Shown: in pieces, positions 1-64,000 of the stretch
How the letters are laid out: each line of letters opens with the position of its first letter
Position numbering within the stretch: the first letter of the stretch is position 1
DNA from: Gemmatimonadaceae bacterium
GTDB lineage: Bacteria > Gemmatimonadota > Gemmatimonadetes > Gemmatimonadales > Gemmatimonadaceae
Direction of reading: 5' to 3'
Length of the DNA stretch: 64,000 nt
NCBI GenBank assembly: GCA_020851455.1
Contig: JADZCT010000029.1
Location: 228,370 to 292,369 of the forward strand
The notes under the pieces: generated by a model
The model's input: only the letters and a program-made list of their open reading frames with translations
What the model was told of the DNA's origin: nothing
Databases searched by the model: none
Program-made: the position numbers and the translations under genes

Positions 1-986
1 TGCCCGGCTGGAACCCGATTTCGATCTCGGGCTACCACATGCGCGAAGCGGGCGCCACGGCCGTGCAGGAACTGGCCTTCACTATCTCCAACGCCGTCGC
101 GTACGTGCGTACGGCCCTCGGCGCGGGCCTCGCCGTGGACGACTTCGCTCCCCGGCTGTCGTTCTTCTTTGCGTGCCACAACGACCTGTTCGAAGAAGTG
201 GCGAAGTTCCGCGCCGCCCGCAGGATCTGGGCGCGCCTCATGCGCGACCGGTTCGCCGCGTCCGACGCCGGCTGTCGGCTCCGCTTTCACACGCAGACCG
301 GCGGGGTGACGCTCACGGCCCAGCAGCCGCTTACGAACGTCGTGCGTGTCGCCGTCCAGACCCTTGCCGCCACGCTTGGTGGCACTCAGTCGCTGCACAC
401 TAACGGCTATGACGAAGCGCTGGCGCTTCCAACCGCCGAGGCCGCCACCCTGGCCTTGCGAACGCAGCAGGTCGTCGCCTTCGAGAGCGGCATCGCCGCC
501 ACGGTGGATCCGCTGGCCGGCTCCCACTATGTGGAGGCACTCACGAACGAGGTGGAGCGCCGCACGCTCGCGCTCATGGCCGACGTTGACGCGCGTGGCG
601 GGAGCGTGGCGGCGATCACCGCCGGGTTCTTCCAGGATGAAATCGCGCGCAGTGCGTACGAGTACCAGCTTGCCGTCGAATCGGGCAACCGCGCCGTCGT
701 TGGCGTGAATCGCTTCGCGGACGACGAGCCGGTGCCGGTGGTTCCCGCCCCCGACTACCACGCGCTCGAGGCCGCCCAGGCCGCCCGCGTGGCGGCCGCG
801 CGCTCGGTCCGCGACGCTCGTGCCCTCGCCACGGCGCTCGACGCCGTGTCTGCAGCCGCCCCGCACGCGGGAGCGGCGAACTGCGGACTGATGGCAGCCA
901 TAGTGGACGCGGTGCGGGCCAGGGCCACGGTTGGCGAAATCAGCGCCCGGCTGGAGGCCGCGTATGGCCGCTACAAGCCAGCGTAG
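1..986 (+). CDS. Methylmalonyl-CoA mutase large subunit, C-terminal part (5' end outside window)
   Basis: Frame open from position 3 (PGWNPISISGYHMREAGATAVQELAFT...); RFHTQTGGVTLTAQQP and GTQSLHTNGYDEALALPT are mutase family motifs. Confidence 0.93.
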   Translation, partial: PGWNPISISGYHMREAGATAVQELAFTISNAVAYVRTALGAGLAVDDFAPRLSFFFACHNDLFEEVAKFRAARRIWARLMRDRFAASDAGCRLRFHTQTGGVTLTAQQPLTNVVRVAVQTLAATLGGTQSLHTNGYDEALALPTAEAATLALRTQQVVAFESGIAATVDPLAGSHYVEALTNEVERRTLALMADVDARGGSVAAITAGFFQDEIARSAYEYQLAVESGNRAVVGVNRFADDEPVPVVPAPDYHALEAAQAARVAAARSVRDARALATALDAVSAAAPHAGAANCGLMAAIVDAVRARATVGEISARLEAAYGRYKPA

Positions 987-1044
987 CGCCCCGCGGCGCG
1001 CGCGCGTGAGGTTCGGCAGCCAGGGTCGCCGGGCGCCAACCGCG

Positions 1045-1650
1045 ATGCGGCTGCTCGGCGCAGGTGCCGTCGCCACCGCGCTCGCCGCGGCGCCCCGCCC
1101 GGCCGGCGGTCAGGACTACCTCGACGATCGCAGGGGCATCGCAGCCGCCGTCGGCGGCGGGCTGAGTTCCGCAGGCCTCAACTGCAATCCCCGATGCTCG
1201 GGCGACCGGCGTGCCGGCCCGGTATTCACGGCCCGGGGCATCGGGTACATCACCCCACACCTGGCCGTTGCCGTGAGCGCGGACGGCTACTACCAGTCCG
1301 TGGCCAGGGCAGGGGGCGCGGGGCGCTGGCAGATGAACTGGTTCACGCTCGGCGCAATGTGGTACCCGCGGGAGGATGGCGACGTGTACTTCCGCGCCGG
1401 CATGGGCGCCGCGATCATGCACGCGCATACGACGTTCCCCTCCGTCGGGGCGCTGGATCTCGACACGCGTCACGTTGGCTTCGTCGCAGGCGTCGGCCGC
1501 GACTACCGGCTGTGGCGCGGGTACGGCGTGACGGCCTTCGCGGATTACCTGTTCACCCCTCGCTCGACTGGCTACCTGTACGGGGTTGAGAGCGGCGCCG
1601 AGGTGGGCGCCGACGTCCTGACCATAGGCATTGCGGCGATAGTCTTCTGA
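1045..1650 (+). CDS. Hypothetical exported outer-membrane beta-barrel-like protein
   Basis: ATG at 1045 gives a signal peptide (MRLLGAGAVATALAAAPRPAGGQ) and alternating aromatic/hydrophobic strands; longer ORF from 931 overlaps the mutase. Confidence 0.6.
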   Translation: MRLLGAGAVATALAAAPRPAGGQDYLDDRRGIAAAVGGGLSSAGLNCNPRCSGDRRAGPVFTARGIGYITPHLAVAVSADGYYQSVARAGGAGRWQMNWFTLGAMWYPREDGDVYFRAGMGAAIMHAHTTFPSVGALDLDTRHVGFVAGVGRDYRLWRGYGVTAFADYLFTPRSTGYLYGVESGAEVGADVLTIGIAAIVF

Positions 1651-1745
1651 GCGACACGGCCTCGCGCCGTGCTCCGGCACCGCCTAAATTTGACGACAGG
1701 CAACGGCGCGCTCCGCGCCTTTGCGTGATTCCAGCCTCCGAAGCC

Positions 1746-2093
1746 GTGCCGACGTACGAGTACCGGTGCCCCGAAGGGCACGAGTTCGAACATTTCTCGC
1801 GTCACATGAAGGACGCAGCGGCCAGCTTGCCGTGCCCGGCCTGCGGGAAGCCGGCCGCGCGTCGCATTTCCGCCGGCGGCGGCCTTCTCTTCAAGGGATC
1901 CGGGTTCTACATCACCGACTACGGCAAGGACGGCAAGAAGGACCAGCGGCCGACGGATGGCGCTGCATCCCAGCCAGCCAACGGTCACGACGCGGGCAAG
2001 CCAACCGACTCCCCGCCGGCCGGCGCGAAGAAGCCGGGCGGCAGTGACCCGGCTCCGGCGGGATCGTCGAGCGGCGGATCATCCGCAGCGTGA
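1746..2093 (+). CDS. FmdB-type zinc ribbon protein
   Basis: GTG start; (V)PTYEYRCPEGHEFEHF...CPACGKPAARRIS, classic FmdB N-terminal zinc ribbon. Confidence 0.85.
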   Translation: MPTYEYRCPEGHEFEHFSRHMKDAAASLPCPACGKPAARRISAGGGLLFKGSGFYITDYGKDGKKDQRPTDGAASQPANGHDAGKPTDSPPAGAKKPGGSDPAPAGSSSGGSSAA

Positions 2094-3778
2094 ACGCCGA
2101 GGAACGGCTTCGCGCCGAAGTCACACGCGCTGCGCTCGCCATAGGCGCGCCTGAGGGATTCGAACCCGTGCTCGAGCGCCCGCGCGAGCACGCGCATGGC
2201 GACTGGGCAACCACGGCCGCGCTCGTCCTGGCGAAGGCTCTGCGCCGAAAGCCGGCCGACATCTCGCGCGACCTCGTGGCGGCGCTCGACGCCACCGCTG
2301 CGGGCGTCGCTGAGTCCGCGGTCGCCGGACCAGGGTTCATCAACTTCCGGCTGGACGCAGCCCGCCTCGCCGCGGGGCTCCATGGTGTGCTCGCCCAGGG
2401 ACGGGCCTTCGGTCGGGGCAACACCGGCGCGGGCAGGGCGGTGAACGTCGAGTTCGTCTCGGCCAATCCAACTGGTCCGCTTCACGTTGGCCACGGACGC
2501 CAGGCGGCCCTGGGTGACGCCATCTCGGCGCTCCTTGCCCACTCCGGCTGGAAAGTGACTCGCGAGTTCTATTACAACGACGGCGGCGGGCAGATCGAGC
2601 GGCTGCGCGACAGCGTGCACGCGCGCATCGTTGGCGCGCCGCTCGCGGATGACCAGTACCACGGCGAGTACGTGAAGGACGTGGCTTCGGCGTTCGTGAC
2701 GGACCTGGCGCCCCGCCTCGGGGTGTCGGAGGCCGAGGCGGTCGAACACGTCCGCCGCCGCTGGCGCGACGACGCCGGGCTTCGCGACGACGTCCGCCGC
2801 TTCGCGGTTGCGTACCTTCGGGCCGAGCAGGACGCGGACCTCAAGGCGTTCGGCGTTGCGTTCGACGTGTACTACCTCGAATCGTCGCTCTATTCGGACG
2901 GCAAGGTCGCGAGCACCATCGAGGCGCTCAAGGCGACCGGTCACACGTTCGAGCTCGATGGCGCCACGTGGCTTCGCACAACCGACTTCGGCGACGACAA
3001 GGATCGCGTCATGGTGCGCAGCGCAGGGAAGGGCGGCGAGCCGACCTATTTCGTGCCCGACGTCGCGTACCACGTGACGAAGTGGGAGCGCGGGTTCACA
3101 CGCGCCGTTGACGTCCAGGGGGCCGACCACCACAGTACGGTCACGCGCGTGCGAGCCGGCCTCCAGGCGCTTGGGATCGGCATCCCGCAGGGCTACCCGG
3201 AGTACGTGCTCCACCAGATGGTGACCGTGGTGCGGGGCGGCGAGGAGGTGAAGATCTCCAAGCGTGCCGGGAGCTACGTGACCGTGCGCGACCTCGTGGA
3301 TGAAGTCGGTCGCGACGCAGTCCGGTATTTCTTCCTCATGCGCAAGGGTGAGAGCCAACTCGTCTTCGATGTTGACCTGGCGCGCTCGCAGTCCGAAGAG
3401 AACCCCGTTTACTATATCCAGATGGCCCATGCCCGGCTCTCGGGGATCTTTCGCGTGGGTGGGATCTCCGCGGAGTCGGTCACCGGCGAAAGCGTTGATT
3501 GGGGCCAGCTCGGCGCGCCAGAGGAGCGCGAACTGGTGAAGGCAATCCTCGACTGGCCCTCGCTCGCCGCGGGTGCCGCCGAAGCCCTCGAGCCGCATCG
3601 CGTCGCCGGGTGGCTGCTCGATACCGCGCGCCTCGTGCACCTCTGGTACCACAAGCACCACGTGCTGGGCGAGCCGGAACCCGTCATGCGCGCGCGGCTT
3701 GCACTTGCCAGCGCCGCGCGCATAACGCTTGCGAACGCACTCGGGCTCCTCGGAATCGCCGCGCCGGAGCGCATGTGA
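2090..3778 (+). CDS. argS: Arginyl-tRNA synthetase
   Basis: VEFVSANPTGPLHVGHGRQAALGD (HIGH motif), KISKRAGSYVTVRDLVDEVG; GTG start overlapping previous stop. Confidence 0.95.
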   Translation: MNAEERLRAEVTRAALAIGAPEGFEPVLERPREHAHGDWATTAALVLAKALRRKPADISRDLVAALDATAAGVAESAVAGPGFINFRLDAARLAAGLHGVLAQGRAFGRGNTGAGRAVNVEFVSANPTGPLHVGHGRQAALGDAISALLAHSGWKVTREFYYNDGGGQIERLRDSVHARIVGAPLADDQYHGEYVKDVASAFVTDLAPRLGVSEAEAVEHVRRRWRDDAGLRDDVRRFAVAYLRAEQDADLKAFGVAFDVYYLESSLYSDGKVASTIEALKATGHTFELDGATWLRTTDFGDDKDRVMVRSAGKGGEPTYFVPDVAYHVTKWERGFTRAVDVQGADHHSTVTRVRAGLQALGIGIPQGYPEYVLHQMVTVVRGGEEVKISKRAGSYVTVRDLVDEVGRDAVRYFFLMRKGESQLVFDVDLARSQSEENPVYYIQMAHARLSGIFRVGGISAESVTGESVDWGQLGAPEERELVKAILDWPSLAAGAAEALEPHRVAGWLLDTARLVHLWYHKHHVLGEPEPVMRARLALASAARITLANALGLLGIAAPERM

Positions 3779-3863
3779 CCCTCGGCGCTGCCCCACGCGT
3801 CTCCGGGAACCCCCGGTTACGCTCGGCTCGCGCGGCCCTGCTCAACCCCCTGCCACCACGACC

Positions 3864-4778
3864 GTGAGCCTGCTCGTCGTCGGTTCGATCGCCCTTGATT
3901 CAGTCGAGACGCCGTTCGGCAAAGCCGATGACGCGCTCGGCGGGTCCGCAACGTACTTCGCCACCAGCGCTTCGCACTACGGCCCGGTGGAACTCGTCGG
4001 AGTCGTGGGCGACGACTTCCCCGTGCAGCGACTCGACCAACTGCGCGAGCGCGGCGTGAACCTTGACGGCCTCGAACGCATGCACGGAGAGTCATTCCGC
4101 TGGCGCGGCAGATACCGGCACGACCTGAACGTCGCCGAGACACTTGAGACGCGGCTCGGCGTGTTCTCGCACTTCCGACCGAAGATCCCCGCCCAGTTCC
4201 GCCGCGCGAAGTACGTGTTCCTGGGCAACATTGACCCGCGGCTACAGTTGGACGTCCTCGACCAGGTCGAGAATCCGGATCTGGTGGCTTGCGATACGAT
4301 GAACTTCTGGATCGAGAGCCGGCGGTCTGACCTGCTGCGCCTCTTGGGCCGCGTGCACCTCATCACTCTGAACGACGCCGAGGCGCGCCAGCTCTCCGAG
4401 GAAGCGAACCTGGTGAAGGCCGCGCGCTGGATCCTGCGGCACGGCCCGAGTACCGTGATCATCAAGAAGGGAGAGCACGGGGCGTTCATGTTCCATGCGG
4501 GCCGCGTATTCTTCGCGCCGGCCTATCCCCTCGACTCGGTGTTCGATCCGACCGGGGCCGGCGATTCTTTTGCCGGCGGCTTCATGGGCTACCTTGCCCG
4601 GACGGGAGACCTCGGCGAGGCGAACATGCGGCGGGCGGTTGTGGCCGGATCCGTCATGGGGTCGTTCGTAGTCGAAGGATTCTCGATCGCGCGACTGCTC
4701 GACCTCACCAGCGACGACATAGCGCGCCGAACCGCGGAGTTCAGGCAACTGGTCGCATTCGACGCGGAGATCGCATGA
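3864..4778 (+). CDS. PfkB-family carbohydrate/nucleoside kinase
   Basis: GTG start; LVVGSIALDSVETPFG, ALGGSATYFATSASHYG, C-terminal DPTGAGDSFAGGFMGYLA. Confidence 0.88.
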   Translation: MSLLVVGSIALDSVETPFGKADDALGGSATYFATSASHYGPVELVGVVGDDFPVQRLDQLRERGVNLDGLERMHGESFRWRGRYRHDLNVAETLETRLGVFSHFRPKIPAQFRRAKYVFLGNIDPRLQLDVLDQVENPDLVACDTMNFWIESRRSDLLRLLGRVHLITLNDAEARQLSEEANLVKAARWILRHGPSTVIIKKGEHGAFMFHAGRVFFAPAYPLDSVFDPTGAGDSFAGGFMGYLARTGDLGEANMRRAVVAGSVMGSFVVEGFSIARLLDLTSDDIARRTAEFRQLVAFDAEIA

Positions 4779-5809
4779 CGCGGCGCGCGCCGCTCACGTA
4801 CGGCGCCGCGGGCGTGGACATCGCCGCCGCCGACGAGAGCAAGCGGCGCATCAAGGCGCTCGTCGAGAGCACGTTCACCTCTGGCGCGCGAGGCGGGTTC
4901 GGCGGGTTCGGCGGCATGTTCCGCGTCCCGCCAGGGATGAGCGCGCCTGTGCTCGTGTCGAGCGCCGATGGCGTTGGCACCAAGATCAAGGTGGCGATCG
5001 AAGCCGGCCGTCATGACACGGTGGGCCACGACCTCGTCAATCACTGCGTGAACGACATCCTCGTTCAGGGCGCCGAACCGCTGTTCTTCCTCGACTACGT
5101 GGCGTTCGGCAGGCTCGTCCCGGAGGTGCTCGAGGCGGTGGTTCGCGGCGTCGCAGCCGGCTGCCGCGAGAACGGGTGCGCGCTGGTGGGCGGCGAGACC
5201 GCCGAGATGCCGGGGCTCTATACCCCGCCGGATTTTGACCTCGCGGGATTCATCGTCGGAGTGGTGGAGGAGTCCGGCGTCATCTCACGCGCCGGTGCGC
5301 GCGTTGGTGACGTTCTCGTTGGACTCGCCAGTTCCGGACTTCACACCAACGGCTACTCCCTCGCCCGCAAGATCGTGGCGGAAAGGATGCGGCTGGGTCC
5401 GCATGACCCTTTCCCCGGAGCCGGGGGAAGTACCGTGGCCGATGTCCTGCTTGCCGTGCACCGCTCCTACCTTGCGGCCCTTCGGCCCGTGCTGGGCGCG
5501 GTGCACGCGATGGCCCACATCACTGGAGGCGGGATTCCCGGGAACCTCGACCGCTCGCTGCCCGATGGCGCCGACGCGCTCATAGACCGCGCCTCGTGGG
5601 ACGTTCCCCACGTCTTCCGCGCGCTGCAGCAGGCCGGGAGCGTCAGCGACGAGGAAATGTTCCGCGCGTTCAACATGGGCGTGGGAATGGTTGTCGCAGC
5701 GGATGAAGCAGGCGCCGCCGCGGTCATGGCGAGCGCCGACAGAGCAGGAATTGCTGCGTGGCACATCGGGCGGCTCGTCGAGGGAACGGGCCGCGTCGTC
5801 CTGACCTAG
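4775..5809 (+). CDS. purM: Phosphoribosylformylglycinamidine cyclo-ligase
   Basis: LTYGAAGVDIAAADESKRRIK, LVSSADGVGTKIKVA, HDLVNHCVNDILVQGAEPLFFLDY, GGETAEMPG. Confidence 0.95.
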   Translation: MTRRAPLTYGAAGVDIAAADESKRRIKALVESTFTSGARGGFGGFGGMFRVPPGMSAPVLVSSADGVGTKIKVAIEAGRHDTVGHDLVNHCVNDILVQGAEPLFFLDYVAFGRLVPEVLEAVVRGVAAGCRENGCALVGGETAEMPGLYTPPDFDLAGFIVGVVEESGVISRAGARVGDVLVGLASSGLHTNGYSLARKIVAERMRLGPHDPFPGAGGSTVADVLLAVHRSYLAALRPVLGAVHAMAHITGGGIPGNLDRSLPDGADALIDRASWDVPHVFRALQQAGSVSDEEMFRAFNMGVGMVVAADEAGAAAVMASADRAGIAAWHIGRLVEGTGRVVLT

Positions 5810-5820
5810 AGGTGCATCGA

Positions 5821-6786
5821 ATGAAGCGTTCTTTCATTGTTGGACTCGTCGCGACGTTGGCAGTCGCGGCTCCCGCCGGCGCACAGTGCGGCGCGGCGCC
5901 CGTCACCGTGCGGCAGGGATGTCAGGCCTCGGCCGACCTTGTCGCCTATATGACACCCCAGCTCGCCACCGCCATCGCCGGAGGCAGCAGCACGCTCGGG
6001 CAGAGCGGCTCGCTTGGCGGATTCGGCCACTTCGCGGTGAGCATCCGGGGAACCGGCGTCCTCGATGGCGGGTTCCCCCAGATTGGCAAGGGCGGGTTTC
6101 GCCAGGACGGGCAGCCACAGGCGTACAACGTCAAGGACCAGGTGATTCCAGGCGTGGGACTGGACGCTTCCTTCGGCCTCTTCAGGGGGTTGTCGCTCGG
6201 CGCCACGCGCATCGGCGGGCTCGACGCGCTCGTCAGCGCTCTCTACATGCCCAACCTGGCCAGCGATGGCGACGATTTCACCGTCAAGGCAGCGGCCGGC
6301 AACCTGAAGCTTGGCTATGGCGTCCGCGTCGGCATTCTCGATGAGACGCTCGTGACCCCGGGAGTTCACCTGAGCTACCTCGAGCGGGACCTCCCCGCCG
6401 TCACTCTCGCTGGAACAACCGGCGGCGGTGCAGGCGATACGTTCGCGCTCAACGACTTCACCGTGAAGACCGCTGCGTGGCGCGTCGTCGCGGCGAAGAG
6501 CTTCTTCGTCTTCGGCCTGCAGGCAGGACTGGGGCAGGATACGTACAAGGGGTCGGCTGGCATCGCGGTGAGCGTCGCAGGTGCGCAGGCGTCGGGCAAT
6601 GCAGCCGTGGAAATGACCCGCAACAACATGTTCGTCGGACTTTCGATGAATCTCCTTGCGTTCCGCCTCGTTGGTGAACTGGGACAGGTGAGCGGCGGCT
6701 CTTTCCCCGCGCTGGTCAACTCGTTCTCGAAGCCGGCGGACGGGAGCAGGGTGTATGGGTCGGTCGGCCTCCGGCTCGCGTATTAG
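5821..6786 (+). CDS. Hypothetical exported outer-membrane protein
   Basis: Signal peptide MKRSFIVGLVATLAVAAPAGAQ; beta-barrel-like body ending VYGSVGLRLAY. Confidence 0.65.
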   Translation: MKRSFIVGLVATLAVAAPAGAQCGAAPVTVRQGCQASADLVAYMTPQLATAIAGGSSTLGQSGSLGGFGHFAVSIRGTGVLDGGFPQIGKGGFRQDGQPQAYNVKDQVIPGVGLDASFGLFRGLSLGATRIGGLDALVSALYMPNLASDGDDFTVKAAAGNLKLGYGVRVGILDETLVTPGVHLSYLERDLPAVTLAGTTGGGAGDTFALNDFTVKTAAWRVVAAKSFFVFGLQAGLGQDTYKGSAGIAVSVAGAQASGNAAVEMTRNNMFVGLSMNLLAFRLVGELGQVSGGSFPALVNSFSKPADGSRVYGSVGLRLAY

Positions 6787-7876
6787 CGCACCCAAGGCGG
6801 GCCGTGCGGCCGCGGAGCGCGCGTTCATGCGGCGCGCCCTTGCGCTGGCACGGCGTGGATGGGGCCGGACGGCGCCGAACCCGATGGTCGGCGCCGTAGT
6901 CGTACGCGACGGACGCGTCGTGGGCGAGGGGTGGCACGCGCACTACGGAGGGCCGCACGCGGAAGTGGCGGCGCTTCATGCTGCGGGCGCGAAGGCGCGA
7001 GGCGCCACGGTGTACGTCACGCTCGAGCCGTGCGCGCACCTGGGCAAGGTGCCGCCATGCACGGACGCCCTGATCGCCGCGGGCGTGCGGCGCGTCGTGT
7101 GTGCAACCCGCGATCCGAACCCTGTCGCCGCCCGCGGGGCTGCGAAGCTCCGTCGCGCCGGAATAGCTGTGGAGTTCGGCCTGGAGGAGGATGGGGCCCG
7201 GGAACTGAACGCGCCCTTCTTCGCGGCGCATGAACGTCCCGGCCAGCCGTGGGTGGTACTCAAGCTCGCGCTGTCGGCCGACGGTGCCGTTGCGGAGAGA
7301 GGTCGCGCGCGCGTCAAGCTCACCGGACCACGCGCCGATCGGGAGGTGCACCGGATGCGCGCTGGTGTTGACGCGATCGCGATCGGTATTGGCACGGCCG
7401 TTGCCGACGACCCCATGCTCACCGTTCGGCACGGACGGAAGCCGCGGATCCCGCCTGTGCGGGTCGTGTTCGACCACCGGGCGCGGATCGCCCGCCGGCT
7501 TCTGCTAGTGGCCACGGCGCGTGAAGTCCCGACGGTCGTGATTGCCGCCCGCCCGGGGCAGCGGAGCGAACATTCCCTGTTCCGCAACGGCGTCGAAGTG
7601 CTCCGGGCGCGCGGTATCCGGTCGTCGCTGCAAGTGCTTGCCAGTCACGGCGTTCACTCCGTGTTGGTCGAGGGCGGCCCGACCCTCGCGAGGGCCTTTC
7701 TACGGGCGCGGGCCGTGGACCGGATCGTTATCTTCCAGTCACCCCGACGCCTCGGCGCCGGGGCATTGGCTGCGTTCGACGACGCGTCGCTGCTTGACAG
7801 GTATCGTGTGGTTGCGCGGCGCCGCTTCGGCCCGGATATGATGACGACCTACGACCCACGCCTGCCGAGAGACTGA
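6755..7876 (+). CDS. ribD: Bifunctional diaminohydroxyphosphoribosylaminopyrimidine deaminase / 5-amino-6-(5-phosphoribosylamino)uracil reductase
   Basis: GWGRTAPNPMVGAVVVRDGRVVGEGWH, HAEVAAL, YVTLEPCAHLGKVPPCTDALIAAGV; alternative start at 6827. Confidence 0.93.
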   Translation: MGRSASGSRISAPKAGRAAAERAFMRRALALARRGWGRTAPNPMVGAVVVRDGRVVGEGWHAHYGGPHAEVAALHAAGAKARGATVYVTLEPCAHLGKVPPCTDALIAAGVRRVVCATRDPNPVAARGAAKLRRAGIAVEFGLEEDGARELNAPFFAAHERPGQPWVVLKLALSADGAVAERGRARVKLTGPRADREVHRMRAGVDAIAIGIGTAVADDPMLTVRHGRKPRIPPVRVVFDHRARIARRLLLVATAREVPTVVIAARPGQRSEHSLFRNGVEVLRARGIRSSLQVLASHGVHSVLVEGGPTLARAFLRARAVDRIVIFQSPRRLGAGALAAFDDASLLDRYRVVARRRFGPDMMTTYDPRLPRD

Positions 7877-8493
7877 TGTTCACCGGGCTTGTCACCGATG
7901 TCGGCACGATCGTGCGCGCAAGCGCATCGGGCGCGGGACGCGAGTTACGCGTGTCGTGCGCGTATTCGGACCTCACCGTTGGCGAATCAATCGCGCTCGA
8001 TGGCGCGTGCCTGACGGTGACCGAGTGCGGTGAGCGCTGGTTTGCCGTGGCCGCGATCGGCACCACGCTGGGCCGTACCACGATCGGCGGCTGGGTCGCC
8101 GGCCGGCGCGTGAATCTCGAAAGGGCCCTGCGAAAGTCCGATCGCCTCGGCGGGCACTTCGTTCTCGGGCATGTTGACGGGATCGCGCACGTGGAAGCCG
8201 TGCGGCAGGACGGCGACGCGCGCCTCGTTGACCTCTCGCTCCCGCCGGCGCTTGCACAGCTCGTCGTTCCGCACGGCTCGATCGCGGTGGACGGAGTGAG
8301 CCTGACGGTCAACGCGATGCACGATCCGACGGGCGTACAGCTTTCCCTCATCGAACACACCCTGCGCAACACGACGCTCGGCGGTCTCGATGCCGGCGAT
8401 CGAGTGCACGTCGAGGCGGATGTGATCGGCAAGTACGTACAGCGACTCATGGCCGGGGCGCCCGCTGGCGCCGCGGCGCAGGATTCCCTCTAG
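7876..8493 (+). CDS. ribE: Riboflavin synthase alpha subunit
   Basis: MFTGLVTDVGTI; duplicated lumazine-binding domains, IALDGACLTVTE and IAVDGVSLTVNA. Confidence 0.95.
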   Translation: MFTGLVTDVGTIVRASASGAGRELRVSCAYSDLTVGESIALDGACLTVTECGERWFAVAAIGTTLGRTTIGGWVAGRRVNLERALRKSDRLGGHFVLGHVDGIAHVEAVRQDGDARLVDLSLPPALAQLVVPHGSIAVDGVSLTVNAMHDPTGVQLSLIEHTLRNTTLGGLDAGDRVHVEADVIGKYVQRLMAGAPAGAAAQDSL

Positions 8494-8534
8494 CCAATGG
8501 ACGGCGAAGGCCAACAGGCCCCGCCGATGCAGAC

Positions 8535-9737
8535 ATGCCGTTTGGGACGGTAGAGAAGGCAATCGAAGACCTGGCGAATGGCAGGTTCATCGTCGTTGCG
8601 GACGATGAAGACCGCGAGAACGAGGGCGACCTGATCGCCGCCGCCGAGTTCATGACCCCGGCGAAGGTCAACTTCCTGATGCAGGCGAAGGGCATGATCT
8701 GCCTGGCGTTGTCTCCCGCCAGGGTCGAGCACCTCGACCTTCCGATGATGGGGGTCGAGAACACCGAGGCGATGCGCACGGCGTTCACCGTAACGGTGGA
8801 CGCGGCTCCACGCTTCGGCGTGACGACGGGCATCAGCGCGGCCGACCAGGCCGCTACGATCCGCGCCGCGGCCGACCCGGCCGCCGTGCCATCCGACCTG
8901 CGGCGCCCCGGGCACGTCCATCCGTTGCGCGCGCGCGCCGGCGGCGTGCTCCAGCGCGTTGGCCACACCGAGGCCGCGGTTGACCTCATGCGGCTCGCCG
9001 GCCTCCAGCCGGCAGGTGTCATCTGCGAGATCCTCAACGAAGACGGCACCACTGCCAGACGGCCGCAGCTCGAGGCCTTCGCGACTGCCCATGGGCTCAC
9101 GTTCATCACTGTGGCGCAGCTCGTTGCGCACCGGCTCCGCACCGAGCGGCTCGTGCACCGCGTCGCCGAGGCCCGGCTGCCCACCGAGTTCGGCGAGTAC
9201 CGCATCATTGGCTATGCCAATGACGTTGACGAGCGCGAACATGTGGCGCTCGTCTTCGGCGACGTTGCCGGCGGCGACGACGTACTCGTGCGCATGCACT
9301 CGAAGTGCCTCACCGGCGATGTCTTTCATTCGGCGCGCTGTGATTGCGGATGGCAACTGCATGCGGCGATGGAGATGATCGCGGCCGAGGGGCGAGGTGT
9401 GGTGGTGTACCTCGACCAGGAAGGACGCGGCATCGGCCTGCTCAACAAGCTCAGGGCGTATCAGCTTCAGGACGGCGGCGCCGACACCGTCGAGGCAAAC
9501 GAGCAGCTCGGCTTCGCTCCGGACCTCCGCAACTACGGCATCGGAGCCCAGATCCTCCTCGACCTCGGGCTCACCGGCATCCGCCCGATGACCAACAATC
9601 CCAGGAAACTCGTCGGGCTCGAGGGATACGGGCTCCAGGTTCGCGGGCGCGTGCCCCTCATCGCCCCGGAATCGGGCGAGAACGTTGCCTACGTCGAGAC
9701 CAAGCGCCGCAAGCTTGGCCACCTCCGGGCGCTCTAG
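8535..9737 (+). CDS. ribBA: 3,4-dihydroxy-2-butanone-4-phosphate synthase / GTP cyclohydrolase II
   Basis: FIVVADDEDRENEGDLIAAAE; C-terminal MHSKCLTGDVFHSARCDCGWQLHAAM, VYLDQEGRGIGLLNKL. Confidence 0.96.
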   Translation: MPFGTVEKAIEDLANGRFIVVADDEDRENEGDLIAAAEFMTPAKVNFLMQAKGMICLALSPARVEHLDLPMMGVENTEAMRTAFTVTVDAAPRFGVTTGISAADQAATIRAAADPAAVPSDLRRPGHVHPLRARAGGVLQRVGHTEAAVDLMRLAGLQPAGVICEILNEDGTTARRPQLEAFATAHGLTFITVAQLVAHRLRTERLVHRVAEARLPTEFGEYRIIGYANDVDEREHVALVFGDVAGGDDVLVRMHSKCLTGDVFHSARCDCGWQLHAAMEMIAAEGRGVVVYLDQEGRGIGLLNKLRAYQLQDGGADTVEANEQLGFAPDLRNYGIGAQILLDLGLTGIRPMTNNPRKLVGLEGYGLQVRGRVPLIAPESGENVAYVETKRRKLGHLRAL

Positions 9738-10246
9738 TGGCCGAGTTCAATGGAGACCCGTCCGGCGAAGGGCGCCGGATCGCCGTCGTTGTGAGCCGGT
9801 TCAACGAGGAGGTCACCACGCGCCTCCTCGACGGCGCGATGAAGTGCCTCCTCCAGCACGGCGTGAAGCTGGACGACATAGACGTTGCGTGGGTTCCGGG
9901 CGCATGGGAGCTTCCGCTGGCTGCGGCGCAGATGCTCGCGTCGGAACGGTATGACGCGCTCGTGGCGGTTGGTGCCGTGATCCGGGGTGAGACGCCGCAC
10001 TTCGATTACGTAGCCGGCGCCGCCGCGACCGGGCTCGCCGCGGTGCAGCGCGAGTACGGGATGCCGGTTGGCTTCGGCGTCATCACCACCAACGACGACG
10101 CACAGGCCGAGGCGCGATCGGGCGGCGCCCACGGCAACAAGGGCTGGGAGGCGGCGCTCGCGGCACTCGAGATGGCCGGCCTCCTCTCCGGGCTCGACGC
10201 GATCGCTGGACAGTTCGACGAGCCGCGCAATGGCGCAACGGATTGA
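9737..10246 (+). CDS. ribH: 6,7-dimethyl-8-ribityllumazine synthase
   Basis: GTG start overlapping TAG of ribBA; AVVVSRFNEEVTTRLLDGA, WVPGAWELPLAA, GAVIRGETPHFDYV. Confidence 0.95.
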   Translation: MAEFNGDPSGEGRRIAVVVSRFNEEVTTRLLDGAMKCLLQHGVKLDDIDVAWVPGAWELPLAAAQMLASERYDALVAVGAVIRGETPHFDYVAGAAATGLAAVQREYGMPVGFGVITTNDDAQAEARSGGAHGNKGWEAALAALEMAGLLSGLDAIAGQFDEPRNGATD

Positions 10247-10649
10247 GACGCGCGGGCGCGCACGCGCCCTCCAGGCTCTCTACGCGTGGGACGTGCGGCG
10301 CGACATCGGCCTGACCCGCGCCGCGCAACTCGTGTGGGACGACCTCTCCGTGCCGCCGGAGGAGCGCGCGTTCGCCGAGGCGCTCATCAACCTTCTGGCG
10401 ACCGACATGGCCGGCCTCGACGCCGCGCTCGGCGAAGTCACGACGCGCTGGCGACTCGACCGCCTCGGCGCGATCGAGCGATGCGTGCTGCGCCTCGGAG
10501 CCGCCGAGCTCGCCCAGGGCGGCACTCCGGCGAAGGTCGTGATCCAGGAGTGCGTGAAGCTCGCCGAGCGCTACGGCACCGCGCGGTCGGCCGGATTCGT
10601 CAATGGCGTGCTCGATGCCCACGCGCGGCGCATGGGCGCGCTCGCGTGA
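10230..10649 (+). CDS. nusB: Transcription antitermination factor NusB
   Basis: RGRARALQALYAWDV, WRLDRLGAIERCVLRLGAAEL, VIQECVKLAERYGTARSAGFVNGVLDA. Confidence 0.92.
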   Translation: MAQRIETRGRARALQALYAWDVRRDIGLTRAAQLVWDDLSVPPEERAFAEALINLLATDMAGLDAALGEVTTRWRLDRLGAIERCVLRLGAAELAQGGTPAKVVIQECVKLAERYGTARSAGFVNGVLDAHARRMGALA

Positions 10650-11761
10650 GGATCCTCGTCGTCAACTGGCAGGACCGAGAGAACCCGCTTGCCGGCGGCG
10701 CGGAGATCCACCTGCACGAGATCTTCGAGCGCCTCGCCGGCCGCAGCCATGAGGTCACGCTGCTCTGCGGCGGGTGGAATGGATGCCCGCCGGCGGGCAA
10801 CTCCGGCGGCATGCAGATCGTGCGCGTCGGCACGCGCCAGACCTTCGCCCTCCGGGTGTTCCGCGCCTGGCGCAAGGATCTTTCCCGCCGGCCTTTCGAC
10901 GTGATCGTCGAGGACATCAACAAAGCCCCCCTTTATACCCCCGTCTGGGGTGCTGCCGCGCCGGTCGTGGCGTGTGTGCCGCACCTGTTCGGCGGCACGG
11001 CCTTTCAGGAACTGGCGTGGCCGCTGGCCGCCGCCGTCTGGCTCAGCGAGCGGCCGTTGCCGTTCGTCTATCGTGACGTGCCGTTCCAGGCGATTTCGCG
11101 CAGCACCGCCGACGACCTGGCCGCACGCGGAATCGCGCGAGACCACATTTCCGTTATCCACCCTGGCGTGCGCGCCGACCTGTTCACCCCTGACTCCGCG
11201 GCTCGTGCGGCGCGCCCCACCTTCGGGTACGTAGGGCGACTGAAGCGCTACAAGGGAGTGGGGATTCTTGTCCGCGCGTTCGCGGAACTCCCGCGCTCCG
11301 ACGCGCTCCTCGAGATCGCAGGGGCGGGCGACGACCGGCCGCGCCTCGAATCCCTTGCCCGTTCGCTGGGACTGGGCGACCGGGTTCGATTCCTCGGCTT
11401 CGTCAGCGACGCGGAGAAGCTTGCCATGTTGCGGCGCTCGTGGGCCATGGTTCTCGCATCGCCCAAGGAGGGGTGGGGGCTTACCAACGTCGAGGCGGCC
11501 GCATGCGGGACGCCAGTCGTGGCGTCCGATTCGCCCGGCATACGCGAGTCGGTTCGCCATGGCGAGACGGGATTCCTCGTCCCTCACGGCGACACTTCCG
11601 CGCTGGCGGGGGCGCTCGCGCGGCTTGCATCTTCCCGCGATCTTGTTGAGGAAATGGGACGCCGCGGACGGACGTTTGCGCTCACGTTCACGTGGGACGA
11701 CGCTGCGGCCCGCACCGAGGCGCACCTGCGCGGAGTCATCGCTCAGGCGCGCGCACACTGA
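10646..11761 (+). CDS. Glycosyltransferase family 4 protein
   Basis: GTG start; VNWQDRENPLAGGAEIHLHEIFERLA, FGYVGRLKRYKGVGILVRAFAEL, SPKEGWGLTNVEAAACGTPVVASDSPGIRESV. Confidence 0.85.
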   Translation: MRILVVNWQDRENPLAGGAEIHLHEIFERLAGRSHEVTLLCGGWNGCPPAGNSGGMQIVRVGTRQTFALRVFRAWRKDLSRRPFDVIVEDINKAPLYTPVWGAAAPVVACVPHLFGGTAFQELAWPLAAAVWLSERPLPFVYRDVPFQAISRSTADDLAARGIARDHISVIHPGVRADLFTPDSAARAARPTFGYVGRLKRYKGVGILVRAFAELPRSDALLEIAGAGDDRPRLESLARSLGLGDRVRFLGFVSDAEKLAMLRRSWAMVLASPKEGWGLTNVEAAACGTPVVASDSPGIRESVRHGETGFLVPHGDTSALAGALARLASSRDLVEEMGRRGRTFALTFTWDDAAARTEAHLRGVIAQARAH

Positions 11762-11782
11762 CAGGAGCGTCGACACAACACA

Positions 11783-12754
11783 ATGCCCAGGTTCCTCGTT
11801 GCGCAGTTGTACGAGAACATGAAGGACATCCTGAAGCTCGAGTTGCTCGGGAGCCCTGGCGGGCTCGAGCGCGAGATCACCAGCGTGGATGCCTCGGGCC
11901 CGGGCCTCGTGCTCGCCGGCTACGTGGGACGCTTCGTCCACGAGCGCATTCAGGTGTTCGGCGAGACCGAGGTGAGCTACCTGCGGTCGCTTGGCGAGGA
12001 CGAGTGCACGCGGCACCTCCGTCAGTACTTCTCGTACCAGATTCCGTGCGTGATGGTGACGAAGGGGCTCGCCCTTCCTGACGGGATGGAATCGCTCGCG
12101 CGCGAGGCGGGCATCGCCATCCTGCGCTCCTCGCTGAAGACGCAGGACTTCTACCGCCTCCTCGCTCCGTACCTCGAGGCGGCGTTTGCGCCAACGGCCA
12201 CCCTGCACGGATCCCTCGCCGACGTGTTCGGCGTGGGTCTGCTCCTCACGGGGGGCAGCGGGATCGGAAAGTCGGAGTGCGTCCTCGACCTCGTGGAGCG
12301 GGGCCACCGCCTCGTCGCCGACGACCTCGTGGTCTGCCGCCGTCGCGGGTCCGACGTGATCATCGGCCGCGCGCACGAGCACGCGCAGCACCACATGGAG
12401 ATCCGCGGCGTCGGCATAATTGACGTGTCGCGGATCTTCGGGATCCACGCCGTGCGCCAGCAGAAGCGCGTGGAGGTCGTCGTCGCCCTCGAGCAATGGG
12501 ACGCGACGCGCGACATTGACCGCACCGGGCTCGACGCGCGCACGACCACGATCCTCGACGTCGAACTGCCCCTCGTGACGGTGCTCCTGAACCCAGGCAA
12601 GAACATCACCGTGATCGCCGAAGTCATCGCGATGAACCACCTGCTCAAGCTCACGGGCATGAACGCCGCGGAGGCATTCAACGAGCGCCTCAAGGCGCGC
12701 CTCCGCCAGAGCCGGGCCGTCATCGGGCGCTACCTCCAGGATGACGATGAGTGA
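11783..12754 (+). CDS. hprK: HPr kinase/phosphorylase
   Basis: P-loop TGGSGIGKSECVLDLVERGHRLVADDLV, EIRGVGIIDVSRIFG. Confidence 0.95.
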   Translation: MPRFLVAQLYENMKDILKLELLGSPGGLEREITSVDASGPGLVLAGYVGRFVHERIQVFGETEVSYLRSLGEDECTRHLRQYFSYQIPCVMVTKGLALPDGMESLAREAGIAILRSSLKTQDFYRLLAPYLEAAFAPTATLHGSLADVFGVGLLLTGGSGIGKSECVLDLVERGHRLVADDLVVCRRRGSDVIIGRAHEHAQHHMEIRGVGIIDVSRIFGIHAVRQQKRVEVVVALEQWDATRDIDRTGLDARTTTILDVELPLVTVLLNPGKNITVIAEVIAMNHLLKLTGMNAAEAFNERLKARLRQSRAVIGRYLQDDDE

Positions 12755-13154
12755 ACGCGTCGGACCGCGCGCGATCGTTGCCGGCCACGGCGATTTCGGT
12801 GTGGCGATGGTGGACGTCGTGCGTCGGATCACCGGCGACGCGAACGCGCTGCGCGCCGTGAGTGGGCAGGGCCTCGATGCCGGGGGAATCGAACGCGCCA
12901 TCCGCGCTGCGGCCGAGGAACTCGGCGCGCATGTGGTGTTCACGGATCTGCCCGCTGGAAGCTGCACGACTGCCGCGCGGCGCGTCGCCCGGGAGACGCC
13001 GGGCCTGGTCGTCGTCACCGGCGCCTCGGTGCCGATGCTCCTCGATTACCTCCTCGGCGAAGGCACAGGCGTTGAAGCCCTTCAGCGCGCAGCCGAGCGT
13101 GCCCGCGATGCGATTCTCGTATTTGGCGGGCGAGAGGGCCGGGATGTCCATTGA
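12741..13154 (+). CDS. PTS EIIA component, mannose/fructose/sorbose family
   Basis: AIVAGHGDFGVAMVDVVRRITG with candidate phospho-His; VFTDLPAGSCTTAARRVA, GASVPMLLDYL; alternative ATG at 12747. Confidence 0.83.
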   Translation: MTMSERVGPRAIVAGHGDFGVAMVDVVRRITGDANALRAVSGQGLDAGGIERAIRAAAEELGAHVVFTDLPAGSCTTAARRVARETPGLVVVTGASVPMLLDYLLGEGTGVEALQRAAERARDAILVFGGREGRDVH

Positions 13155-13632
13155 GGTCTATCGCATTGACGACCGGCTGGTGCACGGCCAGGTGGTCGTC
13201 GGCTGGGGCCAGCCGCTGGCGCTGAGGTTCATCGTGCTGGTGGACGACGCAATCGTGCAGAGCGACTGGGAGCGCGAGCTCTACCGCATGGGAACACCGC
13301 CGGAAATGGATCTGTTCGTCGAGAGCGTGGAGTCGTGCGCCCTGCGGCTTCCCGAGTTCGACTCGCGCGCTGACCCGGGTCTCCTCGTCGCGCCTGACGT
13401 GGCCACGATGGCCCGCCTCTGCAGCATGGCGCCCGGCATCCGGCAGGTGAACGTCGGCGGGATCCATCACGTCGCGGGCCGCGTCCCGCGGTTGCCATAC
13501 GTCTTCCTGTCACCCGCCGAGGAGGCGGGACTCAGGGCGCTTGCCGCGACGGGCGTCGCGATCTCGGCCCAGGATGTTCCGGGAGCCGATGCGGTTCCCC
13601 TCGACGACCTCCTCGCAAGGGACGGCTCCTGA
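13144..13632 (+). CDS. PTS EIIB component, mannose/sorbose family
   Basis: IEVYRIDDRLVHGQVVVGWGQ (phospho-His loop). Confidence 0.92.
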   Translation: MSIEVYRIDDRLVHGQVVVGWGQPLALRFIVLVDDAIVQSDWERELYRMGTPPEMDLFVESVESCALRLPEFDSRADPGLLVAPDVATMARLCSMAPGIRQVNVGGIHHVAGRVPRLPYVFLSPAEEAGLRALAATGVAISAQDVPGADAVPLDDLLARDGS

Positions 13633-14315
13633 TGAGCCCGGCCCAGGCGCTCCTGCTGGTCGCGATCGGCGTTGTGTGCGCTCTCGATACCGTGAGCGTC
13701 GGGCAGACGATGATCTCGCGCCCGATCGTTTCGGCCACGCTCGCCGGCGCGGTGCTCGGAGCGGCGGAGCAGGGGGTGGTGGCAGGCGCCGTGCTCGAGC
13801 TGTTCGCACTCGAGACGATGCCGTTCGGCGCCAGCCGCTATCCAGAGTGGGGGCCAGCCGGCGTCGGCGCCGGGGCCGCGTACGCGCTTGGCGGTGCGGG
13901 GGTGCCTGGTTCGCTCCCGCTCGCCGTGATCTGCGGGCTCGTCATAGCCGGGCTTGGCTCGATCTCCATGGTGTGGCACAGGCGGCTTGTCGGGCGACTC
14001 GCCGGGTCGTTGCGCGTTCCCCTCGCGGCGGGCTCGGCCGAGGCGGTCACCCGCCTGCACCTGATGGGCGTTGCGTCCGATTTCTGGCGCGGCTTCGCCG
14101 TGTCGGCGATTGGCCTCGCGCTTGCGCTGGTTCTCGTCGCCAGCGTGCTCCCGGCATGGCGCGCGCCGTACGGCCCATCCATCGCGTGGGCGCTGATTTC
14201 GGCGGTCGCCGTCGGGGGATTCGCCGCTGCACGGTCGGCCCTGCCCGTTCCGCGCGGGCGCTGGTACCTCGCTGCTGGCGTCGCGATCGGCCTTTACCTG
14301 GCGGCGCGCAGATGA
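13632..14315 (+). CDS. PTS EIIC component, mannose/sorbose family
   Basis: Multi-TM; ALDTVSVGQTMISRPIVSATLAGAVLG...VVAGAVLELFALETMPFGASRYPEWGPAGV. Confidence 0.85.
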   Translation: MSPAQALLLVAIGVVCALDTVSVGQTMISRPIVSATLAGAVLGAAEQGVVAGAVLELFALETMPFGASRYPEWGPAGVGAGAAYALGGAGVPGSLPLAVICGLVIAGLGSISMVWHRRLVGRLAGSLRVPLAAGSAEAVTRLHLMGVASDFWRGFAVSAIGLALALVLVASVLPAWRAPYGPSIAWALISAVAVGGFAAARSALPVPRGRWYLAAGVAIGLYLAARR

Positions 14316-15073
14316 CCGCCAGCGTGCCGCCCCTTCCGCTTCGCACGCGGCTGCTGATCCTTGCGCGGCTCCTCACGCTCCAGGGGTCGTACAACTACGA
14401 GACGATGGTCGGGAACGGCATTGCCTTCGCCATGGAGCCAGCGCTGCGGCTCCTTCCCGGGGGCCGCGGCGGCGACGCGTACCGCGCTGCAATGGCGCGC
14501 GAGAGCCGGTACTTCAACGCGCACCCGTACATGGCGGCGATGGCTGTCGGCGCGCTGGCCCGGGCGGAACTCGCGCTCGAGGATCCCGGGCGGATCGAGC
14601 GGTTCCGCACGGCCGCGTGCGGCCCGCTCGGAGGTGTGGGCGACCGCCTCGTCTGGGCTGGATGGCTTCCGCTGTGCTCCCTGCTTGCCCTCCTTTGCTT
14701 CGGGCTCGGGGCATCGCCGGGTGCCGTGGTCGCCACTTTCCTCCTGCTCTACAACGCCGGCCACGTGGCCCTCCGTGTCTGGGCGCTCGATGCCGGATGG
14801 CGCTCCGGACTCGCGTGCGGCCCGGCGCTGGGCAGGCCCGTGTTCCGTAACGGGCCCGCGATTCTCGCGCGCGCGGGGGCCGTGGTTGGGGGGGCCGCAA
14901 TCCCGCTGGTGGTCGCCGGGGCGTCCGGCGCGCGGCTGCCGGGCGTCGTGGTCATTGGTGCCGTTGGCGCTGCAGGCGCGGTGGCGCTCGCTGCGTCGGG
15001 CGGCCGCGTGCCTGGCTGGAGAGCCGCCCTTCTCTTCCTCCTGCTCGCCGCGGTCGCGGCACTGGTGGTCTGA
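14312..15073 (+). CDS. PTS EIID component, mannose/sorbose family
   Basis: LLTLQGSYNYETMVGNGIAFAMEPALRLLPGG...ESRYFNAHPYMAAMAVGALARAE. Confidence 0.88.
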   Translation: MTASVPPLPLRTRLLILARLLTLQGSYNYETMVGNGIAFAMEPALRLLPGGRGGDAYRAAMARESRYFNAHPYMAAMAVGALARAELALEDPGRIERFRTAACGPLGGVGDRLVWAGWLPLCSLLALLCFGLGASPGAVVATFLLLYNAGHVALRVWALDAGWRSGLACGPALGRPVFRNGPAILARAGAVVGGAAIPLVVAGASGARLPGVVVIGAVGAAGAVALAASGGRVPGWRAALLFLLLAAVAALVV

Positions 15074-15342
15074 TGGTAGCAGAGCGGGCTGTCGTCGTGA
15101 AGAACCGGGCAGGCATTCACGCCCGGCCGTCGTCGGAGATAGTGAAGACGGCGGCGCGGTTCGCGTCGAGTGTCACGCTGGCGCTCGACGGGCTCGAGGT
15201 GAATGCGAAGAGCATCATGGGGGTGATGATGCTCGCCGCACCCTTCGGCGCCACGGTGACGCTCCGCGCAGCGGGCGAAGATGCCGAGGCGGCGGTCAAT
15301 GCCATGGCGGAACTGTTCGCATCCGGCTTCCGGGAGGCCTGA
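15073..15342 (+). CDS. ptsH: Phosphocarrier protein HPr
   Basis: VVVKNRAGIHARPSSEIVKTA (active His) and NAKSIMGVMMLAAPFG (regulatory Ser). Confidence 0.93.
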   Translation: MVAERAVVVKNRAGIHARPSSEIVKTAARFASSVTLALDGLEVNAKSIMGVMMLAAPFGATVTLRAAGEDAEAAVNAMAELFASGFREA

Positions 15343-15344
15343 CC

Positions 15345-17099
15345 GTGCCCAGAACCCTCTTGCGCGGGATCCCGGCGTCGCCCGGTATCGTGATCGGGCC
15401 AGTCCATCTCCTGCGATGGGAGGTGCCAGAGGTGCCGGCCGACGTAATAGACCCGGCCGATATTCCATCCGAGACGGAACGGCTTCGCATCGCCCTGGCC
15501 CGGACCATCGAGCGGCTTCGCGTCCTCCGGGAGCGGGCGGTTCGCGACGCGGGAGCCGCCGAGGCAGCGATCTTCGACGTCCAGGTCACGATCGTCCAGG
15601 ACGAGGAGCTCGTGGGCCGCGCCATGGACCTGGTCGCCCAGCAGTTCACGGCGGAGCGCGCGTTCGACGTCGTGATGCACGACTGGCGCGAGCACTACGC
15701 CCGCTCGCCCCACGCGATGGTGCGCGAGAGGGTCAGCGACCTGGTTGATGTCCACATCCGCGTGCTCACGATCCTCATGGATCTTCCGGACCGTGACCCG
15801 GTGGACCTCCCGGATGGCGCCAACGCGGTCCTCGTCACGCGCGAGCTCACGCCAAGCCTCACGCTCCAGCTCGACCGCCGCCGCATCGCCGCGATTGCCA
15901 CCGACTTCGGAACGCGCACGTCGCATGTGGCGATCCTCGCGAGGTCGCTGGGCCTTCCCGCCGTTGTTGGCCTGCTCGACGCCACCAGCCGGCTGCGAAG
16001 CGGCGAGTCCATCATCCTCGACGGTACCGCGGGCACGATCGTCATGCGCCCCACGGAGGCGGAGCTGCACGCGGCCAACGTGCGCCGCCAGCGGGAGGTC
16101 GCCGAGGATGCGGACCTGGCAGCCCTGGCCTCGATGGAGGCCATCACGCAGGATGGCGTCCGCATCCAGCTCTTCGCGAATGTTGACCTCCCCGACGAAG
16201 CCGCCGAGGCGGCTGCGAACGGAGCCGAGGGAGTCGGACTGATGCGGACCGAGTTCCTTGTCGTTGGCCGCGCGGCCATGCCGACCGAGGACGAACAGTA
16301 CGAGGCCTACGCTGGCGTGGTGCGCGCGTTCCCCGGCAAGCCGGTGATCATCCGGACCTTTGACGTCGGCGGCGACAAGCTCCCCGTGGGCGGATTTCCC
16401 TCCGAACCAAACCCGTTCCTCGGCTGGCGCGCGATCAGGATGTGCCTCGACCAGCCGGGCATCTTCAAGACGCAACTCCGCGCCCTCCTCCGCGTTGCCA
16501 CGCTGGGCGACGTGCGCATCAACCTCCCGCTTGTGGTGAGCGTGGACGAGGTCCGGCAGGCGAAGGGGCTGCTTGCCGCGGCCGCGGCGGAACTCGCCGC
16601 CGGCGGCATCCCACACCGCGCCGACGTCCCCGTCGGGATAATGGTCGAGACCCCGGCGGCAGCCGTCCTTGCCGACGTCCTCGCCCACGACGTGGCCTTC
16701 TTCTCGATCGGCACCAATGACCTCGTGCAGTACACCCTCGCCGTTGACCGCGGGAACGCTGCGATGGCGTCGCGCTACACGCCCCTCCACCCGGCGGTGC
16801 TCCAGCTCATCAGGCGGACGTGCGAGGTCGCCGATCGCACCGGCGTGGAAGTGGGAGTATGCGGCGAGATGGCTTCGGAGCCCCTGATGGCCTTCGCGCT
16901 CGTGGGGCTCGGGATCAGGCAGTTGAGCGTCAACCCGTTCTCCCTGTCGCGCGTCAAACGCCTTGTTCGCCACGTTCGCGCTACGGCGGCGCGCGAGGCC
17001 GCGGAGGCGGCTATCGCTGCTGGAACCGCGGTGGAAGCCGAGCGGGCGCTGAGGGAACGGCTCGCCGCCGAATCCCCTGCCGAGTTCCACGACTCCTGA
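15345..17099 (+). CDS. ptsI: Phosphoenolpyruvate-protein phosphotransferase (EI)
   Basis: GTG start; [59 protein letters not shown]. Confidence 0.95.
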
Positions 17100-17175
17100 G
17101 CGCTGGCCGTGTGCCGACGGCAGTGCGCACGGTATGTTTCATAGTTTACCCCCGGTTCCCGTCACTCCCACAACA

Positions 17176-18351
17176 GTGAACCACACACACCTCTTCACGT
17201 CAGAGTCAGTCACCGAAGGCCATCCCGACAAGGTGGCCGACCAGATATCGGACTCGGTGCTCGATGCAATCATGGCGCTCGATCCGTCCGCGCGCGTTGC
17301 GTGCGAAACGATGGTCACTACCGGGCTCGCGACGATCTTCGGCGAGATCACGACCACGGCGTATGTGCACCTCCCCCAGCTCGTGCGCGAGACCATCCGC
17401 AAGATCGGCTACACCGAGGCCGGCTTCGGTTTCGATGCCAACACCTGTGCGGTGATGTCAACGATTGACCAGCAGTCGAGCGACATTGCGAAGGGAGTGG
17501 ACACCGGCGGCGCCGGCGACCAGGGGATGATGTTCGGCTACGCCTGCGACGAGACCGAGGAACTGATGCCGCTCCCCATCACGCTTGCTCACAAGCTCGC
17601 GCGCGGCCTCGCCGAGCGCCGGCGCGACCGCACGCTGCCTTGGCTGCGCCCCGACGGCAAGACCCAGGTCACGGTGCGCTACGAAGGCGGCGCGCCTGTC
17701 GAAGTTGACACCGTCGTGATCTCGACGCAGCACGCCGACCACGTCGGCAACAGGACTATCTCGCAAGCAGTCCGCCGGGAGATCATTGACGCCGTCATTC
17801 CCCGCGAACTGCGCAGCCGCGGAATGAAAGTGCACATCAATCCCACAGGGCGCTTCGTCATCGGTGGCCCGCACGGCGACGCGGGCCTCACGGGGCGGAA
17901 GATCATCGTTGACACCTACGGCGGCATGGGCCGCCACGGCGGCGGCGCGTTCAGCGGCAAGGATCCGTCGAAGGTTGACCGCTCGGCCTGCTACGCCGCC
18001 CGCTGGGTAGCCAAGAATATCGTTGCCGCAAAGCTCGCGCGCCGCTGCGAGGTGCAGGTGGCATACGCAATCGGCGTCGCGCGACCCGTCTCGATCATGG
18101 TTGACACCTTCGGCACGGCAGCCGTGGATGAAGGCCTCATCATGCGGGCGGTGGAGGCGGTCTTCGACCTCACGCCCAAGGGAATTGACGGTGCCCTCGA
18201 CCTGCGTAACCCGATCTACGGCGACACGGCGGCTTACGGCCACTTCGGGCGAGTCAGCGAACGGGCGGTCCGTCACGGGAAAAAGGTTACGTTGTTTACG
18301 TGGGAGCGCACTGACAAGGTGGCCGCACTCAAACGTGCGATCCGCCGCTGA
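17176..18351 (+). CDS. metK: S-adenosylmethionine synthetase
   Basis: [62 protein letters not shown]. Confidence 0.97.
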
Positions 18352-18393
18352 GCGGCGGGCAAGGCATGCCGGCGGCCGTGCCCGGGAGGCGCC

Positions 18394-18930
18394 GTGGTGG
18401 AAGTCTATGTGTCGAAACTCGGCCACGACGGCCAGCAGAAGGCGTTCGTCGTGGTCCTGCAGGAGCGCGACGGCATGCGCGTCCTGCCGATCTGGATCGG
18501 CAGGCCGGAGGCCGAGTCCATCGCTGCGCAGATGCACGACATTCCGCGCGAGCGCCCGATGACGCATGACCTCGTCAAGTCGCTCGTCACCTCGCTCGGC
18601 GCGACGCTCACCCGCGTGGTGGTCACGCAAGTCGTCGCCCATACGTACCACGCGGAGATGCACCTCGACCGAGGCGGCGAATCGTACGTCGTGGACGCGC
18701 GACCATCCGACGCGATCGCAATTGCGTTGCGCCTGGGCGCGCCTCTGTTCGCCGCCGCCGACCTGCTCGCCGAGTATGAGCAGGTTGCGTCCGATGCGGA
18801 GGACGGGCCTCAGCCGTCGGTCGAGGAGCGGAGCGACGCCGCAGCCGCCGAGTCGGAGACCTACGCCGAGAACCTGCGTCGCCACCTCGAGCGGATGAAG
18901 CCCGAGGACTTCGGCAAGTTCTCCGCGTAG
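18394..18930 (+). CDS. Bifunctional nuclease family (DUF151/BFN) protein
   Basis: VVVLQERDGMRVLPIWIGRPEAESIA...VDARPSDAIAIALRLGAPLFAA. Confidence 0.9.
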   Translation: MVEVYVSKLGHDGQQKAFVVVLQERDGMRVLPIWIGRPEAESIAAQMHDIPRERPMTHDLVKSLVTSLGATLTRVVVTQVVAHTYHAEMHLDRGGESYVVDARPSDAIAIALRLGAPLFAAADLLAEYEQVASDAEDGPQPSVEERSDAAAAESETYAENLRRHLERMKPEDFGKFSA

Positions 18931-18936
18931 CCCCGC

Positions 18937-20046
18937 GTGCTCCGGAACGTGGCTGGCGTGGCGCTGCGGCTGAGTGGCGTCGCGCTGCTGGCCCTCGGGA
19001 CCGCGGGCGCGGGCCGCGGGCAGTCCCGCTCCGTGCCGGCGCCCGGCGTCGGCGCGATTTCGCCGCAGCCGAAAGCCACGGCGCAGCCGAAAACCACGCC
19101 CGCAAAGAGCGCGGAAGCGCATCACCAGGAAGTGGCCGGTCGCGTCTACGTGCTGCGCGACGGGCGCGATGTCAACCTCGGCGGCGCGTGGGTCACGCTC
19201 CATCGCGTTGGCGCGTCGGACGCCGGGCCGGTGGACTCCGTGCGCAGCGACTCGCGCGGCCGCTTCAGGTTCATCGTCGCAGACTCGCTCGACGGCTCGA
19301 TCGCCTATTTCGTATCGGCGCCTTGGGCCGGGCTCACCAACTTCTCCGCGCGGATTTCAACCGAAGCGGGGCTCGGCAGCCCGGTGGATCTGGCCCTGTA
19401 CGACACGACTAGCACCGGCCCTCCTGTTCCGGTCGCCAGTCGCCACATCGTCGTCGGCGCCCCGCGCGTTGACGGAACCCGCACCGTCAATGAACTGTTC
19501 GTGCTGCTCAACGGGAGTGGCCGCACCAGGATCAGCTCCGCGCACCGCCCGTCGTTCGATGCCGCGCTGCCCGATGGCGTGATGAATGCGCGGAGCGGCG
19601 ACGGGGATATTCCCGCCGCGGCACTGAGCTTCTCCGCCGGCCAGGTGCGTGCGTCTGCGCCGATTCCGCCGGGCGCCACACGCGTCGCTATCGAGTACGA
19701 CCTCGCCCGCGGCGCCGGGCGACTCTCAGTGCCGCCAAACCGCGGCAGTGACCTGGTCGAAATCCTCGTCGAGGATTCCGCCGGTGTTGCCAGCGGGCCG
19801 GGCCTTCGTGAAGAAGCGCCCGCCGCCGCGAGCGGGCGATTGTTCCGCCGCTTTCTTGCAAACAACGCCCCCGACACGGCCCGCTTCGCGATCCTGCTGC
19901 CCGCCCCGCGCGCCGCGAGCGGAGCCGATCCGGTGCTCGTCGTCGTCGGCGTGGTAGGTGTGGTGCTGGCCGGCGTGCTGTTCATCTCGATCCGCCGGGC
20001 CGACGAGCGTACGAGGTCGGCGTCGCGTGAGCGAGCGAGTTCCTGA
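18937..20046 (+). CDS. Hypothetical exported, membrane-anchored protein with a regulatory-like Ig domain
   Basis: GTG start, N-terminal signal, VAGRVYVLRDGRDVNLGGAWVTLHRVG..., C-terminal TM VLVVVGVVGVVLAGVLFISI. Confidence 0.6.
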   Translation: MLRNVAGVALRLSGVALLALGTAGAGRGQSRSVPAPGVGAISPQPKATAQPKTTPAKSAEAHHQEVAGRVYVLRDGRDVNLGGAWVTLHRVGASDAGPVDSVRSDSRGRFRFIVADSLDGSIAYFVSAPWAGLTNFSARISTEAGLGSPVDLALYDTTSTGPPVPVASRHIVVGAPRVDGTRTVNELFVLLNGSGRTRISSAHRPSFDAALPDGVMNARSGDGDIPAAALSFSAGQVRASAPIPPGATRVAIEYDLARGAGRLSVPPNRGSDLVEILVEDSAGVASGPGLREEAPAAASGRLFRRFLANNAPDTARFAILLPAPRAASGADPVLVVVGVVGVVLAGVLFISIRRADERTRSASRERASS

Positions 20047-20259
20047 ACGGGAGATGAACACGCTCGCGCGCGCGTTCATGAGCAACCTTGCGCGTGCGCG
20101 GCACGCGAATAACCTGTTAACAGCCCCCCGACGATTGGTGCCGCCGGCAGCCGATGCAACTCAGCGCTGTGCGTCGAGGGAGCGTTCGGTGCTGGCGGCC
20201 CACGCCGCGATGACCCCACTCCTGGAGCGTCGTCGCATAACGCAGTGCTGGGAGGTCAA

Positions 20260-23200
20260 ATGAAGGCTTGGCAACGTTTCCTGCTGCCCCGGATTGGAGG
20301 CTTGGCCGTGGCAGCGTCCACCGCGGCCGCCCAGGGCGGCACCATCAACGGCAGAGTTACGACGGACGCGGGCGCGCCGCTCCAGCTCGTCTCGGTGTCG
20401 GCCCCGGAACACAGCGTCGGCGCCTACACTCGGGATGATGGCACCTATTCCATCACGATCCCGGCGGCGCGCTTCACCGCCGCCACACTCAACGTGACGG
20501 TCACGGCGCGCCGCGTAGGCTACGCGCCCACGACGGTCGTCGTCTCGCTCGCGCGCGGCGGCACGGCCACGCAGGACTTTATCCTTACCGCGCTGCCTAG
20601 CCAGCTGACGGGCGTCGTGATCACCGCACTGGGCGTCGAGAAGGAGAAGAGCCAGCTTGGCACCGCGCAGACACAGCTCTCAACCTCCGAGCTGACCACG
20701 TCGCAGGATCCATCCCTGGTCAACCTGCTGTCAGGCAAGGTCTCGGGCGTGATGATCGCCGGTGCCGGCACGCAGGAAGGATCGGCGAACATCCGCATCC
20801 GCGGATCGAACTCGATCACGGGAAACAATGAGCCGCTCTGGATCGTGGACGGCGTACCGATCCTCAACATCAACCGCGGCAGCGGCCCGAACGGAACCGG
20901 TGCGACAAGCGGCGGCGGCGCCGACTTCGGCAGCGTCATCAGCGACCTCAACCCCGAGGATATCGCCACGATGACCGTGCTCAAGGGGCCGAACGCGGCA
21001 GCGCTGTACGGCTCGCGCGCCGCCAACGGCGTGATCGTCGTCACGACCAAGCGCGGCTCGGCCAGCGCCGGCAAGATCGTGACCAACATCAGCACCGACT
21101 ACTCGTTCCAGACGCCGGGCGTCTTTCCCTCGTACCAGAACCTGTACGGGCAGGGCGCGGGCGGTCAGTTCAAGTTCGTGGACGGCATGGGCGGCGGCAT
21201 CCAGGACGGCAACGACCAGAGTTACGGACCGCGCCTGAATGGTCAGGCCATAGACCAGTTCACCGGCAAGGCGATGCCATGGGTCGCGCATCCCAACAAT
21301 GTCGCGAGCTTCTTCAACGTGGGTCGGCAGCTCAACACCAACATCTCGTTCTCGGGCGGCAACGACCGCTCGACCGTCCGGCTCGCATTCGGCAACGAGA
21401 ACGTTGACGGGATGATCCCGAACAGCTTCTGGCGGAAGTTCAACGCCAACCTCAACGGCAGCGTCGCCGTCACGCCGAAATTTTCCGTGCAGGCCGCGGG
21501 CCAATACATCCGTAACGAAGGGCTCAACCGGCCGGGCACCGGCTACAACACCGGTATCCTCGAGCAGTTCACGTGGTTCGGGCGGCAAGTGGATATGGCC
21601 GCGCTCAAGGCCAGGCAGTACAACGACGACGGCAGCCTGTTCAACTGGAACTACAACTTCCACAACAACCCGTACTACTTGCAGTACGACAACCCGGAGA
21701 AGGACCAGCGCGACAACATTATCGGCAGCCTCTCCGGCACTTACCAGCTCAACTCCTGGCTGACTCTTGCCGGGCGACAGTCGCTCAACCTCGTCCGGCA
21801 GAACATCAACCAGAACTGGGCCAAGGGCAACATCAACTTCGCCGACCCGAACTACTCTGGCGCGTTCACCTATACCAACCAGGTCAACTCGGAAACCAAC
21901 AGCGAACTCCTGTTGACGGCCAACCGCCAGCTCGGCACGCACTTCAGCATGAACGGCACCGCCGGGGCGAACACGCGATTCGCCGCCATGTCGAACAACA
22001 TGCAGAGCACCGCGGGCATCTCGGTGCCCGGCATCTACAACGTCTCAAACGCCGCGATCACGCCGACACTGGCGCAGCGCAGCGAGGCGCGCCAGGTCAA
22101 CAGCGTGTATGGCTCGCTGTCGTTCACTTTCAACGACTGGTGGACGGTGGAAGGGACGGCGCGCAACGACTGGTCCTCGACGCTGCCCAAGGGGAACAAC
22201 TCCTACTTCTATCCGTCGCTCAATACCTCGGTGGTGCTCACCGACGCCATCCCGGCGCTCCGGAGCAGTGTCCTGTCGTACCTGAAGCTCCGCGCGTCAA
22301 CTGCCGAGGTGGGCGCCGACGCAGGTCCTTACCAGCTCGCGACGCCGTATAACGGCTCGTCCGCGAAGTTCGGAAGCCAGCCGCTGTACTCGTTGTCGTC
22401 CACGATCTTCAACGCCGAGCTCAAGCCGGAGATCACGCGCAGCAACGAGGGCGGAATCGAAGCTTCGTTCTTCGACGGCCGGATCACCGCCGACGCAAGC
22501 TATTACCGGAAGTCAACGAAGAACCAGATCGTCCAGGTCACGGTCTCCCCAGCCTCGGGCTTCATCAACAAGTGGCTGAATGCCGGCCAGATTGACAACT
22601 GGGGCATCGAGGCGCTGATCTCCGCTGAACTCCTGCGGTACCGCGGCGTCGAGTGGAACACGACCTTCAATTACTCTCAGAACCGGAGCTCCGTCGTGTC
22701 GCTTGCCCAGGGCCTCAAGACGTACGTCCTTGGCACCGCGTGGGCGGCGAACGTCGAGGCGCGCGTCAACGGGCAGTACGGTGTGATCTACGGCTACACG
22801 ATGCTTCGCGACAGCGCCACGAAGCAACTGCTCCTCAGCGATGGCCTCGCGCAGTTCGGGCCGCGGCAGGTACTCGGCGGTATCAATCCCACATGGGTCG
22901 GCGGCTGGGGCAACTCGCTCAAGTACAAGTGGCTCACGCTCTCGGCGCTCCTCGACCTCCACCGCGGCGGCAACATCTTCAGCATCACGAATATGTTCGG
23001 GGAATACGCCGGTGTGCTCTCGGCTACGACGAAGGGTCGCGAGGTGGATTGGGACACCCCCGGTATCGTCGCGCAGGGCATAGACGAGGCGACGGGCAAG
23101 CCCAATACCGTCAAGGTCACGTCCGAAGAGTGGTTTCAGAACCTGTTCCAGATGCACGAGGCCTACGTCTACGACGCCTCGTACACGAAGCTCCGCGAAG

Positions 23201-23418
23201 TGCGGCTGACGATTGACCTCCCGACGGAGTGGAGCCAGCGGCTCCTGCACTCGCAGGCGGCGTCACTCGCGATCATCGGTCGCAACGTGGCGACCTGGGC
23301 CAAGGTGCCGAACATTGACCCCGAGTTCTCGTATTCGACGGGCAACTCCCAGGGGATGGAGTTCGGTTCGCTGCCCAACCCGAAGAGCATCGGGTTCAGC
23401 CTTCGCGTCACGCCGTAA
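20260..23418 (+). CDS. SusC/RagA-family TonB-dependent outer-membrane transporter
   Basis: Carboxypeptidase-D-like N-domain, plug ...IRIRGSNSITGNNEPLWIVDGVPI, TVLKGPNAAALYGSRAANGVIVVTTKRG. Confidence 0.95.
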   Translation: MKAWQRFLLPRIGGLAVAASTAAAQGGTINGRVTTDAGAPLQLVSVSAPEHSVGAYTRDDGTYSITIPAARFTAATLNVTVTARRVGYAPTTVVVSLARGGTATQDFILTALPSQLTGVVITALGVEKEKSQLGTAQTQLSTSELTTSQDPSLVNLLSGKVSGVMIAGAGTQEGSANIRIRGSNSITGNNEPLWIVDGVPILNINRGSGPNGTGATSGGGADFGSVISDLNPEDIATMTVLKGPNAAALYGSRAANGVIVVTTKRGSASAGKIVTNISTDYSFQTPGVFPSYQNLYGQGAGGQFKFVDGMGGGIQDGNDQSYGPRLNGQAIDQFTGKAMPWVAHPNNVASFFNVGRQLNTNISFSGGNDRSTVRLAFGNENVDGMIPNSFWRKFNANLNGSVAVTPKFSVQAAGQYIRNEGLNRPGTGYNTGILEQFTWFGRQVDMAALKARQYNDDGSLFNWNYNFHNNPYYLQYDNPEKDQRDNIIGSLSGTYQLNSWLTLAGRQSLNLVRQNINQNWAKGNINFADPNYSGAFTYTNQVNSETNSELLLTANRQLGTHFSMNGTAGANTRFAAMSNNMQSTAGISVPGIYNVSNAAITPTLAQRSEARQVNSVYGSLSFTFNDWWTVEGTARNDWSSTLPKGNNSYFYPSLNTSVVLTDAIPALRSSVLSYLKLRASTAEVGADAGPYQLATPYNGSSAKFGSQPLYSLSSTIFNAELKPEITRSNEGGIEASFFDGRITADASYYRKSTKNQIVQVTVSPASGFINKWLNAGQIDNWGIEALISAELLRYRGVEWNTTFNYSQNRSSVVSLAQGLKTYVLGTAWAANVEARVNGQYGVIYGYTMLRDSATKQLLLSDGLAQFGPRQVLGGINPTWVGGWGNSLKYKWLTLSALLDLHRGGNIFSITNMFGEYAGVLSATTKGREVDWDTPGIVAQGIDEATGKPNTVKVTSEEWFQNLFQMHEAYVYDASYTKLREVRLTIDLPTEWSQRLLHSQAASLAIIGRNVATWAKVPNIDPEFSYSTGNSQGMEFGSLPNPKSIGFSLRVTP

Positions 23419-23441
23419 CGGCCACCTCGGAGACCCAATCA

Positions 23442-24998
23442 ATGACACGATCCACGATATACAGGGTTGCCGCGGCCGCCGCAGTAACGGCGGGACTGGT
23501 CGCGTGCGACAACAGCACGATTACCAACATCAACGTTGACCCCAACCGTCCGACCGACGCGCCAGCCGGCGCGGTGTTCACCAATGCAGCGCAGCTCACG
23601 ATCGCGCGCTGGCTCGGCAGCGGATACTCGTTCTCGCAGACCGAGCTTGTCGCGCAGCACCTTGCGAAGACGCAGTACCCAGATGAGGACCGGTACGCGC
23701 GGCTGCTCGCCGCGAGCACCCAGGGCAGCTTCAACAACCCGTACACCGGCGAGCTCGAAAACCTCCGCCAGGTGGTGAAGAAGGGACAGACGCTGAACTG
23801 GGCGGGCACCTCTGCGCCGGCAATGGTCCTGCAGGCGCTCGGGTTCCAGTACCTGACTGACACGTTCGGCGACGTCCCTTTCTCCGCGGCCCTCGCCGGT
23901 GATTCCATCGGAGGCAGCCTCGCGCCCGCCTACGACACGCAGCAGAGTATCTATACAGGGCTGTTCTCGATACTCACCAATGCGTCGAAGGCACTCAGCA
24001 CCCCATCGTCCAGTGACCCAGGCCTCGGCGGCGCCGACCCGCTGTATGGGGGCGATTTCACCAAGTGGCAGAAGTTCGCGAACTCGCTGCATGCCCGGCT
24101 TGCCATGAGGATCGTGAACGTTGATCCGGCTACGGCCGACAAGGAGTTGCGCGCGGCGATGGCGGCCCCGGGAGGCCTCTTCGCCTCCAATGCCGACAAC
24201 GCCACCGTCAGGTGGCCGGGCGATGGCGTGTTCGACAACTCGTGGGCAACCGTCGCGAAGACGCGCGACGACAACCGGATGTCGCAGACGCTCATGAACG
24301 TGATGCTTCCCGTGAATGACCCGCGAATTCCCATCTTCGCGATGCCCACCGTGGCGGATCCGACCAAGTACGCCGGCATGCCCAATGGGCTGAGCACGTC
24401 AGCCGCCGGGTTCTGGTTCAACACCGCGTCGCGGCCGGGCGCGATGTTCTACCCCGGCGTCACGGCGTACGGGACCTACGGAGGGAAGGGCGCATCGCTC
24501 CCGTCCTTCGCGATGACGTACGCTGAGGTGCAGTTCATCCTCGCCGAGGCGGCCGAGCGCGGCATCGCAGGGCTCTCTCAGTCGGCTGCCGCCGGGTATT
24601 ACAAGGCAGGCATCACTGCGTCCATCCAGCAATGGGCGGGCGCGTCCGGGCAGGCGGTTCCGCAGTCCGCGATTGATGCGTTCCTCGCGCAGCCGTCCAT
24701 GACCTATTCAGGCGGTACCGCCGGGCTCAAGCAGATCGCCGTCCAGCGCTGGGTCGCCCTGTATACCGATGGCGGCAACGCGTGGTTCGAGTGGCGGCGC
24801 ACCTGCCAGCCCTCCACTATCGCCGCGGGTCCGGCGGCAATCGTGAACTACGTGCCGCGCAGGTTCCAGTATTCCACCACCGAGGCGTCGGTGAATGCCG
24901 TGAACCTGGCCGCAGCCATCGCGCGCCAGGGTCCGGACAACTTCGCCACGCGCGTGTGGTGGGATACCAAGCCGACGGCGGCGCCGACGTGCAACTGA
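23442..24998 (+). CDS. SusD/RagB-family outer-membrane lipoprotein
   Basis: Lipobox TAGLVACDN; SusD-like VNVDPN/ILAEAAERG region; directly follows susC-like gene. Confidence 0.88.
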   Translation: MTRSTIYRVAAAAAVTAGLVACDNSTITNINVDPNRPTDAPAGAVFTNAAQLTIARWLGSGYSFSQTELVAQHLAKTQYPDEDRYARLLAASTQGSFNNPYTGELENLRQVVKKGQTLNWAGTSAPAMVLQALGFQYLTDTFGDVPFSAALAGDSIGGSLAPAYDTQQSIYTGLFSILTNASKALSTPSSSDPGLGGADPLYGGDFTKWQKFANSLHARLAMRIVNVDPATADKELRAAMAAPGGLFASNADNATVRWPGDGVFDNSWATVAKTRDDNRMSQTLMNVMLPVNDPRIPIFAMPTVADPTKYAGMPNGLSTSAAGFWFNTASRPGAMFYPGVTAYGTYGGKGASLPSFAMTYAEVQFILAEAAERGIAGLSQSAAAGYYKAGITASIQQWAGASGQAVPQSAIDAFLAQPSMTYSGGTAGLKQIAVQRWVALYTDGGNAWFEWRRTCQPSTIAAGPAAIVNYVPRRFQYSTTEASVNAVNLAAAIARQGPDNFATRVWWDTKPTAAPTCN

Positions 24999-25064
24999 TG
25001 AACTCGAGCGCCCCGTGACGGGTGGCGCGGCGGCAAGCGGCCCAGTCTGCTTGCGGTGACGTGA

Positions 25065-25099
25065 GAAGCGGCCGGGCGCGGTGTGCGTCCGGCCGCTTC
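25065..25099 (+). terminator. Intrinsic terminator-like hairpin after susD-like gene
   Basis: Perfect inverted repeat GAAGCGGCCGG (25065-25075) / CCGGCCGCTTC (25089-25099). Confidence 0.6.
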
Positions 25100-25119
25100 G
25101 CTTGCGGCGCTGCCTGCAC

Positions 25120-25285
25120 GGGAGTACCATCATCAGACAAGCGATCGCGGGACACGGAAGCCGGTGCAAGGCCGGCGCGGCCCCGCCACTGTAACGGGTT
25201 GCATCTGTGTCCAGCACGCCACCGGCGCGGCCGGGAAGGCGGATACGGAACCCGGAGCCAGGAGACGACCTGCGGTCGCGCCACG
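25120..25285 (+). promoter_or_regulatory. Cobalamin (AdoCbl) riboswitch
   Basis: Hallmark GGAAGCCGGTGCAAGGCCGGCGCGGCCCCGCCACTGTAACGGG (about 25156-25198) and GAGCCAGGAGACGACCTGC (about 25255-25272); upstream of BtuFCD-like genes. Boundaries approximate. Confidence 0.93.
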
Positions 25286-25460
25286 TTATGAACCGTCCTC
25301 GGAGGGAGGGCGTGTGGCGTCCGGGCTGGCTCGTGGGATCCCGGCGTTGATGCGCACCCGTCGGAGCACCAGCTTGCCGCAGGGTTACTCTCGCCACCGC
25401 TTGTCCGCCGCTTCGGCTGGCTTCATCGGAGCCGCGGTATTCGTAGTCCGCGCCGCACGC

Positions 25461-26360
25461 ATGGCCCGCTGGCGTCAAACCCATGCTGAACTGCGCGTCG
25501 TCCTCGCTGCCTTGCTTTGCCTGGCGGCGTGCGGGCGCGGCGAGATGGGTTCGGCAGTCGCCGCGACAGTGGATGATTTCGGCGATTCCGTTGCCGCCGG
25601 TCCCGCGGCGCGCATCGTGTCGCTGAATCCCGTCGCCACGGAGCTCCTGGTCACCGCGGGATATCGCGACCGCATCGTGGGACGCACCCATTGGGACCGC
25701 TATCCTGCCGGCGCTGATGGAATCCCCGACCTCGGCGACGGTATGGCGCCCAACGTCGAGGTCGTGCTTGGGGCGAAGCCCGACCTCGTGATCCTCTACG
25801 CCAGCCCGGCCAACCGGCGTGCGGCCGACGCGCTCCACTCTGCCGGCGCACGCACGCTTGCCATCAGGACCGATCGCATAGCCGACCTCAGACGGCTGGC
25901 TTCGGCATTGGCGGCGGTCACGGGCGACACGGCAGTGCGAGGCGTCGCCGACTCGGCGACCGCGTCCGTCGCTGCGGTGCGGAACCTGACGCCGCTCGAT
26001 CCGGCTCCTCGCGTGGTGTGGCACATGGGCGACCCTCCGCTCTTCGTTGCTGGCCGCGGCAGTTATATGGGCGAGCTGATTGGCGTCGCGGGGGGCGTGA
26101 ATGCCTTCGACGACCTCGCCGCTCCATCGCCGCAAGTGTCAATCGAGGAAGTGGTGCGTCGCGACCCCGACCTGATTCTTGCCGGGCCAAAGGGCGCCGC
26201 GCGTATCACGCAGAACGCAGCGTGGCGCACGGTGCGTGCCGTCAGGGAGGGGCGCGTGGTGGTGTACGACACGGCGATTGTCGGCCACCCGGGCGTCCGC
26301 ATCGGCGAGGCGGCGCGCCACGTTCGCAACCTGATTGCGCCATTGGCGGCACGCCGGTGA
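25461..26360 (+). CDS. Cobalamin ABC transporter substrate-binding lipoprotein (BtuF-like)
   Basis: Lipobox LLCLAACG from ATG 25461; ARIVSLNPVATELLVTAGYRDRIVGRTHWDRYP...PDLVI...RRDPDLILAG. Confidence 0.85.
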   Translation: MARWRQTHAELRVVLAALLCLAACGRGEMGSAVAATVDDFGDSVAAGPAARIVSLNPVATELLVTAGYRDRIVGRTHWDRYPAGADGIPDLGDGMAPNVEVVLGAKPDLVILYASPANRRAADALHSAGARTLAIRTDRIADLRRLASALAAVTGDTAVRGVADSATASVAAVRNLTPLDPAPRVVWHMGDPPLFVAGRGSYMGELIGVAGGVNAFDDLAAPSPQVSIEEVVRRDPDLILAGPKGAARITQNAAWRTVRAVREGRVVVYDTAIVGHPGVRIGEAARHVRNLIAPLAARR

Positions 26361-27331
26361 CAGTTCGGGTCTGGGTTGCGCTGTTCGTCGCGCTCGCGCT
26401 CGTTGCGGCCGTGGCACTTGTCACGGGGCCAGTGCCGGTCGCGCTGGCCGACGTGCTGGCCGGGCTGAGGGGGCACGCGGGAAACGGTGCCGCCCTCGTC
26501 GTCCACAACATCCGGCTTCCGCGTGTCGCTCTCGGCCTCGTGGTTGGGGCCGGGCTCGCAATGAGCGGCGTTGCGCTGCAGGCCACCACGCGAAATCCAC
26601 TGGCGGAACCGTACCTCCTCGGCGTCTCCGGCGGCGCGGCCGTCGGCGCGGTGGTGGCGACCATCGCAGGCGCGAGCCATCCCATGGCCGTGGAACTTGC
26701 GGCGTTTGCCGGGGCGGGGATCGCGGTTGCGGCCGTCGTCCTGGTTGCAAGTGCGTCCGGTGCCGCGGCCGGTTCACCCGCACTCGTCATGGCCGGCGTC
26801 GTCATCGGCGCCTTTGCCAATGCCGCAATCCTCGTCCTGCTTGCCGGCGCGCCGTCGGCCATGGTGCGCGATGCCCTGTGGTGGATGATGGGTTCGCTGA
26901 GCGGCGCCGATTGGCGCACGGTGGCATGGCTCGCCGTCGTGGCCATCGTTGCGGCGGGCGAACTGCTGCGCGCTGGCCGCGAGATTGATGTCCTCTCACT
27001 CGGCGACGACGCGGCAGCTGCGCTCGGCGTGGAGGTGGAGCGCGCGACCAGGCGCGTGTTCCTCGTTGCCGCGATCCTTGCCGCGGCGACCGTCGCCGCG
27101 GCTGGCTTGGTCGGATTCGTCGGCCTGGTCGTTCCCGCGATCGTACGTGCGCTCGGGGCGCGGTCGTCGCGTGAGGCACTGCTGGGCGCCGCGGTGGCCG
27201 GCGCGGCGCTGGTCGTGGCCGCAGACATCGTCGCGCGCGTCGCCCGCGCGCCCGCCGAGTTGCCACTGGGCGCGGTCACCGCGCTCATCGGAGTCCCGTT
27301 CTTCCTGGCACGCATGCGCCACGCCCGATGA
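26357..27331 (+). CDS. FecCD/BtuC-family ABC transporter permease
   Basis: GTG start; IRLPRVALGLVVGAGLAMSGVALQATTRNPLAEPYLLGVSGGAAVGA; GLVGFVGLVVPAIVR. Confidence 0.92.
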   Translation: MTVRVWVALFVALALVAAVALVTGPVPVALADVLAGLRGHAGNGAALVVHNIRLPRVALGLVVGAGLAMSGVALQATTRNPLAEPYLLGVSGGAAVGAVVATIAGASHPMAVELAAFAGAGIAVAAVVLVASASGAAAGSPALVMAGVVIGAFANAAILVLLAGAPSAMVRDALWWMMGSLSGADWRTVAWLAVVAIVAAGELLRAGREIDVLSLGDDAAAALGVEVERATRRVFLVAAILAAATVAAAGLVGFVGLVVPAIVRALGARSSREALLGAAVAGAALVVAADIVARVARAPAELPLGAVTALIGVPFFLARMRHAR

Positions 27332-28116
27332 TCCGGTACGATCGCGTGCGAATCCGTTACCCCGGGGCGGCGGTGCCGGCTGCGGACGGGGTATCGTTTG
27401 ACGTCCTCGACGGCTCGATCACGGCGGTCGTGGGCCCGAACGGAAGCGGTAAGAGCACGCTCGTGCGGGCGCTGCTCGGCCGCGCGCCGCTCGAGGCGGG
27501 TTCCATCACGGTGGACGGAGCGGACATTGCGGCCATGGCACGGCGCGAGGTTGCCCGCGTCGTGGCCGTCGTGCCCCAGCGGGAAGACCCGGCCTTCCCG
27601 CGAACCGTTGAGGAGTTCGTTGCGCTGGGACGGTATGCGCACGCGTCAGTGTGGCGACCGCACGGCGCTGCCGATGCGGCGGCCTGCGCAGCCGCCCTCG
27701 AAGAGACCGGGCTCGCCGCCTACGCCGACCGCCGCACCGACGAACTCAGCGGCGGCGAGTGGCAGCGCACGCGCGTCGCCCGGGCGCTGGCGCAGGGCAC
27801 CCGCGCACTCGTGCTCGATGAACCGAACTCGTTCCTCGACGTGGCGCACGAGATGGCGCTGTTCGAGCTGCTCGATGCAACCGCCCGGCGTGGCGTGGCC
27901 GTCCTCCTCATTTCGCACCAGTTGAACCTCGTTGCGCGCTTTGCCTCCAGGATCGTGCTCCTCGCAGGGGGCGTCGTCGCCGCCGACGGCCCGCCTTCGG
28001 ACGTCATGGATGCGGCGCTGCTCGAGCGGATCTACGGCTGGCCGCTGCTCGTCTCGCGCGATGCAGCCGTAGGGGCGCCGGTGCTCGTGCCGCTTCGCCG
28101 ACGCGCACCCCTCTGA
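27328..28116 (+). CDS. ABC transporter ATP-binding protein (BtuD/FecE-like)
   Basis: Walker A GPNGSGKSTLVRALLG; LSGGEWQRTRVARALAQ; LVLDEPNSFLD. Confidence 0.93.
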   Translation: MIRYDRVRIRYPGAAVPAADGVSFDVLDGSITAVVGPNGSGKSTLVRALLGRAPLEAGSITVDGADIAAMARREVARVVAVVPQREDPAFPRTVEEFVALGRYAHASVWRPHGAADAAACAAALEETGLAAYADRRTDELSGGEWQRTRVARALAQGTRALVLDEPNSFLDVAHEMALFELLDATARRGVAVLLISHQLNLVARFASRIVLLAGGVVAADGPPSDVMDAALLERIYGWPLLVSRDAAVGAPVLVPLRRRAPL

Positions 28117-28140
28117 ACTGCATTCGCGTAGCTTGCAGGC

Positions 28141-28923
28141 GTGGCTGCGCTCGATACGGAGGCGCTCGTCCTCCACCTGTTCGACTACCGCGAGACGTCG
28201 CGCATCGTGCGCTTCGTCACGCGCGATGCCGGAGTCGTCTCCGTCGTCGCCCGCGGTGCCCGGCGGCCCCGCAACCGGTACGGGGCAGCGCTCGACCTCT
28301 TCGCTTCGGGCACGGCGCAGGTCATGATGCACGAATCCGGAGACCTGCATGCGCTTCACGCATTCGAGGCGGCCAGGTCGCGGCGCGAGCTGGCGCTGTC
28401 GCTCGACAGGTTCGTGGCGGCTGCCATGATTGGCGAAATGTGTCTCCGCTTCGGGTCGGGCGACGAGCCCGCGCGGGTGTTCGACGCCGCGGTTGGCGCG
28501 CTCGACGCCATAACCGCAGCGCCGGAGGACGGAGTATCGGCCGCGTCGCTTGCCGGCGCGTGGCGCCTGGTGTCTGAACTCGGCTTCGCGCCGTCCCTCG
28601 ATCGGTGCGCCTCGTGTCACGGCGAAATCGAGGCCGGCGCCGACGTCGCCTTCCACAACCGCGCCGGCGGCGCCCTCTGTCGCGGGTGCGCCAGCAACGC
28701 CCCGGGAGGCAGGCGGCTCCCCGCTTCCGCCCGCGCAACGTTGCGCGCATGGCTCGCGGCGAGCGGCGCGGCGCCCGGGCTGCAGCAGGCGGAGGCGCGC
28801 GCTCATGCGCGCATGCTCCGTCGGTTTCTCGACGAGCACGTCGGCGACGGTCGGCCGCTGCGCGCGTTCGTTGCGTGGGAAGATCGCCTTGCGATCGGCG
28901 GTCGCGCCGGAACTTCCGCGTGA
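28141..28923 (+). CDS. recO: DNA repair protein RecO
   Basis: GTG start; [47 protein letters not shown]; zinc CASCHGE...CRGC. Confidence 0.88.
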
Positions 28924-30770
28924 TCATCGGAACGGCAGGGCACATTGACCACGGCAAGACCTCCCTCGTCCGTGCGCTCACCGGCATCGAAACCGACCGC
29001 CTGCCGGAAGAGAAGCGGCGTGGCATCACGATCGAGCTTGGCTTCGCCGCGATTGCCATCGAGGGCGTGGGCACCGTCGGCATCGTTGACGTGCCCGGCC
29101 ACGAGGGGTTCATCCGCGCCATGCTCGCCGGCGCGAGCGGCATGGACCTCGCCCTCCTCGTCGTCGCCGCCGACGAAGGCGTCATGCCACAGACCAGGGA
29201 GCACGTCGCGATCCTCGGGCTGCTTGGCGTCAAGAAAGGCGTGGTCGCGCTCACGAAGTGCGACATGGCCGACGCCGAGTGGATCGAACTCGTCGAAGCC
29301 GACGTGCGCGACCTCCTCGCTGGCAGCGCGCTCGACGGAGCCCACATCGTCCGCTGCTCGGCGCGAACCGGTGAAGGCCTCGATGGGCTCAGGCGGGCCC
29401 TTGCCGCCGCGGCGCGCGCGGTTCCGGCGCGCACCGCAGGGGACCTGTTCAGGATGCCCATAGACCGCGCCTTCACCGTGAAGGGCACGGGAACCGTCGT
29501 TACGGGAACGGTGTGGTCCGGCGCGCTGGCCGTTGACGATACCGTGCTCGTCCTCCCGGCTGGCACGCGCGCGCGGGTGCGCGGAATCGAGGCGCACGGA
29601 GTCGCCCGTGAGGCTACCGGGAGCGGCATGCGGGCTGCCGTGGCGCTCGGTGGTGTTGACCGTGGCAGCGTCGCGCCCCACGGATCCTTCCTAGTGAAGG
29701 AACGCGATCCGTGGGCCCCAACCACCGTGCTTCGTGCCGATGTCGCCCTGCTCGCCGGCGCCGGGACGATCGGCCCGCGCACGCGCGTGCGGCTGCACCT
29801 CGGCACCGCAGATGTTGGCGCGCGGCTCGTTGCAGCGGGCGCTCCGGTGGCCGAAGGAGCGATGATCCCGGTGCGTGTTGCGCTCGACTCGCCCCTCGTC
29901 ACGCGCTCTGGCGACCGGTTCGTCATCCGCCGTGCGTCGCCTCCGGCTACCATAGGGGGCGGCGTCGTCACCGACGCGATCCCCGGCCGCCGGCGAGTGA
30001 AACCGTTCCCGGAATCCGGGGCCGGCGCTGCGCGGCGGCTCGCGTGGATTGCGGAGGCGGCTGCAGGGCACGGTGTGGACGGCGGAGCGCTCCCCGTTCG
30101 TCTGGGCGTCGCCCCGGGTTCGCTGCAGAGCCTGGCGGAATCTGCGGGGGTGGAGATACTCGGCGATTGCGTCGTTGCCGCTGGGGTAGTCGAGACGACG
30201 GCGTCGCATATCCTGGCTGCAATCGCGCAGTACCACAAGGCGCAACCCCTCTCGATGGGAGCGCCGCTCGAGGCGCTCCGCGACGAGCCGCATGCGGCGG
30301 CGATCGTCGTATCTACCGCAATCCAGCGCCTGGTGGCCAGCGGGCGCGTCGTCCTGGACGGCGCGATCGCGGCGTTGGCGGGTTGGTCGCCAGCGTCGTC
30401 AAAGGATGATGAAGCCCGATTGTCGCGCGTGGCGCTCGCGCTCCGCGAGGCCGGCCGGCAGCCCCCCTCGGTCGAGGAGCTCTCCGCGCGCTTCGGCCCC
30501 GACACGCACTCGCTGCTGAAGCTTCTCGCCGCGCGCGGAGACGCGGTTGGCGTCGCTGCAGACCGGTATTTCGACCGCGGCGCTCTCGACTCCGTGAAGC
30601 GAGAGATATGCTCGGCGTTGGCAGGGGGAGGGGAACTTACAACGTCGGAACTCCGTGAAAAGACTGGACTTACGAGAAAGTACATCGTTCCGATCCTCGA
30701 GTACCTCGACTCCGCTCGCGTCACCGCTCGGCGCGGTGATGTGCGCATTCTCGGGGACCGGGGGCGGTGA
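28920..30770 (+). CDS. selB: Selenocysteine-specific translation elongation factor
   Basis: GTG start; [63 protein letters not shown]-terminal winged helix [20 protein letters not shown]. Confidence 0.93.
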
Positions 30771-30799
30771 AGGGTGGGCACAGCCGTGGTATCCGGCTA

Positions 30800-30828
30800 T
30801 TGACTCTCCTCGCCGGGCCCCATACTTT
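30800..30828 (+). promoter_or_regulatory. Putative promoter of the sorting-domain protein gene
   Basis: TTGACT (30800-30805), 17-nt spacer, TACTTT (30823-30828), about 70 nt before the ATG at 30901. Confidence 0.4.
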
Positions 30829-30900
30829 GCCATGAGAACAGGTATTTCCACCTCAACTTGGAGCTTGGTAATAGCCCCTACCTAGTCAGACGGAGCACAC

Positions 30901-31359
30901 ATGAGGATTCGCAGGTCCGCACAGCTGTTCGCGGTGCTGACCCTCGTTCTCATGCCACGAGCAATGAAGGCGCAGTCCACGCAGCCGGATCCGCAGCAGA
31001 AGAAGCCGGTTGTGGCGTTAGGGCAGAACTATCCAAACCCGTTCAATCCTGAGTCCAGGATTCAGTTCACGCTAGGCGACTATCCGGCGTGCACGGACGG
31101 CGGAAAGCAGTACCACGTGACGCTAAGGATCTACAACCTGCTGACGCAGGTCGTTGCGTATCCGCAGTTGGAAGGGAGTTCGGGTGGCGTGGCAGGGGGT
31201 CAGCGGCTCGAAAACGTGCTCTTGCCATGTGGCCAGTACACCGCGTACTGGAACGGCAAGTACATGGGCACGTCGAGGGAGGCCGCGTCAGGCACCTACT
31301 ATTGGCAGATCATCGCCGATGGCCAGAGCCTGATCAGGCGTTCGCTCGTTGCGAAATAG
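30901..31359 (+). CDS. Secreted stand-alone FlgD-like / T9SS type A-like sorting domain protein
   Basis: Signal peptide then LGQNYPNPFNPESRIQFTL...VTLRIYNLLTQVVAYP...YTAYWNGKYMGTSREAASGTYYWQIIADGQSLIRRSLVAK; no other domain. Confidence 0.8.
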   Translation: MRIRRSAQLFAVLTLVLMPRAMKAQSTQPDPQQKKPVVALGQNYPNPFNPESRIQFTLGDYPACTDGGKQYHVTLRIYNLLTQVVAYPQLEGSSGGVAGGQRLENVLLPCGQYTAYWNGKYMGTSREAASGTYYWQIIADGQSLIRRSLVAK

Positions 31360-31371
31360 GCTGGATCAATC

Positions 31372-31407
31372 GAACGAGGCCCGGGCGAACCATCCCGGGC
31401 CTCGTTC
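31372..31407 (+). terminator. Intrinsic terminator-like hairpin
   Basis: Perfect 14-bp inverted repeat GAACGAGGCCCGGG / CCCGGGCCTCGTTC with 8-nt loop, followed by ATTT. Confidence 0.75.
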
Positions 31408-31571
31408 ATTTGGCCAATGTGCCGGTCATAGCGGCAGCCATCGCGTTGCTGCGGGCCAATGCCATGCCCAATTGGCGCAGGAATCACGGTATCTCGCTTG
31501 CCTTCTGATGAATCTGCGGAACGACCTCGACGCCGGACGTACCCGATGACACTCAGCCAAGGCCACGCACC

Positions 31572-34160
31572 GTGATTTCCCAGGACAAGCTCACGATCAA
31601 GTCGGCGGAAGCGCTGAACGAGGCCGTCGCGCTGGCGCGCCGGAGCAGCAACCCCGTGGCGTACGATGTGCACCTGCTTCGGGTCCTCCTGGACCAGGAA
31701 GAGAGCGTGGTCGTGCCCATCCTGCAGAAGCTCGGAGTGAAGGTGCCGTCGCTGCGCGCCGCCCTCGACGCCGAGATCGCCCGCTACCCGAGGCAGAGCG
31801 ACGCCGACCCGTCACTCTCCCGCGAGCTGAACGCCGTCATTGACGCCGCGGAGAAGCAGGCCAAGGCAATGGGCGACGAGTACGTCTCCACGGAACACCT
31901 GCTGGTGGGGCTTGCGACCACGAAAGGCGCCGAGAGCGTGGCGATCCTCAAGGCGGCCGGGGTGACGCCCAAGGGGCTGGGCGACGCAGTGAGGGCCGTG
32001 CGCGGCGCGAGTCGCGTTACGGATCAGTCTCCCGAGGCGCAGTTCCAGGCGCTGCAGAAGTTCACGCGCGACCTGACCGAGATGGCGCGCAAGGGCAAGC
32101 TGGATCCCGTCATCGGTCGGGACGAGGAGATCAGACGCGTGATTCAGGTGCTCTCGCGCCGCACCAAGAACAATCCGGTGCTCATCGGCGAGCCGGGCGT
32201 CGGCAAGACGGCCATCGCCGAGGGCCTGGCGCAGCGCATCGTCAACGGCGACGTGCCCGAGTCGCTCAGGAACAAGCAACTCGTTGCGCTCGACCTCGGC
32301 GCTCTCATCGCTGGCGCCAAGTTTCGCGGCGAGTTCGAGGAACGCCTCAAGGCGGTGCTCAAGGAGATCACGTCGAGCGAGGGCCGCTTCGTAGTCTTCA
32401 TTGACGAGATGCACACGCTCGTTGGAGCGGGTAAGGCGGAGGGCTCGATGGACGCCGGCAACATGCTGAAGCCGTTGCTCGCCCGCGGCGAACTGCGCGT
32501 GGTCGGCGCGACGACGCTCGACGAGTACCGGCAGCATATCGAGAAGGATGCGGCCCTCGAGCGCCGCTTCCAGCCCGTGTACGTTGGCGAACCGACGGTC
32601 GAGAGCACCATCGCCATCCTGCGCGGGCTCAAGGAACGCTACGAATCGCACCACGGCGTGCGCATCACGGACGGCGCGATCGTCGCGGCGGCTACTCTCT
32701 CGAACCGCTACATCGGCGACCGGTTCCTCCCCGACAAGGCGATTGACCTCGTTGACGAGGCGGCGTCGCGCCTTCGCATCGAGATTGACTCGGTGCCGCA
32801 GGAGATTGATGAGGTCGAGCGGCGCATGGTGCAGCTCGAGATCGAACGCACTGCGCTTCAGAAGGAAAAGGACGCGGCGTCCAGGGAACGGCGCTCTGCT
32901 CTCGAAAAGGAACTGGCCGAGCTCAAGGAGAAGAGCGGCGCGATGCGTGCCCAGTGGCAGATGGAGAAGAACGCGCTGGGCGATGTCGGCAAGCTCAAGC
33001 AGCAGATCGAGGAGGCGCGCCACGAAGCCGAGCGTGCGACGCGATCGGGCGACCTGGAGCGCGCGGCCAAGATCAGGTACGGCGAACTGCCGGACCTGGA
33101 GAAGCAGTTCCGCGAGACGGAAGCGCGGCTTGCGTCGCAGCAGGAAGGCGGCGCGCGCTTCCTGCAGGAAGAGGTCACCGCCGAGGATATCGCCGAGATC
33201 GTAGCCAAGTGGACGGGCATTCCGGTCGCGCGGATGATGGAGGGCGAAAAGGAGCGGCTCGCCCGTCTGCACCTCGAACTCGCGAAGCGGGTGGTCGGGC
33301 AGCCGGAGGCGGTCGAGGCGGTGGCCGACGCCGTGCGCCGTTCTCGCGCGGGGCTCCAGGATCCCAACCGGCCGATCGGCTCGTTCATCTTCCTCGGGCC
33401 GACTGGCGTCGGCAAGACGGAAACCGCCCGCGCCCTCGCCGAGTTCCTCTTCGACGACGAGCAGGCGATGGTGCGCATTGACATGTCGGAGTACATGGAG
33501 AAGCACGCTGTCTCGAGGCTCATTGGCGCGCCGCCGGGCTACGTGGGGTATGACGAAGGTGGCCAGCTCACGGAGGCTGTCCGCCGCAGGCCGTACGCCG
33601 TCGTCCTCTTCGATGAGATCGAGAAAGCGCACCCGGACGTATTCAACATCCTGCTGCAGATCCTCGACGACGGCCGGCTTACCGACTCGCAGGGGCGCAC
33701 GGTTGACTTCAGGAACACCGTGATAATCATGACGTCCAACGTAGGCAGCCACATGATCCTCGAGGCGGCCGGTACGCAGGCATGGGCGGCGATCGAGAAG
33801 GAAGTGCTGCAGGCGCTTCGCGCCCAGTTCCGGCCGGAGTTCCTCAACCGCGTGGACGACATAATCGTTTTCCATCCGCTCGGCAGGGAAGAGGTTGGCC
33901 GCATCGTTGACCTCCAGATCAAGCGGATGGACAAGCTCCTCGCCGACAGGAACATGACGCTCGACCTCACGCCCGAGGCGCGCGCGCTCATCGCGAACGA
34001 AGGCTACGACCCTGCGTTTGGCGCGCGGCCGCTCAAGCGCGCCATCCAGCGGCTCGTGCAGAACCCGCTGGCGCTGGCAGTGCTCGAAGGACGGTTCGCC
34101 GATGGCGACAACGTCAAGGCGGTCGTAGAGGGCGACCGCCTTGCGTTCACAAAGATCTGA
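31572..34160 (+). CDS. clpB: ATP-dependent chaperone ClpB
   Basis: GTG start; [86 protein letters not shown]; middle coiled coil. Confidence 0.97.
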
Positions 34161-34190
34161 GGGTGCCGGGTCGCCAGCCGCGGATCAACC

Positions 34191-34232
34191 CCGGGGGCGC
34201 CGGGTCGCCCGGTCTGTTCGGGTGGCCCCCGG
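34191..34232. terminator. Possible shared terminator hairpin between convergent clpB and metalloprotease gene
   Basis: CCGGGGGC (34191-34198) / GCCCCCGG (34225-34232) inverted repeat in convergent gap. Confidence 0.35.
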
Positions 34233-34239
34233 CGGCCGG

Positions 34240-36267
34240 CTATTGCGTCCTGACCAGCACGAGTTCAACCGCCGGCTGCAGCAGCGACGGCACGACTGCT
34301 GCCTGCACCCCGGGATTCACGCGGAACCGCATGTAGCCGGCGCCGCCTGCCGGCAGGGTGAATGACTGCGAGGCTCCGCCGATGATCTGCTTGGCCTGGA
34401 GCGGGAACCCGGTGTTACCGAGCTGGTTGGTGAGGATGTTCCGGAAGTTCCAGCTTGCGTGCTGGTAGAGCGGGTTGGCCGAAACCCCGGCGTCACCCAG
34501 GAAGTTCGCGAGCGCCCACGACCGGAACCCGGTTGCAATCCCGCCCGTGAACACCGGCCCCAGCACGGCGCTGAGGTTGGTCATTCCGTTCGACTTGGAG
34601 TTCACGAGCGCATGGAAGTACGAGTTGGACGGCAAGGTCCCGAGATCCACTGCGTATCGGAGGAAGCTCCATGTCGCGCCGCGGGTCGGCAGGTTGTCGT
34701 CCTTCGCGTATGGCGACGATGACTCAGGCGCCTTGAGGTAGCTGTTGTACCGGCTAAGGTTGTCAACCTGGTAGGCATTCGTCATGGCGAAGCCGGGGTC
34801 GCTGGCCGCGATCATCGCCAGCGTGAGGTCGCTCTTCGGCGCCAGCCCCGTGGCGCGATAGAAGAGCAACTCCTCGGCGATGTGCGAAAGCCCCTCATTC
34901 AGCCAGACCACCTCGAAGTCATCGGCGTCGTTCACGTACATCCGCCGGCTCGCGTTGATCAGGTGCTGGAATTCGTGAGTGAGCGTGCCGATTACGTCGG
35001 TGAGCAGCAGCGCCTTCGTCTTGAAGTAGGCGTTGTATACGGAGTTCGGGTCTACGACCGGCGCGTAGAACATCTCGCCTTCGTTGCTCGCTGCGCAGGC
35101 CTGGAGACCGAGCGCGGTGTTGCCGGCCGCGGGGAACAGGTCCCGCGCGTAGAAGAAGCCGCCGATGACCGAGCTTGCTCCGGCCGCCGTGAGCTTGTTC
35201 ACCGCCTGTGTAAAGAAGATGACTATCCGGCCGTTGCCGTCCATGTCGCTCGGGGCTCCAAAGGCGGTGGTATCGAGCGGGAAGACGAGCGTGTCGAACG
35301 TCGCGGCGAAGCTCTGGTAGTCCGCCGTGGTGAAGCCTCCGGCCGGGGCGGCCGTGTCGGCCAGGATGATGGACGACGAGCTGATCGCCACGACGCGGCC
35401 CACGTTGTACTCGGGCGTGTCGCAGGCGCGTTTCGAGTTGGTGTTGAGCGTCACGAGGTCGCCGAGCGCCGGCGTGGCAGAGAGGCCCTTCACCAGCGAC
35501 GGCGCACCGGGCGCCCGCAGCGGCGCACGGGCCCTGGCTTGCGCCTGCAGGCGCTCGTATGCGGCCGCGCGGTCCGTCCTGGCGCGCAGCAGCGGACCCA
35601 GTTCGGCGCGTTCGCGGGTGCGCAGGCCGACCTCGAACGCGCGGTTCGGTCCAGACGATGCCGCAGCCAGACTCGGGGCCGGGCCGGTCGGCAGTCGGAG
35701 CGCGGCGGCGGCTGGCAGCCCGATTGCCTGCGTGGTGTTGGTCGCATCGAGGCGCACGCCGAGCGCCTGGCCCGTCGTATCGAGGCTGTTGTTGAACGCG
35801 AGGAGCATGTACTCGCTCCCGGTCGTGCCGGCCGCGATGCAGATGGCGGAACGGTCCGGGCCCGCGAGCAGGCGCACGTCGCCGGGCACAAGTGCAAGTC
35901 CGGCCGCGCCTGCGCACGGGTTCTGAAGCGCTGCGACGGTGATGCTGACGCTGCCGATCTTTCCCTCGACGGTTGCCGAGATGATGGCGACCCCGGGCGA
36001 CACGCCCGTCACGGTGCCAGCGGCCGTCACGGTGGCAACGAGACTGTTCGACGAGTTCCACGTGGCGGCCCGGCCCGTGAGCACCGCGCCCGTGGCGTCC
36101 GCGACGGAGTAGGTGAGGACGACTTGCTGCCCGACGGTGATCCCGGTGCCCGGCGCAGTAACCGTGACCGAGGCCACGGGTTTCGGGCCTGTGCTTCCAC
36201 CGCCCTTGCTGCAACTGCTGAGGCCGGCTGCAAGCCCAATGGCGAGGAACGGCGCGAAACGTTTCAT
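34240..36267 (-). CDS. Secreted lipoprotein with Ig-like domain and M30 (hyicolysin)-like zinc metallopeptidase domain
   Basis: ATG at 36267; lipobox GLSSCSKG; PVASVTVTAPGTGITVGQQVVLTYSVAD; LTHEFQHLINASRRM...VWLNEGLSHIAEELLFY. Confidence 0.75.
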   Translation of the reverse strand: MKRFAPFLAIGLAAGLSSCSKGGGSTGPKPVASVTVTAPGTGITVGQQVVLTYSVADATGAVLTGRAATWNSSNSLVATVTAAGTVTGVSPGVAIISATVEGKIGSVSITVAALQNPCAGAAGLALVPGDVRLLAGPDRSAICIAAGTTGSEYMLLAFNNSLDTTGQALGVRLDATNTTQAIGLPAAAALRLPTGPAPSLAAASSGPNRAFEVGLRTRERAELGPLLRARTDRAAAYERLQAQARARAPLRAPGAPSLVKGLSATPALGDLVTLNTNSKRACDTPEYNVGRVVAISSSSIILADTAAPAGGFTTADYQSFAATFDTLVFPLDTTAFGAPSDMDGNGRIVIFFTQAVNKLTAAGASSVIGGFFYARDLFPAAGNTALGLQACAASNEGEMFYAPVVDPNSVYNAYFKTKALLLTDVIGTLTHEFQHLINASRRMYVNDADDFEVVWLNEGLSHIAEELLFYRATGLAPKSDLTLAMIAASDPGFAMTNAYQVDNLSRYNSYLKAPESSSPYAKDDNLPTRGATWSFLRYAVDLGTLPSNSYFHALVNSKSNGMTNLSAVLGPVFTGGIATGFRSWALANFLGDAGVSANPLYQHASWNFRNILTNQLGNTGFPLQAKQIIGGASQSFTLPAGGAGYMRFRVNPGVQAAVVPSLLQPAVELVLVRTQ

Positions 36268-36328
36268 GGAGATGGTTGGAGGCGTGCGGTAAGTTGGTTG
36301 GTGTCCCGAAACACCGTCAACGGCGTGG

Positions 36329-36823
36329 GTGCGCGATACGATGACAGCCGCAGGCGAAGGCAGCAGATCGGTGGGATCGGAAGAAGATGGCAGGTGGATG
36401 GCCGAGGCGCTGGAGGCGGCTCGCAAGGCGGGCGCGGCCGGTGAGGTGCCCGTCGGCGCGGTCGTCGTACGCGGAGGCGCCGTCATCGCCCGCGCTGGCA
36501 ACGCCATGCGCGCCGAAGGCGCGGTCGCGCACGCCGAGCTGCGGGCGATTTCCGATGCGATTCGGGTGACGGGCGGACCGTGGCTGGAAGGGTGCACGCT
36601 CTATGTGACGCTCGAACCATGCGCAATGTGTGCGGGCGCGATCGTCCTGGCCCGGCTCGACCGCGTGGTGTTCGGAGCGTGGGACGACAAGGCCGGGATG
36701 GCAGGGTCGCTTGGCGATCTGCTCCGTCACCCCGGGCTGAACCACTCCCCGCAGGTGCTCGCGGGCGTCGGGGCGACGGAATCGGCCGCGCTGCTCCGGG
36801 CGTTTTTCGCGACGCGGCGCTGA
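36329..36823 (+). CDS. tadA: tRNA(adenine34) deaminase
   Basis: EVPVGAVVVRGGAVIARAGN, AHAELRAI, LYVTLEPCAMCAGAIVLARLDRVVFGAWDDKAGMAGS; alternative ATG at 36341. Confidence 0.93.
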   Translation: MRDTMTAAGEGSRSVGSEEDGRWMAEALEAARKAGAAGEVPVGAVVVRGGAVIARAGNAMRAEGAVAHAELRAISDAIRVTGGPWLEGCTLYVTLEPCAMCAGAIVLARLDRVVFGAWDDKAGMAGSLGDLLRHPGLNHSPQVLAGVGATESAALLRAFFATRR

Positions 36824-36879
36824 ACCGCGTTGACGCGGTGCCTGCGCGCTGGTATTCATTCGTGTTCTGGCAAAGACCT

Positions 36880-36966
36880 GGACAGGTGGCCGAGCGGTTG
36901 AAGGCACCGGTCTCGAAAACCGGCATACCGGCAACGGTATCGTGAGTTCGAATCTCACCCTGTCCG
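36880..36966 (+). tRNA. tRNA-Ser (anticodon CGA)
   Basis: Acceptor GGACAGG/CCTGTCC; anticodon loop CTCGAAA in CGGTCTCGAAAACCG; long variable arm; GTTCGAATC T-loop; no encoded CCA. Confidence 0.95.
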
Positions 36967-37053
36967 TGCATGCAATCGTCGTCGCGAAGGGCGGGGCAGT
37001 GGCGCGAGCCGCACGGCCGGGCGCTGCCCCTCCTGCGTGAGATCGCCAACGAG

Positions 37054-37141
37054 GGACGGGTGGCCGAGTGGTTTAAGGCGCAGGCCTGGAAAGCTTGTGT
37101 ACGCTAATAACGTACCGTGGGTTCGAATCCCACCCCGTCCG
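37054..37141 (+). tRNA. tRNA-Ser (anticodon GGA)
   Basis: Acceptor GGACGGG/CCCGTCC; anticodon loop CTGGAAA; long variable arm; GGTTCGAATCC; no encoded CCA. Confidence 0.95.
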
Positions 37142-37152
37142 TGGACTGCGCG

Positions 37153-38187
37153 GTGACCCGGGAACTCCACTTTGGACTGCACACGTTCGGCGACGTCACG
37201 CTGGACGAAGCCGGACGCCCCAAGGAGCACGCCCAGGTTCTCCGTGACGTGGTAGCCGAAGGCGTTGCGGCAGATGCCGCAGGGCTCGACGCGTTCGCCG
37301 TCGGCGAGCACCATCGTCCCGACTTCGCGATCTCCGCACCCGAGGTTGTCCTGGCCGCGCTGGCAACGGCGACAAAGCGCGTTCGACTTGGCACTGCCGT
37401 CACGGTGCTCAGCTCCGACGACCCGGTGCGGGTGTACGAGCGTTTCGCCACGCTCGACGGCCTGTCGCGCGGGAGGGCCGAGGTGATCCTCGGCAGGGGA
37501 TCGTTCACCGAGTCGTTCCCGCTGTTTGGTTACTCGCTCGACGACTACCACGTGCTGTTCGAGGAGAAGCTCGACCTCTTCGCACGCCTGCGCGGCGAGG
37601 GCGAGGTTACCTGGACCGGAACGACCCGGGCTCCGCTCGATCGCCAGCGTGTGTACCCGCATGCGGAGTCCGTCCCCATTCCGACATGGGTCGGCGTTGG
37701 TGGCAGCCCGGACTCGGTGGCCCGGGCTGCGCGGCACGGGTTCGGGCTCATGCTCGCGATCATTGGCGGGGCTTCAGCGCGATTCGTGCCGTACGTGGAG
37801 CTTTTCCGCCGGCTGTGCGCCGAGACGGGGAAGGGAATCCCGCCGGTGGGGGTCCATTCGCCGGGCCACGTGGCGCTGACCGATGCCGAGGCAAGGGCGC
37901 AGTTCTGGCCTGCCTACAAGCGCATGCACGACCAGATTGGCGCCGAGCGGGGCTGGCCGCCGCTCACAGCGCGCGCATTCGAGGCGGAGATCGAGGCGGG
38001 GGCCCTGTACGTCGGATCGCCGGACACGGTCGCAAGAAAAGTGGCCGCCACGGCGCGTGGCCTCGACCTCAGCCGGTTCGACCTCAAGTACAGCGCCGGA
38101 ACCCTCCCTCACGACGCGATGCTCCGCAGCATCGAGCTCTACGGAACGCAGGTCCTGCCTCGGGTGCGGGAACTGCTCTCGGACTGA
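37153..38187 (+). CDS. LLM-class flavin-dependent oxidoreductase
   Basis: LHFGLHTFGDV...AGLDAFAVGEHHRPDFAISAPEVVLAALATATKRVRLGTAVTVLSSDDPVRVYERFATLDGLSRGRAEVILGRGSF; GTG at 37153 (or GTG 37141 overlapping the tRNA end). Confidence 0.88.
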   Translation: MTRELHFGLHTFGDVTLDEAGRPKEHAQVLRDVVAEGVAADAAGLDAFAVGEHHRPDFAISAPEVVLAALATATKRVRLGTAVTVLSSDDPVRVYERFATLDGLSRGRAEVILGRGSFTESFPLFGYSLDDYHVLFEEKLDLFARLRGEGEVTWTGTTRAPLDRQRVYPHAESVPIPTWVGVGGSPDSVARAARHGFGLMLAIIGGASARFVPYVELFRRLCAETGKGIPPVGVHSPGHVALTDAEARAQFWPAYKRMHDQIGAERGWPPLTARAFEAEIEAGALYVGSPDTVARKVAATARGLDLSRFDLKYSAGTLPHDAMLRSIELYGTQVLPRVRELLSD

Positions 38188-38256
38188 GCGTTCGCCGGTA
38201 AACGTTTTGCGGTTTGCGGTGTCTAACAGGGCAGGACAGGCAACGGCACCCATCCG

Positions 38257-38442
38257 ATGATCCAGACTTCCTACGACCCACGCGCGAAGACGGCATCCAG
38301 CGGGATGTTCTGCGTTCTTGACGCCGAAGGGCGACCGATCGGGACGATCCGGTTCCCGGTACAGCGGCAGCCTCTGGGCCATGGCCGCGAGAAGGTTTAC
38401 CTGGAGCGGCCCGCGGCGCAGCCCGACCGCCCGGCGAGGTAA
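38257..38442 (+). CDS. Small hypothetical protein (61 aa)
   Basis: Fills the gap between oxidoreductase and GT87 gene; followed by a hairpin at 38449-38472. Confidence 0.4.
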   Translation: MIQTSYDPRAKTASSGMFCVLDAEGRPIGTIRFPVQRQPLGHGREKVYLERPAAQPDRPAR

Positions 38443-38448
38443 GCCGTG

Positions 38449-38472
38449 GCCCGCCGGGAGTCCCCGGCGGGC
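38449..38472 (+). terminator. Hairpin after small ORF
   Basis: GCCCGCCGGG / CCCGGCGGGC with 4-nt loop; no clear U-tract. Confidence 0.45.
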
Positions 38473-38544
38473 AGCACCCGCGCGACCGTGCGATTCGCCG
38501 GGCGCGTTCCGCAACAGCGCTTCGCTCGGTAGCTTGTTGGGCGA

Positions 38545-39768
38545 ATGTCGTTCCCCGCTTTGCGTCGCCCGACGACGGCGCTGCGCATAACCCTGGCGGC
38601 ATACATCGCCACGTCAGTTGCCGTGGCGATCCAGCGGACTGTCTTTTCCCGCGAGAACAACTTCTGGATCTTCCGGGCCGCGTTCGCTCACTTGCGCGAA
38701 GGCGCGGATCTGTACGCGGCGTACCCTGAAATCCACAGCGACTTCTTCAAGTACAGCCCGACTTTTGCATTTCTTTTCGCGCCGTTTGCCCTGCTGCCGC
38801 CTGTTGTCGGCTACGCCCTTTGGGCGTCGGCGTGCGCGTTCGCTGTCTGGGTGGGGATTTCGCGCTTCCTGCCCGCGCGCGCGGCGGTGGTTGCGCTCGC
38901 GGTTTCATGGCTCGCCGTGCTCGGCGACATGCAGCGGGCCCAGAGCAACGCGCTGGTTGCCGGACTGATGATCCTCGCGTGGGCGTCGTTCGAGCGCGGG
39001 CGCCCGGTGCGCGCAGCCGCTGCGATCGCGGGCGGCGCGTTCGTGAAGATCTTTCCCCTCGCCGCGGCGATGGGCGCGCTCCTGCGCCGCCAGTGGCTGA
39101 GATTCTGCGTTATCCTCGCCGGGGTGATGGCCGCTGGCGCCGCGCTTCCCCTGCTCGTTGCGGCCCCGGGAACCCTCGGCGCGCAATACGCCTCATGGTA
39201 TGCCATCGAGACGCGCGACGCCGCCCCGATGCCGCGTTACGGAACCGGCGGCGCCGACCTCTACGCGGGGCTGATGGGCCAGTTTCGCGTGTGGTTCGGC
39301 ACGGACTGGCCGCACTGGCCAGTGCAGTTCGCAGGGCTGGTGCTGCTCCTCCTGCCCGTCGTCGTGCAGCGCCGCCGGTTCGTCGAGCCGGTATTCAGGG
39401 TCACCCTGCTTGCGAGTCTTCTCCTTTTCTGCGTGCTCTTCAATCATCAGGCCGAGTCTCCGTCGTACGCGATCGCGATGATCGGCGTGGGGATATGGTA
39501 CGCCGCAGGCGAGCGCGCGGCATGGCGGACTGCGCTGATGCTTGCCTGCCTGCTCATCGTGAACGTGGCATCCACCGACCTGATGCCGCGCGAATGGTAC
39601 CGGGAGTACTACGTCGCATACCTGCTCAAGACGGTGCCGCTCATTCCGGCGTGGATCGTCATGCAGCTCGAGCTGCACGGCCTCGTGCGGAACGCCGGCG
39701 CCTCAGAGCTGGCCGAAATGGGCGAGGGCAACGTCGTCGGCGCTCATCCGGCTGCGGACGCCCGCTGA
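38545..39768 (+). CDS. GT87-like (DUF2029) integral membrane glycosyltransferase
   Basis: Multi-TM; HLREGADLYAAYPEIHSDFFKYSPTFAFLFAPFALLPPVVGYALW. Confidence 0.78.
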   Translation: MSFPALRRPTTALRITLAAYIATSVAVAIQRTVFSRENNFWIFRAAFAHLREGADLYAAYPEIHSDFFKYSPTFAFLFAPFALLPPVVGYALWASACAFAVWVGISRFLPARAAVVALAVSWLAVLGDMQRAQSNALVAGLMILAWASFERGRPVRAAAAIAGGAFVKIFPLAAAMGALLRRQWLRFCVILAGVMAAGAALPLLVAAPGTLGAQYASWYAIETRDAAPMPRYGTGGADLYAGLMGQFRVWFGTDWPHWPVQFAGLVLLLLPVVVQRRRFVEPVFRVTLLASLLLFCVLFNHQAESPSYAIAMIGVGIWYAAGERAAWRTALMLACLLIVNVASTDLMPREWYREYYVAYLLKTVPLIPAWIVMQLELHGLVRNAGASELAEMGEGNVVGAHPAADAR

Positions 39769-40530
39769 GAGCAGTGCGGCAAGTTCGCGTTCCCGCTGCC
39801 ATGTGTAGCCGTCCATTCCGGAGAGCGCGGCGTCCGCGTGGCCCGGATGGACCATCAGTTCGACGGAACCCGACGGGAGGCGGCTGAGCACGCGGGAGAT
39901 CAGGGCATGGAATCCGTGTCCGCCCTGCATCGAGATGCCGATGAAGTGATCGGGCGCGCGCGTCCGCGGCGCACCGAATGATGCCGCCCGCCACGACCAG
40001 GCAACTATCGCCCTGTGGGCATGCGACCTGAGGCCGCCCGGCACCAGCCGATGGGACTCGACTGGGCGGCGCAGCGGCAGCCCGCGCCGGCTGGCCACGC
40101 GAGCCACTGCCGCACGAACGGCTGGGAGCGCGTGGGTATGCCGGTGCGAGTCAATGTGGGTCACGCGAACGCCGATCCGCTCGATCGCCTGAAGTTGCGC
40201 TTCGCATTCGGCTTCGACTTCGGCGCCGTCGAGCCGGCCGGTCAGCGCCCGCGCCACGAGCGCCGTGAGCGGGAGGAACCGGCCCGTGTGCGTGCCGGAA
40301 AGCGACGCCGCGGGAACGAGCGGCGCGCCGGAGAGGATGTTGAAGTGCAGCCCGATTCCCAGCGTTGGCGCCGTCCTGGCGAGGCCTGAGGCGTGAGCCC
40401 AGCCCGGGCAGTGGACCATCATCGAAGTTGACGTTACGGTTCCGGCGGAATGCGCCTCGAGAATCCCGTCGGTTACCGCAGGAGAGATCCCGAAATCATC
40501 GGCGTTCACGATGAGCCGGGTGCGGGCCAT
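39703..40530 (-). CDS. ChbG/HpnK (YdjC-like) family deacetylase
   Basis: RLIVNADDFGISPAVTDGILEAHSAGTVTSTSMMV; VTHIDSHRHTHALPAV. Confidence 0.88.
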   Translation of the reverse strand: MARTRLIVNADDFGISPAVTDGILEAHSAGTVTSTSMMVHCPGWAHASGLARTAPTLGIGLHFNILSGAPLVPAASLSGTHTGRFLPLTALVARALTGRLDGAEVEAECEAQLQAIERIGVRVTHIDSHRHTHALPAVRAAVARVASRRGLPLRRPVESHRLVPGGLRSHAHRAIVAWSWRAASFGAPRTRAPDHFIGISMQGGHGFHALISRVLSRLPSGSVELMVHPGHADAALSGMDGYTWQRERELAALLSAGVRSRMSADDVALAHFGQL

Positions 40531-40564
40531 CGCTGCGCTCACCCGGTCCGGCGTCCGTCGCCGG

Positions 40565-41320
40565 TCACCGGTACCGGCCACGGAGGTCGTTTATGCGGAT
40601 GTGCGCCAGATCCGAGGCCATCGTGATGGCGCTGCGCGCGAAGCGCACCGTCGTCGGCTCCTCGTCGTAGCGGAAGTGAACAGCTGCCTGCCGCACGGAA
40701 AGGCCGTGCCGCTGGGCGATGAAGAGTGCTTCCACGTCGAAGCCAAAGCGGGGAATCGTGATCCGTGGAAAGACGATGCCCGCGGCGCGCGCCGTGAAGC
40801 CCTTGAGCCCGGCCTGCGTGTCCAGGATGCCGCGCAGGAGCGTCGTCCGCACCATCAGGTTGAACGCGCGGCTCATGAGGTGCCGTGTGTACAGGTAGTG
40901 AAAGAAACTCGGGCTCATCAGGTAGCGCGACTGCGGGAGGACGCGGCAGGCGATCGCGACGTCAGCGCCGGCCTCGAGGTCGGCGAGGATCTTGCCGATC
41001 TCTTCCGGCGGAAAGGCAAGGTCCGCGTCGGTGAATACCCTGAAGGCCCCCGTCGCTGCCAGCATTCCGCGGCTAACCGAGGCTCCCTTGCCCAGGTTCC
41101 GCTCGTTCCGGATTACCGACCGGCCCGGACGCGCCGCGGCGAACTCGGCAAGCACCGCAGGGGCGTCGTCCCGGCTGTGGTCGTCAACGAAGACCAGTTC
41201 GGTGGCGTACGGACGCGAGTCCACCCATGCGGCGAGCTGCCGGAGCGCCGCCGGGAGGCGGGCCGCCCCGTTGTACACTGGTACCACGACTGACAGGTGG
41301 GTACTGGGCGCCGGATCCAT
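40565..41320 (-). CDS. Glycosyltransferase family 2
   Basis: LSVVVPVYNGAARLPAALRQL...ELVFVDDHSRDDA; FTDADLAFPPEEIGKIL. Confidence 0.88.
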   Translation of the reverse strand: MDPAPSTHLSVVVPVYNGAARLPAALRQLAAWVDSRPYATELVFVDDHSRDDAPAVLAEFAAARPGRSVIRNERNLGKGASVSRGMLAATGAFRVFTDADLAFPPEEIGKILADLEAGADVAIACRVLPQSRYLMSPSFFHYLYTRHLMSRAFNLMVRTTLLRGILDTQAGLKGFTARAAGIVFPRITIPRFGFDVEALFIAQRHGLSVRQAAVHFRYDEEPTTVRFARSAITMASDLAHIRINDLRGRYR

Positions 41321-41413
41321 CGGGCGCAAACTCGCTGAACCGTGGCTCGGTGGCAACGGTCCGGCGCCGCGGCTGTCGCGCTGGCGTGCGGCCGGTCATA
41401 TTTCGCCTCCGGA

Positions 41414-41962
41414 ATGGCATCTACCCGGTCAGTCGTACTCGACGCGAAGGCGCTGGCACGCACGCTGTCGCGCATGGCCGACGAAATAGTCGAGCGGAAC
41501 GAAGGAACCGAGGGGCTCGTGCTCGTCGGCATCCAGCGTCGCGGCGTGCAGGTCGCCGACCGGCTTGCGGCCGTGATTGCGAACCGCGAAGGGGTCCAGG
41601 TGCCACGCGGCGCCCTCGACATCACGCTCTACCGCGACGACCTCCAGACGGTCGGGCCGCGGCCCGTCGTTGGCCGCACCGACATTCCGGTCTCGATTGA
41701 CGACAGGCGCGTGGTGATCGTGGACGACGTGCTCTTCACCGGGCGGACGATCCGCGCCGCGCTGAACGAGCTCGCCGACTTCGGGCGCGCTGCGCGTGTG
41801 AGCCTCGCGGTCGTCATTGATCGCGGCGGCCGCGAGCTGCCGATCCACCCCGACGTGGTCGGGAAGCACCTCGACGTGCCGGGCGGCGCCCGGGTTGACG
41901 TGCTCGTGAAGGAGGTTGACGGGCGTGACGAGGTCATCGTGCAGGAGGCGCCGGGAGCGTGA
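41414..41962 (+). CDS. pyrR: Bifunctional pyr operon regulator / uracil phosphoribosyltransferase
   Basis: [51 protein letters not shown]. Confidence 0.95.
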
Positions 41963-42912
41963 CGTCGCTCGGCAAGGACCTGCTCGCGCTCGAGCGGCTC
42001 TCGGCCGAACAGATTTCGTTGGTCCTCGATACAGCGGGTCCGTTCAAGGAGATTTCCGAACGGGCCATCAAGAAGGTCCCGACGCTCCGTGGCGCGACCA
42101 TCGTCAACCTGTTCTTCGAGCCGTCCACGAGGACCCGCATTTCGTTCGAGTTCGCGGAGAAGCGGATGTCGGCCGATACGGTGAACGTCGCGACGGCGGG
42201 GTCGAGCGTGACGAAGGGAGAGACGCTGGTTGATACCGCGCGCAACCTCGAGGCGATGCGGATTGACATGGTCGTCATTCGTCACACGTCGTCGGGGGCC
42301 GCCCAGTTCCTGGCCGAGCGGATCGAGTCGAACGTGATCAATGCGGGCGACGGAACGCACGAACACCCGACGCAGGGGCTGCTCGACATCCTGACGCTGC
42401 GCGACCGGTGGGGAACGCTGACCGGGAAGCGCGTGTGCATCTGCGGCGACGTCCTGCACTCGCGGGTCGCGAGGTCCAATATCTGGGGGCTGACGAAGCT
42501 GGGCGCGGAGGTGGCCGTCTGCGGCCCACGATCGTTGCTGCCCAGCGCCATCGCGGACCTTGGAGTCACGGTATTCGACCGCATCGAGGCCGCCATCGAG
42601 TGGGCCGACGCGCTCAACGTGCTCCGGCTGCAGCTCGAGCGCATGCTTGGCGGGTTCATACCGTCGTTGCGGGAATACAATCGCGTCTTCGGCGTCACCC
42701 GCGAGCGGCTGGAGCGCGCGCCACGCGACATCATCATCATGCACCCTGGGCCCATGAACCGCGGAGTGGAGATTGACTCGGACGTGGCCGACGGGCCGCA
42801 TAGCGTCATCCTCGACCAGGTAACCAACGGAGTCGCGATCCGGATGGCCGTGCTTTATCTGCTCGCTGGCAACCCGCCAGGCCTGGCCGACGCCGCCAAG
42901 GGGGCCGTATGA
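41959..42912 (+). CDS. pyrB: Aspartate carbamoyltransferase catalytic subunit
   Basis: GTG start; [40 protein letters not shown]. Confidence 0.96.
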
Positions 42913-44198
42913 GCCCGCGCGACGTGCTGCTTACGGGCGGGCGGCTGCTCGACCCTTCCTCAGGCCTTGACGCCGTCGGCGACCTGTTGCTGAGTGGCGG
43001 GAAGATCGAGGCCGTTGGCGGGCGGGTCGGCCGGCCGGATGGCGCGGAGGTCGTGGACTGTGCCGGGCTCGTGGTCGCGCCCGGGTTGGTTGACGTGCAC
43101 TGCCACCTGCGGGAGCCCGGCCGCGAGGACGTGGAGACGATCGCGACGGGCGCACGCGCCGCAGCCGCCGGCGGGTTTACCGCTGTGTGCGCGATGCCGA
43201 ACACCGATCCGGTGACCGACAACCAGGCGGCCGTGGGATTCGTGCTCGAACAGGGGCGGGCGGCGCGCGCGGCCCGGGTCCACCCCATCGGCGCGATCTC
43301 GATCGGGCAGGCGGGGGAACGGCTCGCCGAGTTTGGCGAGATGGTTGGGGCGGGAGCCGTCGCCGTCAGCGATGACGGGAAGCCCGTCGTGAGTTCGCAG
43401 CTCATGCGGACGGCGCTGGAGTACGCGCGCACCTTCGACATCCCCGTCGCCGACCACTGCGAGGACCCAACACTGGCCGCAGGCGGCGCCATGAACGAGG
43501 GTGTGGTTTCGGCGCGGATGGGCCTTCGCGGGATCCCAAGTGAAGCCGAGGAGATCATGGCCATTCGCGACATCCTCCTCGCGCGGCGGACCGGCGGGCA
43601 CGTACACCTCTGCCACATGAGCACCAAGGGCTCGGTCGAACTCATTCGGTGGGGGAAGGAGCGGGGTATCCGCGTCACGGCGGAAGCGTGCCCGCACCAC
43701 CTGTCGCTGACGGAGGAGGCCGTCGAGGGCTACGATACGCACGCCAAGATGAACCCGCCGCTGAGGACCGCGGCCGATGTCGAGGCACTGCGCGATGCCG
43801 TCCGCGACGGAACCATTGACCTGCTGGCAACGGACCACGCACCGCACCACAACGACGAGAAGCAGCGCGCCTTCGCCGACGCTCCGAACGGCATAGTCGG
43901 GCTCGAGACGGCCCTTGCCGTGAATCTCACCTGGCTGGTGAAGCCGGGGATAATCGGGCTGGGCACCCTGGTAGAGCGGATGTCGTGCGCGCCTGCCAGG
44001 ATCTTCCGGCTCCCGGGCGGAACGCTGCGGCGCGGCGCCGTCGCCGATGTCACTGTGTTTGACGCAGGCTCCGAGTGGAACGTGGATCCAGCGTCATTCC
44101 TGACCAAGGGGCGGAATACCCCTTACCGCGGGATGACGCTTACCGGCCGTGCGCGCTACACCGTGGTTGGCGGCACGCTCGTGTTCAGGGCCGGTTGA
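42909..44198 (+). CDS. pyrC: Dihydroorotase
   Basis: [57 protein letters not shown]. Confidence 0.96.
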
Positions 44199-44215
44199 CG
44201 GCCGGTTGACGGCCG
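44189..44215 (+). repeat. 11-bp tandem repeat (about 2.5 copies of GGCCGGTTGAC) over the pyrC stop codon
   Basis: ggccggttgac ggccggttgac ggccg read directly. Confidence 0.8.
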
Positions 44216-44329
44216 AAGTGACCGAACCGGGGTCTTCGTGCGTCAGTAGTCAAGTGCAACTAGGTTGTGGCAGTGAGGCCAGCCGGCCCGAACTCGGACA
44301 CTTGGCCGCGGGTGGAGGAACCATCTGAC

Positions 44330-45460
44330 ATGGCGGATCGCGGATCTGGCCGCCGCGAAGGGATTGAGTCCCTTCTGGCGGAGCGGAAGCGGTATGAAGC
44401 GTGGATCGAGCAGCTCGACACGCGCCGGGAGGCGACGCCCGCGCACGTGTTCGACCGGGTGCGGTCCGACTACATGGCCCGGCTTGGGGTGGTTCGCGGG
44501 AAACTCGGCGCCGAGACTGGCGCGATCGAGGAGATCATCGCCGAGCTCGACCGTCAGCTCGCCGGCGAGAGGGATGCCGTTGCCTCGCGTACGGACGAGC
44601 GGGCGGAAGCCGAGCTCCGCGCGGCAGTCGGCGAGTTCTCCGAGAAGGAGTGGAACACGCGCCGCAGGAAGCTGGATGACGCGATTGCCGAGCTGCAGGC
44701 GAAGGCCGCCGCGACTGAAGGCGAACTCGACGGCATGCGGGGCCTGCTGACGAGCATCCGTGGTGCGCCAGCGCCCGCGAGGCCGTCTGTCGCGAAGGCC
44801 GCCGTCGCAAAGGTGGAGAGCGACCTCGCGGCCGACGACGGCGCCGAAGTCGGAGGCGCTTCCACGCAACCGGCTGCTGGGGCAGACGCGGCCGGTATGA
44901 TTCTGCCGGCCGATCTGATGCCGGTCGAAGAGGCCGAGGCAGTCGGCGGGGCACAGCCGGATGTTGCCGAGGAGCCCGAGGCGGACGAGGCGCCCGGCGC
45001 AGGCGGCGACGTCGGCGCCACGGCCACGACGGGGGCGGACGATGGAGGAGTCGCGCTCGCTGCCGGGGCGGACGAGGCCGGGCCCCGCGATGAGGACACC
45101 CCTGCCGACGCGGCGGAGAACGTAACGCGGCCTTCCTTCGATGAGCTTGCGTTCCTCCGGTCCATCGCGGGCACGCCGACCAACCCCGCGGGCACGCGGG
45201 CCGTGAGTGCCAGGCCGGCGACGTCGCCGAAACCGCCGCAGCCCGAGCCCGATCTCGCGCCGATGCCCGAGTCGGCTGAGCCGCCCGAAACCATGGTGCC
45301 GGTCGAGGAGTCGGGTGTGTCGAGCCCGTCGCCCCTTGGCGCGCCTACGCCGCGAACGTCAAAGGCGGTGCGCTCGCTCAAGTGCCAGGAGTGTGGCACG
45401 CTCAATTTCCCCACCGAGTGGTATTGCGAGCGCTGCGGAGGCGAGCTGGCCGCGTTCTAG
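44330..45460 (+). CDS. Hypothetical protein: N-terminal coiled coil, Ala/Pro/acidic linker, C-terminal zinc ribbon
   Basis: GGAGG upstream of ATG 44330; LAERKRYEAWIEQLDTRRE...; C-terminal SLKCQECGTLNFPTEWYCERCGGELAAF. Confidence 0.75.
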   Translation: MADRGSGRREGIESLLAERKRYEAWIEQLDTRREATPAHVFDRVRSDYMARLGVVRGKLGAETGAIEEIIAELDRQLAGERDAVASRTDERAEAELRAAVGEFSEKEWNTRRRKLDDAIAELQAKAAATEGELDGMRGLLTSIRGAPAPARPSVAKAAVAKVESDLAADDGAEVGGASTQPAAGADAAGMILPADLMPVEEAEAVGGAQPDVAEEPEADEAPGAGGDVGATATTGADDGGVALAAGADEAGPRDEDTPADAAENVTRPSFDELAFLRSIAGTPTNPAGTRAVSARPATSPKPPQPEPDLAPMPESAEPPETMVPVEESGVSSPSPLGAPTPRTSKAVRSLKCQECGTLNFPTEWYCERCGGELAAF

Positions 45461-45477
45461 CGCGGCGGGTGTGAAAG

Positions 45478-45509
45478 GCGGGGGCGGCGACTGACGTCGC
45501 GGCCCCCGC
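45478..45509. terminator. Bidirectional terminator-like hairpin between zinc-ribbon gene and rpsT
   Basis: GCGGGGGCGGCGAC / GTCGCGGCCCCCGC, 13 of 14 paired, in convergent gap. Confidence 0.6.
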
Positions 45510-45532
45510 TGCACTACATGTGACCGCGTGGC

Positions 45533-45766
45533 CTACTTGGCCTTGGCCAGGCGGCTCTTGCGGCGGGCAGCCGCGTTGCGATGGATCAAGCCCTTTCGCG
45601 CGGCGCGGTCGAGGAGCGCCGATGCTGCTTTCCTGTCGCTGGCGGTCGAGGATGCCGCGTGGGCCTTCTTCACGGCGGTGCGGAGCGCTGCCCTCTGCGC
45701 CCGGTTGCGGGCGGCTGCGGCGCGCGACTTTCGCACGTTCTTCCTTGACGATGCAATACGGGGCAC
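45533..45766 (-). CDS. rpsT: 30S ribosomal protein S20 (bS20)
   Basis: GTG start; PRIASSRKNVRKSRAAAARNRAQRAALRTAVKKA...LLDRAARKGLIHRNAAARRKSRLAKA. Confidence 0.92.
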   Translation of the reverse strand: MPRIASSRKNVRKSRAAAARNRAQRAALRTAVKKAHAASSTASDRKAASALLDRAARKGLIHRNAAARRKSRLAKAK

Positions 45767-45982
45767 GGACTGTTCTCTCGGTGCGGATCGGGTGGGCCGT
45801 GCGCCGGACTCGCCGGGCCCGGCGGACATGCCCGCGTCACCAGAACGGGCTAATCGTTGAAGCTACCGGGGGAAGGAGTGCAACGCAAGGCACTCCAACA
45901 CCATAGACTCGCTCATGCGGCGTGCCTAGTTTACCCGCTGCGCGTCCCCGCACAACCTGATCAAACGAGGCTCCTCCTCCGC

Positions 45983-46684
45983 GTGGAACGGTTTTCGCTG
46001 TTCGTGCTCGTTGCCCCGATGCTCCTGCTCTCGATGGTGGCGCACGAGTACGCGCACGGGTACGCAGCGCTCCGGCAGGGAGACGACACCGCGCACTCAC
46101 TGGGACGGCTCACGTGGAACCCGGTCAAGCACATTGACCCGGTGTTCACGATCATAATGCCGCTGGTGACGTTCTTCATCGCCGGAGTGGCGTTCGGCGG
46201 GGCGAAGCCAGTGCCGGTTGACCCGCGCAAGTATCGCAACTACCGTCGCGGCGACATCATCGTCTCGCTTGCCGGGGTGGCGACGAACTTTGTCCTTGCC
46301 GCCCTGCTGTTGCCAGCGGTCATCGGTCTCGGGGTGCTTGCGCGACAGGCGCCAGTGCTGCGGGAGTCGGCATCGCTGCTACAGATCATGTTCCTGTACG
46401 GGATCCTGATCAACCTCGTCCTGGCCGCGTTCAACCTGATGCCAATCCCCCCGCTCGACGGCAGCCATGTGGTGAAGCACATGCTGCCGAGGCGCGCGGC
46501 CATCGCGTACGAACGCTTTGGCCGATACGGTCTACTCATCGTGTTTCTCCTTGTGGGGATGGCGCAGGGGGTGCTGCACGCGTGGATGTCCCCTGCACTC
46601 CGCCTTTACGACTTTGCGCTTCAGTCAGCGGCGCCGTATGTGGAACTCGGCCGCTGGGCGTCGCTCTTCCGGGGCGGGCCGTGA
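45983..46684 (+). CDS. Site-2 protease family (M50) membrane metalloprotease
   Basis: MVAHEYAHGYAALRQGDDTA (HEXXH), FNLMPIPPLDGSHV. Confidence 0.92.
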   Translation: MERFSLFVLVAPMLLLSMVAHEYAHGYAALRQGDDTAHSLGRLTWNPVKHIDPVFTIIMPLVTFFIAGVAFGGAKPVPVDPRKYRNYRRGDIIVSLAGVATNFVLAALLLPAVIGLGVLARQAPVLRESASLLQIMFLYGILINLVLAAFNLMPIPPLDGSHVVKHMLPRRAAIAYERFGRYGLLIVFLLVGMAQGVLHAWMSPALRLYDFALQSAAPYVELGRWASLFRGGP

Positions 46685-47415
46685 CGGGACTGCGCGTGGC
46701 GGACACGGGCGACGCGTTCGTCGTTGAACTCGGCGCGTTCAACGGACCCCTCGACCTCCTCCTGTCGCTCATCCGCGACGAGAAGATTGACGTCTACGAC
46801 ATCCCGATGGCGCGCATCTGCGAGCAGTTTCTCGCGCGGATGCACGAACTCGCGCTGAATGCCGCAGCGGAGTACCTGGAGATGGCAGCCCGCCTGCTGC
46901 GCATCAAGACGCTCATGCTGCTTCCGCGCCACGAGGGCGACGACGGGTGGGAAGACCCTCGCGCCGAGCTGGTGCGACGGCTGCTCGAGTACCAGCAGGT
47001 GCGCGAAATCGTGGACGTGCTGGAGCGAATGGGGGAGGACCGGCGCAACCGCTTCGCGCGCGCATGGTTCCCGGCGCTCGTAGCGCCGCCGCAGGCCCCG
47101 CTGGCGCTTTCGCTCGTCGAGCTGCTCGCCGCGGTGGATCGCGTGCTGCGCGTGAGTCGAGAGCCTGGGCTGCACGACGTCGTGCCGCGCCCGCTCGACG
47201 TGGACGGCGCGATCGCCATCGTGCGCGCCGTGCTTGCCCTTCGCGCCAGCGCGCGCTGGCGCGACGTTGTTCGCGAGGACGCCGAGCCGTGGGAGGTGCT
47301 CTCCGCACTGCTCGCGCTGCTCGAGATGGCGCGCCGCTCGGAGCTCAAGCTGGCCCAACCAAGACCATTTGCAGACGTGGAGATACTTCGTGAATCCGCT
47401 GGCCAAGCTGCTTGA
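46681..47415 (+). CDS. scpA: Segregation and condensation protein A
   Basis: GTG start; LGAFNGPLDLLLSLIRDEKIDVYDIPMARICEQFLA. Confidence 0.95.
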   Translation: MTGLRVADTGDAFVVELGAFNGPLDLLLSLIRDEKIDVYDIPMARICEQFLARMHELALNAAAEYLEMAARLLRIKTLMLLPRHEGDDGWEDPRAELVRRLLEYQQVREIVDVLERMGEDRRNRFARAWFPALVAPPQAPLALSLVELLAAVDRVLRVSREPGLHDVVPRPLDVDGAIAIVRAVLALRASARWRDVVREDAEPWEVLSALLALLEMARRSELKLAQPRPFADVEILRESAGQAA

Positions 47416-47971
47416 GGCCGCGCTCTTCGCGAGCCCGCGGCCGATCCCCACCAGTGAACTCGCAGCCCTCGACGCCGAGGCATCGCCGGCCGCCGTGGCT
47501 GCGGCGCTCGATGAACTGCGGGAGCATTACGACGTGGACGGACACGGCGTCGAGCTCGTTGACCAGGGGGGCGGATGGCAGATCCTGACGCGGCCCGAGT
47601 ACACGGAGGCAATCGAGCGGGCCCAGGTTGCCATGCGGCCGCACCGACCCTCGGGTGCGGCGCTGGAGACGCTGGCGATCGTAGCGTATCGCCAGCCGAT
47701 CGGCCGGGCGGAAGTGTCGGAGATTCGCGGGGTGGACGTGGGAGCGATCCTCAAGTCGCTGCTGGAGCGGGGGCTTATCGAGGTGGTGGCGCGCGGCGAA
47801 GGGCTTGGGCGGCCCCTGCTGTATGGCACGACTCCGCTTTTCCTCGAGCAGTTTGCGCTCCGCCACCTCGACGAACTGCCCCGCGTGGATGAACTCGCCG
47901 TTGCGCTGAGTCAGCCGGAAGAAGGATCCCTCGGCGAGCCGGGACACCCGGTGGCCTCGGGAGGCGCGTGA
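47390..47971 (+). CDS. scpB: Segregation and condensation protein B
   Basis: LEAALFASPRPIPTSELA; LETLAIVAYRQPIGRAEVSEIRGVDVGAILKSLLERGLIEVVAR. Confidence 0.95.
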   Translation: MNPLAKLLEAALFASPRPIPTSELAALDAEASPAAVAAALDELREHYDVDGHGVELVDQGGGWQILTRPEYTEAIERAQVAMRPHRPSGAALETLAIVAYRQPIGRAEVSEIRGVDVGAILKSLLERGLIEVVARGEGLGRPLLYGTTPLFLEQFALRHLDELPRVDELAVALSQPEEGSLGEPGHPVASGGA

Positions 47972-48678
47972 GCGGCAAGATGCGCCTGCAGCGCGCTCTG
48001 GCGCGCTCGGGCGTGGCGTCGCGCCGTGCAGCGGAACTCCTCATCACGGCCGGTCGCGTGTGTGTAAACGGCAAGGTCGCGACGCTTGGCCAGAGCGTTG
48101 ACCCCGGCGCCGATTCGATCACTCTCGACGGCCATCCCGTGGCTGCCCCCGCCGCGCCGGTATGGTACGCGCTGCACAAGCCGCCGGGAACGCTTACGTC
48201 ACGGTCCGACCCCCGCGGCCGTCCTACCGTGTTTGCCTTCGTTCCTCCCGAGCCGGGCCTCACGTACGTGGGGCGGCTCGACTACCTGACCGAGGGCCTG
48301 CTTCTTTTCACGAACGACGGCGATGCGGCGCATCGCCTCACGCACCCGAGCGCGGGCGTGGAACGAACGTACGTGGCCACTGTCTCGGGCGACGTTCGCG
48401 GTGCCGTTCGCACGCTTCGCCACGGCGTCGTGCTCGAAGACGGGCCGGTGCACGCCAGCGACGTCAGCGCCAAGCCCGCCGGGCACGGCCACTGGGAGCT
48501 GGAGCTTACCCTTGGCGAGGGGCGCAACCGCGAGGTGCGCCGGGTGTGCGAACAGCTCGGGCTGGAGGTCCACCGGCTCGTGCGCACCCGCTTTGGCCCC
48601 ATTCGCCTTGGCCGCCTTCCGCGCGGGGAGTGCCGCGCGCTCACGAGCCGCGAACTGCAACTGCTGCGCGCTGTATAA
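47968..48678 (+). CDS. Pseudouridine synthase, RsuA/RluB family
   Basis: S4 domain MRLQRALARSGVASRRAAELLI; YALHKPPGTLTSRSDPRGRPTV; VGRLDYLTEGLLLFTNDG. Confidence 0.93.
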   Translation: MSGKMRLQRALARSGVASRRAAELLITAGRVCVNGKVATLGQSVDPGADSITLDGHPVAAPAAPVWYALHKPPGTLTSRSDPRGRPTVFAFVPPEPGLTYVGRLDYLTEGLLLFTNDGDAAHRLTHPSAGVERTYVATVSGDVRGAVRTLRHGVVLEDGPVHASDVSAKPAGHGHWELELTLGEGRNREVRRVCEQLGLEVHRLVRTRFGPIRLGRLPRGECRALTSRELQLLRAV

Positions 48679-48679
48679 T
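48674..48679 (+). promoter_or_regulatory. Putative -10 element of the MoxR/Bat operon
   Basis: Perfect TATAAT at the rsuA stop, 40 nt before the moxR GTG start; no clear -35. Confidence 0.4.
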
Positions 48680-48719
48680 CACGGACTCCCTTCGTTTCCT
48701 TACTACCCTCCTGCCAGAC

Positions 48720-49690
<971 letters not shown>

Positions 49691-49694
<4 letters not shown>

Positions 49695-50590
49695 CGACGA
49701 TCGCCCCCGAGATCCTGCGGCAGGTGAGGAGGATTGACCTGCGTACACGCGGGCTCGTGAACTCGCGCTTTGCGGGCGAGTACCACTCTGTCTTCAAGGG
49801 CCAGGGGATGGAGTTCTCCGAGGTGCGCGAGTACCAGCCCGGCGATGAGGTGCGCACGATTGACTGGAACGTGAGCGCCCGCATGCGCCGGCTGTTCGTG
49901 AAGCGCTACGTCGAGGAGCGGGAGCTGACGGTGCTCCTCATCGTGGACTGCTCGGGGTCGAGCCGGTTCGGGACGGTGGTGCGCGATAAGCAGGCCGCTT
50001 CGGCGGAACTGGCGGCTGTGCTCGCGCTGACGGCCGCCCGCAACAACGACCGCGCTGGCCTCATACTCTGCTCCGACCATCCCGAGCATGTCGTACCGCC
50101 CCGCAAGGGCCGGCGACACGCCCTGCGGCTCGTACGCGACGTGCTCGCCTGGCCTGCGTCGGCGCGAGGCACCGACCTCGCGTCGGGCCTCGACTACGCT
50201 GCGCGCCTGCTCACCCACCACGCGATCGTCTTCGTGATCTCGGATTTCGTGACGCCGACCGTGGACCGGTCGCTTCGCGCCCTGTCGCAACGCCACGACG
50301 TTGTTGCCGTGGTGCTCGACGACCCCGGAGAGCGTGACTTGCCCAACGTGGGAGTAGCGCGGCTCGTGGATGCGGAGACCGGGCGCATCATCGAGATTGA
50401 CACTAGCGACACACGAGTGCGCGCCGGTTATCGCCGGGCGATTGCGTCCGAGCGATCCGCGCGCCAGGCGATGCTGCGCCGGCTGGCGATTGACGAGGTG
50501 ATCGTGCGCACCGAGTTGGGCTGGGCAGAGCCGCTGCTCCGGTTCTTCAGCACGCGGGAGATCCGGAGCCGGCGGTTGCGGAGGCGATAG
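49691..50590 (+). CDS. DUF58 domain-containing protein
   Basis: GTG start; FAGEYHSVFKGQGMEFSEVREYQPGDEVRTIDWNVSARM. Confidence 0.93.
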
Positions 50591-51597
50591 TGGTGCGTTG
50601 CGGCATCGCGTTCCGCTGGCGGGTGCCGCTCCTCCTGGGTGCTGGGTGTGCATTGGTTGTGGCCGGAGTGCCCGGGCCCACCTGGGCGGACGGTGCGCTC
50701 ATTCAGGGTGACCCCGGACTGGCCACAGCGTCGGTTACCGTGTCGCCGGAGACGGTGACGGTAGGGGGGCGTTTCCAGGTACGCATCCGTGTGCGGGCGC
50801 CCAAGGTTGCCAGCATCCACTTCCCGGACGTTCCGGCGGGAAGCGACCCAATCGAGCCGGCTGATCCCCGCTCGACGACCGATGGCCCGCCCGGCGACTG
50901 GATTGACCGGACGGCGACGTACGCGTTTGTCGCGTGGGAAGTGGGCACTCACGCGATTCCCCTCGATACCGTCATCGTCGTGATCGCGGGCCGGGAGCGC
51001 ATTCTGCATGCGGGGGCGATGAGCGTTCACGTTCGCAGCCTGCTGCCCGCAGACTCCGCGGCCCAGGTTCCAAGAGCTGCGCGTCCCCTGCTTCCGCTCC
51101 CGGGGCGTCTCTGGCAACTCGCGATCGTCCTGCTTGTTGCCATCGCGATTGCCGCGCTGTGGTGGCGTCACACGCGCGCGCGCCGCCGTCAGGTTTCCGT
51201 GCGCGGGAGCGCGGATGCGTGGGAGGAAGCGAGCTCCGCGCTCGCCGCGCTCGATTCGCTGGCGCTCGCGGACGCCGGCGAGCCCGGCCGGCACGTGATC
51301 GCCCATGTGGACGTCCTCAGACGCTATATCGAACGCCGCTTCCCGGAGGTTCTGGCGAGTCTCGACGCGTCGGCGGCTCTGGAACGGCTTCGGCACGAGG
51401 ACTTCCCGCTGCCTCTGTCTCGCGTCGCCGCGCTCCTCGACCGCGACGCCGGGCTTCGGTTTGCCCGTTCGGCGGTAAGCGTTACCGAGGCACTCGCGCT
51501 CGGGCGCGAAGCGCGCGACATCGCCGGCCAGGTTCAAGCGGTATATGAGGCCCGCCTGCGCGCGATCGAGCGGCCCCAGAGGATGCGTCGGAGATGA
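50590..51597 (+). CDS. Hypothetical exported protein of the Bat locus with central TM
   Basis: GTG start; signal peptide, Ig-like domain VTVGGRFQVRIRVRAP, TM WQLAIVLLVAIAIAALWW, cytosolic tail. Confidence 0.65.
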   Translation: MVRCGIAFRWRVPLLLGAGCALVVAGVPGPTWADGALIQGDPGLATASVTVSPETVTVGGRFQVRIRVRAPKVASIHFPDVPAGSDPIEPADPRSTTDGPPGDWIDRTATYAFVAWEVGTHAIPLDTVIVVIAGRERILHAGAMSVHVRSLLPADSAAQVPRAARPLLPLPGRLWQLAIVLLVAIAIAALWWRHTRARRRQVSVRGSADAWEEASSALAALDSLALADAGEPGRHVIAHVDVLRRYIERRFPEVLASLDASAALERLRHEDFPLPLSRVAALLDRDAGLRFARSAVSVTEALALGREARDIAGQVQAVYEARLRAIERPQRMRRR

Positions 51598-52586
51598 ACA
51601 TCCTCTCTCGACTGAGCTTTGGCGCGCCGTGGTGGCTGGCGCTGCTGGTGCCATTGGCCGCATGGGTATGGTGGCGCCGCCGCCGGCGGCCGCCGGCCAT
51701 CCTCTTCCCGCGTGTGGATCTCCTCCTCCGCGGCCCTGCCCGGGGGCGCTGGGTCGCGCGCGCGCTGCTCGCATCGAGGGTCGTTGCGATCGTTGGCGTG
51801 TGCGTGGCTGTGGCGCGCCCGAGGGCGGGCGCACGCGCCGAGCAGGTGGAGTCGGACGGGATCAGCATCATCCTCGCGATTGACCTCTCGAGTTCGATGC
51901 TTGCCGAAGACTTCAAGCCGCTCAACCGTCTCGAAGTGGCCAAGCAGCGCGTCAAGGAGTTCATCAATGCGCGAAAGGTGGACCAGGTCGGAATCGTGGC
52001 GTTCGCGGGCGAGGCGCTGACGCAGGTCCCGCTCACGATGGACTACCCGGTGCTCCTTGCCGCCGTTGATAACCTGCAGCCAGGCCAGCTCGATGACGGG
52101 ACCGCGATTGGCACCGCGATCGCGACGTCGGCGAACCGGCTGAAGGACGCGCCAGGACGGTCAAAGGTGCTCGTCCTGCTCACTGACGGAATGAACAATC
52201 GCGGGGCCATTGACCCGCGCACGGCAGCCGATGCGGCGGCGGCGCTCGGCATTCGCGTGTACACGATTGGCGTGGGAAGCGAGGGGACGGCGCCGGTGCC
52301 GGTCGGGCGCGGCGTATTCGGCCTTCGCTACGAGAACAGGCCCGTCGAGATTGACGACGCGTTGCTCCAGTATGTCGCGGACGCCACCGGCGGCAGGTAC
52401 TTCCGGGCTCGCGACGGGCTCGCGCTGCAGCGCATCTATGGGCAGATAGACCAGATGGAGCGCTCGCCGATCCGCGCCAGGCGTTACGTGCGCTACGAAG
52501 AACTGTATCGCTGGCCGCTGGGCATCGCGATAGCAGCGCTGGTGGCGGAACTGGCGCTTCTCTCCTGGCGCGGGCTGGTGCCGTGA
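51594..52586 (+). CDS. VWA domain membrane protein (BatA-like)
   Basis: SIILAIDLSSSMLAEDFKPLNRLEVAKQRVKEFI (MIDAS), VLLTDGMNNRG. Confidence 0.92.
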   Translation: MNILSRLSFGAPWWLALLVPLAAWVWWRRRRRPPAILFPRVDLLLRGPARGRWVARALLASRVVAIVGVCVAVARPRAGARAEQVESDGISIILAIDLSSSMLAEDFKPLNRLEVAKQRVKEFINARKVDQVGIVAFAGEALTQVPLTMDYPVLLAAVDNLQPGQLDDGTAIGTAIATSANRLKDAPGRSKVLVLLTDGMNNRGAIDPRTAADAAAALGIRVYTIGVGSEGTAPVPVGRGVFGLRYENRPVEIDDALLQYVADATGGRYFRARDGLALQRIYGQIDQMERSPIRARRYVRYEELYRWPLGIAIAALVAELALLSWRGLVP

Positions 52587-54238
52587 CCTGGTCGCTCGAC
52601 CTGCCGGCCGCGGCGTGGGTTGCGCTCGCCGCTCCGTTCGCCGTCGCCGCGGTGCTTGCGCGGGAGCAGCGGAGGCGGCTACGCCGCGCGTCGTCGCTTG
52701 GCCCGCCGGCCGTGGTGGCGCGGCTCGCGCCGTCGCTGGCTCGCAAGAGGTCCGTGGGGCGCGTGGTGCGGGTCGGTGGCGCTGCCGCGCTCGCGGCGCT
52801 CGGTTTCGCAGGACCCCGATGGGGTGAAGGGAGCAACATCGTCCGGGCGAAGGGCGTGGACGTCGCCCTTGCGATGGATGCGTCGCTTTCGATGCTCGCC
52901 GACGACGAGCGGCCCAGCCGCCTCGAGCGCATGCGTCAGGAAGTGCGCCGCTACCGGGCGTCGTCGCCTGGCGACCGCAACGCGCTCATCGCATTCGCGG
53001 GGCGCAGTTACATCCTGAGCCCGCTCACCACGGACCAGGGAGCGATCGAACTCTACCTCGACAACTTCGACCCGAGCATCGTGGGCGTCGCTGGGACGGC
53101 GCTTGCGCCCACAATCGTCCAAGGTACGCAACTGCTCGCTGCGGCCACTGGATCGGCAAGCCGGGTGCTCGTGATCCTCAGCGACGGCGAGGCGTTCGAC
53201 GACCACGCGGCGGCGATTGCCGCCGCGAAGGCAGCGCGGCAGGCGGGCGTCTCGGTCATCACCGTCGGATTCGGCACCGAGGACGGATCAACCATCCCGG
53301 TTCGGGACGGCGGCGAGGTGCGCGCGCTTCGCGACGGCGACGGCCAGGTGGTCATCACGAAGTACGATCCCGCGCTGCTCCGCGCGGTGGCCGAGGCGTC
53401 CGGGGGCGAGTTCATCGCGCCCACGGATGGCGATCGAGGCGGGAGGATCACGCGCGCGCTGGCGCGGCTCGATTCAGAGCAGCGCCAGGTGGAGGAGGGG
53501 CTGTCGCGGCCGCTGCACCTCGCGTGGCTGCTCGTGCCGGCGATGCTTATGCTGCTGGTGGATGCATGGCGAAACGACGGGGGTGGCTGGAGCACGATGA
53601 AGCGCGCGTTTCGACTCGGCGCCCCGGTGCTGCTCCTCGCCGTAGCCACCGGGCCCGCCCACGCACAGGATCCCGCGAAGTTGTACAGGCAGGGCCGGTT
53701 CGGCGAGGCGGCGGCGCGCTGGCGCGCGGCGATAGACCGTGGCGACCAGCGGCTAGCGACACTCTACGACCTGGGTACCGCCCTGCTTGCCGCCGACTCG
53801 CTCGACACCTCGGAGCAGGCCTTGGAGCGCGCCGCGGCGAGCCCCGAAGCCCGCGTGCGGCGCGCGTCGCTGTTCAACCTGGGGCTGGCGCGGCTGAAGC
53901 GTGCGCTCGGGCCTGACGCGCCCGGCAAGGATCGGGCGGCCGAGGGCGCGGTCGCGGCGTACCGCGCACTCCTGCTGGAGGTGCCGGACGACGCCGATGC
54001 AAAGTGGAACTACGAGCTTGCGCTGCGCGCACGGCGCCAGGGTGGCAGCGGAGGGTCGCGAAGCGATTCGCAGAGCGCCCCGCGCCAGGCCGAGGCCACG
54101 CCGCGCGAGGAGCCATCCATGTCGCGCCAGCAGGCGGATCAGTTGCTCGCTGCGGCGGCCCGCGACGAGCGCGAGACGCAGGCCCGCAAGCAGGCGGGAA
54201 CGCGCACGCAGCGGCCTCCGGGAGGGAAGGGGTGGTAG
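52583..54238 (+). CDS. VWA domain protein fused to C-terminal TPR region (BatB-BatC-like)
   Basis: GTG start; DVALAMDASLSMLADDERPSRLERM; second signal/TM-like stretch, then KLYRQGRFGEAAARWRAAIDRG... TPR. Confidence 0.85.
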   Translation: MTWSLDLPAAAWVALAAPFAVAAVLAREQRRRLRRASSLGPPAVVARLAPSLARKRSVGRVVRVGGAAALAALGFAGPRWGEGSNIVRAKGVDVALAMDASLSMLADDERPSRLERMRQEVRRYRASSPGDRNALIAFAGRSYILSPLTTDQGAIELYLDNFDPSIVGVAGTALAPTIVQGTQLLAAATGSASRVLVILSDGEAFDDHAAAIAAAKAARQAGVSVITVGFGTEDGSTIPVRDGGEVRALRDGDGQVVITKYDPALLRAVAEASGGEFIAPTDGDRGGRITRALARLDSEQRQVEEGLSRPLHLAWLLVPAMLMLLVDAWRNDGGGWSTMKRAFRLGAPVLLLAVATGPAHAQDPAKLYRQGRFGEAAARWRAAIDRGDQRLATLYDLGTALLAADSLDTSEQALERAAASPEARVRRASLFNLGLARLKRALGPDAPGKDRAAEGAVAAYRALLLEVPDDADAKWNYELALRARRQGGSGGSRSDSQSAPRQAEATPREEPSMSRQQADQLLAAAARDERETQARKQAGTRTQRPPGGKGW

Positions 54239-56331
54239 GCGGAATCCTGCTCGCTGCGCTCCTCGCGCAGGCCCCGCCGCAAGGCGCCTTGCCGGAGGTC
54301 ATCACGCGCTCCGCGGTCGCGCCCCGGCGCGGTGTGGACTTTCACGCTCTGCTTGTCCCCGACACGGTGTACGTGGGCGAGCAGGCGACCTATGAACTCG
54401 GCGTCTTCCTCGACCAGGACGTGCGCCAGCGAATCCGGCGCAACCCTGAGTTCCTGCCCTCCGCGACGCCGTCGCTGCTCTCCTACGACCTCCGCGAGCG
54501 CCGCTCCGGCGCAATAGACGTGACCGTGGGCGGACGCGCATACGAGGCGCATGCGTTCCGCCGCGCGCTTTTCGCTCTCAGCCCCGGCAGGTACCCGATC
54601 GCGCAGGCTTCTCTCACGTATTCCCTGCCGCAGACTTCGAGTTTCTTCAGTCGCGACGAGAACTACGCCCTCCGCTCCGAGCCCGTGGTGCTGGTTGCAA
54701 TCGAGCCCCCGGTTGCAGGCCGACCGCCGGACTGGACCGGGGCAGTCGGTTCGTGGCGGGCCAGCGCCCGGCTCGACACCGCACGGGGCCGCGCCGGAGA
54801 CCCACTCGTCCTGACCGTGCGCATCGAAGGGCAGGGGAACGTGACGCTCCTGCCCCGGCCGCGGCTCAACGCTGCGTGGGCGACCGTAGCGAACGCGGAC
54901 GAACGCGTGATGCTTGACTCCACGGCGCCCTTCCTTGGCGGGTGGAAGGAGTTCGACTGGCTCGTCACGCCGACCGCCGTTGGCACGCAGGAGATACCGT
55001 CGGTGCGGTACCCTTACTTCAACCCGCGCACCCGCCGGTATGAAGTGGCCTCCACCGCCCCGCTCGCTGTCCGCGTCGCGGCCGGCAGTCTAGCCGCCGC
55101 GCCGCTCCCCAGTGCGTTGCCGGATTCACCGGCGGCGCCTCCAGCAATCTTTTCGTCGGCCGGCCGCAGCGCTCCCGTACCGCTGGCGAGGAATCCGCTC
55201 GTGCTTGCGCTGGCCGTGCTGGCGCCGCTCGCGGCGAGTGGCGCAGCGGCCGTGCGCCGTCCCCGCCGCCCCCGCCCATCGCTCACGCCCGGCCAGCGCC
55301 TGGATGCCGCCGCCGCGCTCGACCCCGCCGATGCCGCCCGCTCCGTCCGTCTCGCGCTCGTGGATGGCATAGCGCGGCGCACCGGCATTGACGTCGCCGA
55401 CGCCACGATGCCGGGGGCTCTCACCCTTGCGCTCAGGAAGGTCGGCCTTTCGGCCAGCAGCGGCGCGATGGTCGAGTCGTTGCTGGGTTCGCTCGATGCC
55501 GCATGCTTCGCCGGTGCCACCGGATCTGATGCGAATTGGGTTACTCCTGCCCGTGAGGCGCTGCGCCTGATTGATGCGGAAGCTTGCGCCGGTCCGCGCA
55601 CCCATGGCGGCGCGCTGGGTACCGGGGCGATTGCGGTCCTGGCGCTCACCGCCGCCTTGTCGGCGGGCGGAGCGGGAGCGCAGGAGAGGGAGGAGGCCTT
55701 TGCGCGGGGCGCCACCGCCTACGCGGGCGGCGACTTCCTCAGGGCGGTTCGGTACTTCGCGGATGCGGCGCGCGCCCAGCCGCGGTCTGTGGCCGCATGG
55801 GCGAACATGGGCACCGCGGCGATGCTCGCCGGCGATACGGCAAGCGCCGTGGTCGGGTGGCAGCGCGCCCTGCGCCTCGCGCCGCTGAATGACGGTCTCC
55901 GCGCGCAGTTGGCCCGCGTCCGGGCACCGCAGGACAGCGGGCCGGCGCGCGTTTTTCCCGTGCCGGAGTGGGCCGCCACGTCGCTGGCGCTCCTGCTCTG
56001 GGCCGGCGGGTGGGGACTGGTTGCGCGGCAGGCATGGCGCCGCAAGCCAGCATGGCGGCTGGCGCTGCTGACTGCCGTTGCGGGTGGAGCGGCACTGGCG
56101 GCTGCCGCCAGGGTGGAGTCGAACCTCGCCGGGCGGAACGTGGCGGTCATCACCGCGCCGGCTCCGCTCCGGTCACTTCCGGCCCTTGGCGCGGAGGCCG
56201 AGGCCACCCCGCTCCTCGGCGAGGTCGCCGAAGTTCTCGCGCGCGACGGCGTGTGGGTGCGCGTGCGCCTGCAGGGCGGGCGCGAGGGGTGGATCCCCGC
56301 GGAGCGGGTGACGTCGCTCGCGGCCGATTGA
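54232..56331 (+). CDS. BatD-like protein fused to TPR and SH3-like domain (BatD-BatE-like)
   Basis: DTVYVGEQATYELGVFLDQDV...NVTLLPRPRL...; TPR region AVRYFADAARAQPRSVAAWANMGTAAM; C-terminal EVLARDGVWVRVRLQGGREGWIPAERV. Confidence 0.82.
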   Translation: MVGGILLAALLAQAPPQGALPEVITRSAVAPRRGVDFHALLVPDTVYVGEQATYELGVFLDQDVRQRIRRNPEFLPSATPSLLSYDLRERRSGAIDVTVGGRAYEAHAFRRALFALSPGRYPIAQASLTYSLPQTSSFFSRDENYALRSEPVVLVAIEPPVAGRPPDWTGAVGSWRASARLDTARGRAGDPLVLTVRIEGQGNVTLLPRPRLNAAWATVANADERVMLDSTAPFLGGWKEFDWLVTPTAVGTQEIPSVRYPYFNPRTRRYEVASTAPLAVRVAAGSLAAAPLPSALPDSPAAPPAIFSSAGRSAPVPLARNPLVLALAVLAPLAASGAAAVRRPRRPRPSLTPGQRLDAAAALDPADAARSVRLALVDGIARRTGIDVADATMPGALTLALRKVGLSASSGAMVESLLGSLDAACFAGATGSDANWVTPAREALRLIDAEACAGPRTHGGALGTGAIAVLALTAALSAGGAGAQEREEAFARGATAYAGGDFLRAVRYFADAARAQPRSVAAWANMGTAAMLAGDTASAVVGWQRALRLAPLNDGLRAQLARVRAPQDSGPARVFPVPEWAATSLALLLWAGGWGLVARQAWRRKPAWRLALLTAVAGGAALAAAARVESNLAGRNVAVITAPAPLRSLPALGAEAEATPLLGEVAEVLARDGVWVRVRLQGGREGWIPAERVTSLAAD

Positions 56332-56363
56332 CCGGGCTTCGTCTGCGGCGAAATTGCCAAGGC

Positions 56364-58169
56364 ATGCTCACACCGCGCGTTGCCATCCTCGACCGAACCG
56401 TAGCCGACCAGATCGCCGCTGGCGAGGTGGTCGAGCGCCCTGCGTCGGTAGTCAAGGAGCTCATCGAGAACGCGCTCGACGCCGGCGCCACTGCCATCGA
56501 GGTCGAGGTTCGCGACGGGGGCCGCTCGCTGATTCGGGTCGCCGACGATGGCCACGGCATGGAGCGCGACGATGCGCTCATGGCGGTCGAGCGGCACGCG
56601 ACGTCGAAGATTCATCGCGCGGCCGACATCGCCGCCGTGGCGAGTTACGGCTTTCGGGGCGAGGCCCTGCCGTCCATCGGCTCGGTGGCCCGGCTCGAGA
56701 TTGACACCGCGACCACCGACGGGACAGGAACCCGGATCCGGGTGGAAGGAGGGCGGCGAGAGGCGCCCGCGGGCGTTGCGCGCAGGCGAGGAACAACGGT
56801 GGCGGTCGAGGCGCTGTTCTACAACACGCCGGCCCGGCAGAAGTTCATGAAGGGCGCACGCAGCGAGTGGCGCGCGATCCAGGCCACGCTGACGTCCGTT
56901 GCGCTCTCCCGCCGCGACGTCCGCCTCCGCGTCGGGCATGACGGCCGCGAGGTCATGGCTCTGCCTCCTTCGGTGACACTCCGCGACCGCGTCGAAGTCC
57001 TGTGGGGCGAGACAGCCGCGGAATCGTTCGTCGCGGTTGATGACGTGAGCGGACCCATCCGGACTTCGGGGCTCGTGGAGCGTCCCGCGGACGTCGGCCT
57101 CGCGAGCCGACGCGTATTCCTCTTCGTGAATGGCAGGCCGGTTCGCGACGCCGGCGTGACGCGCGCGGCAGAGGCGGCGTACCGCTCCACCCTTCCGTCC
57201 GGCGTACGGCCCTCCCTTCTTCTCGAATTGACCATGCCTGCGGGTGACGTTGACGTCAACGTGCATCCGGCCAAGGCGGAGGTGCGGTTTCGCGACCGCT
57301 GGACGGTGGAACGTGCGGTGGAGCGCGCGGTACGGCATGCCCTCGGAACGGGTGATGCTGCCTTCTTCGCGTTCTCCCCGCGCAAACCGGGTGCTGACGA
57401 CGCCGGCCCGGTTGACGTGGAGCTTCTTCGATCCGCGCCGCCGACACCGCCGCTCTTCGGGCAACACGACACTCAGCCCGACGAGCCTGCCCCACGCGCG
57501 GTCGCGCACGGCGAAGCCGAGGCCAGCGCAGACCCGCCTCCTGCACCTGCGTCGGCGCATGGTCCCGCCGCGCAGCAGCCCGAGGCAGCGGAGGATCTCG
57601 TCGTCCCTGTGCTTACCCAGGTGCGCCGCACCTGGCTCGTCTTCGAGTCACACGATGGCCTCGTCCTCATTGACCAGCACTCCGCGCACGAGCGCATCCT
57701 CTATGAGCGGTTCATGCGCGGGATGGCCGAAGGCGGCGGCGCGTCACAGGCGCTGCTATTCCCGCTCACGCTCCACCTGTCGCCGGGCGAGCTGGACGCG
57801 CTTGACGCGAATCGCGACGACTTCGCACGCCTGGGGTTCGACCTGGAACCGTTCGGTGGCATGGCGCTGGCGGTTCGTGCCGTGCCAGCGCCCCACGCAC
57901 GCTTCGACGCCGAGCGCTGCCTCCGGGAGACGCTCGCCGCGCTTGCAGGAGACCGCGCGCCATCGTCGCTCGCACGGCATGACCGGCTTGCGGCTACTGT
58001 CGCGTGCAAAGGTGCCATCAAGGCCGGCGACGCGCTCGGTCAGGAGGAGATGCGCGCGCTGTACGTGGGGCTGGCGCGTACCACACTCCCCGCGCACGAC
58101 GTCCACGGTCGCAGCACCATCGTGAAGCTCGCGTGGGATGAACTCGAGCGGCGCTTTGGGCGCCGCTGA
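56364..58169 (+). CDS. mutL: DNA mismatch repair protein MutL
   Basis: ILDRTVADQIAAGEVVERPASVVKELIENALDAGATAIEVEV; YGFRGEALPSIGSVA; C-terminal domain present. Confidence 0.97.
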   Translation: MLTPRVAILDRTVADQIAAGEVVERPASVVKELIENALDAGATAIEVEVRDGGRSLIRVADDGHGMERDDALMAVERHATSKIHRAADIAAVASYGFRGEALPSIGSVARLEIDTATTDGTGTRIRVEGGRREAPAGVARRRGTTVAVEALFYNTPARQKFMKGARSEWRAIQATLTSVALSRRDVRLRVGHDGREVMALPPSVTLRDRVEVLWGETAAESFVAVDDVSGPIRTSGLVERPADVGLASRRVFLFVNGRPVRDAGVTRAAEAAYRSTLPSGVRPSLLLELTMPAGDVDVNVHPAKAEVRFRDRWTVERAVERAVRHALGTGDAAFFAFSPRKPGADDAGPVDVELLRSAPPTPPLFGQHDTQPDEPAPRAVAHGEAEASADPPPAPASAHGPAAQQPEAAEDLVVPVLTQVRRTWLVFESHDGLVLIDQHSAHERILYERFMRGMAEGGGASQALLFPLTLHLSPGELDALDANRDDFARLGFDLEPFGGMALAVRAVPAPHARFDAERCLRETLAALAGDRAPSSLARHDRLAATVACKGAIKAGDALGQEEMRALYVGLARTTLPAHDVHGRSTIVKLAWDELERRFGRR

Positions 58170-59076
58170 GGCGCGTGCGCTCCGGATCATCTGCGGCCCC
58201 ACCGCCGCGGGGAAGTCGGCGCTGGCGATGCAGCTCGCGGAACGGCACCGGCTGGCGGTCATCGGCGCCGACTCCCGCCAGGTATATCGCGGATTCGACA
58301 TTGGCACCGCCAAGCCGACGGCTGCCGAGCGCGAGCGGGTGCGGCACCTCGGGATAGATGTCGCTGAGCCAACGGAGCGCTGGTCGGCCGCGAGGTGGGC
58401 CCAGGACGCTGCCGGGTGGATCGGCGAGATCGGAACCAGTGGCGTCGTCGTCGTGGGCGGAACGGGCCTGTACCTGAGAGCTCTCACAAGTCCGTTCTTC
58501 GATGAGCCGCCGCTCGATCCAGCGCGGCGCGCTGCGCTCGGGGCGGAACTGAGCGCGTGGCCGACGGATCGGTTGCGTCGCTGGGTCGCCAAGCTCGACC
58601 CGGCGCGCTCACACCTCGGGCGGGCACAACTTCTCCGCGCCATCGAAGTCGCACTGCTCACTGGTACGCCGCTGAGCCGGCTTCACGATGCCGCGCGGCG
58701 GCCGCCTCCGTTTCGCGCGCGCTGGCTCGTCATTGACCCGGGCGATGCGCTGATGGCGCGGATTGACGCCCGTATCGGTGAAATGCTCGACGCGGGCTGG
58801 GTCGCCGAGGCGCGCGATCTCGCGGATGCAGTTCCCGAGAGCGCGCCTGCGTGGCAGGCGTGCGGGTACCGCGCGGTCAGGGAAGTTGCGCTCGGCCGCA
58901 AAACCGTTGCCGACGTGCGCGCCGGTATATTGGTGCGCACCCGGCAGTACGCGAAGCGGCAGAGGACATGGTTCCGCCACCAACTGGCGGGAATGGACGT
59001 CACCCGCCTCGATCCGCGCGACCCGCGTACGGTATCGGCGGTCGAATCCTGGTGGGAAGCGGAGGACGGAGCGTGA
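58138..59076 (+). CDS. miaA: tRNA dimethylallyltransferase
   Basis: IICGPTAAGKSALAMQLAERHRLAVIGADSRQVYRGFDIGTAKPT; GTGLYLRALTSPFFDEPP. Confidence 0.95.
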   Translation: MNSSGALGAAEARALRIICGPTAAGKSALAMQLAERHRLAVIGADSRQVYRGFDIGTAKPTAAERERVRHLGIDVAEPTERWSAARWAQDAAGWIGEIGTSGVVVVGGTGLYLRALTSPFFDEPPLDPARRAALGAELSAWPTDRLRRWVAKLDPARSHLGRAQLLRAIEVALLTGTPLSRLHDAARRPPPFRARWLVIDPGDALMARIDARIGEMLDAGWVAEARDLADAVPESAPAWQACGYRAVREVALGRKTVADVRAGILVRTRQYAKRQRTWFRHQLAGMDVTRLDPRDPRTVSAVESWWEAEDGA

Positions 59077-60197
59077 AGATCGGCATTACCTGCTACCCCA
59101 CATATGGCGGCTCAGGCGCCGTAGCCACAGAGCTTGGCATCGCGCTCGCGGCCCGCGGCCACTCCGTGCACTTCATCACGTACGAACAGCCGTTCCGCCT
59201 TCCACTCTTCGTCCCGCGGATCACCTTCCACGAAGTATCACTCGGGCATTATCCGTTGTTTCAGTACCCGCCGTACGACCTCGCACTGGCGGTGAAGATG
59301 CACGAGGTGGCGCTGGAGCAGCAGCTCGACCTGCTGCATGTGCACTACGCGATCCCTCATGCGACCAGTGCGTTGCTCGCGAAGCAGATGCTTGCCGAGG
59401 CGGGGCAGCGGCTGCCGGTCGTCACGACACTCCACGGGACGGATATCACGATCGTGGGGCAGGATCACTCCTACCACGCCATCACGAAGTATTCCATCGA
59501 GAAGTCGGACGCGATCACGGCCGTGTCGCGATTCCTCAAGGAAGAGACGATCCGCGCGTTTGGCTGCGACAACTGCCGTGTGGACGTGATCCCGAACTTC
59601 GTTGACCCGCGCACGTTCAACCCCGGGCACCGCGACGCGGCGCTGCGTGCCGATCTGGCGGGTGACCGTCCGGTCATGATGCACATCTCGAACTTCCGCC
59701 CGGTGAAGCGTGTCCGTGACATCGTTGCCACCTTCGCGCGCGTGCGCGAGCGCCTGCCGGCCGTGCTGGTGATGATTGGCGACGGCCCCGAGCGCGGTGC
59801 GGCCGAGGAAGAGGCGCGGCGGCTCGGCGTTCGCGGCGACGTCCGCTTTCTGGGCCGGATAGACGCTGTTGCGCCGCTGCTCTCGATCGCCGACGTGTAC
59901 ATCCTCACGACGGATCGCGAAAGCTTCGGCCTGAGCGCGCTGGAGGCGCAGGCATCCGGTGTGCCAGTCGTGGCGGCGGGCGTCGGGGGCATCCCGGAAG
60001 TCGTCGAGGATGGTGTGACCGGGGCGCTCCGGCCCGTCGGCGACGTGGCAGGTTTCGCAGACGCAACATTGACGCTGCTGACCGACCGCGCCCTCTGGGA
60101 GCGCCAGAGCGCCGCGGCGGTCGAGCGCGCCCGACGATTGTTCGACGTGAACGATGTCGTTTCGGGATACGAGGACGTTTACGCGTCCGTCATCTGA
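59073..60197 (+). CDS. bshA: N-acetyl-alpha-D-glucosaminyl L-malate synthase
   Basis: GTG start; KIGITCYPTYGGSGAVATELGIALAARGHSVHFITYEQPFRLP, HVHYAIPHATSALLAKQML, TTLHGTDITIVGQDHSY. Confidence 0.93.
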   Translation: MKIGITCYPTYGGSGAVATELGIALAARGHSVHFITYEQPFRLPLFVPRITFHEVSLGHYPLFQYPPYDLALAVKMHEVALEQQLDLLHVHYAIPHATSALLAKQMLAEAGQRLPVVTTLHGTDITIVGQDHSYHAITKYSIEKSDAITAVSRFLKEETIRAFGCDNCRVDVIPNFVDPRTFNPGHRDAALRADLAGDRPVMMHISNFRPVKRVRDIVATFARVRERLPAVLVMIGDGPERGAAEEEARRLGVRGDVRFLGRIDAVAPLLSIADVYILTTDRESFGLSALEAQASGVPVVAAGVGGIPEVVEDGVTGALRPVGDVAGFADATLTLLTDRALWERQSAAAVERARRLFDVNDVVSGYEDVYASVI

Positions 60198-60206
60198 GCC
60201 ATCCGC

Positions 60207-61022
60207 GTGCCAACCGAACCAACCGTCGCGCAGGCAGCGATCCTCGGGGTGCTCCAGGGGCTTGCCGAGTTCCTGCCGATCAGTAGTTCTGCGCACCTCT
60301 CGCTTGCGCCGTGGGCGTTCGGTTGGCCGGAGCCGGGCCTCGCATTCGACGTCGCCCTGCATGTGGGCACGCTGGTTGCCGTCCTGTGGTTCTTCCGGCG
60401 CGAGTGGTATGCGCTCCTCGCAGGGGCGATCGAGGTGCTGCGAAAGCGCCGCGTGACTGAAGGAGCCCCGCGCAGGGCCGCGATGCTGGCCGTGGCGACG
60501 ATCCCCGGTGCCGCGATCGGGTACGCGCTCGAGCACCAAGCCGAGACGATCTTCCGCGCGCCCGGGCTTACCGCAGCGGCGCTGGTCGCGATGGGCGCGA
60601 TTCTGTGGATCGTTGACGCAAGGGTTGCCGCCAAACGGCCCCTCGGCGAAATGCGGTGGCGGGACGCCATCCTTATCGGGTGCGCCCAGGCGTGCGCCAT
60701 CATACCGGGCGTGTCGCGCTCGGGCGCTACCATCACTGCGGGGCGCGCACTCGGCTTCGACCGGGCCGGGGCGGCCACGTTCAGCTTCCTCATGTCAATG
60801 CCGATCATTGCCGCTGCGGCGGCTCTCAAGGTGCCCGCGGCGCTGCGCGCCGCCAGCTCCGCGCCGGTGCTCGTCGGGATGGCAGCGGCGGCAGTCAGTG
60901 GATGGTTCGCGATTGCCGGCCTGCTTGCGTTCGTGCGAAGCCGGGGGTTCGGCGTCTTCGCCGTGTATCGCTTCGCGCTTGGCGCAGCGGTTGTGGCGCT
61001 TCTGCTCTCGCGCGCGGCATGA
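60207..61022 (+). CDS. uppP: Undecaprenyl-diphosphate phosphatase
   Basis: GTG start; AAILGVLQGLAEFLPISSSAHL; IPGVSRSGATITAGRALGFDRAGAATFSFLMSMPII. Confidence 0.96.
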   Translation: MPTEPTVAQAAILGVLQGLAEFLPISSSAHLSLAPWAFGWPEPGLAFDVALHVGTLVAVLWFFRREWYALLAGAIEVLRKRRVTEGAPRRAAMLAVATIPGAAIGYALEHQAETIFRAPGLTAAALVAMGAILWIVDARVAAKRPLGEMRWRDAILIGCAQACAIIPGVSRSGATITAGRALGFDRAGAATFSFLMSMPIIAAAAALKVPAALRAASSAPVLVGMAAAAVSGWFAIAGLLAFVRSRGFGVFAVYRFALGAAVVALLLSRAA

Positions 61023-61759
61023 CGTGGGATGGGCTGGGCCCGAGCGAAGCCGCAGCCATTGCCGGCGCGCCGCAAGCATGGGTCCTCGACGTAGTGGGCT
61101 CGACGATGGATGAGGCTCACCGGGTGGCCGATGGCGGCGCTCCCAGCGGGAGCGTTGTCATCGCAGGTGAACAGACCGCAGGTCGCGGCCGACTCGGCAA
61201 GCGATGGGCCGCTCCCCAGCGTTCCGGACTCTGGATGACTTCCATCCATCGTGACGTGGATCCTGCTGCCCTCGACTGCCTTACGATTCGCGTGGGGCTT
61301 GCCCTTGCGCGGTCGCTCGATGCTTTTGCGTGTGAGCCCGTCGGTCTCAAGTGGCCCAACGACCTGCTGGTCGGCGGACGGAAGGTCTGCGGCATCCTGA
61401 CCGAGGCGCGTTGGCGTGGGGCCGCTTTGCTCTGGGTCGCAGTGGGCGTTGGCGTCAACCTGACGGCGCCGGCGGATCAGCCCCGCGCCGCCGGGCTTCG
61501 GCCCGGCGTCACCCGCCGTGAACTCATTGCCGTGCTGCCCGGCATGATTCGGGCGGCGGCGGCACTGCACGGCCAGCTTTCCCGGGCGGAACTCGCGGAG
61601 TTCGGCGCCAGGGACGCCGTGCGGGACGCGGCGCTTGCCCAGCCGGCCCGGGGCATTGCCCAGGGGATTGACGCGTCAGGGGCGCTTGTGGTGCAGACCG
61701 CCGCGGGGCGCGAGATTTGCCGGCAGGGTTCGTTGATCATGGCGCAGGAGGATGCGTGA
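61019..61759 (+). CDS. birA: Biotin--[acetyl-CoA-carboxylase] ligase (no N-terminal HTH)
   Basis: VVGSTMDEAHRVADGGAPSGSVVIAGEQTAGRGRLGKRWAAPQRSGLWMT; LKWPNDLLVGGRKVCGILTEA. Confidence 0.94.
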   Translation: MTWDGLGPSEAAAIAGAPQAWVLDVVGSTMDEAHRVADGGAPSGSVVIAGEQTAGRGRLGKRWAAPQRSGLWMTSIHRDVDPAALDCLTIRVGLALARSLDAFACEPVGLKWPNDLLVGGRKVCGILTEARWRGAALLWVAVGVGVNLTAPADQPRAAGLRPGVTRRELIAVLPGMIRAAAALHGQLSRAELAEFGARDAVRDAALAQPARGIAQGIDASGALVVQTAAGREICRQGSLIMAQEDA

Positions 61760-62562
61760 TACTCGTCATTGACGCTGGTAACACCGAGACGACGATTGGC
61801 GTTTGTCGGGGTCGAAAAGTCGTCGAGAGATGGCGTATCACGTCGAGCGCAACCAGGACGCCTGACGAGTTCTACCTTGTCCTCAGAGAACTTCTCTGCA
61901 CCGCGCGGCCTGCGCACGCGCGCGTCACAAGGGCGGCAATCGCGTCCGTCGTGCCCGCGCTTACCGCTTCGCTCGCCGCTGCCTGCGAGCGCCTCTGCGG
62001 GTCGCCGCCCGTGGTCGTTGACGCCCGGTCCCGGCTGCCGGTTGACCTCGACGTGGATGAACCGCTCACCGTGGGCGCAGACCGGATAATCAACACCCTC
62101 GCGGCCAGCCGGATCCACGCGCGCGACTGCATCGTCGTGGACCTCGGCACCGCGACGACCTTCGATTGCATAACGGCCGGAGGGACGTTCCTCGGCGGAG
62201 TGATTGCGCCGGGAATCCAGATCGCGGCCGAGTCGCTCTTCAGGCGCACGTCGAAGCTGCCGGCCATTGACCTGACGCCACCGGCGCGGGTGATCGGCCG
62301 ACGGACGGACGAGTGCATGAGAGCCGGAGTCGTCCTCGGCGCTGCGGAGTCCATTGACGGCCTCGTCCGCCGTATCAAGGCCGAGTGGCCCCGAAAGGGC
62401 GCCCCCCTTGTGGTCGCCACCGGAGGCCTCGCGGAGCAAGTCGCAGGGCTATGCTCGGCGATTGACCGGGTTGAACCCGATCTCACGCTGATCGGGCTGT
62501 CAATCGCTTATGAGTACCTTGTGGAATCCAAAGGCAAGTCGAAGGGCACAAAGCGTAAATAG
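61756..62562 (+). CDS. coaX: Type III pantothenate kinase
   Basis: GTG start; ILVIDAGNTETTIGVCRGRKVVERWRITS; VGADRIINTLAA; IVVDLGTATTFDCITAGGTFLGGVIAPG. Confidence 0.95.
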   Translation: MILVIDAGNTETTIGVCRGRKVVERWRITSSATRTPDEFYLVLRELLCTARPAHARVTRAAIASVVPALTASLAAACERLCGSPPVVVDARSRLPVDLDVDEPLTVGADRIINTLAASRIHARDCIVVDLGTATTFDCITAGGTFLGGVIAPGIQIAAESLFRRTSKLPAIDLTPPARVIGRRTDECMRAGVVLGAAESIDGLVRRIKAEWPRKGAPLVVATGGLAEQVAGLCSAIDRVEPDLTLIGLSIAYEYLVESKGKSKGTKRK

Positions 62563-62641
62563 TGGTGCGGTAATAGCTTAGACGACATGAACGCGGCGAC
62601 CAGCTCGCTGTCCGAGCGTCCCTTCGCGGCACTGGTTTCCT

Positions 62642-62668
62642 TTGGCACTCTACCGCTGCGGGTGCCAG
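62642..62668 (+). promoter_or_regulatory. CIRCE-like HrcA operator upstream of groESL
   Basis: TTGGCACTC-N9-GGGTGCCAG versus consensus TTAGCACTC-N9-GAGTGCTAA; correct 9-nt spacing, about 91 nt before groES ATG. Confidence 0.75.
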
Positions 62669-62758
62669 ACGACTCTAGCAGTCGAGCCCGCCGAGCGCTA
62701 ACTTCCACCCGTTGGCATTCCCGCAGTTCCGAAACCTCCAGCACGAGGATATTGCAAC

Positions 62759-63067
62759 ATGGCTGCAAAGAGCGCATCGGCGCCGAAGGTCGCGCCGCTG
62801 TCCGATCGGGTGGTCGTCAAGCCGCTCGAAGAGGCCGAGCAGATGCGTGGCGGGCTGTACATCCCGGACACCGCAAAGGAAAAGCCGCAGCAGGGCGAAG
62901 TGATCGCCGTTGGCCCGGGCCGCACCGAGGACGGCAAGCGCGTCCCGATGGAAGTGAAGGCCGGCGACAAGGTGCTTTACGGGAAGTACTCGGGCACCGA
63001 GGTCACGATCGACAACGTGCAGATGCTAATTCTGCGCGAGTCCGACATCCTCGCCATCGTCAGCTGA
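62759..63067 (+). CDS. groES: Co-chaperonin GroES
   Basis: [45 protein letters not shown]...[14 protein letters not shown]. Confidence 0.97.
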
Positions 63068-63120
63068 GCCACTCCGGGCGCGGCGGGCCCACGTGGCTCG
63101 AGCGATGCATGCGCCCATAA

Positions 63121-64000
<880 letters not shown>

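Follow-up and report, generated by a model that had tools for sequence, protein, structure and literature searches.

A single-copy, free-standing T9SS-CTD-like protein with partial coupling to SprA in Gemmatimonadota

Results and Discussion

Sequence evidence supports the view that a 152-aa protein encoded in the 64,000-nucleotide stretch of Gemmatimonadaceae DNA analysed here (the window) is a free-standing module, exported by a signal peptide, that resembles the C-terminal domain (CTD) of the type IX secretion system (T9SS). In other bacteria the type IX CTD is the tail domain that marks proteins for export, and the T9SS is known experimentally from Bacteroidota. New here is a class-wide CTD-only gene, single-copy and fixed in place, with partial coupling to SprA and a dedicated leader. 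The reading that we prefer, to which we assign a probability of roughly 0.4, is that the protein serves as an accessory CTD-only ligand of the SprA-PorV system in most lineages and has, in addition, a second envelope role that outlives the translocon.

Gene and protein architecture

The locus contains the following features.

30800..30828, + strand: predicted promoter, TTGACT (30800-30805), 17-nt spacer, TACTTT (30823-30828); from sequence and conservation
30835..30900, + strand: conserved 5' leader with two GGAG boxes (30860-30863; Shine-Dalgarno, 30892-30895); from alignment, transcript start putative
30901..31359, + strand: CDS of the free-standing T9SS-type CTD-like protein, 152 aa; from ORF translation and orthologue alignment
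30901..30972, + strand: signal peptide, residues 1-24; from alignment, cleavage site predicted
31018..31356, + strand: CTD-like Ig module, residues 40-152; from the AlphaFold2 model and orthologue profile matches
31087..31089, + strand: Cys63 codon, one of a pair invariant in the window's family
31225..31227, + strand: Cys109 codon, partner of Cys63 in the invariant pair; disulfide presumed
31372..31407, + strand: perfect 14-bp hairpin, stem 31372-31385/31394-31407; -32.9 kcal/mol, z=-6.55; probable transcript end

Translation of the open reading frame agrees with the architecture described in the earlier note, that of a secreted protein made of a signal peptide, a short linker and one sorting module. 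The predicted signal peptide extends to A24, the mature protein would begin at Q25, and a linker of ~15 residues leads into the module, which runs from L40 to K152 (LGQNYPNPFNPESRIQF...YNLLTQVV...TYYWQIIADGQSLIRRSLVAK) and carries a YPNPFNP motif at residues 44-50, W117, GxY at 131-133, K/R147 and the terminal K152. The mature protein is linker plus domain, as it is in the relatives, and the gene is present once in the window's genome. In the alignment, residues 24-25 are A-Q or G-Q in 196 of 211 orthologues, giving a mature N-terminus that resembles the Q-rule of Bacteroidetes, a rule that does not extend to the whole FCB group (PMC5837995).

Similarity of the domain to type A CTDs

The profile searches had a divided outcome. 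On its own, the window protein matched CHU_C (E=0.045), PF18962 (E=0.078) and TIGR04183 (E=0.16) under the curated cut-offs, with 12-13.7 bits against the 23-27 set for TIGR04183 and PF18962, whereas many of its orthologues matched the same models: at E<=0.01, rather than at the curated cut-offs, TIGR04183 was matched by 35 of 54 orthologues (best 6e-7) and PF18962 by 38 (best 2e-6). FlgD_ig (PF13860), a related Ig-like domain, was matched by nine of the 54 at E<=0.01. FlgD is a flagellar hook assembly protein, and the window gene has no flagellar context.

The window protein alone found no match in a PDB sequence search, and the family profile matched only two PDB sequences, both gingipain CTDs and both weakly (E 0.59 and 0.94). 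The AlphaFold2 model of the window protein is all-beta (pLDDT 83.5, pTM 0.70) and is predicted to form the Ig-like beta-sandwich typical of type A CTDs. Searching with this structure returned only generic Ig-like matches, with the mirolase CTD at rank 29 and nothing at E<=0.001; the modelled fold is compatible with a CTD but does not single one out.

More specific likeness comes from individual residues. P45, P47, F56, N79, W117, G131 and Y133 are invariant across the 54-member alignment. K or R occupies position 147 in 99% of orthologues and position 152 in 92% of those from SprA-positive genomes, and the window copy carries R147 and K152. In type A CTDs a conserved lysine contacts PorV (PMC10994853), and the C-terminal end, with the conserved last-strand lysine, is important for function (PMC11285876). 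Judged by its place in the last strand, K/R147 would be the PorV-contacting position, and the family appears to possess the last-strand lysine (here K or R) and the basic C-terminal end of a type A CTD. With RgpB, RemZ and mirolase, the family has in common the YPNPFNP-type start, the Ig-like beta fold, the last-strand K/R and the C-terminal K/R. Unlike these type A CTDs, the window protein scores under the curated cut-off, has a cysteine pair, has no PorU found for its cleavage and, as in its relatives, does not lie C-terminal to a passenger protein. Because a passenger is lacking and export is only predicted, we classify the domain as T9SS-CTD-like rather than as proven T9SS cargo.

Free-standing CTD proteins have precedents in PorA and Fjoh_0547 (PMC7712824). 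PorA of Porphyromonas gingivalis is likewise a small, conserved, exported CTD protein that is not an enzyme, but it has 246 aa and a FimH-like N-terminal domain and acts through PorXY-SigP (PMC7712824). Fjoh_0547 of Flavobacterium johnsoniae, with 112 aa, has as little room for a passenger as the window protein; the comparison follows its description in PMC7712824, in which its gene is not described as conserved and single-copy.

The two cysteines, noted previously as atypical of the module, proved to be a family trait: exactly two, C63 and C109, occur at the same places in 61 of 61 aligned members of the window's family, and a C63-C109 disulfide is likely in the window protein. The two neighbouring families have 34 members, of which 28 carry two cysteines, five none and one three, some of the cysteines being located elsewhere in the domain, and the remaining families comprise 96 members with no cysteine and 20 with one. 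Many orthologues of one such family, f8, which mostly lacks SprA, carry a single cysteine in GVYYC. Orthologues of f8 (e.g., L102, L104 and L112) also bear a basic C-terminal extension such as PPKRRSRFWPFGRRGN.

Distribution, locus and selection

The survey of relatives that the earlier note had suggested found orthologues (E<1e-20) in 211 of the 295 genomes of the class (~70%), nearly always one per genome and with open frames mostly of 140-250 codons; matches of any kind numbered 214 genomes in a single-sequence search and 222 in a profile search. In almost all of the 40 loci read with their flanks, selB immediately precedes the gene. The nearer families have recO upstream and clpB-tadA downstream, and in the other families the flanking genes are of EIIA/dus type. 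In six pairs, dN was 0.015-0.23 and dS 0.06-0.97, a ratio of about 0.08-0.26, and the gene is under purifying selection.

These data bear on the idea that the gene is the remnant of an export tail, or a pseudogene, left after loss of its passenger. The mature protein has little beyond the tail and the window copy alone lies under the family cut-offs, as a remnant might, but the 211 intact genes, with signal peptide, promoter, leader and conserved place, and the dN/dS of about 0.08-0.26 in the six pairs make such an origin extremely improbable; a degraded tail is ruled out on the same grounds. Nor are the homologues all degraded ends of larger genes, the outcome that was to count against a genuine CTD-only protein, since the reading frames are intact, similar in size and fixed in place.

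A partner was also sought among the neighbours. The adjacent selB, recO, clpB, tadA and B12-uptake genes are housekeeping genes and point to none, and neither sprA nor porV was ever beside the gene among the loci read. Upstream of recO-selB in the window, a cobalamin riboswitch (25156-25266, 72.6 bits) precedes btuF/C/D-like genes. On the other side of the gene, the minus strand (34240-36597) encodes a protein of 785 aa that combines a Big_2 domain with a metallopeptidase-like TLTHEFQHLIN stretch, homologues of which occupy the same place in three further genomes of the genus.

Type IX secretion components in the genome and the class

The presence of a PorU/SprA-type T9SS was borne out for SprA and a PorV-family protein and failed for PorU. 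SprA of the window's genome (G000:C92) scores about 585 bits against TIGR04189 (cut-off 200) and 31 bits against PF14349 (cut-off 27), and SprA exceeds its cut-off in 199 of 295 class genomes. The PorV-family protein (G000:C24:1955-2776) reaches 91.3 bits for NF033709 (cut-off 90) and 19.2 bits, under the required 27, for Pfam PorV, and is therefore marginal; the family is over its cut-off in 32 of 61 genomes. No PorU sortase was over the cut-off in any of the 61 genomes, where only the CTD part of the model was matched. GldM was matched in none of the 61, and control genomes gave no match either. Beside sprA at G000:C92 (L244) are genes whose sequences resemble those of pilus/type II secretion ATPases.

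At least two larger proteins of the window's genome end in a CTD-like tail, an M14 zinc carboxypeptidase (C85) and a 363-aa secreted protein (C76). The carboxypeptidase (L246:1566-4475, G000:C85), with 969 aa and a CTD-like C-terminus, is a candidate T9SS cargo. Gene coordinates show a CTD-tailed protein encoded just ahead of porV, in the same orientation, at nine sites (two in G002 and one each in G003, G007, G019, G020, G026, G040 and G055), which suggests that these tandems are cargo-shuttle gene pairs in the class; this gene order ties the tail to PorV in the phylum. Since SprA, PorV and CTD tails occur together with CTD-porV tandems and no detected PorU, we place the domain with a sortase-less SprA/PorV-type system. 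A direct literature search for T9SS in Gemmatimonadota found nothing on point; PMC11285876 raises a T9SS in Gemmatimonadetes only as a possibility.

Partial coupling of the gene to SprA

Across the 295 genomes, 173 have both the gene and SprA, 38 the gene only, 31 SprA only (in the sense of no clear orthologue of the gene) and 53 neither, an odds ratio of 7.8 (Fisher p 2e-13, a value that ignores relatedness); some absences are perhaps assembly gaps (e.g., G077, G117, G279 and G285). Strict dependence on SprA is ruled out by the 38 genomes that keep the gene with no detectable SprA.

The domain itself differs between the two groups. The exact YPNPFNP motif is found in 119 of 173 SprA-positive vs 6 of 38 SprA-negative genomes, and C-terminal overhangs of at least 3 residues in 9 of 173 vs 16 of 38; at the genus level, 46 of 75 SprA-positive vs 3 of 17 SprA-negative genera retain an intact motif (p 0.002). 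A tree inferred from only the core of the domain allowed each SprA-negative clade to be compared with its nearest SprA-positive relatives; the motif score was lower in 14 of 20 such clades, higher in 2 and equal in 4. Six of the 20 clades belong to f8, and the result becomes 10 vs 2 when f8 is counted once (sign test ~0.04) and 9 vs 2 when it is left out (~0.07). Consensus identity in SprA-positive and SprA-negative orthologues is 0.89 and 0.83 for the core, 0.90 and 0.71 for the motif and 0.80 and 0.55 for the C-terminal end. K/R147 is retained in both groups alike, so not every presumed export determinant decays, and motif decay is seen in SprA-positive lineages too. Taken as sequence patterns, these results support, short of proof, the conclusion that the motif and the C-terminal end serve SprA-dependent delivery and that the domain is also useful without SprA.

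The partial nature of this coupling also suits an alternative that follows the preferred reading closely, although it too must be held tentatively: that the protein is a structural Ig-domain protein of the periplasm or outer membrane, derived from a T9SS tail and now T9SS-independent, so that its likeness to CTDs reflects ancestry only and its fixed features serve folding or the binding of another envelope partner. Retention of the gene in the 38 genomes lacking detectable SprA, to which almost every genome of family f8 and of genus g68 belongs, is what such a protein would lead one to expect, as is the persistence there of the Ig core and K/R147; the housekeeping neighbours and the invariant cysteine pair, which suits a stable periplasmic or exported fold, point the same way. 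Less easily accommodated are the preferential decay of the motif and C-terminus where SprA is absent and the correlation of gene presence with SprA, extending to genus g2 and the single genomes G118 and G136, which have neither.

Persistence of the gene without SprA could also be explained if this small CTD protein took a SprA-independent route to the surface and acted, like PorA, as an envelope-stress or secretion signal. Both PorA and Fjoh_0547 are reported to arrive at the surface or in the medium independently of the SprA/Sov channel (PMC7712824), and a small CTD protein therefore need not use that channel. We nevertheless consider a PorA-like signal unlikely, as the window protein has no distinct N-terminal sensing domain, only its ~15-residue linker, and motif decay in the absence of SprA would be left unexplained.

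Proposed role

In favor of an accessory CTD-only ligand of the SprA-PorV system, we count the single-copy, class-wide orthologues, the place after selB, the purifying selection, the orthologue matches to TIGR04183 and PF18962, the SprA/PorV/CTD context, the co-occurrence with SprA, the decay of the motif and C-terminus where SprA is missing, and K/R147. Against it stand the 38 gene-only and 31 SprA-only genomes, the retention of K/R147 without SprA, the motif decay in some SprA-positive lineages, the weight of f8 in the clade comparison, the separation from sprA and porV at every locus read, the channel-independent export of PorA and Fjoh_0547 and the generic nature of the Ig-like fold matches. 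Under this preferred reading, the signal peptide would be cleaved at A24/Q25 and the domain would fold in the periplasm, where, in the window's family, the C63-C109 disulfide would form. PorV would then recognise the domain in the SprA channel, as described for type A CTDs, and the domain would come to lie on the outside of the outer membrane. As PorU was not detected, the CTD would remain uncut and would itself be the functional unit, attached to PorV or to a different outer-membrane protein. It might serve there as a small constitutive ligand or regulator of the envelope and secretion machinery, a role of the same kind as PorA's, instead of labelling a passenger. Lineages without SprA would keep the domain for a SprA-independent envelope role, while its export features drift. 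The decoy, surface-attachment, shuttle and structural roles proposed in the earlier note are guesses.

The distribution shows that SprA, PorV-family proteins and CTD cargo occur throughout the class, with no detected sortase and with one CTD kept free. A free CTD offers a small, tractable test of how a CTD acts without a passenger or removal by a sortase, and a CTD-only protein provides a marker for the secretion system in a poorly studied phylum.

Promoter, leader and 3' hairpin

The TTGACT-N17-TACTTT promoter ascribed to the gene gains support from its relatives, as TTGAC is conserved upstream in 91 of 115 orthologues compared with a mean of 11.7 in shuffles. A generic promoter scanner did not report TTGACT-N17-TACTTT because its -10 element is weak, with 3 of 6 matches. 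At the other end, the perfect 14-bp stem previously called a terminator is present and unusually stable (z=-6.55), but it is followed only by ATTTGG and is not a textbook intrinsic terminator in the window. Different stems lie at about the equivalent place in most relatives of the window's family, some of them followed by U runs, and the hairpin probably functions as a terminator. The gene's own promoter and the 3' hairpin support the monocistronic arrangement claimed for it.

Between promoter and start codon, two GGAG boxes and a CCT...GTCAG stretch are conserved in the window's family; its alignment revealed no conserved fold in the leader. In each of the 16 searched genomes that have the gene, a leader model gave a single significant site, upstream of the gene, a result whose informative part is the absence of other sites, the model having been built from leaders of this same gene. 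Four genomes without the gene had no site. A leader common to other genes, such as sprA or porV, was considered and rejected, there being no such sites in the 20 genomes searched. An Rfam search with the leaders gave no match.

A broader proposal would join the leader to the secretion components: Gemmatimonadota would have a sortase-less T9SS in which the class-wide CTD-only protein is a built-in SprA-PorV ligand, its expression controlled by its own leader. As a whole we regard this combination as doubtful; within it, the built-in ligand may be a gate-keeper, an occupancy sensor or a PorV-bound surface component.

Leaders of a different kind precede the gene in families f5 and f7 (e.g., L053, L056 and L078), where the pattern GGAGGGCxATCG...GCTAC.GCACAG-loop-CTGTGCGGAGG forms a predicted hairpin beside the Shine-Dalgarno sequence. 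In this hairpin 92.7% of cells are paired, with 9 double changes vs 1.9 in shuffles, and the covarying leader, for which Rfam has no match, is possibly a new cis-regulatory RNA.
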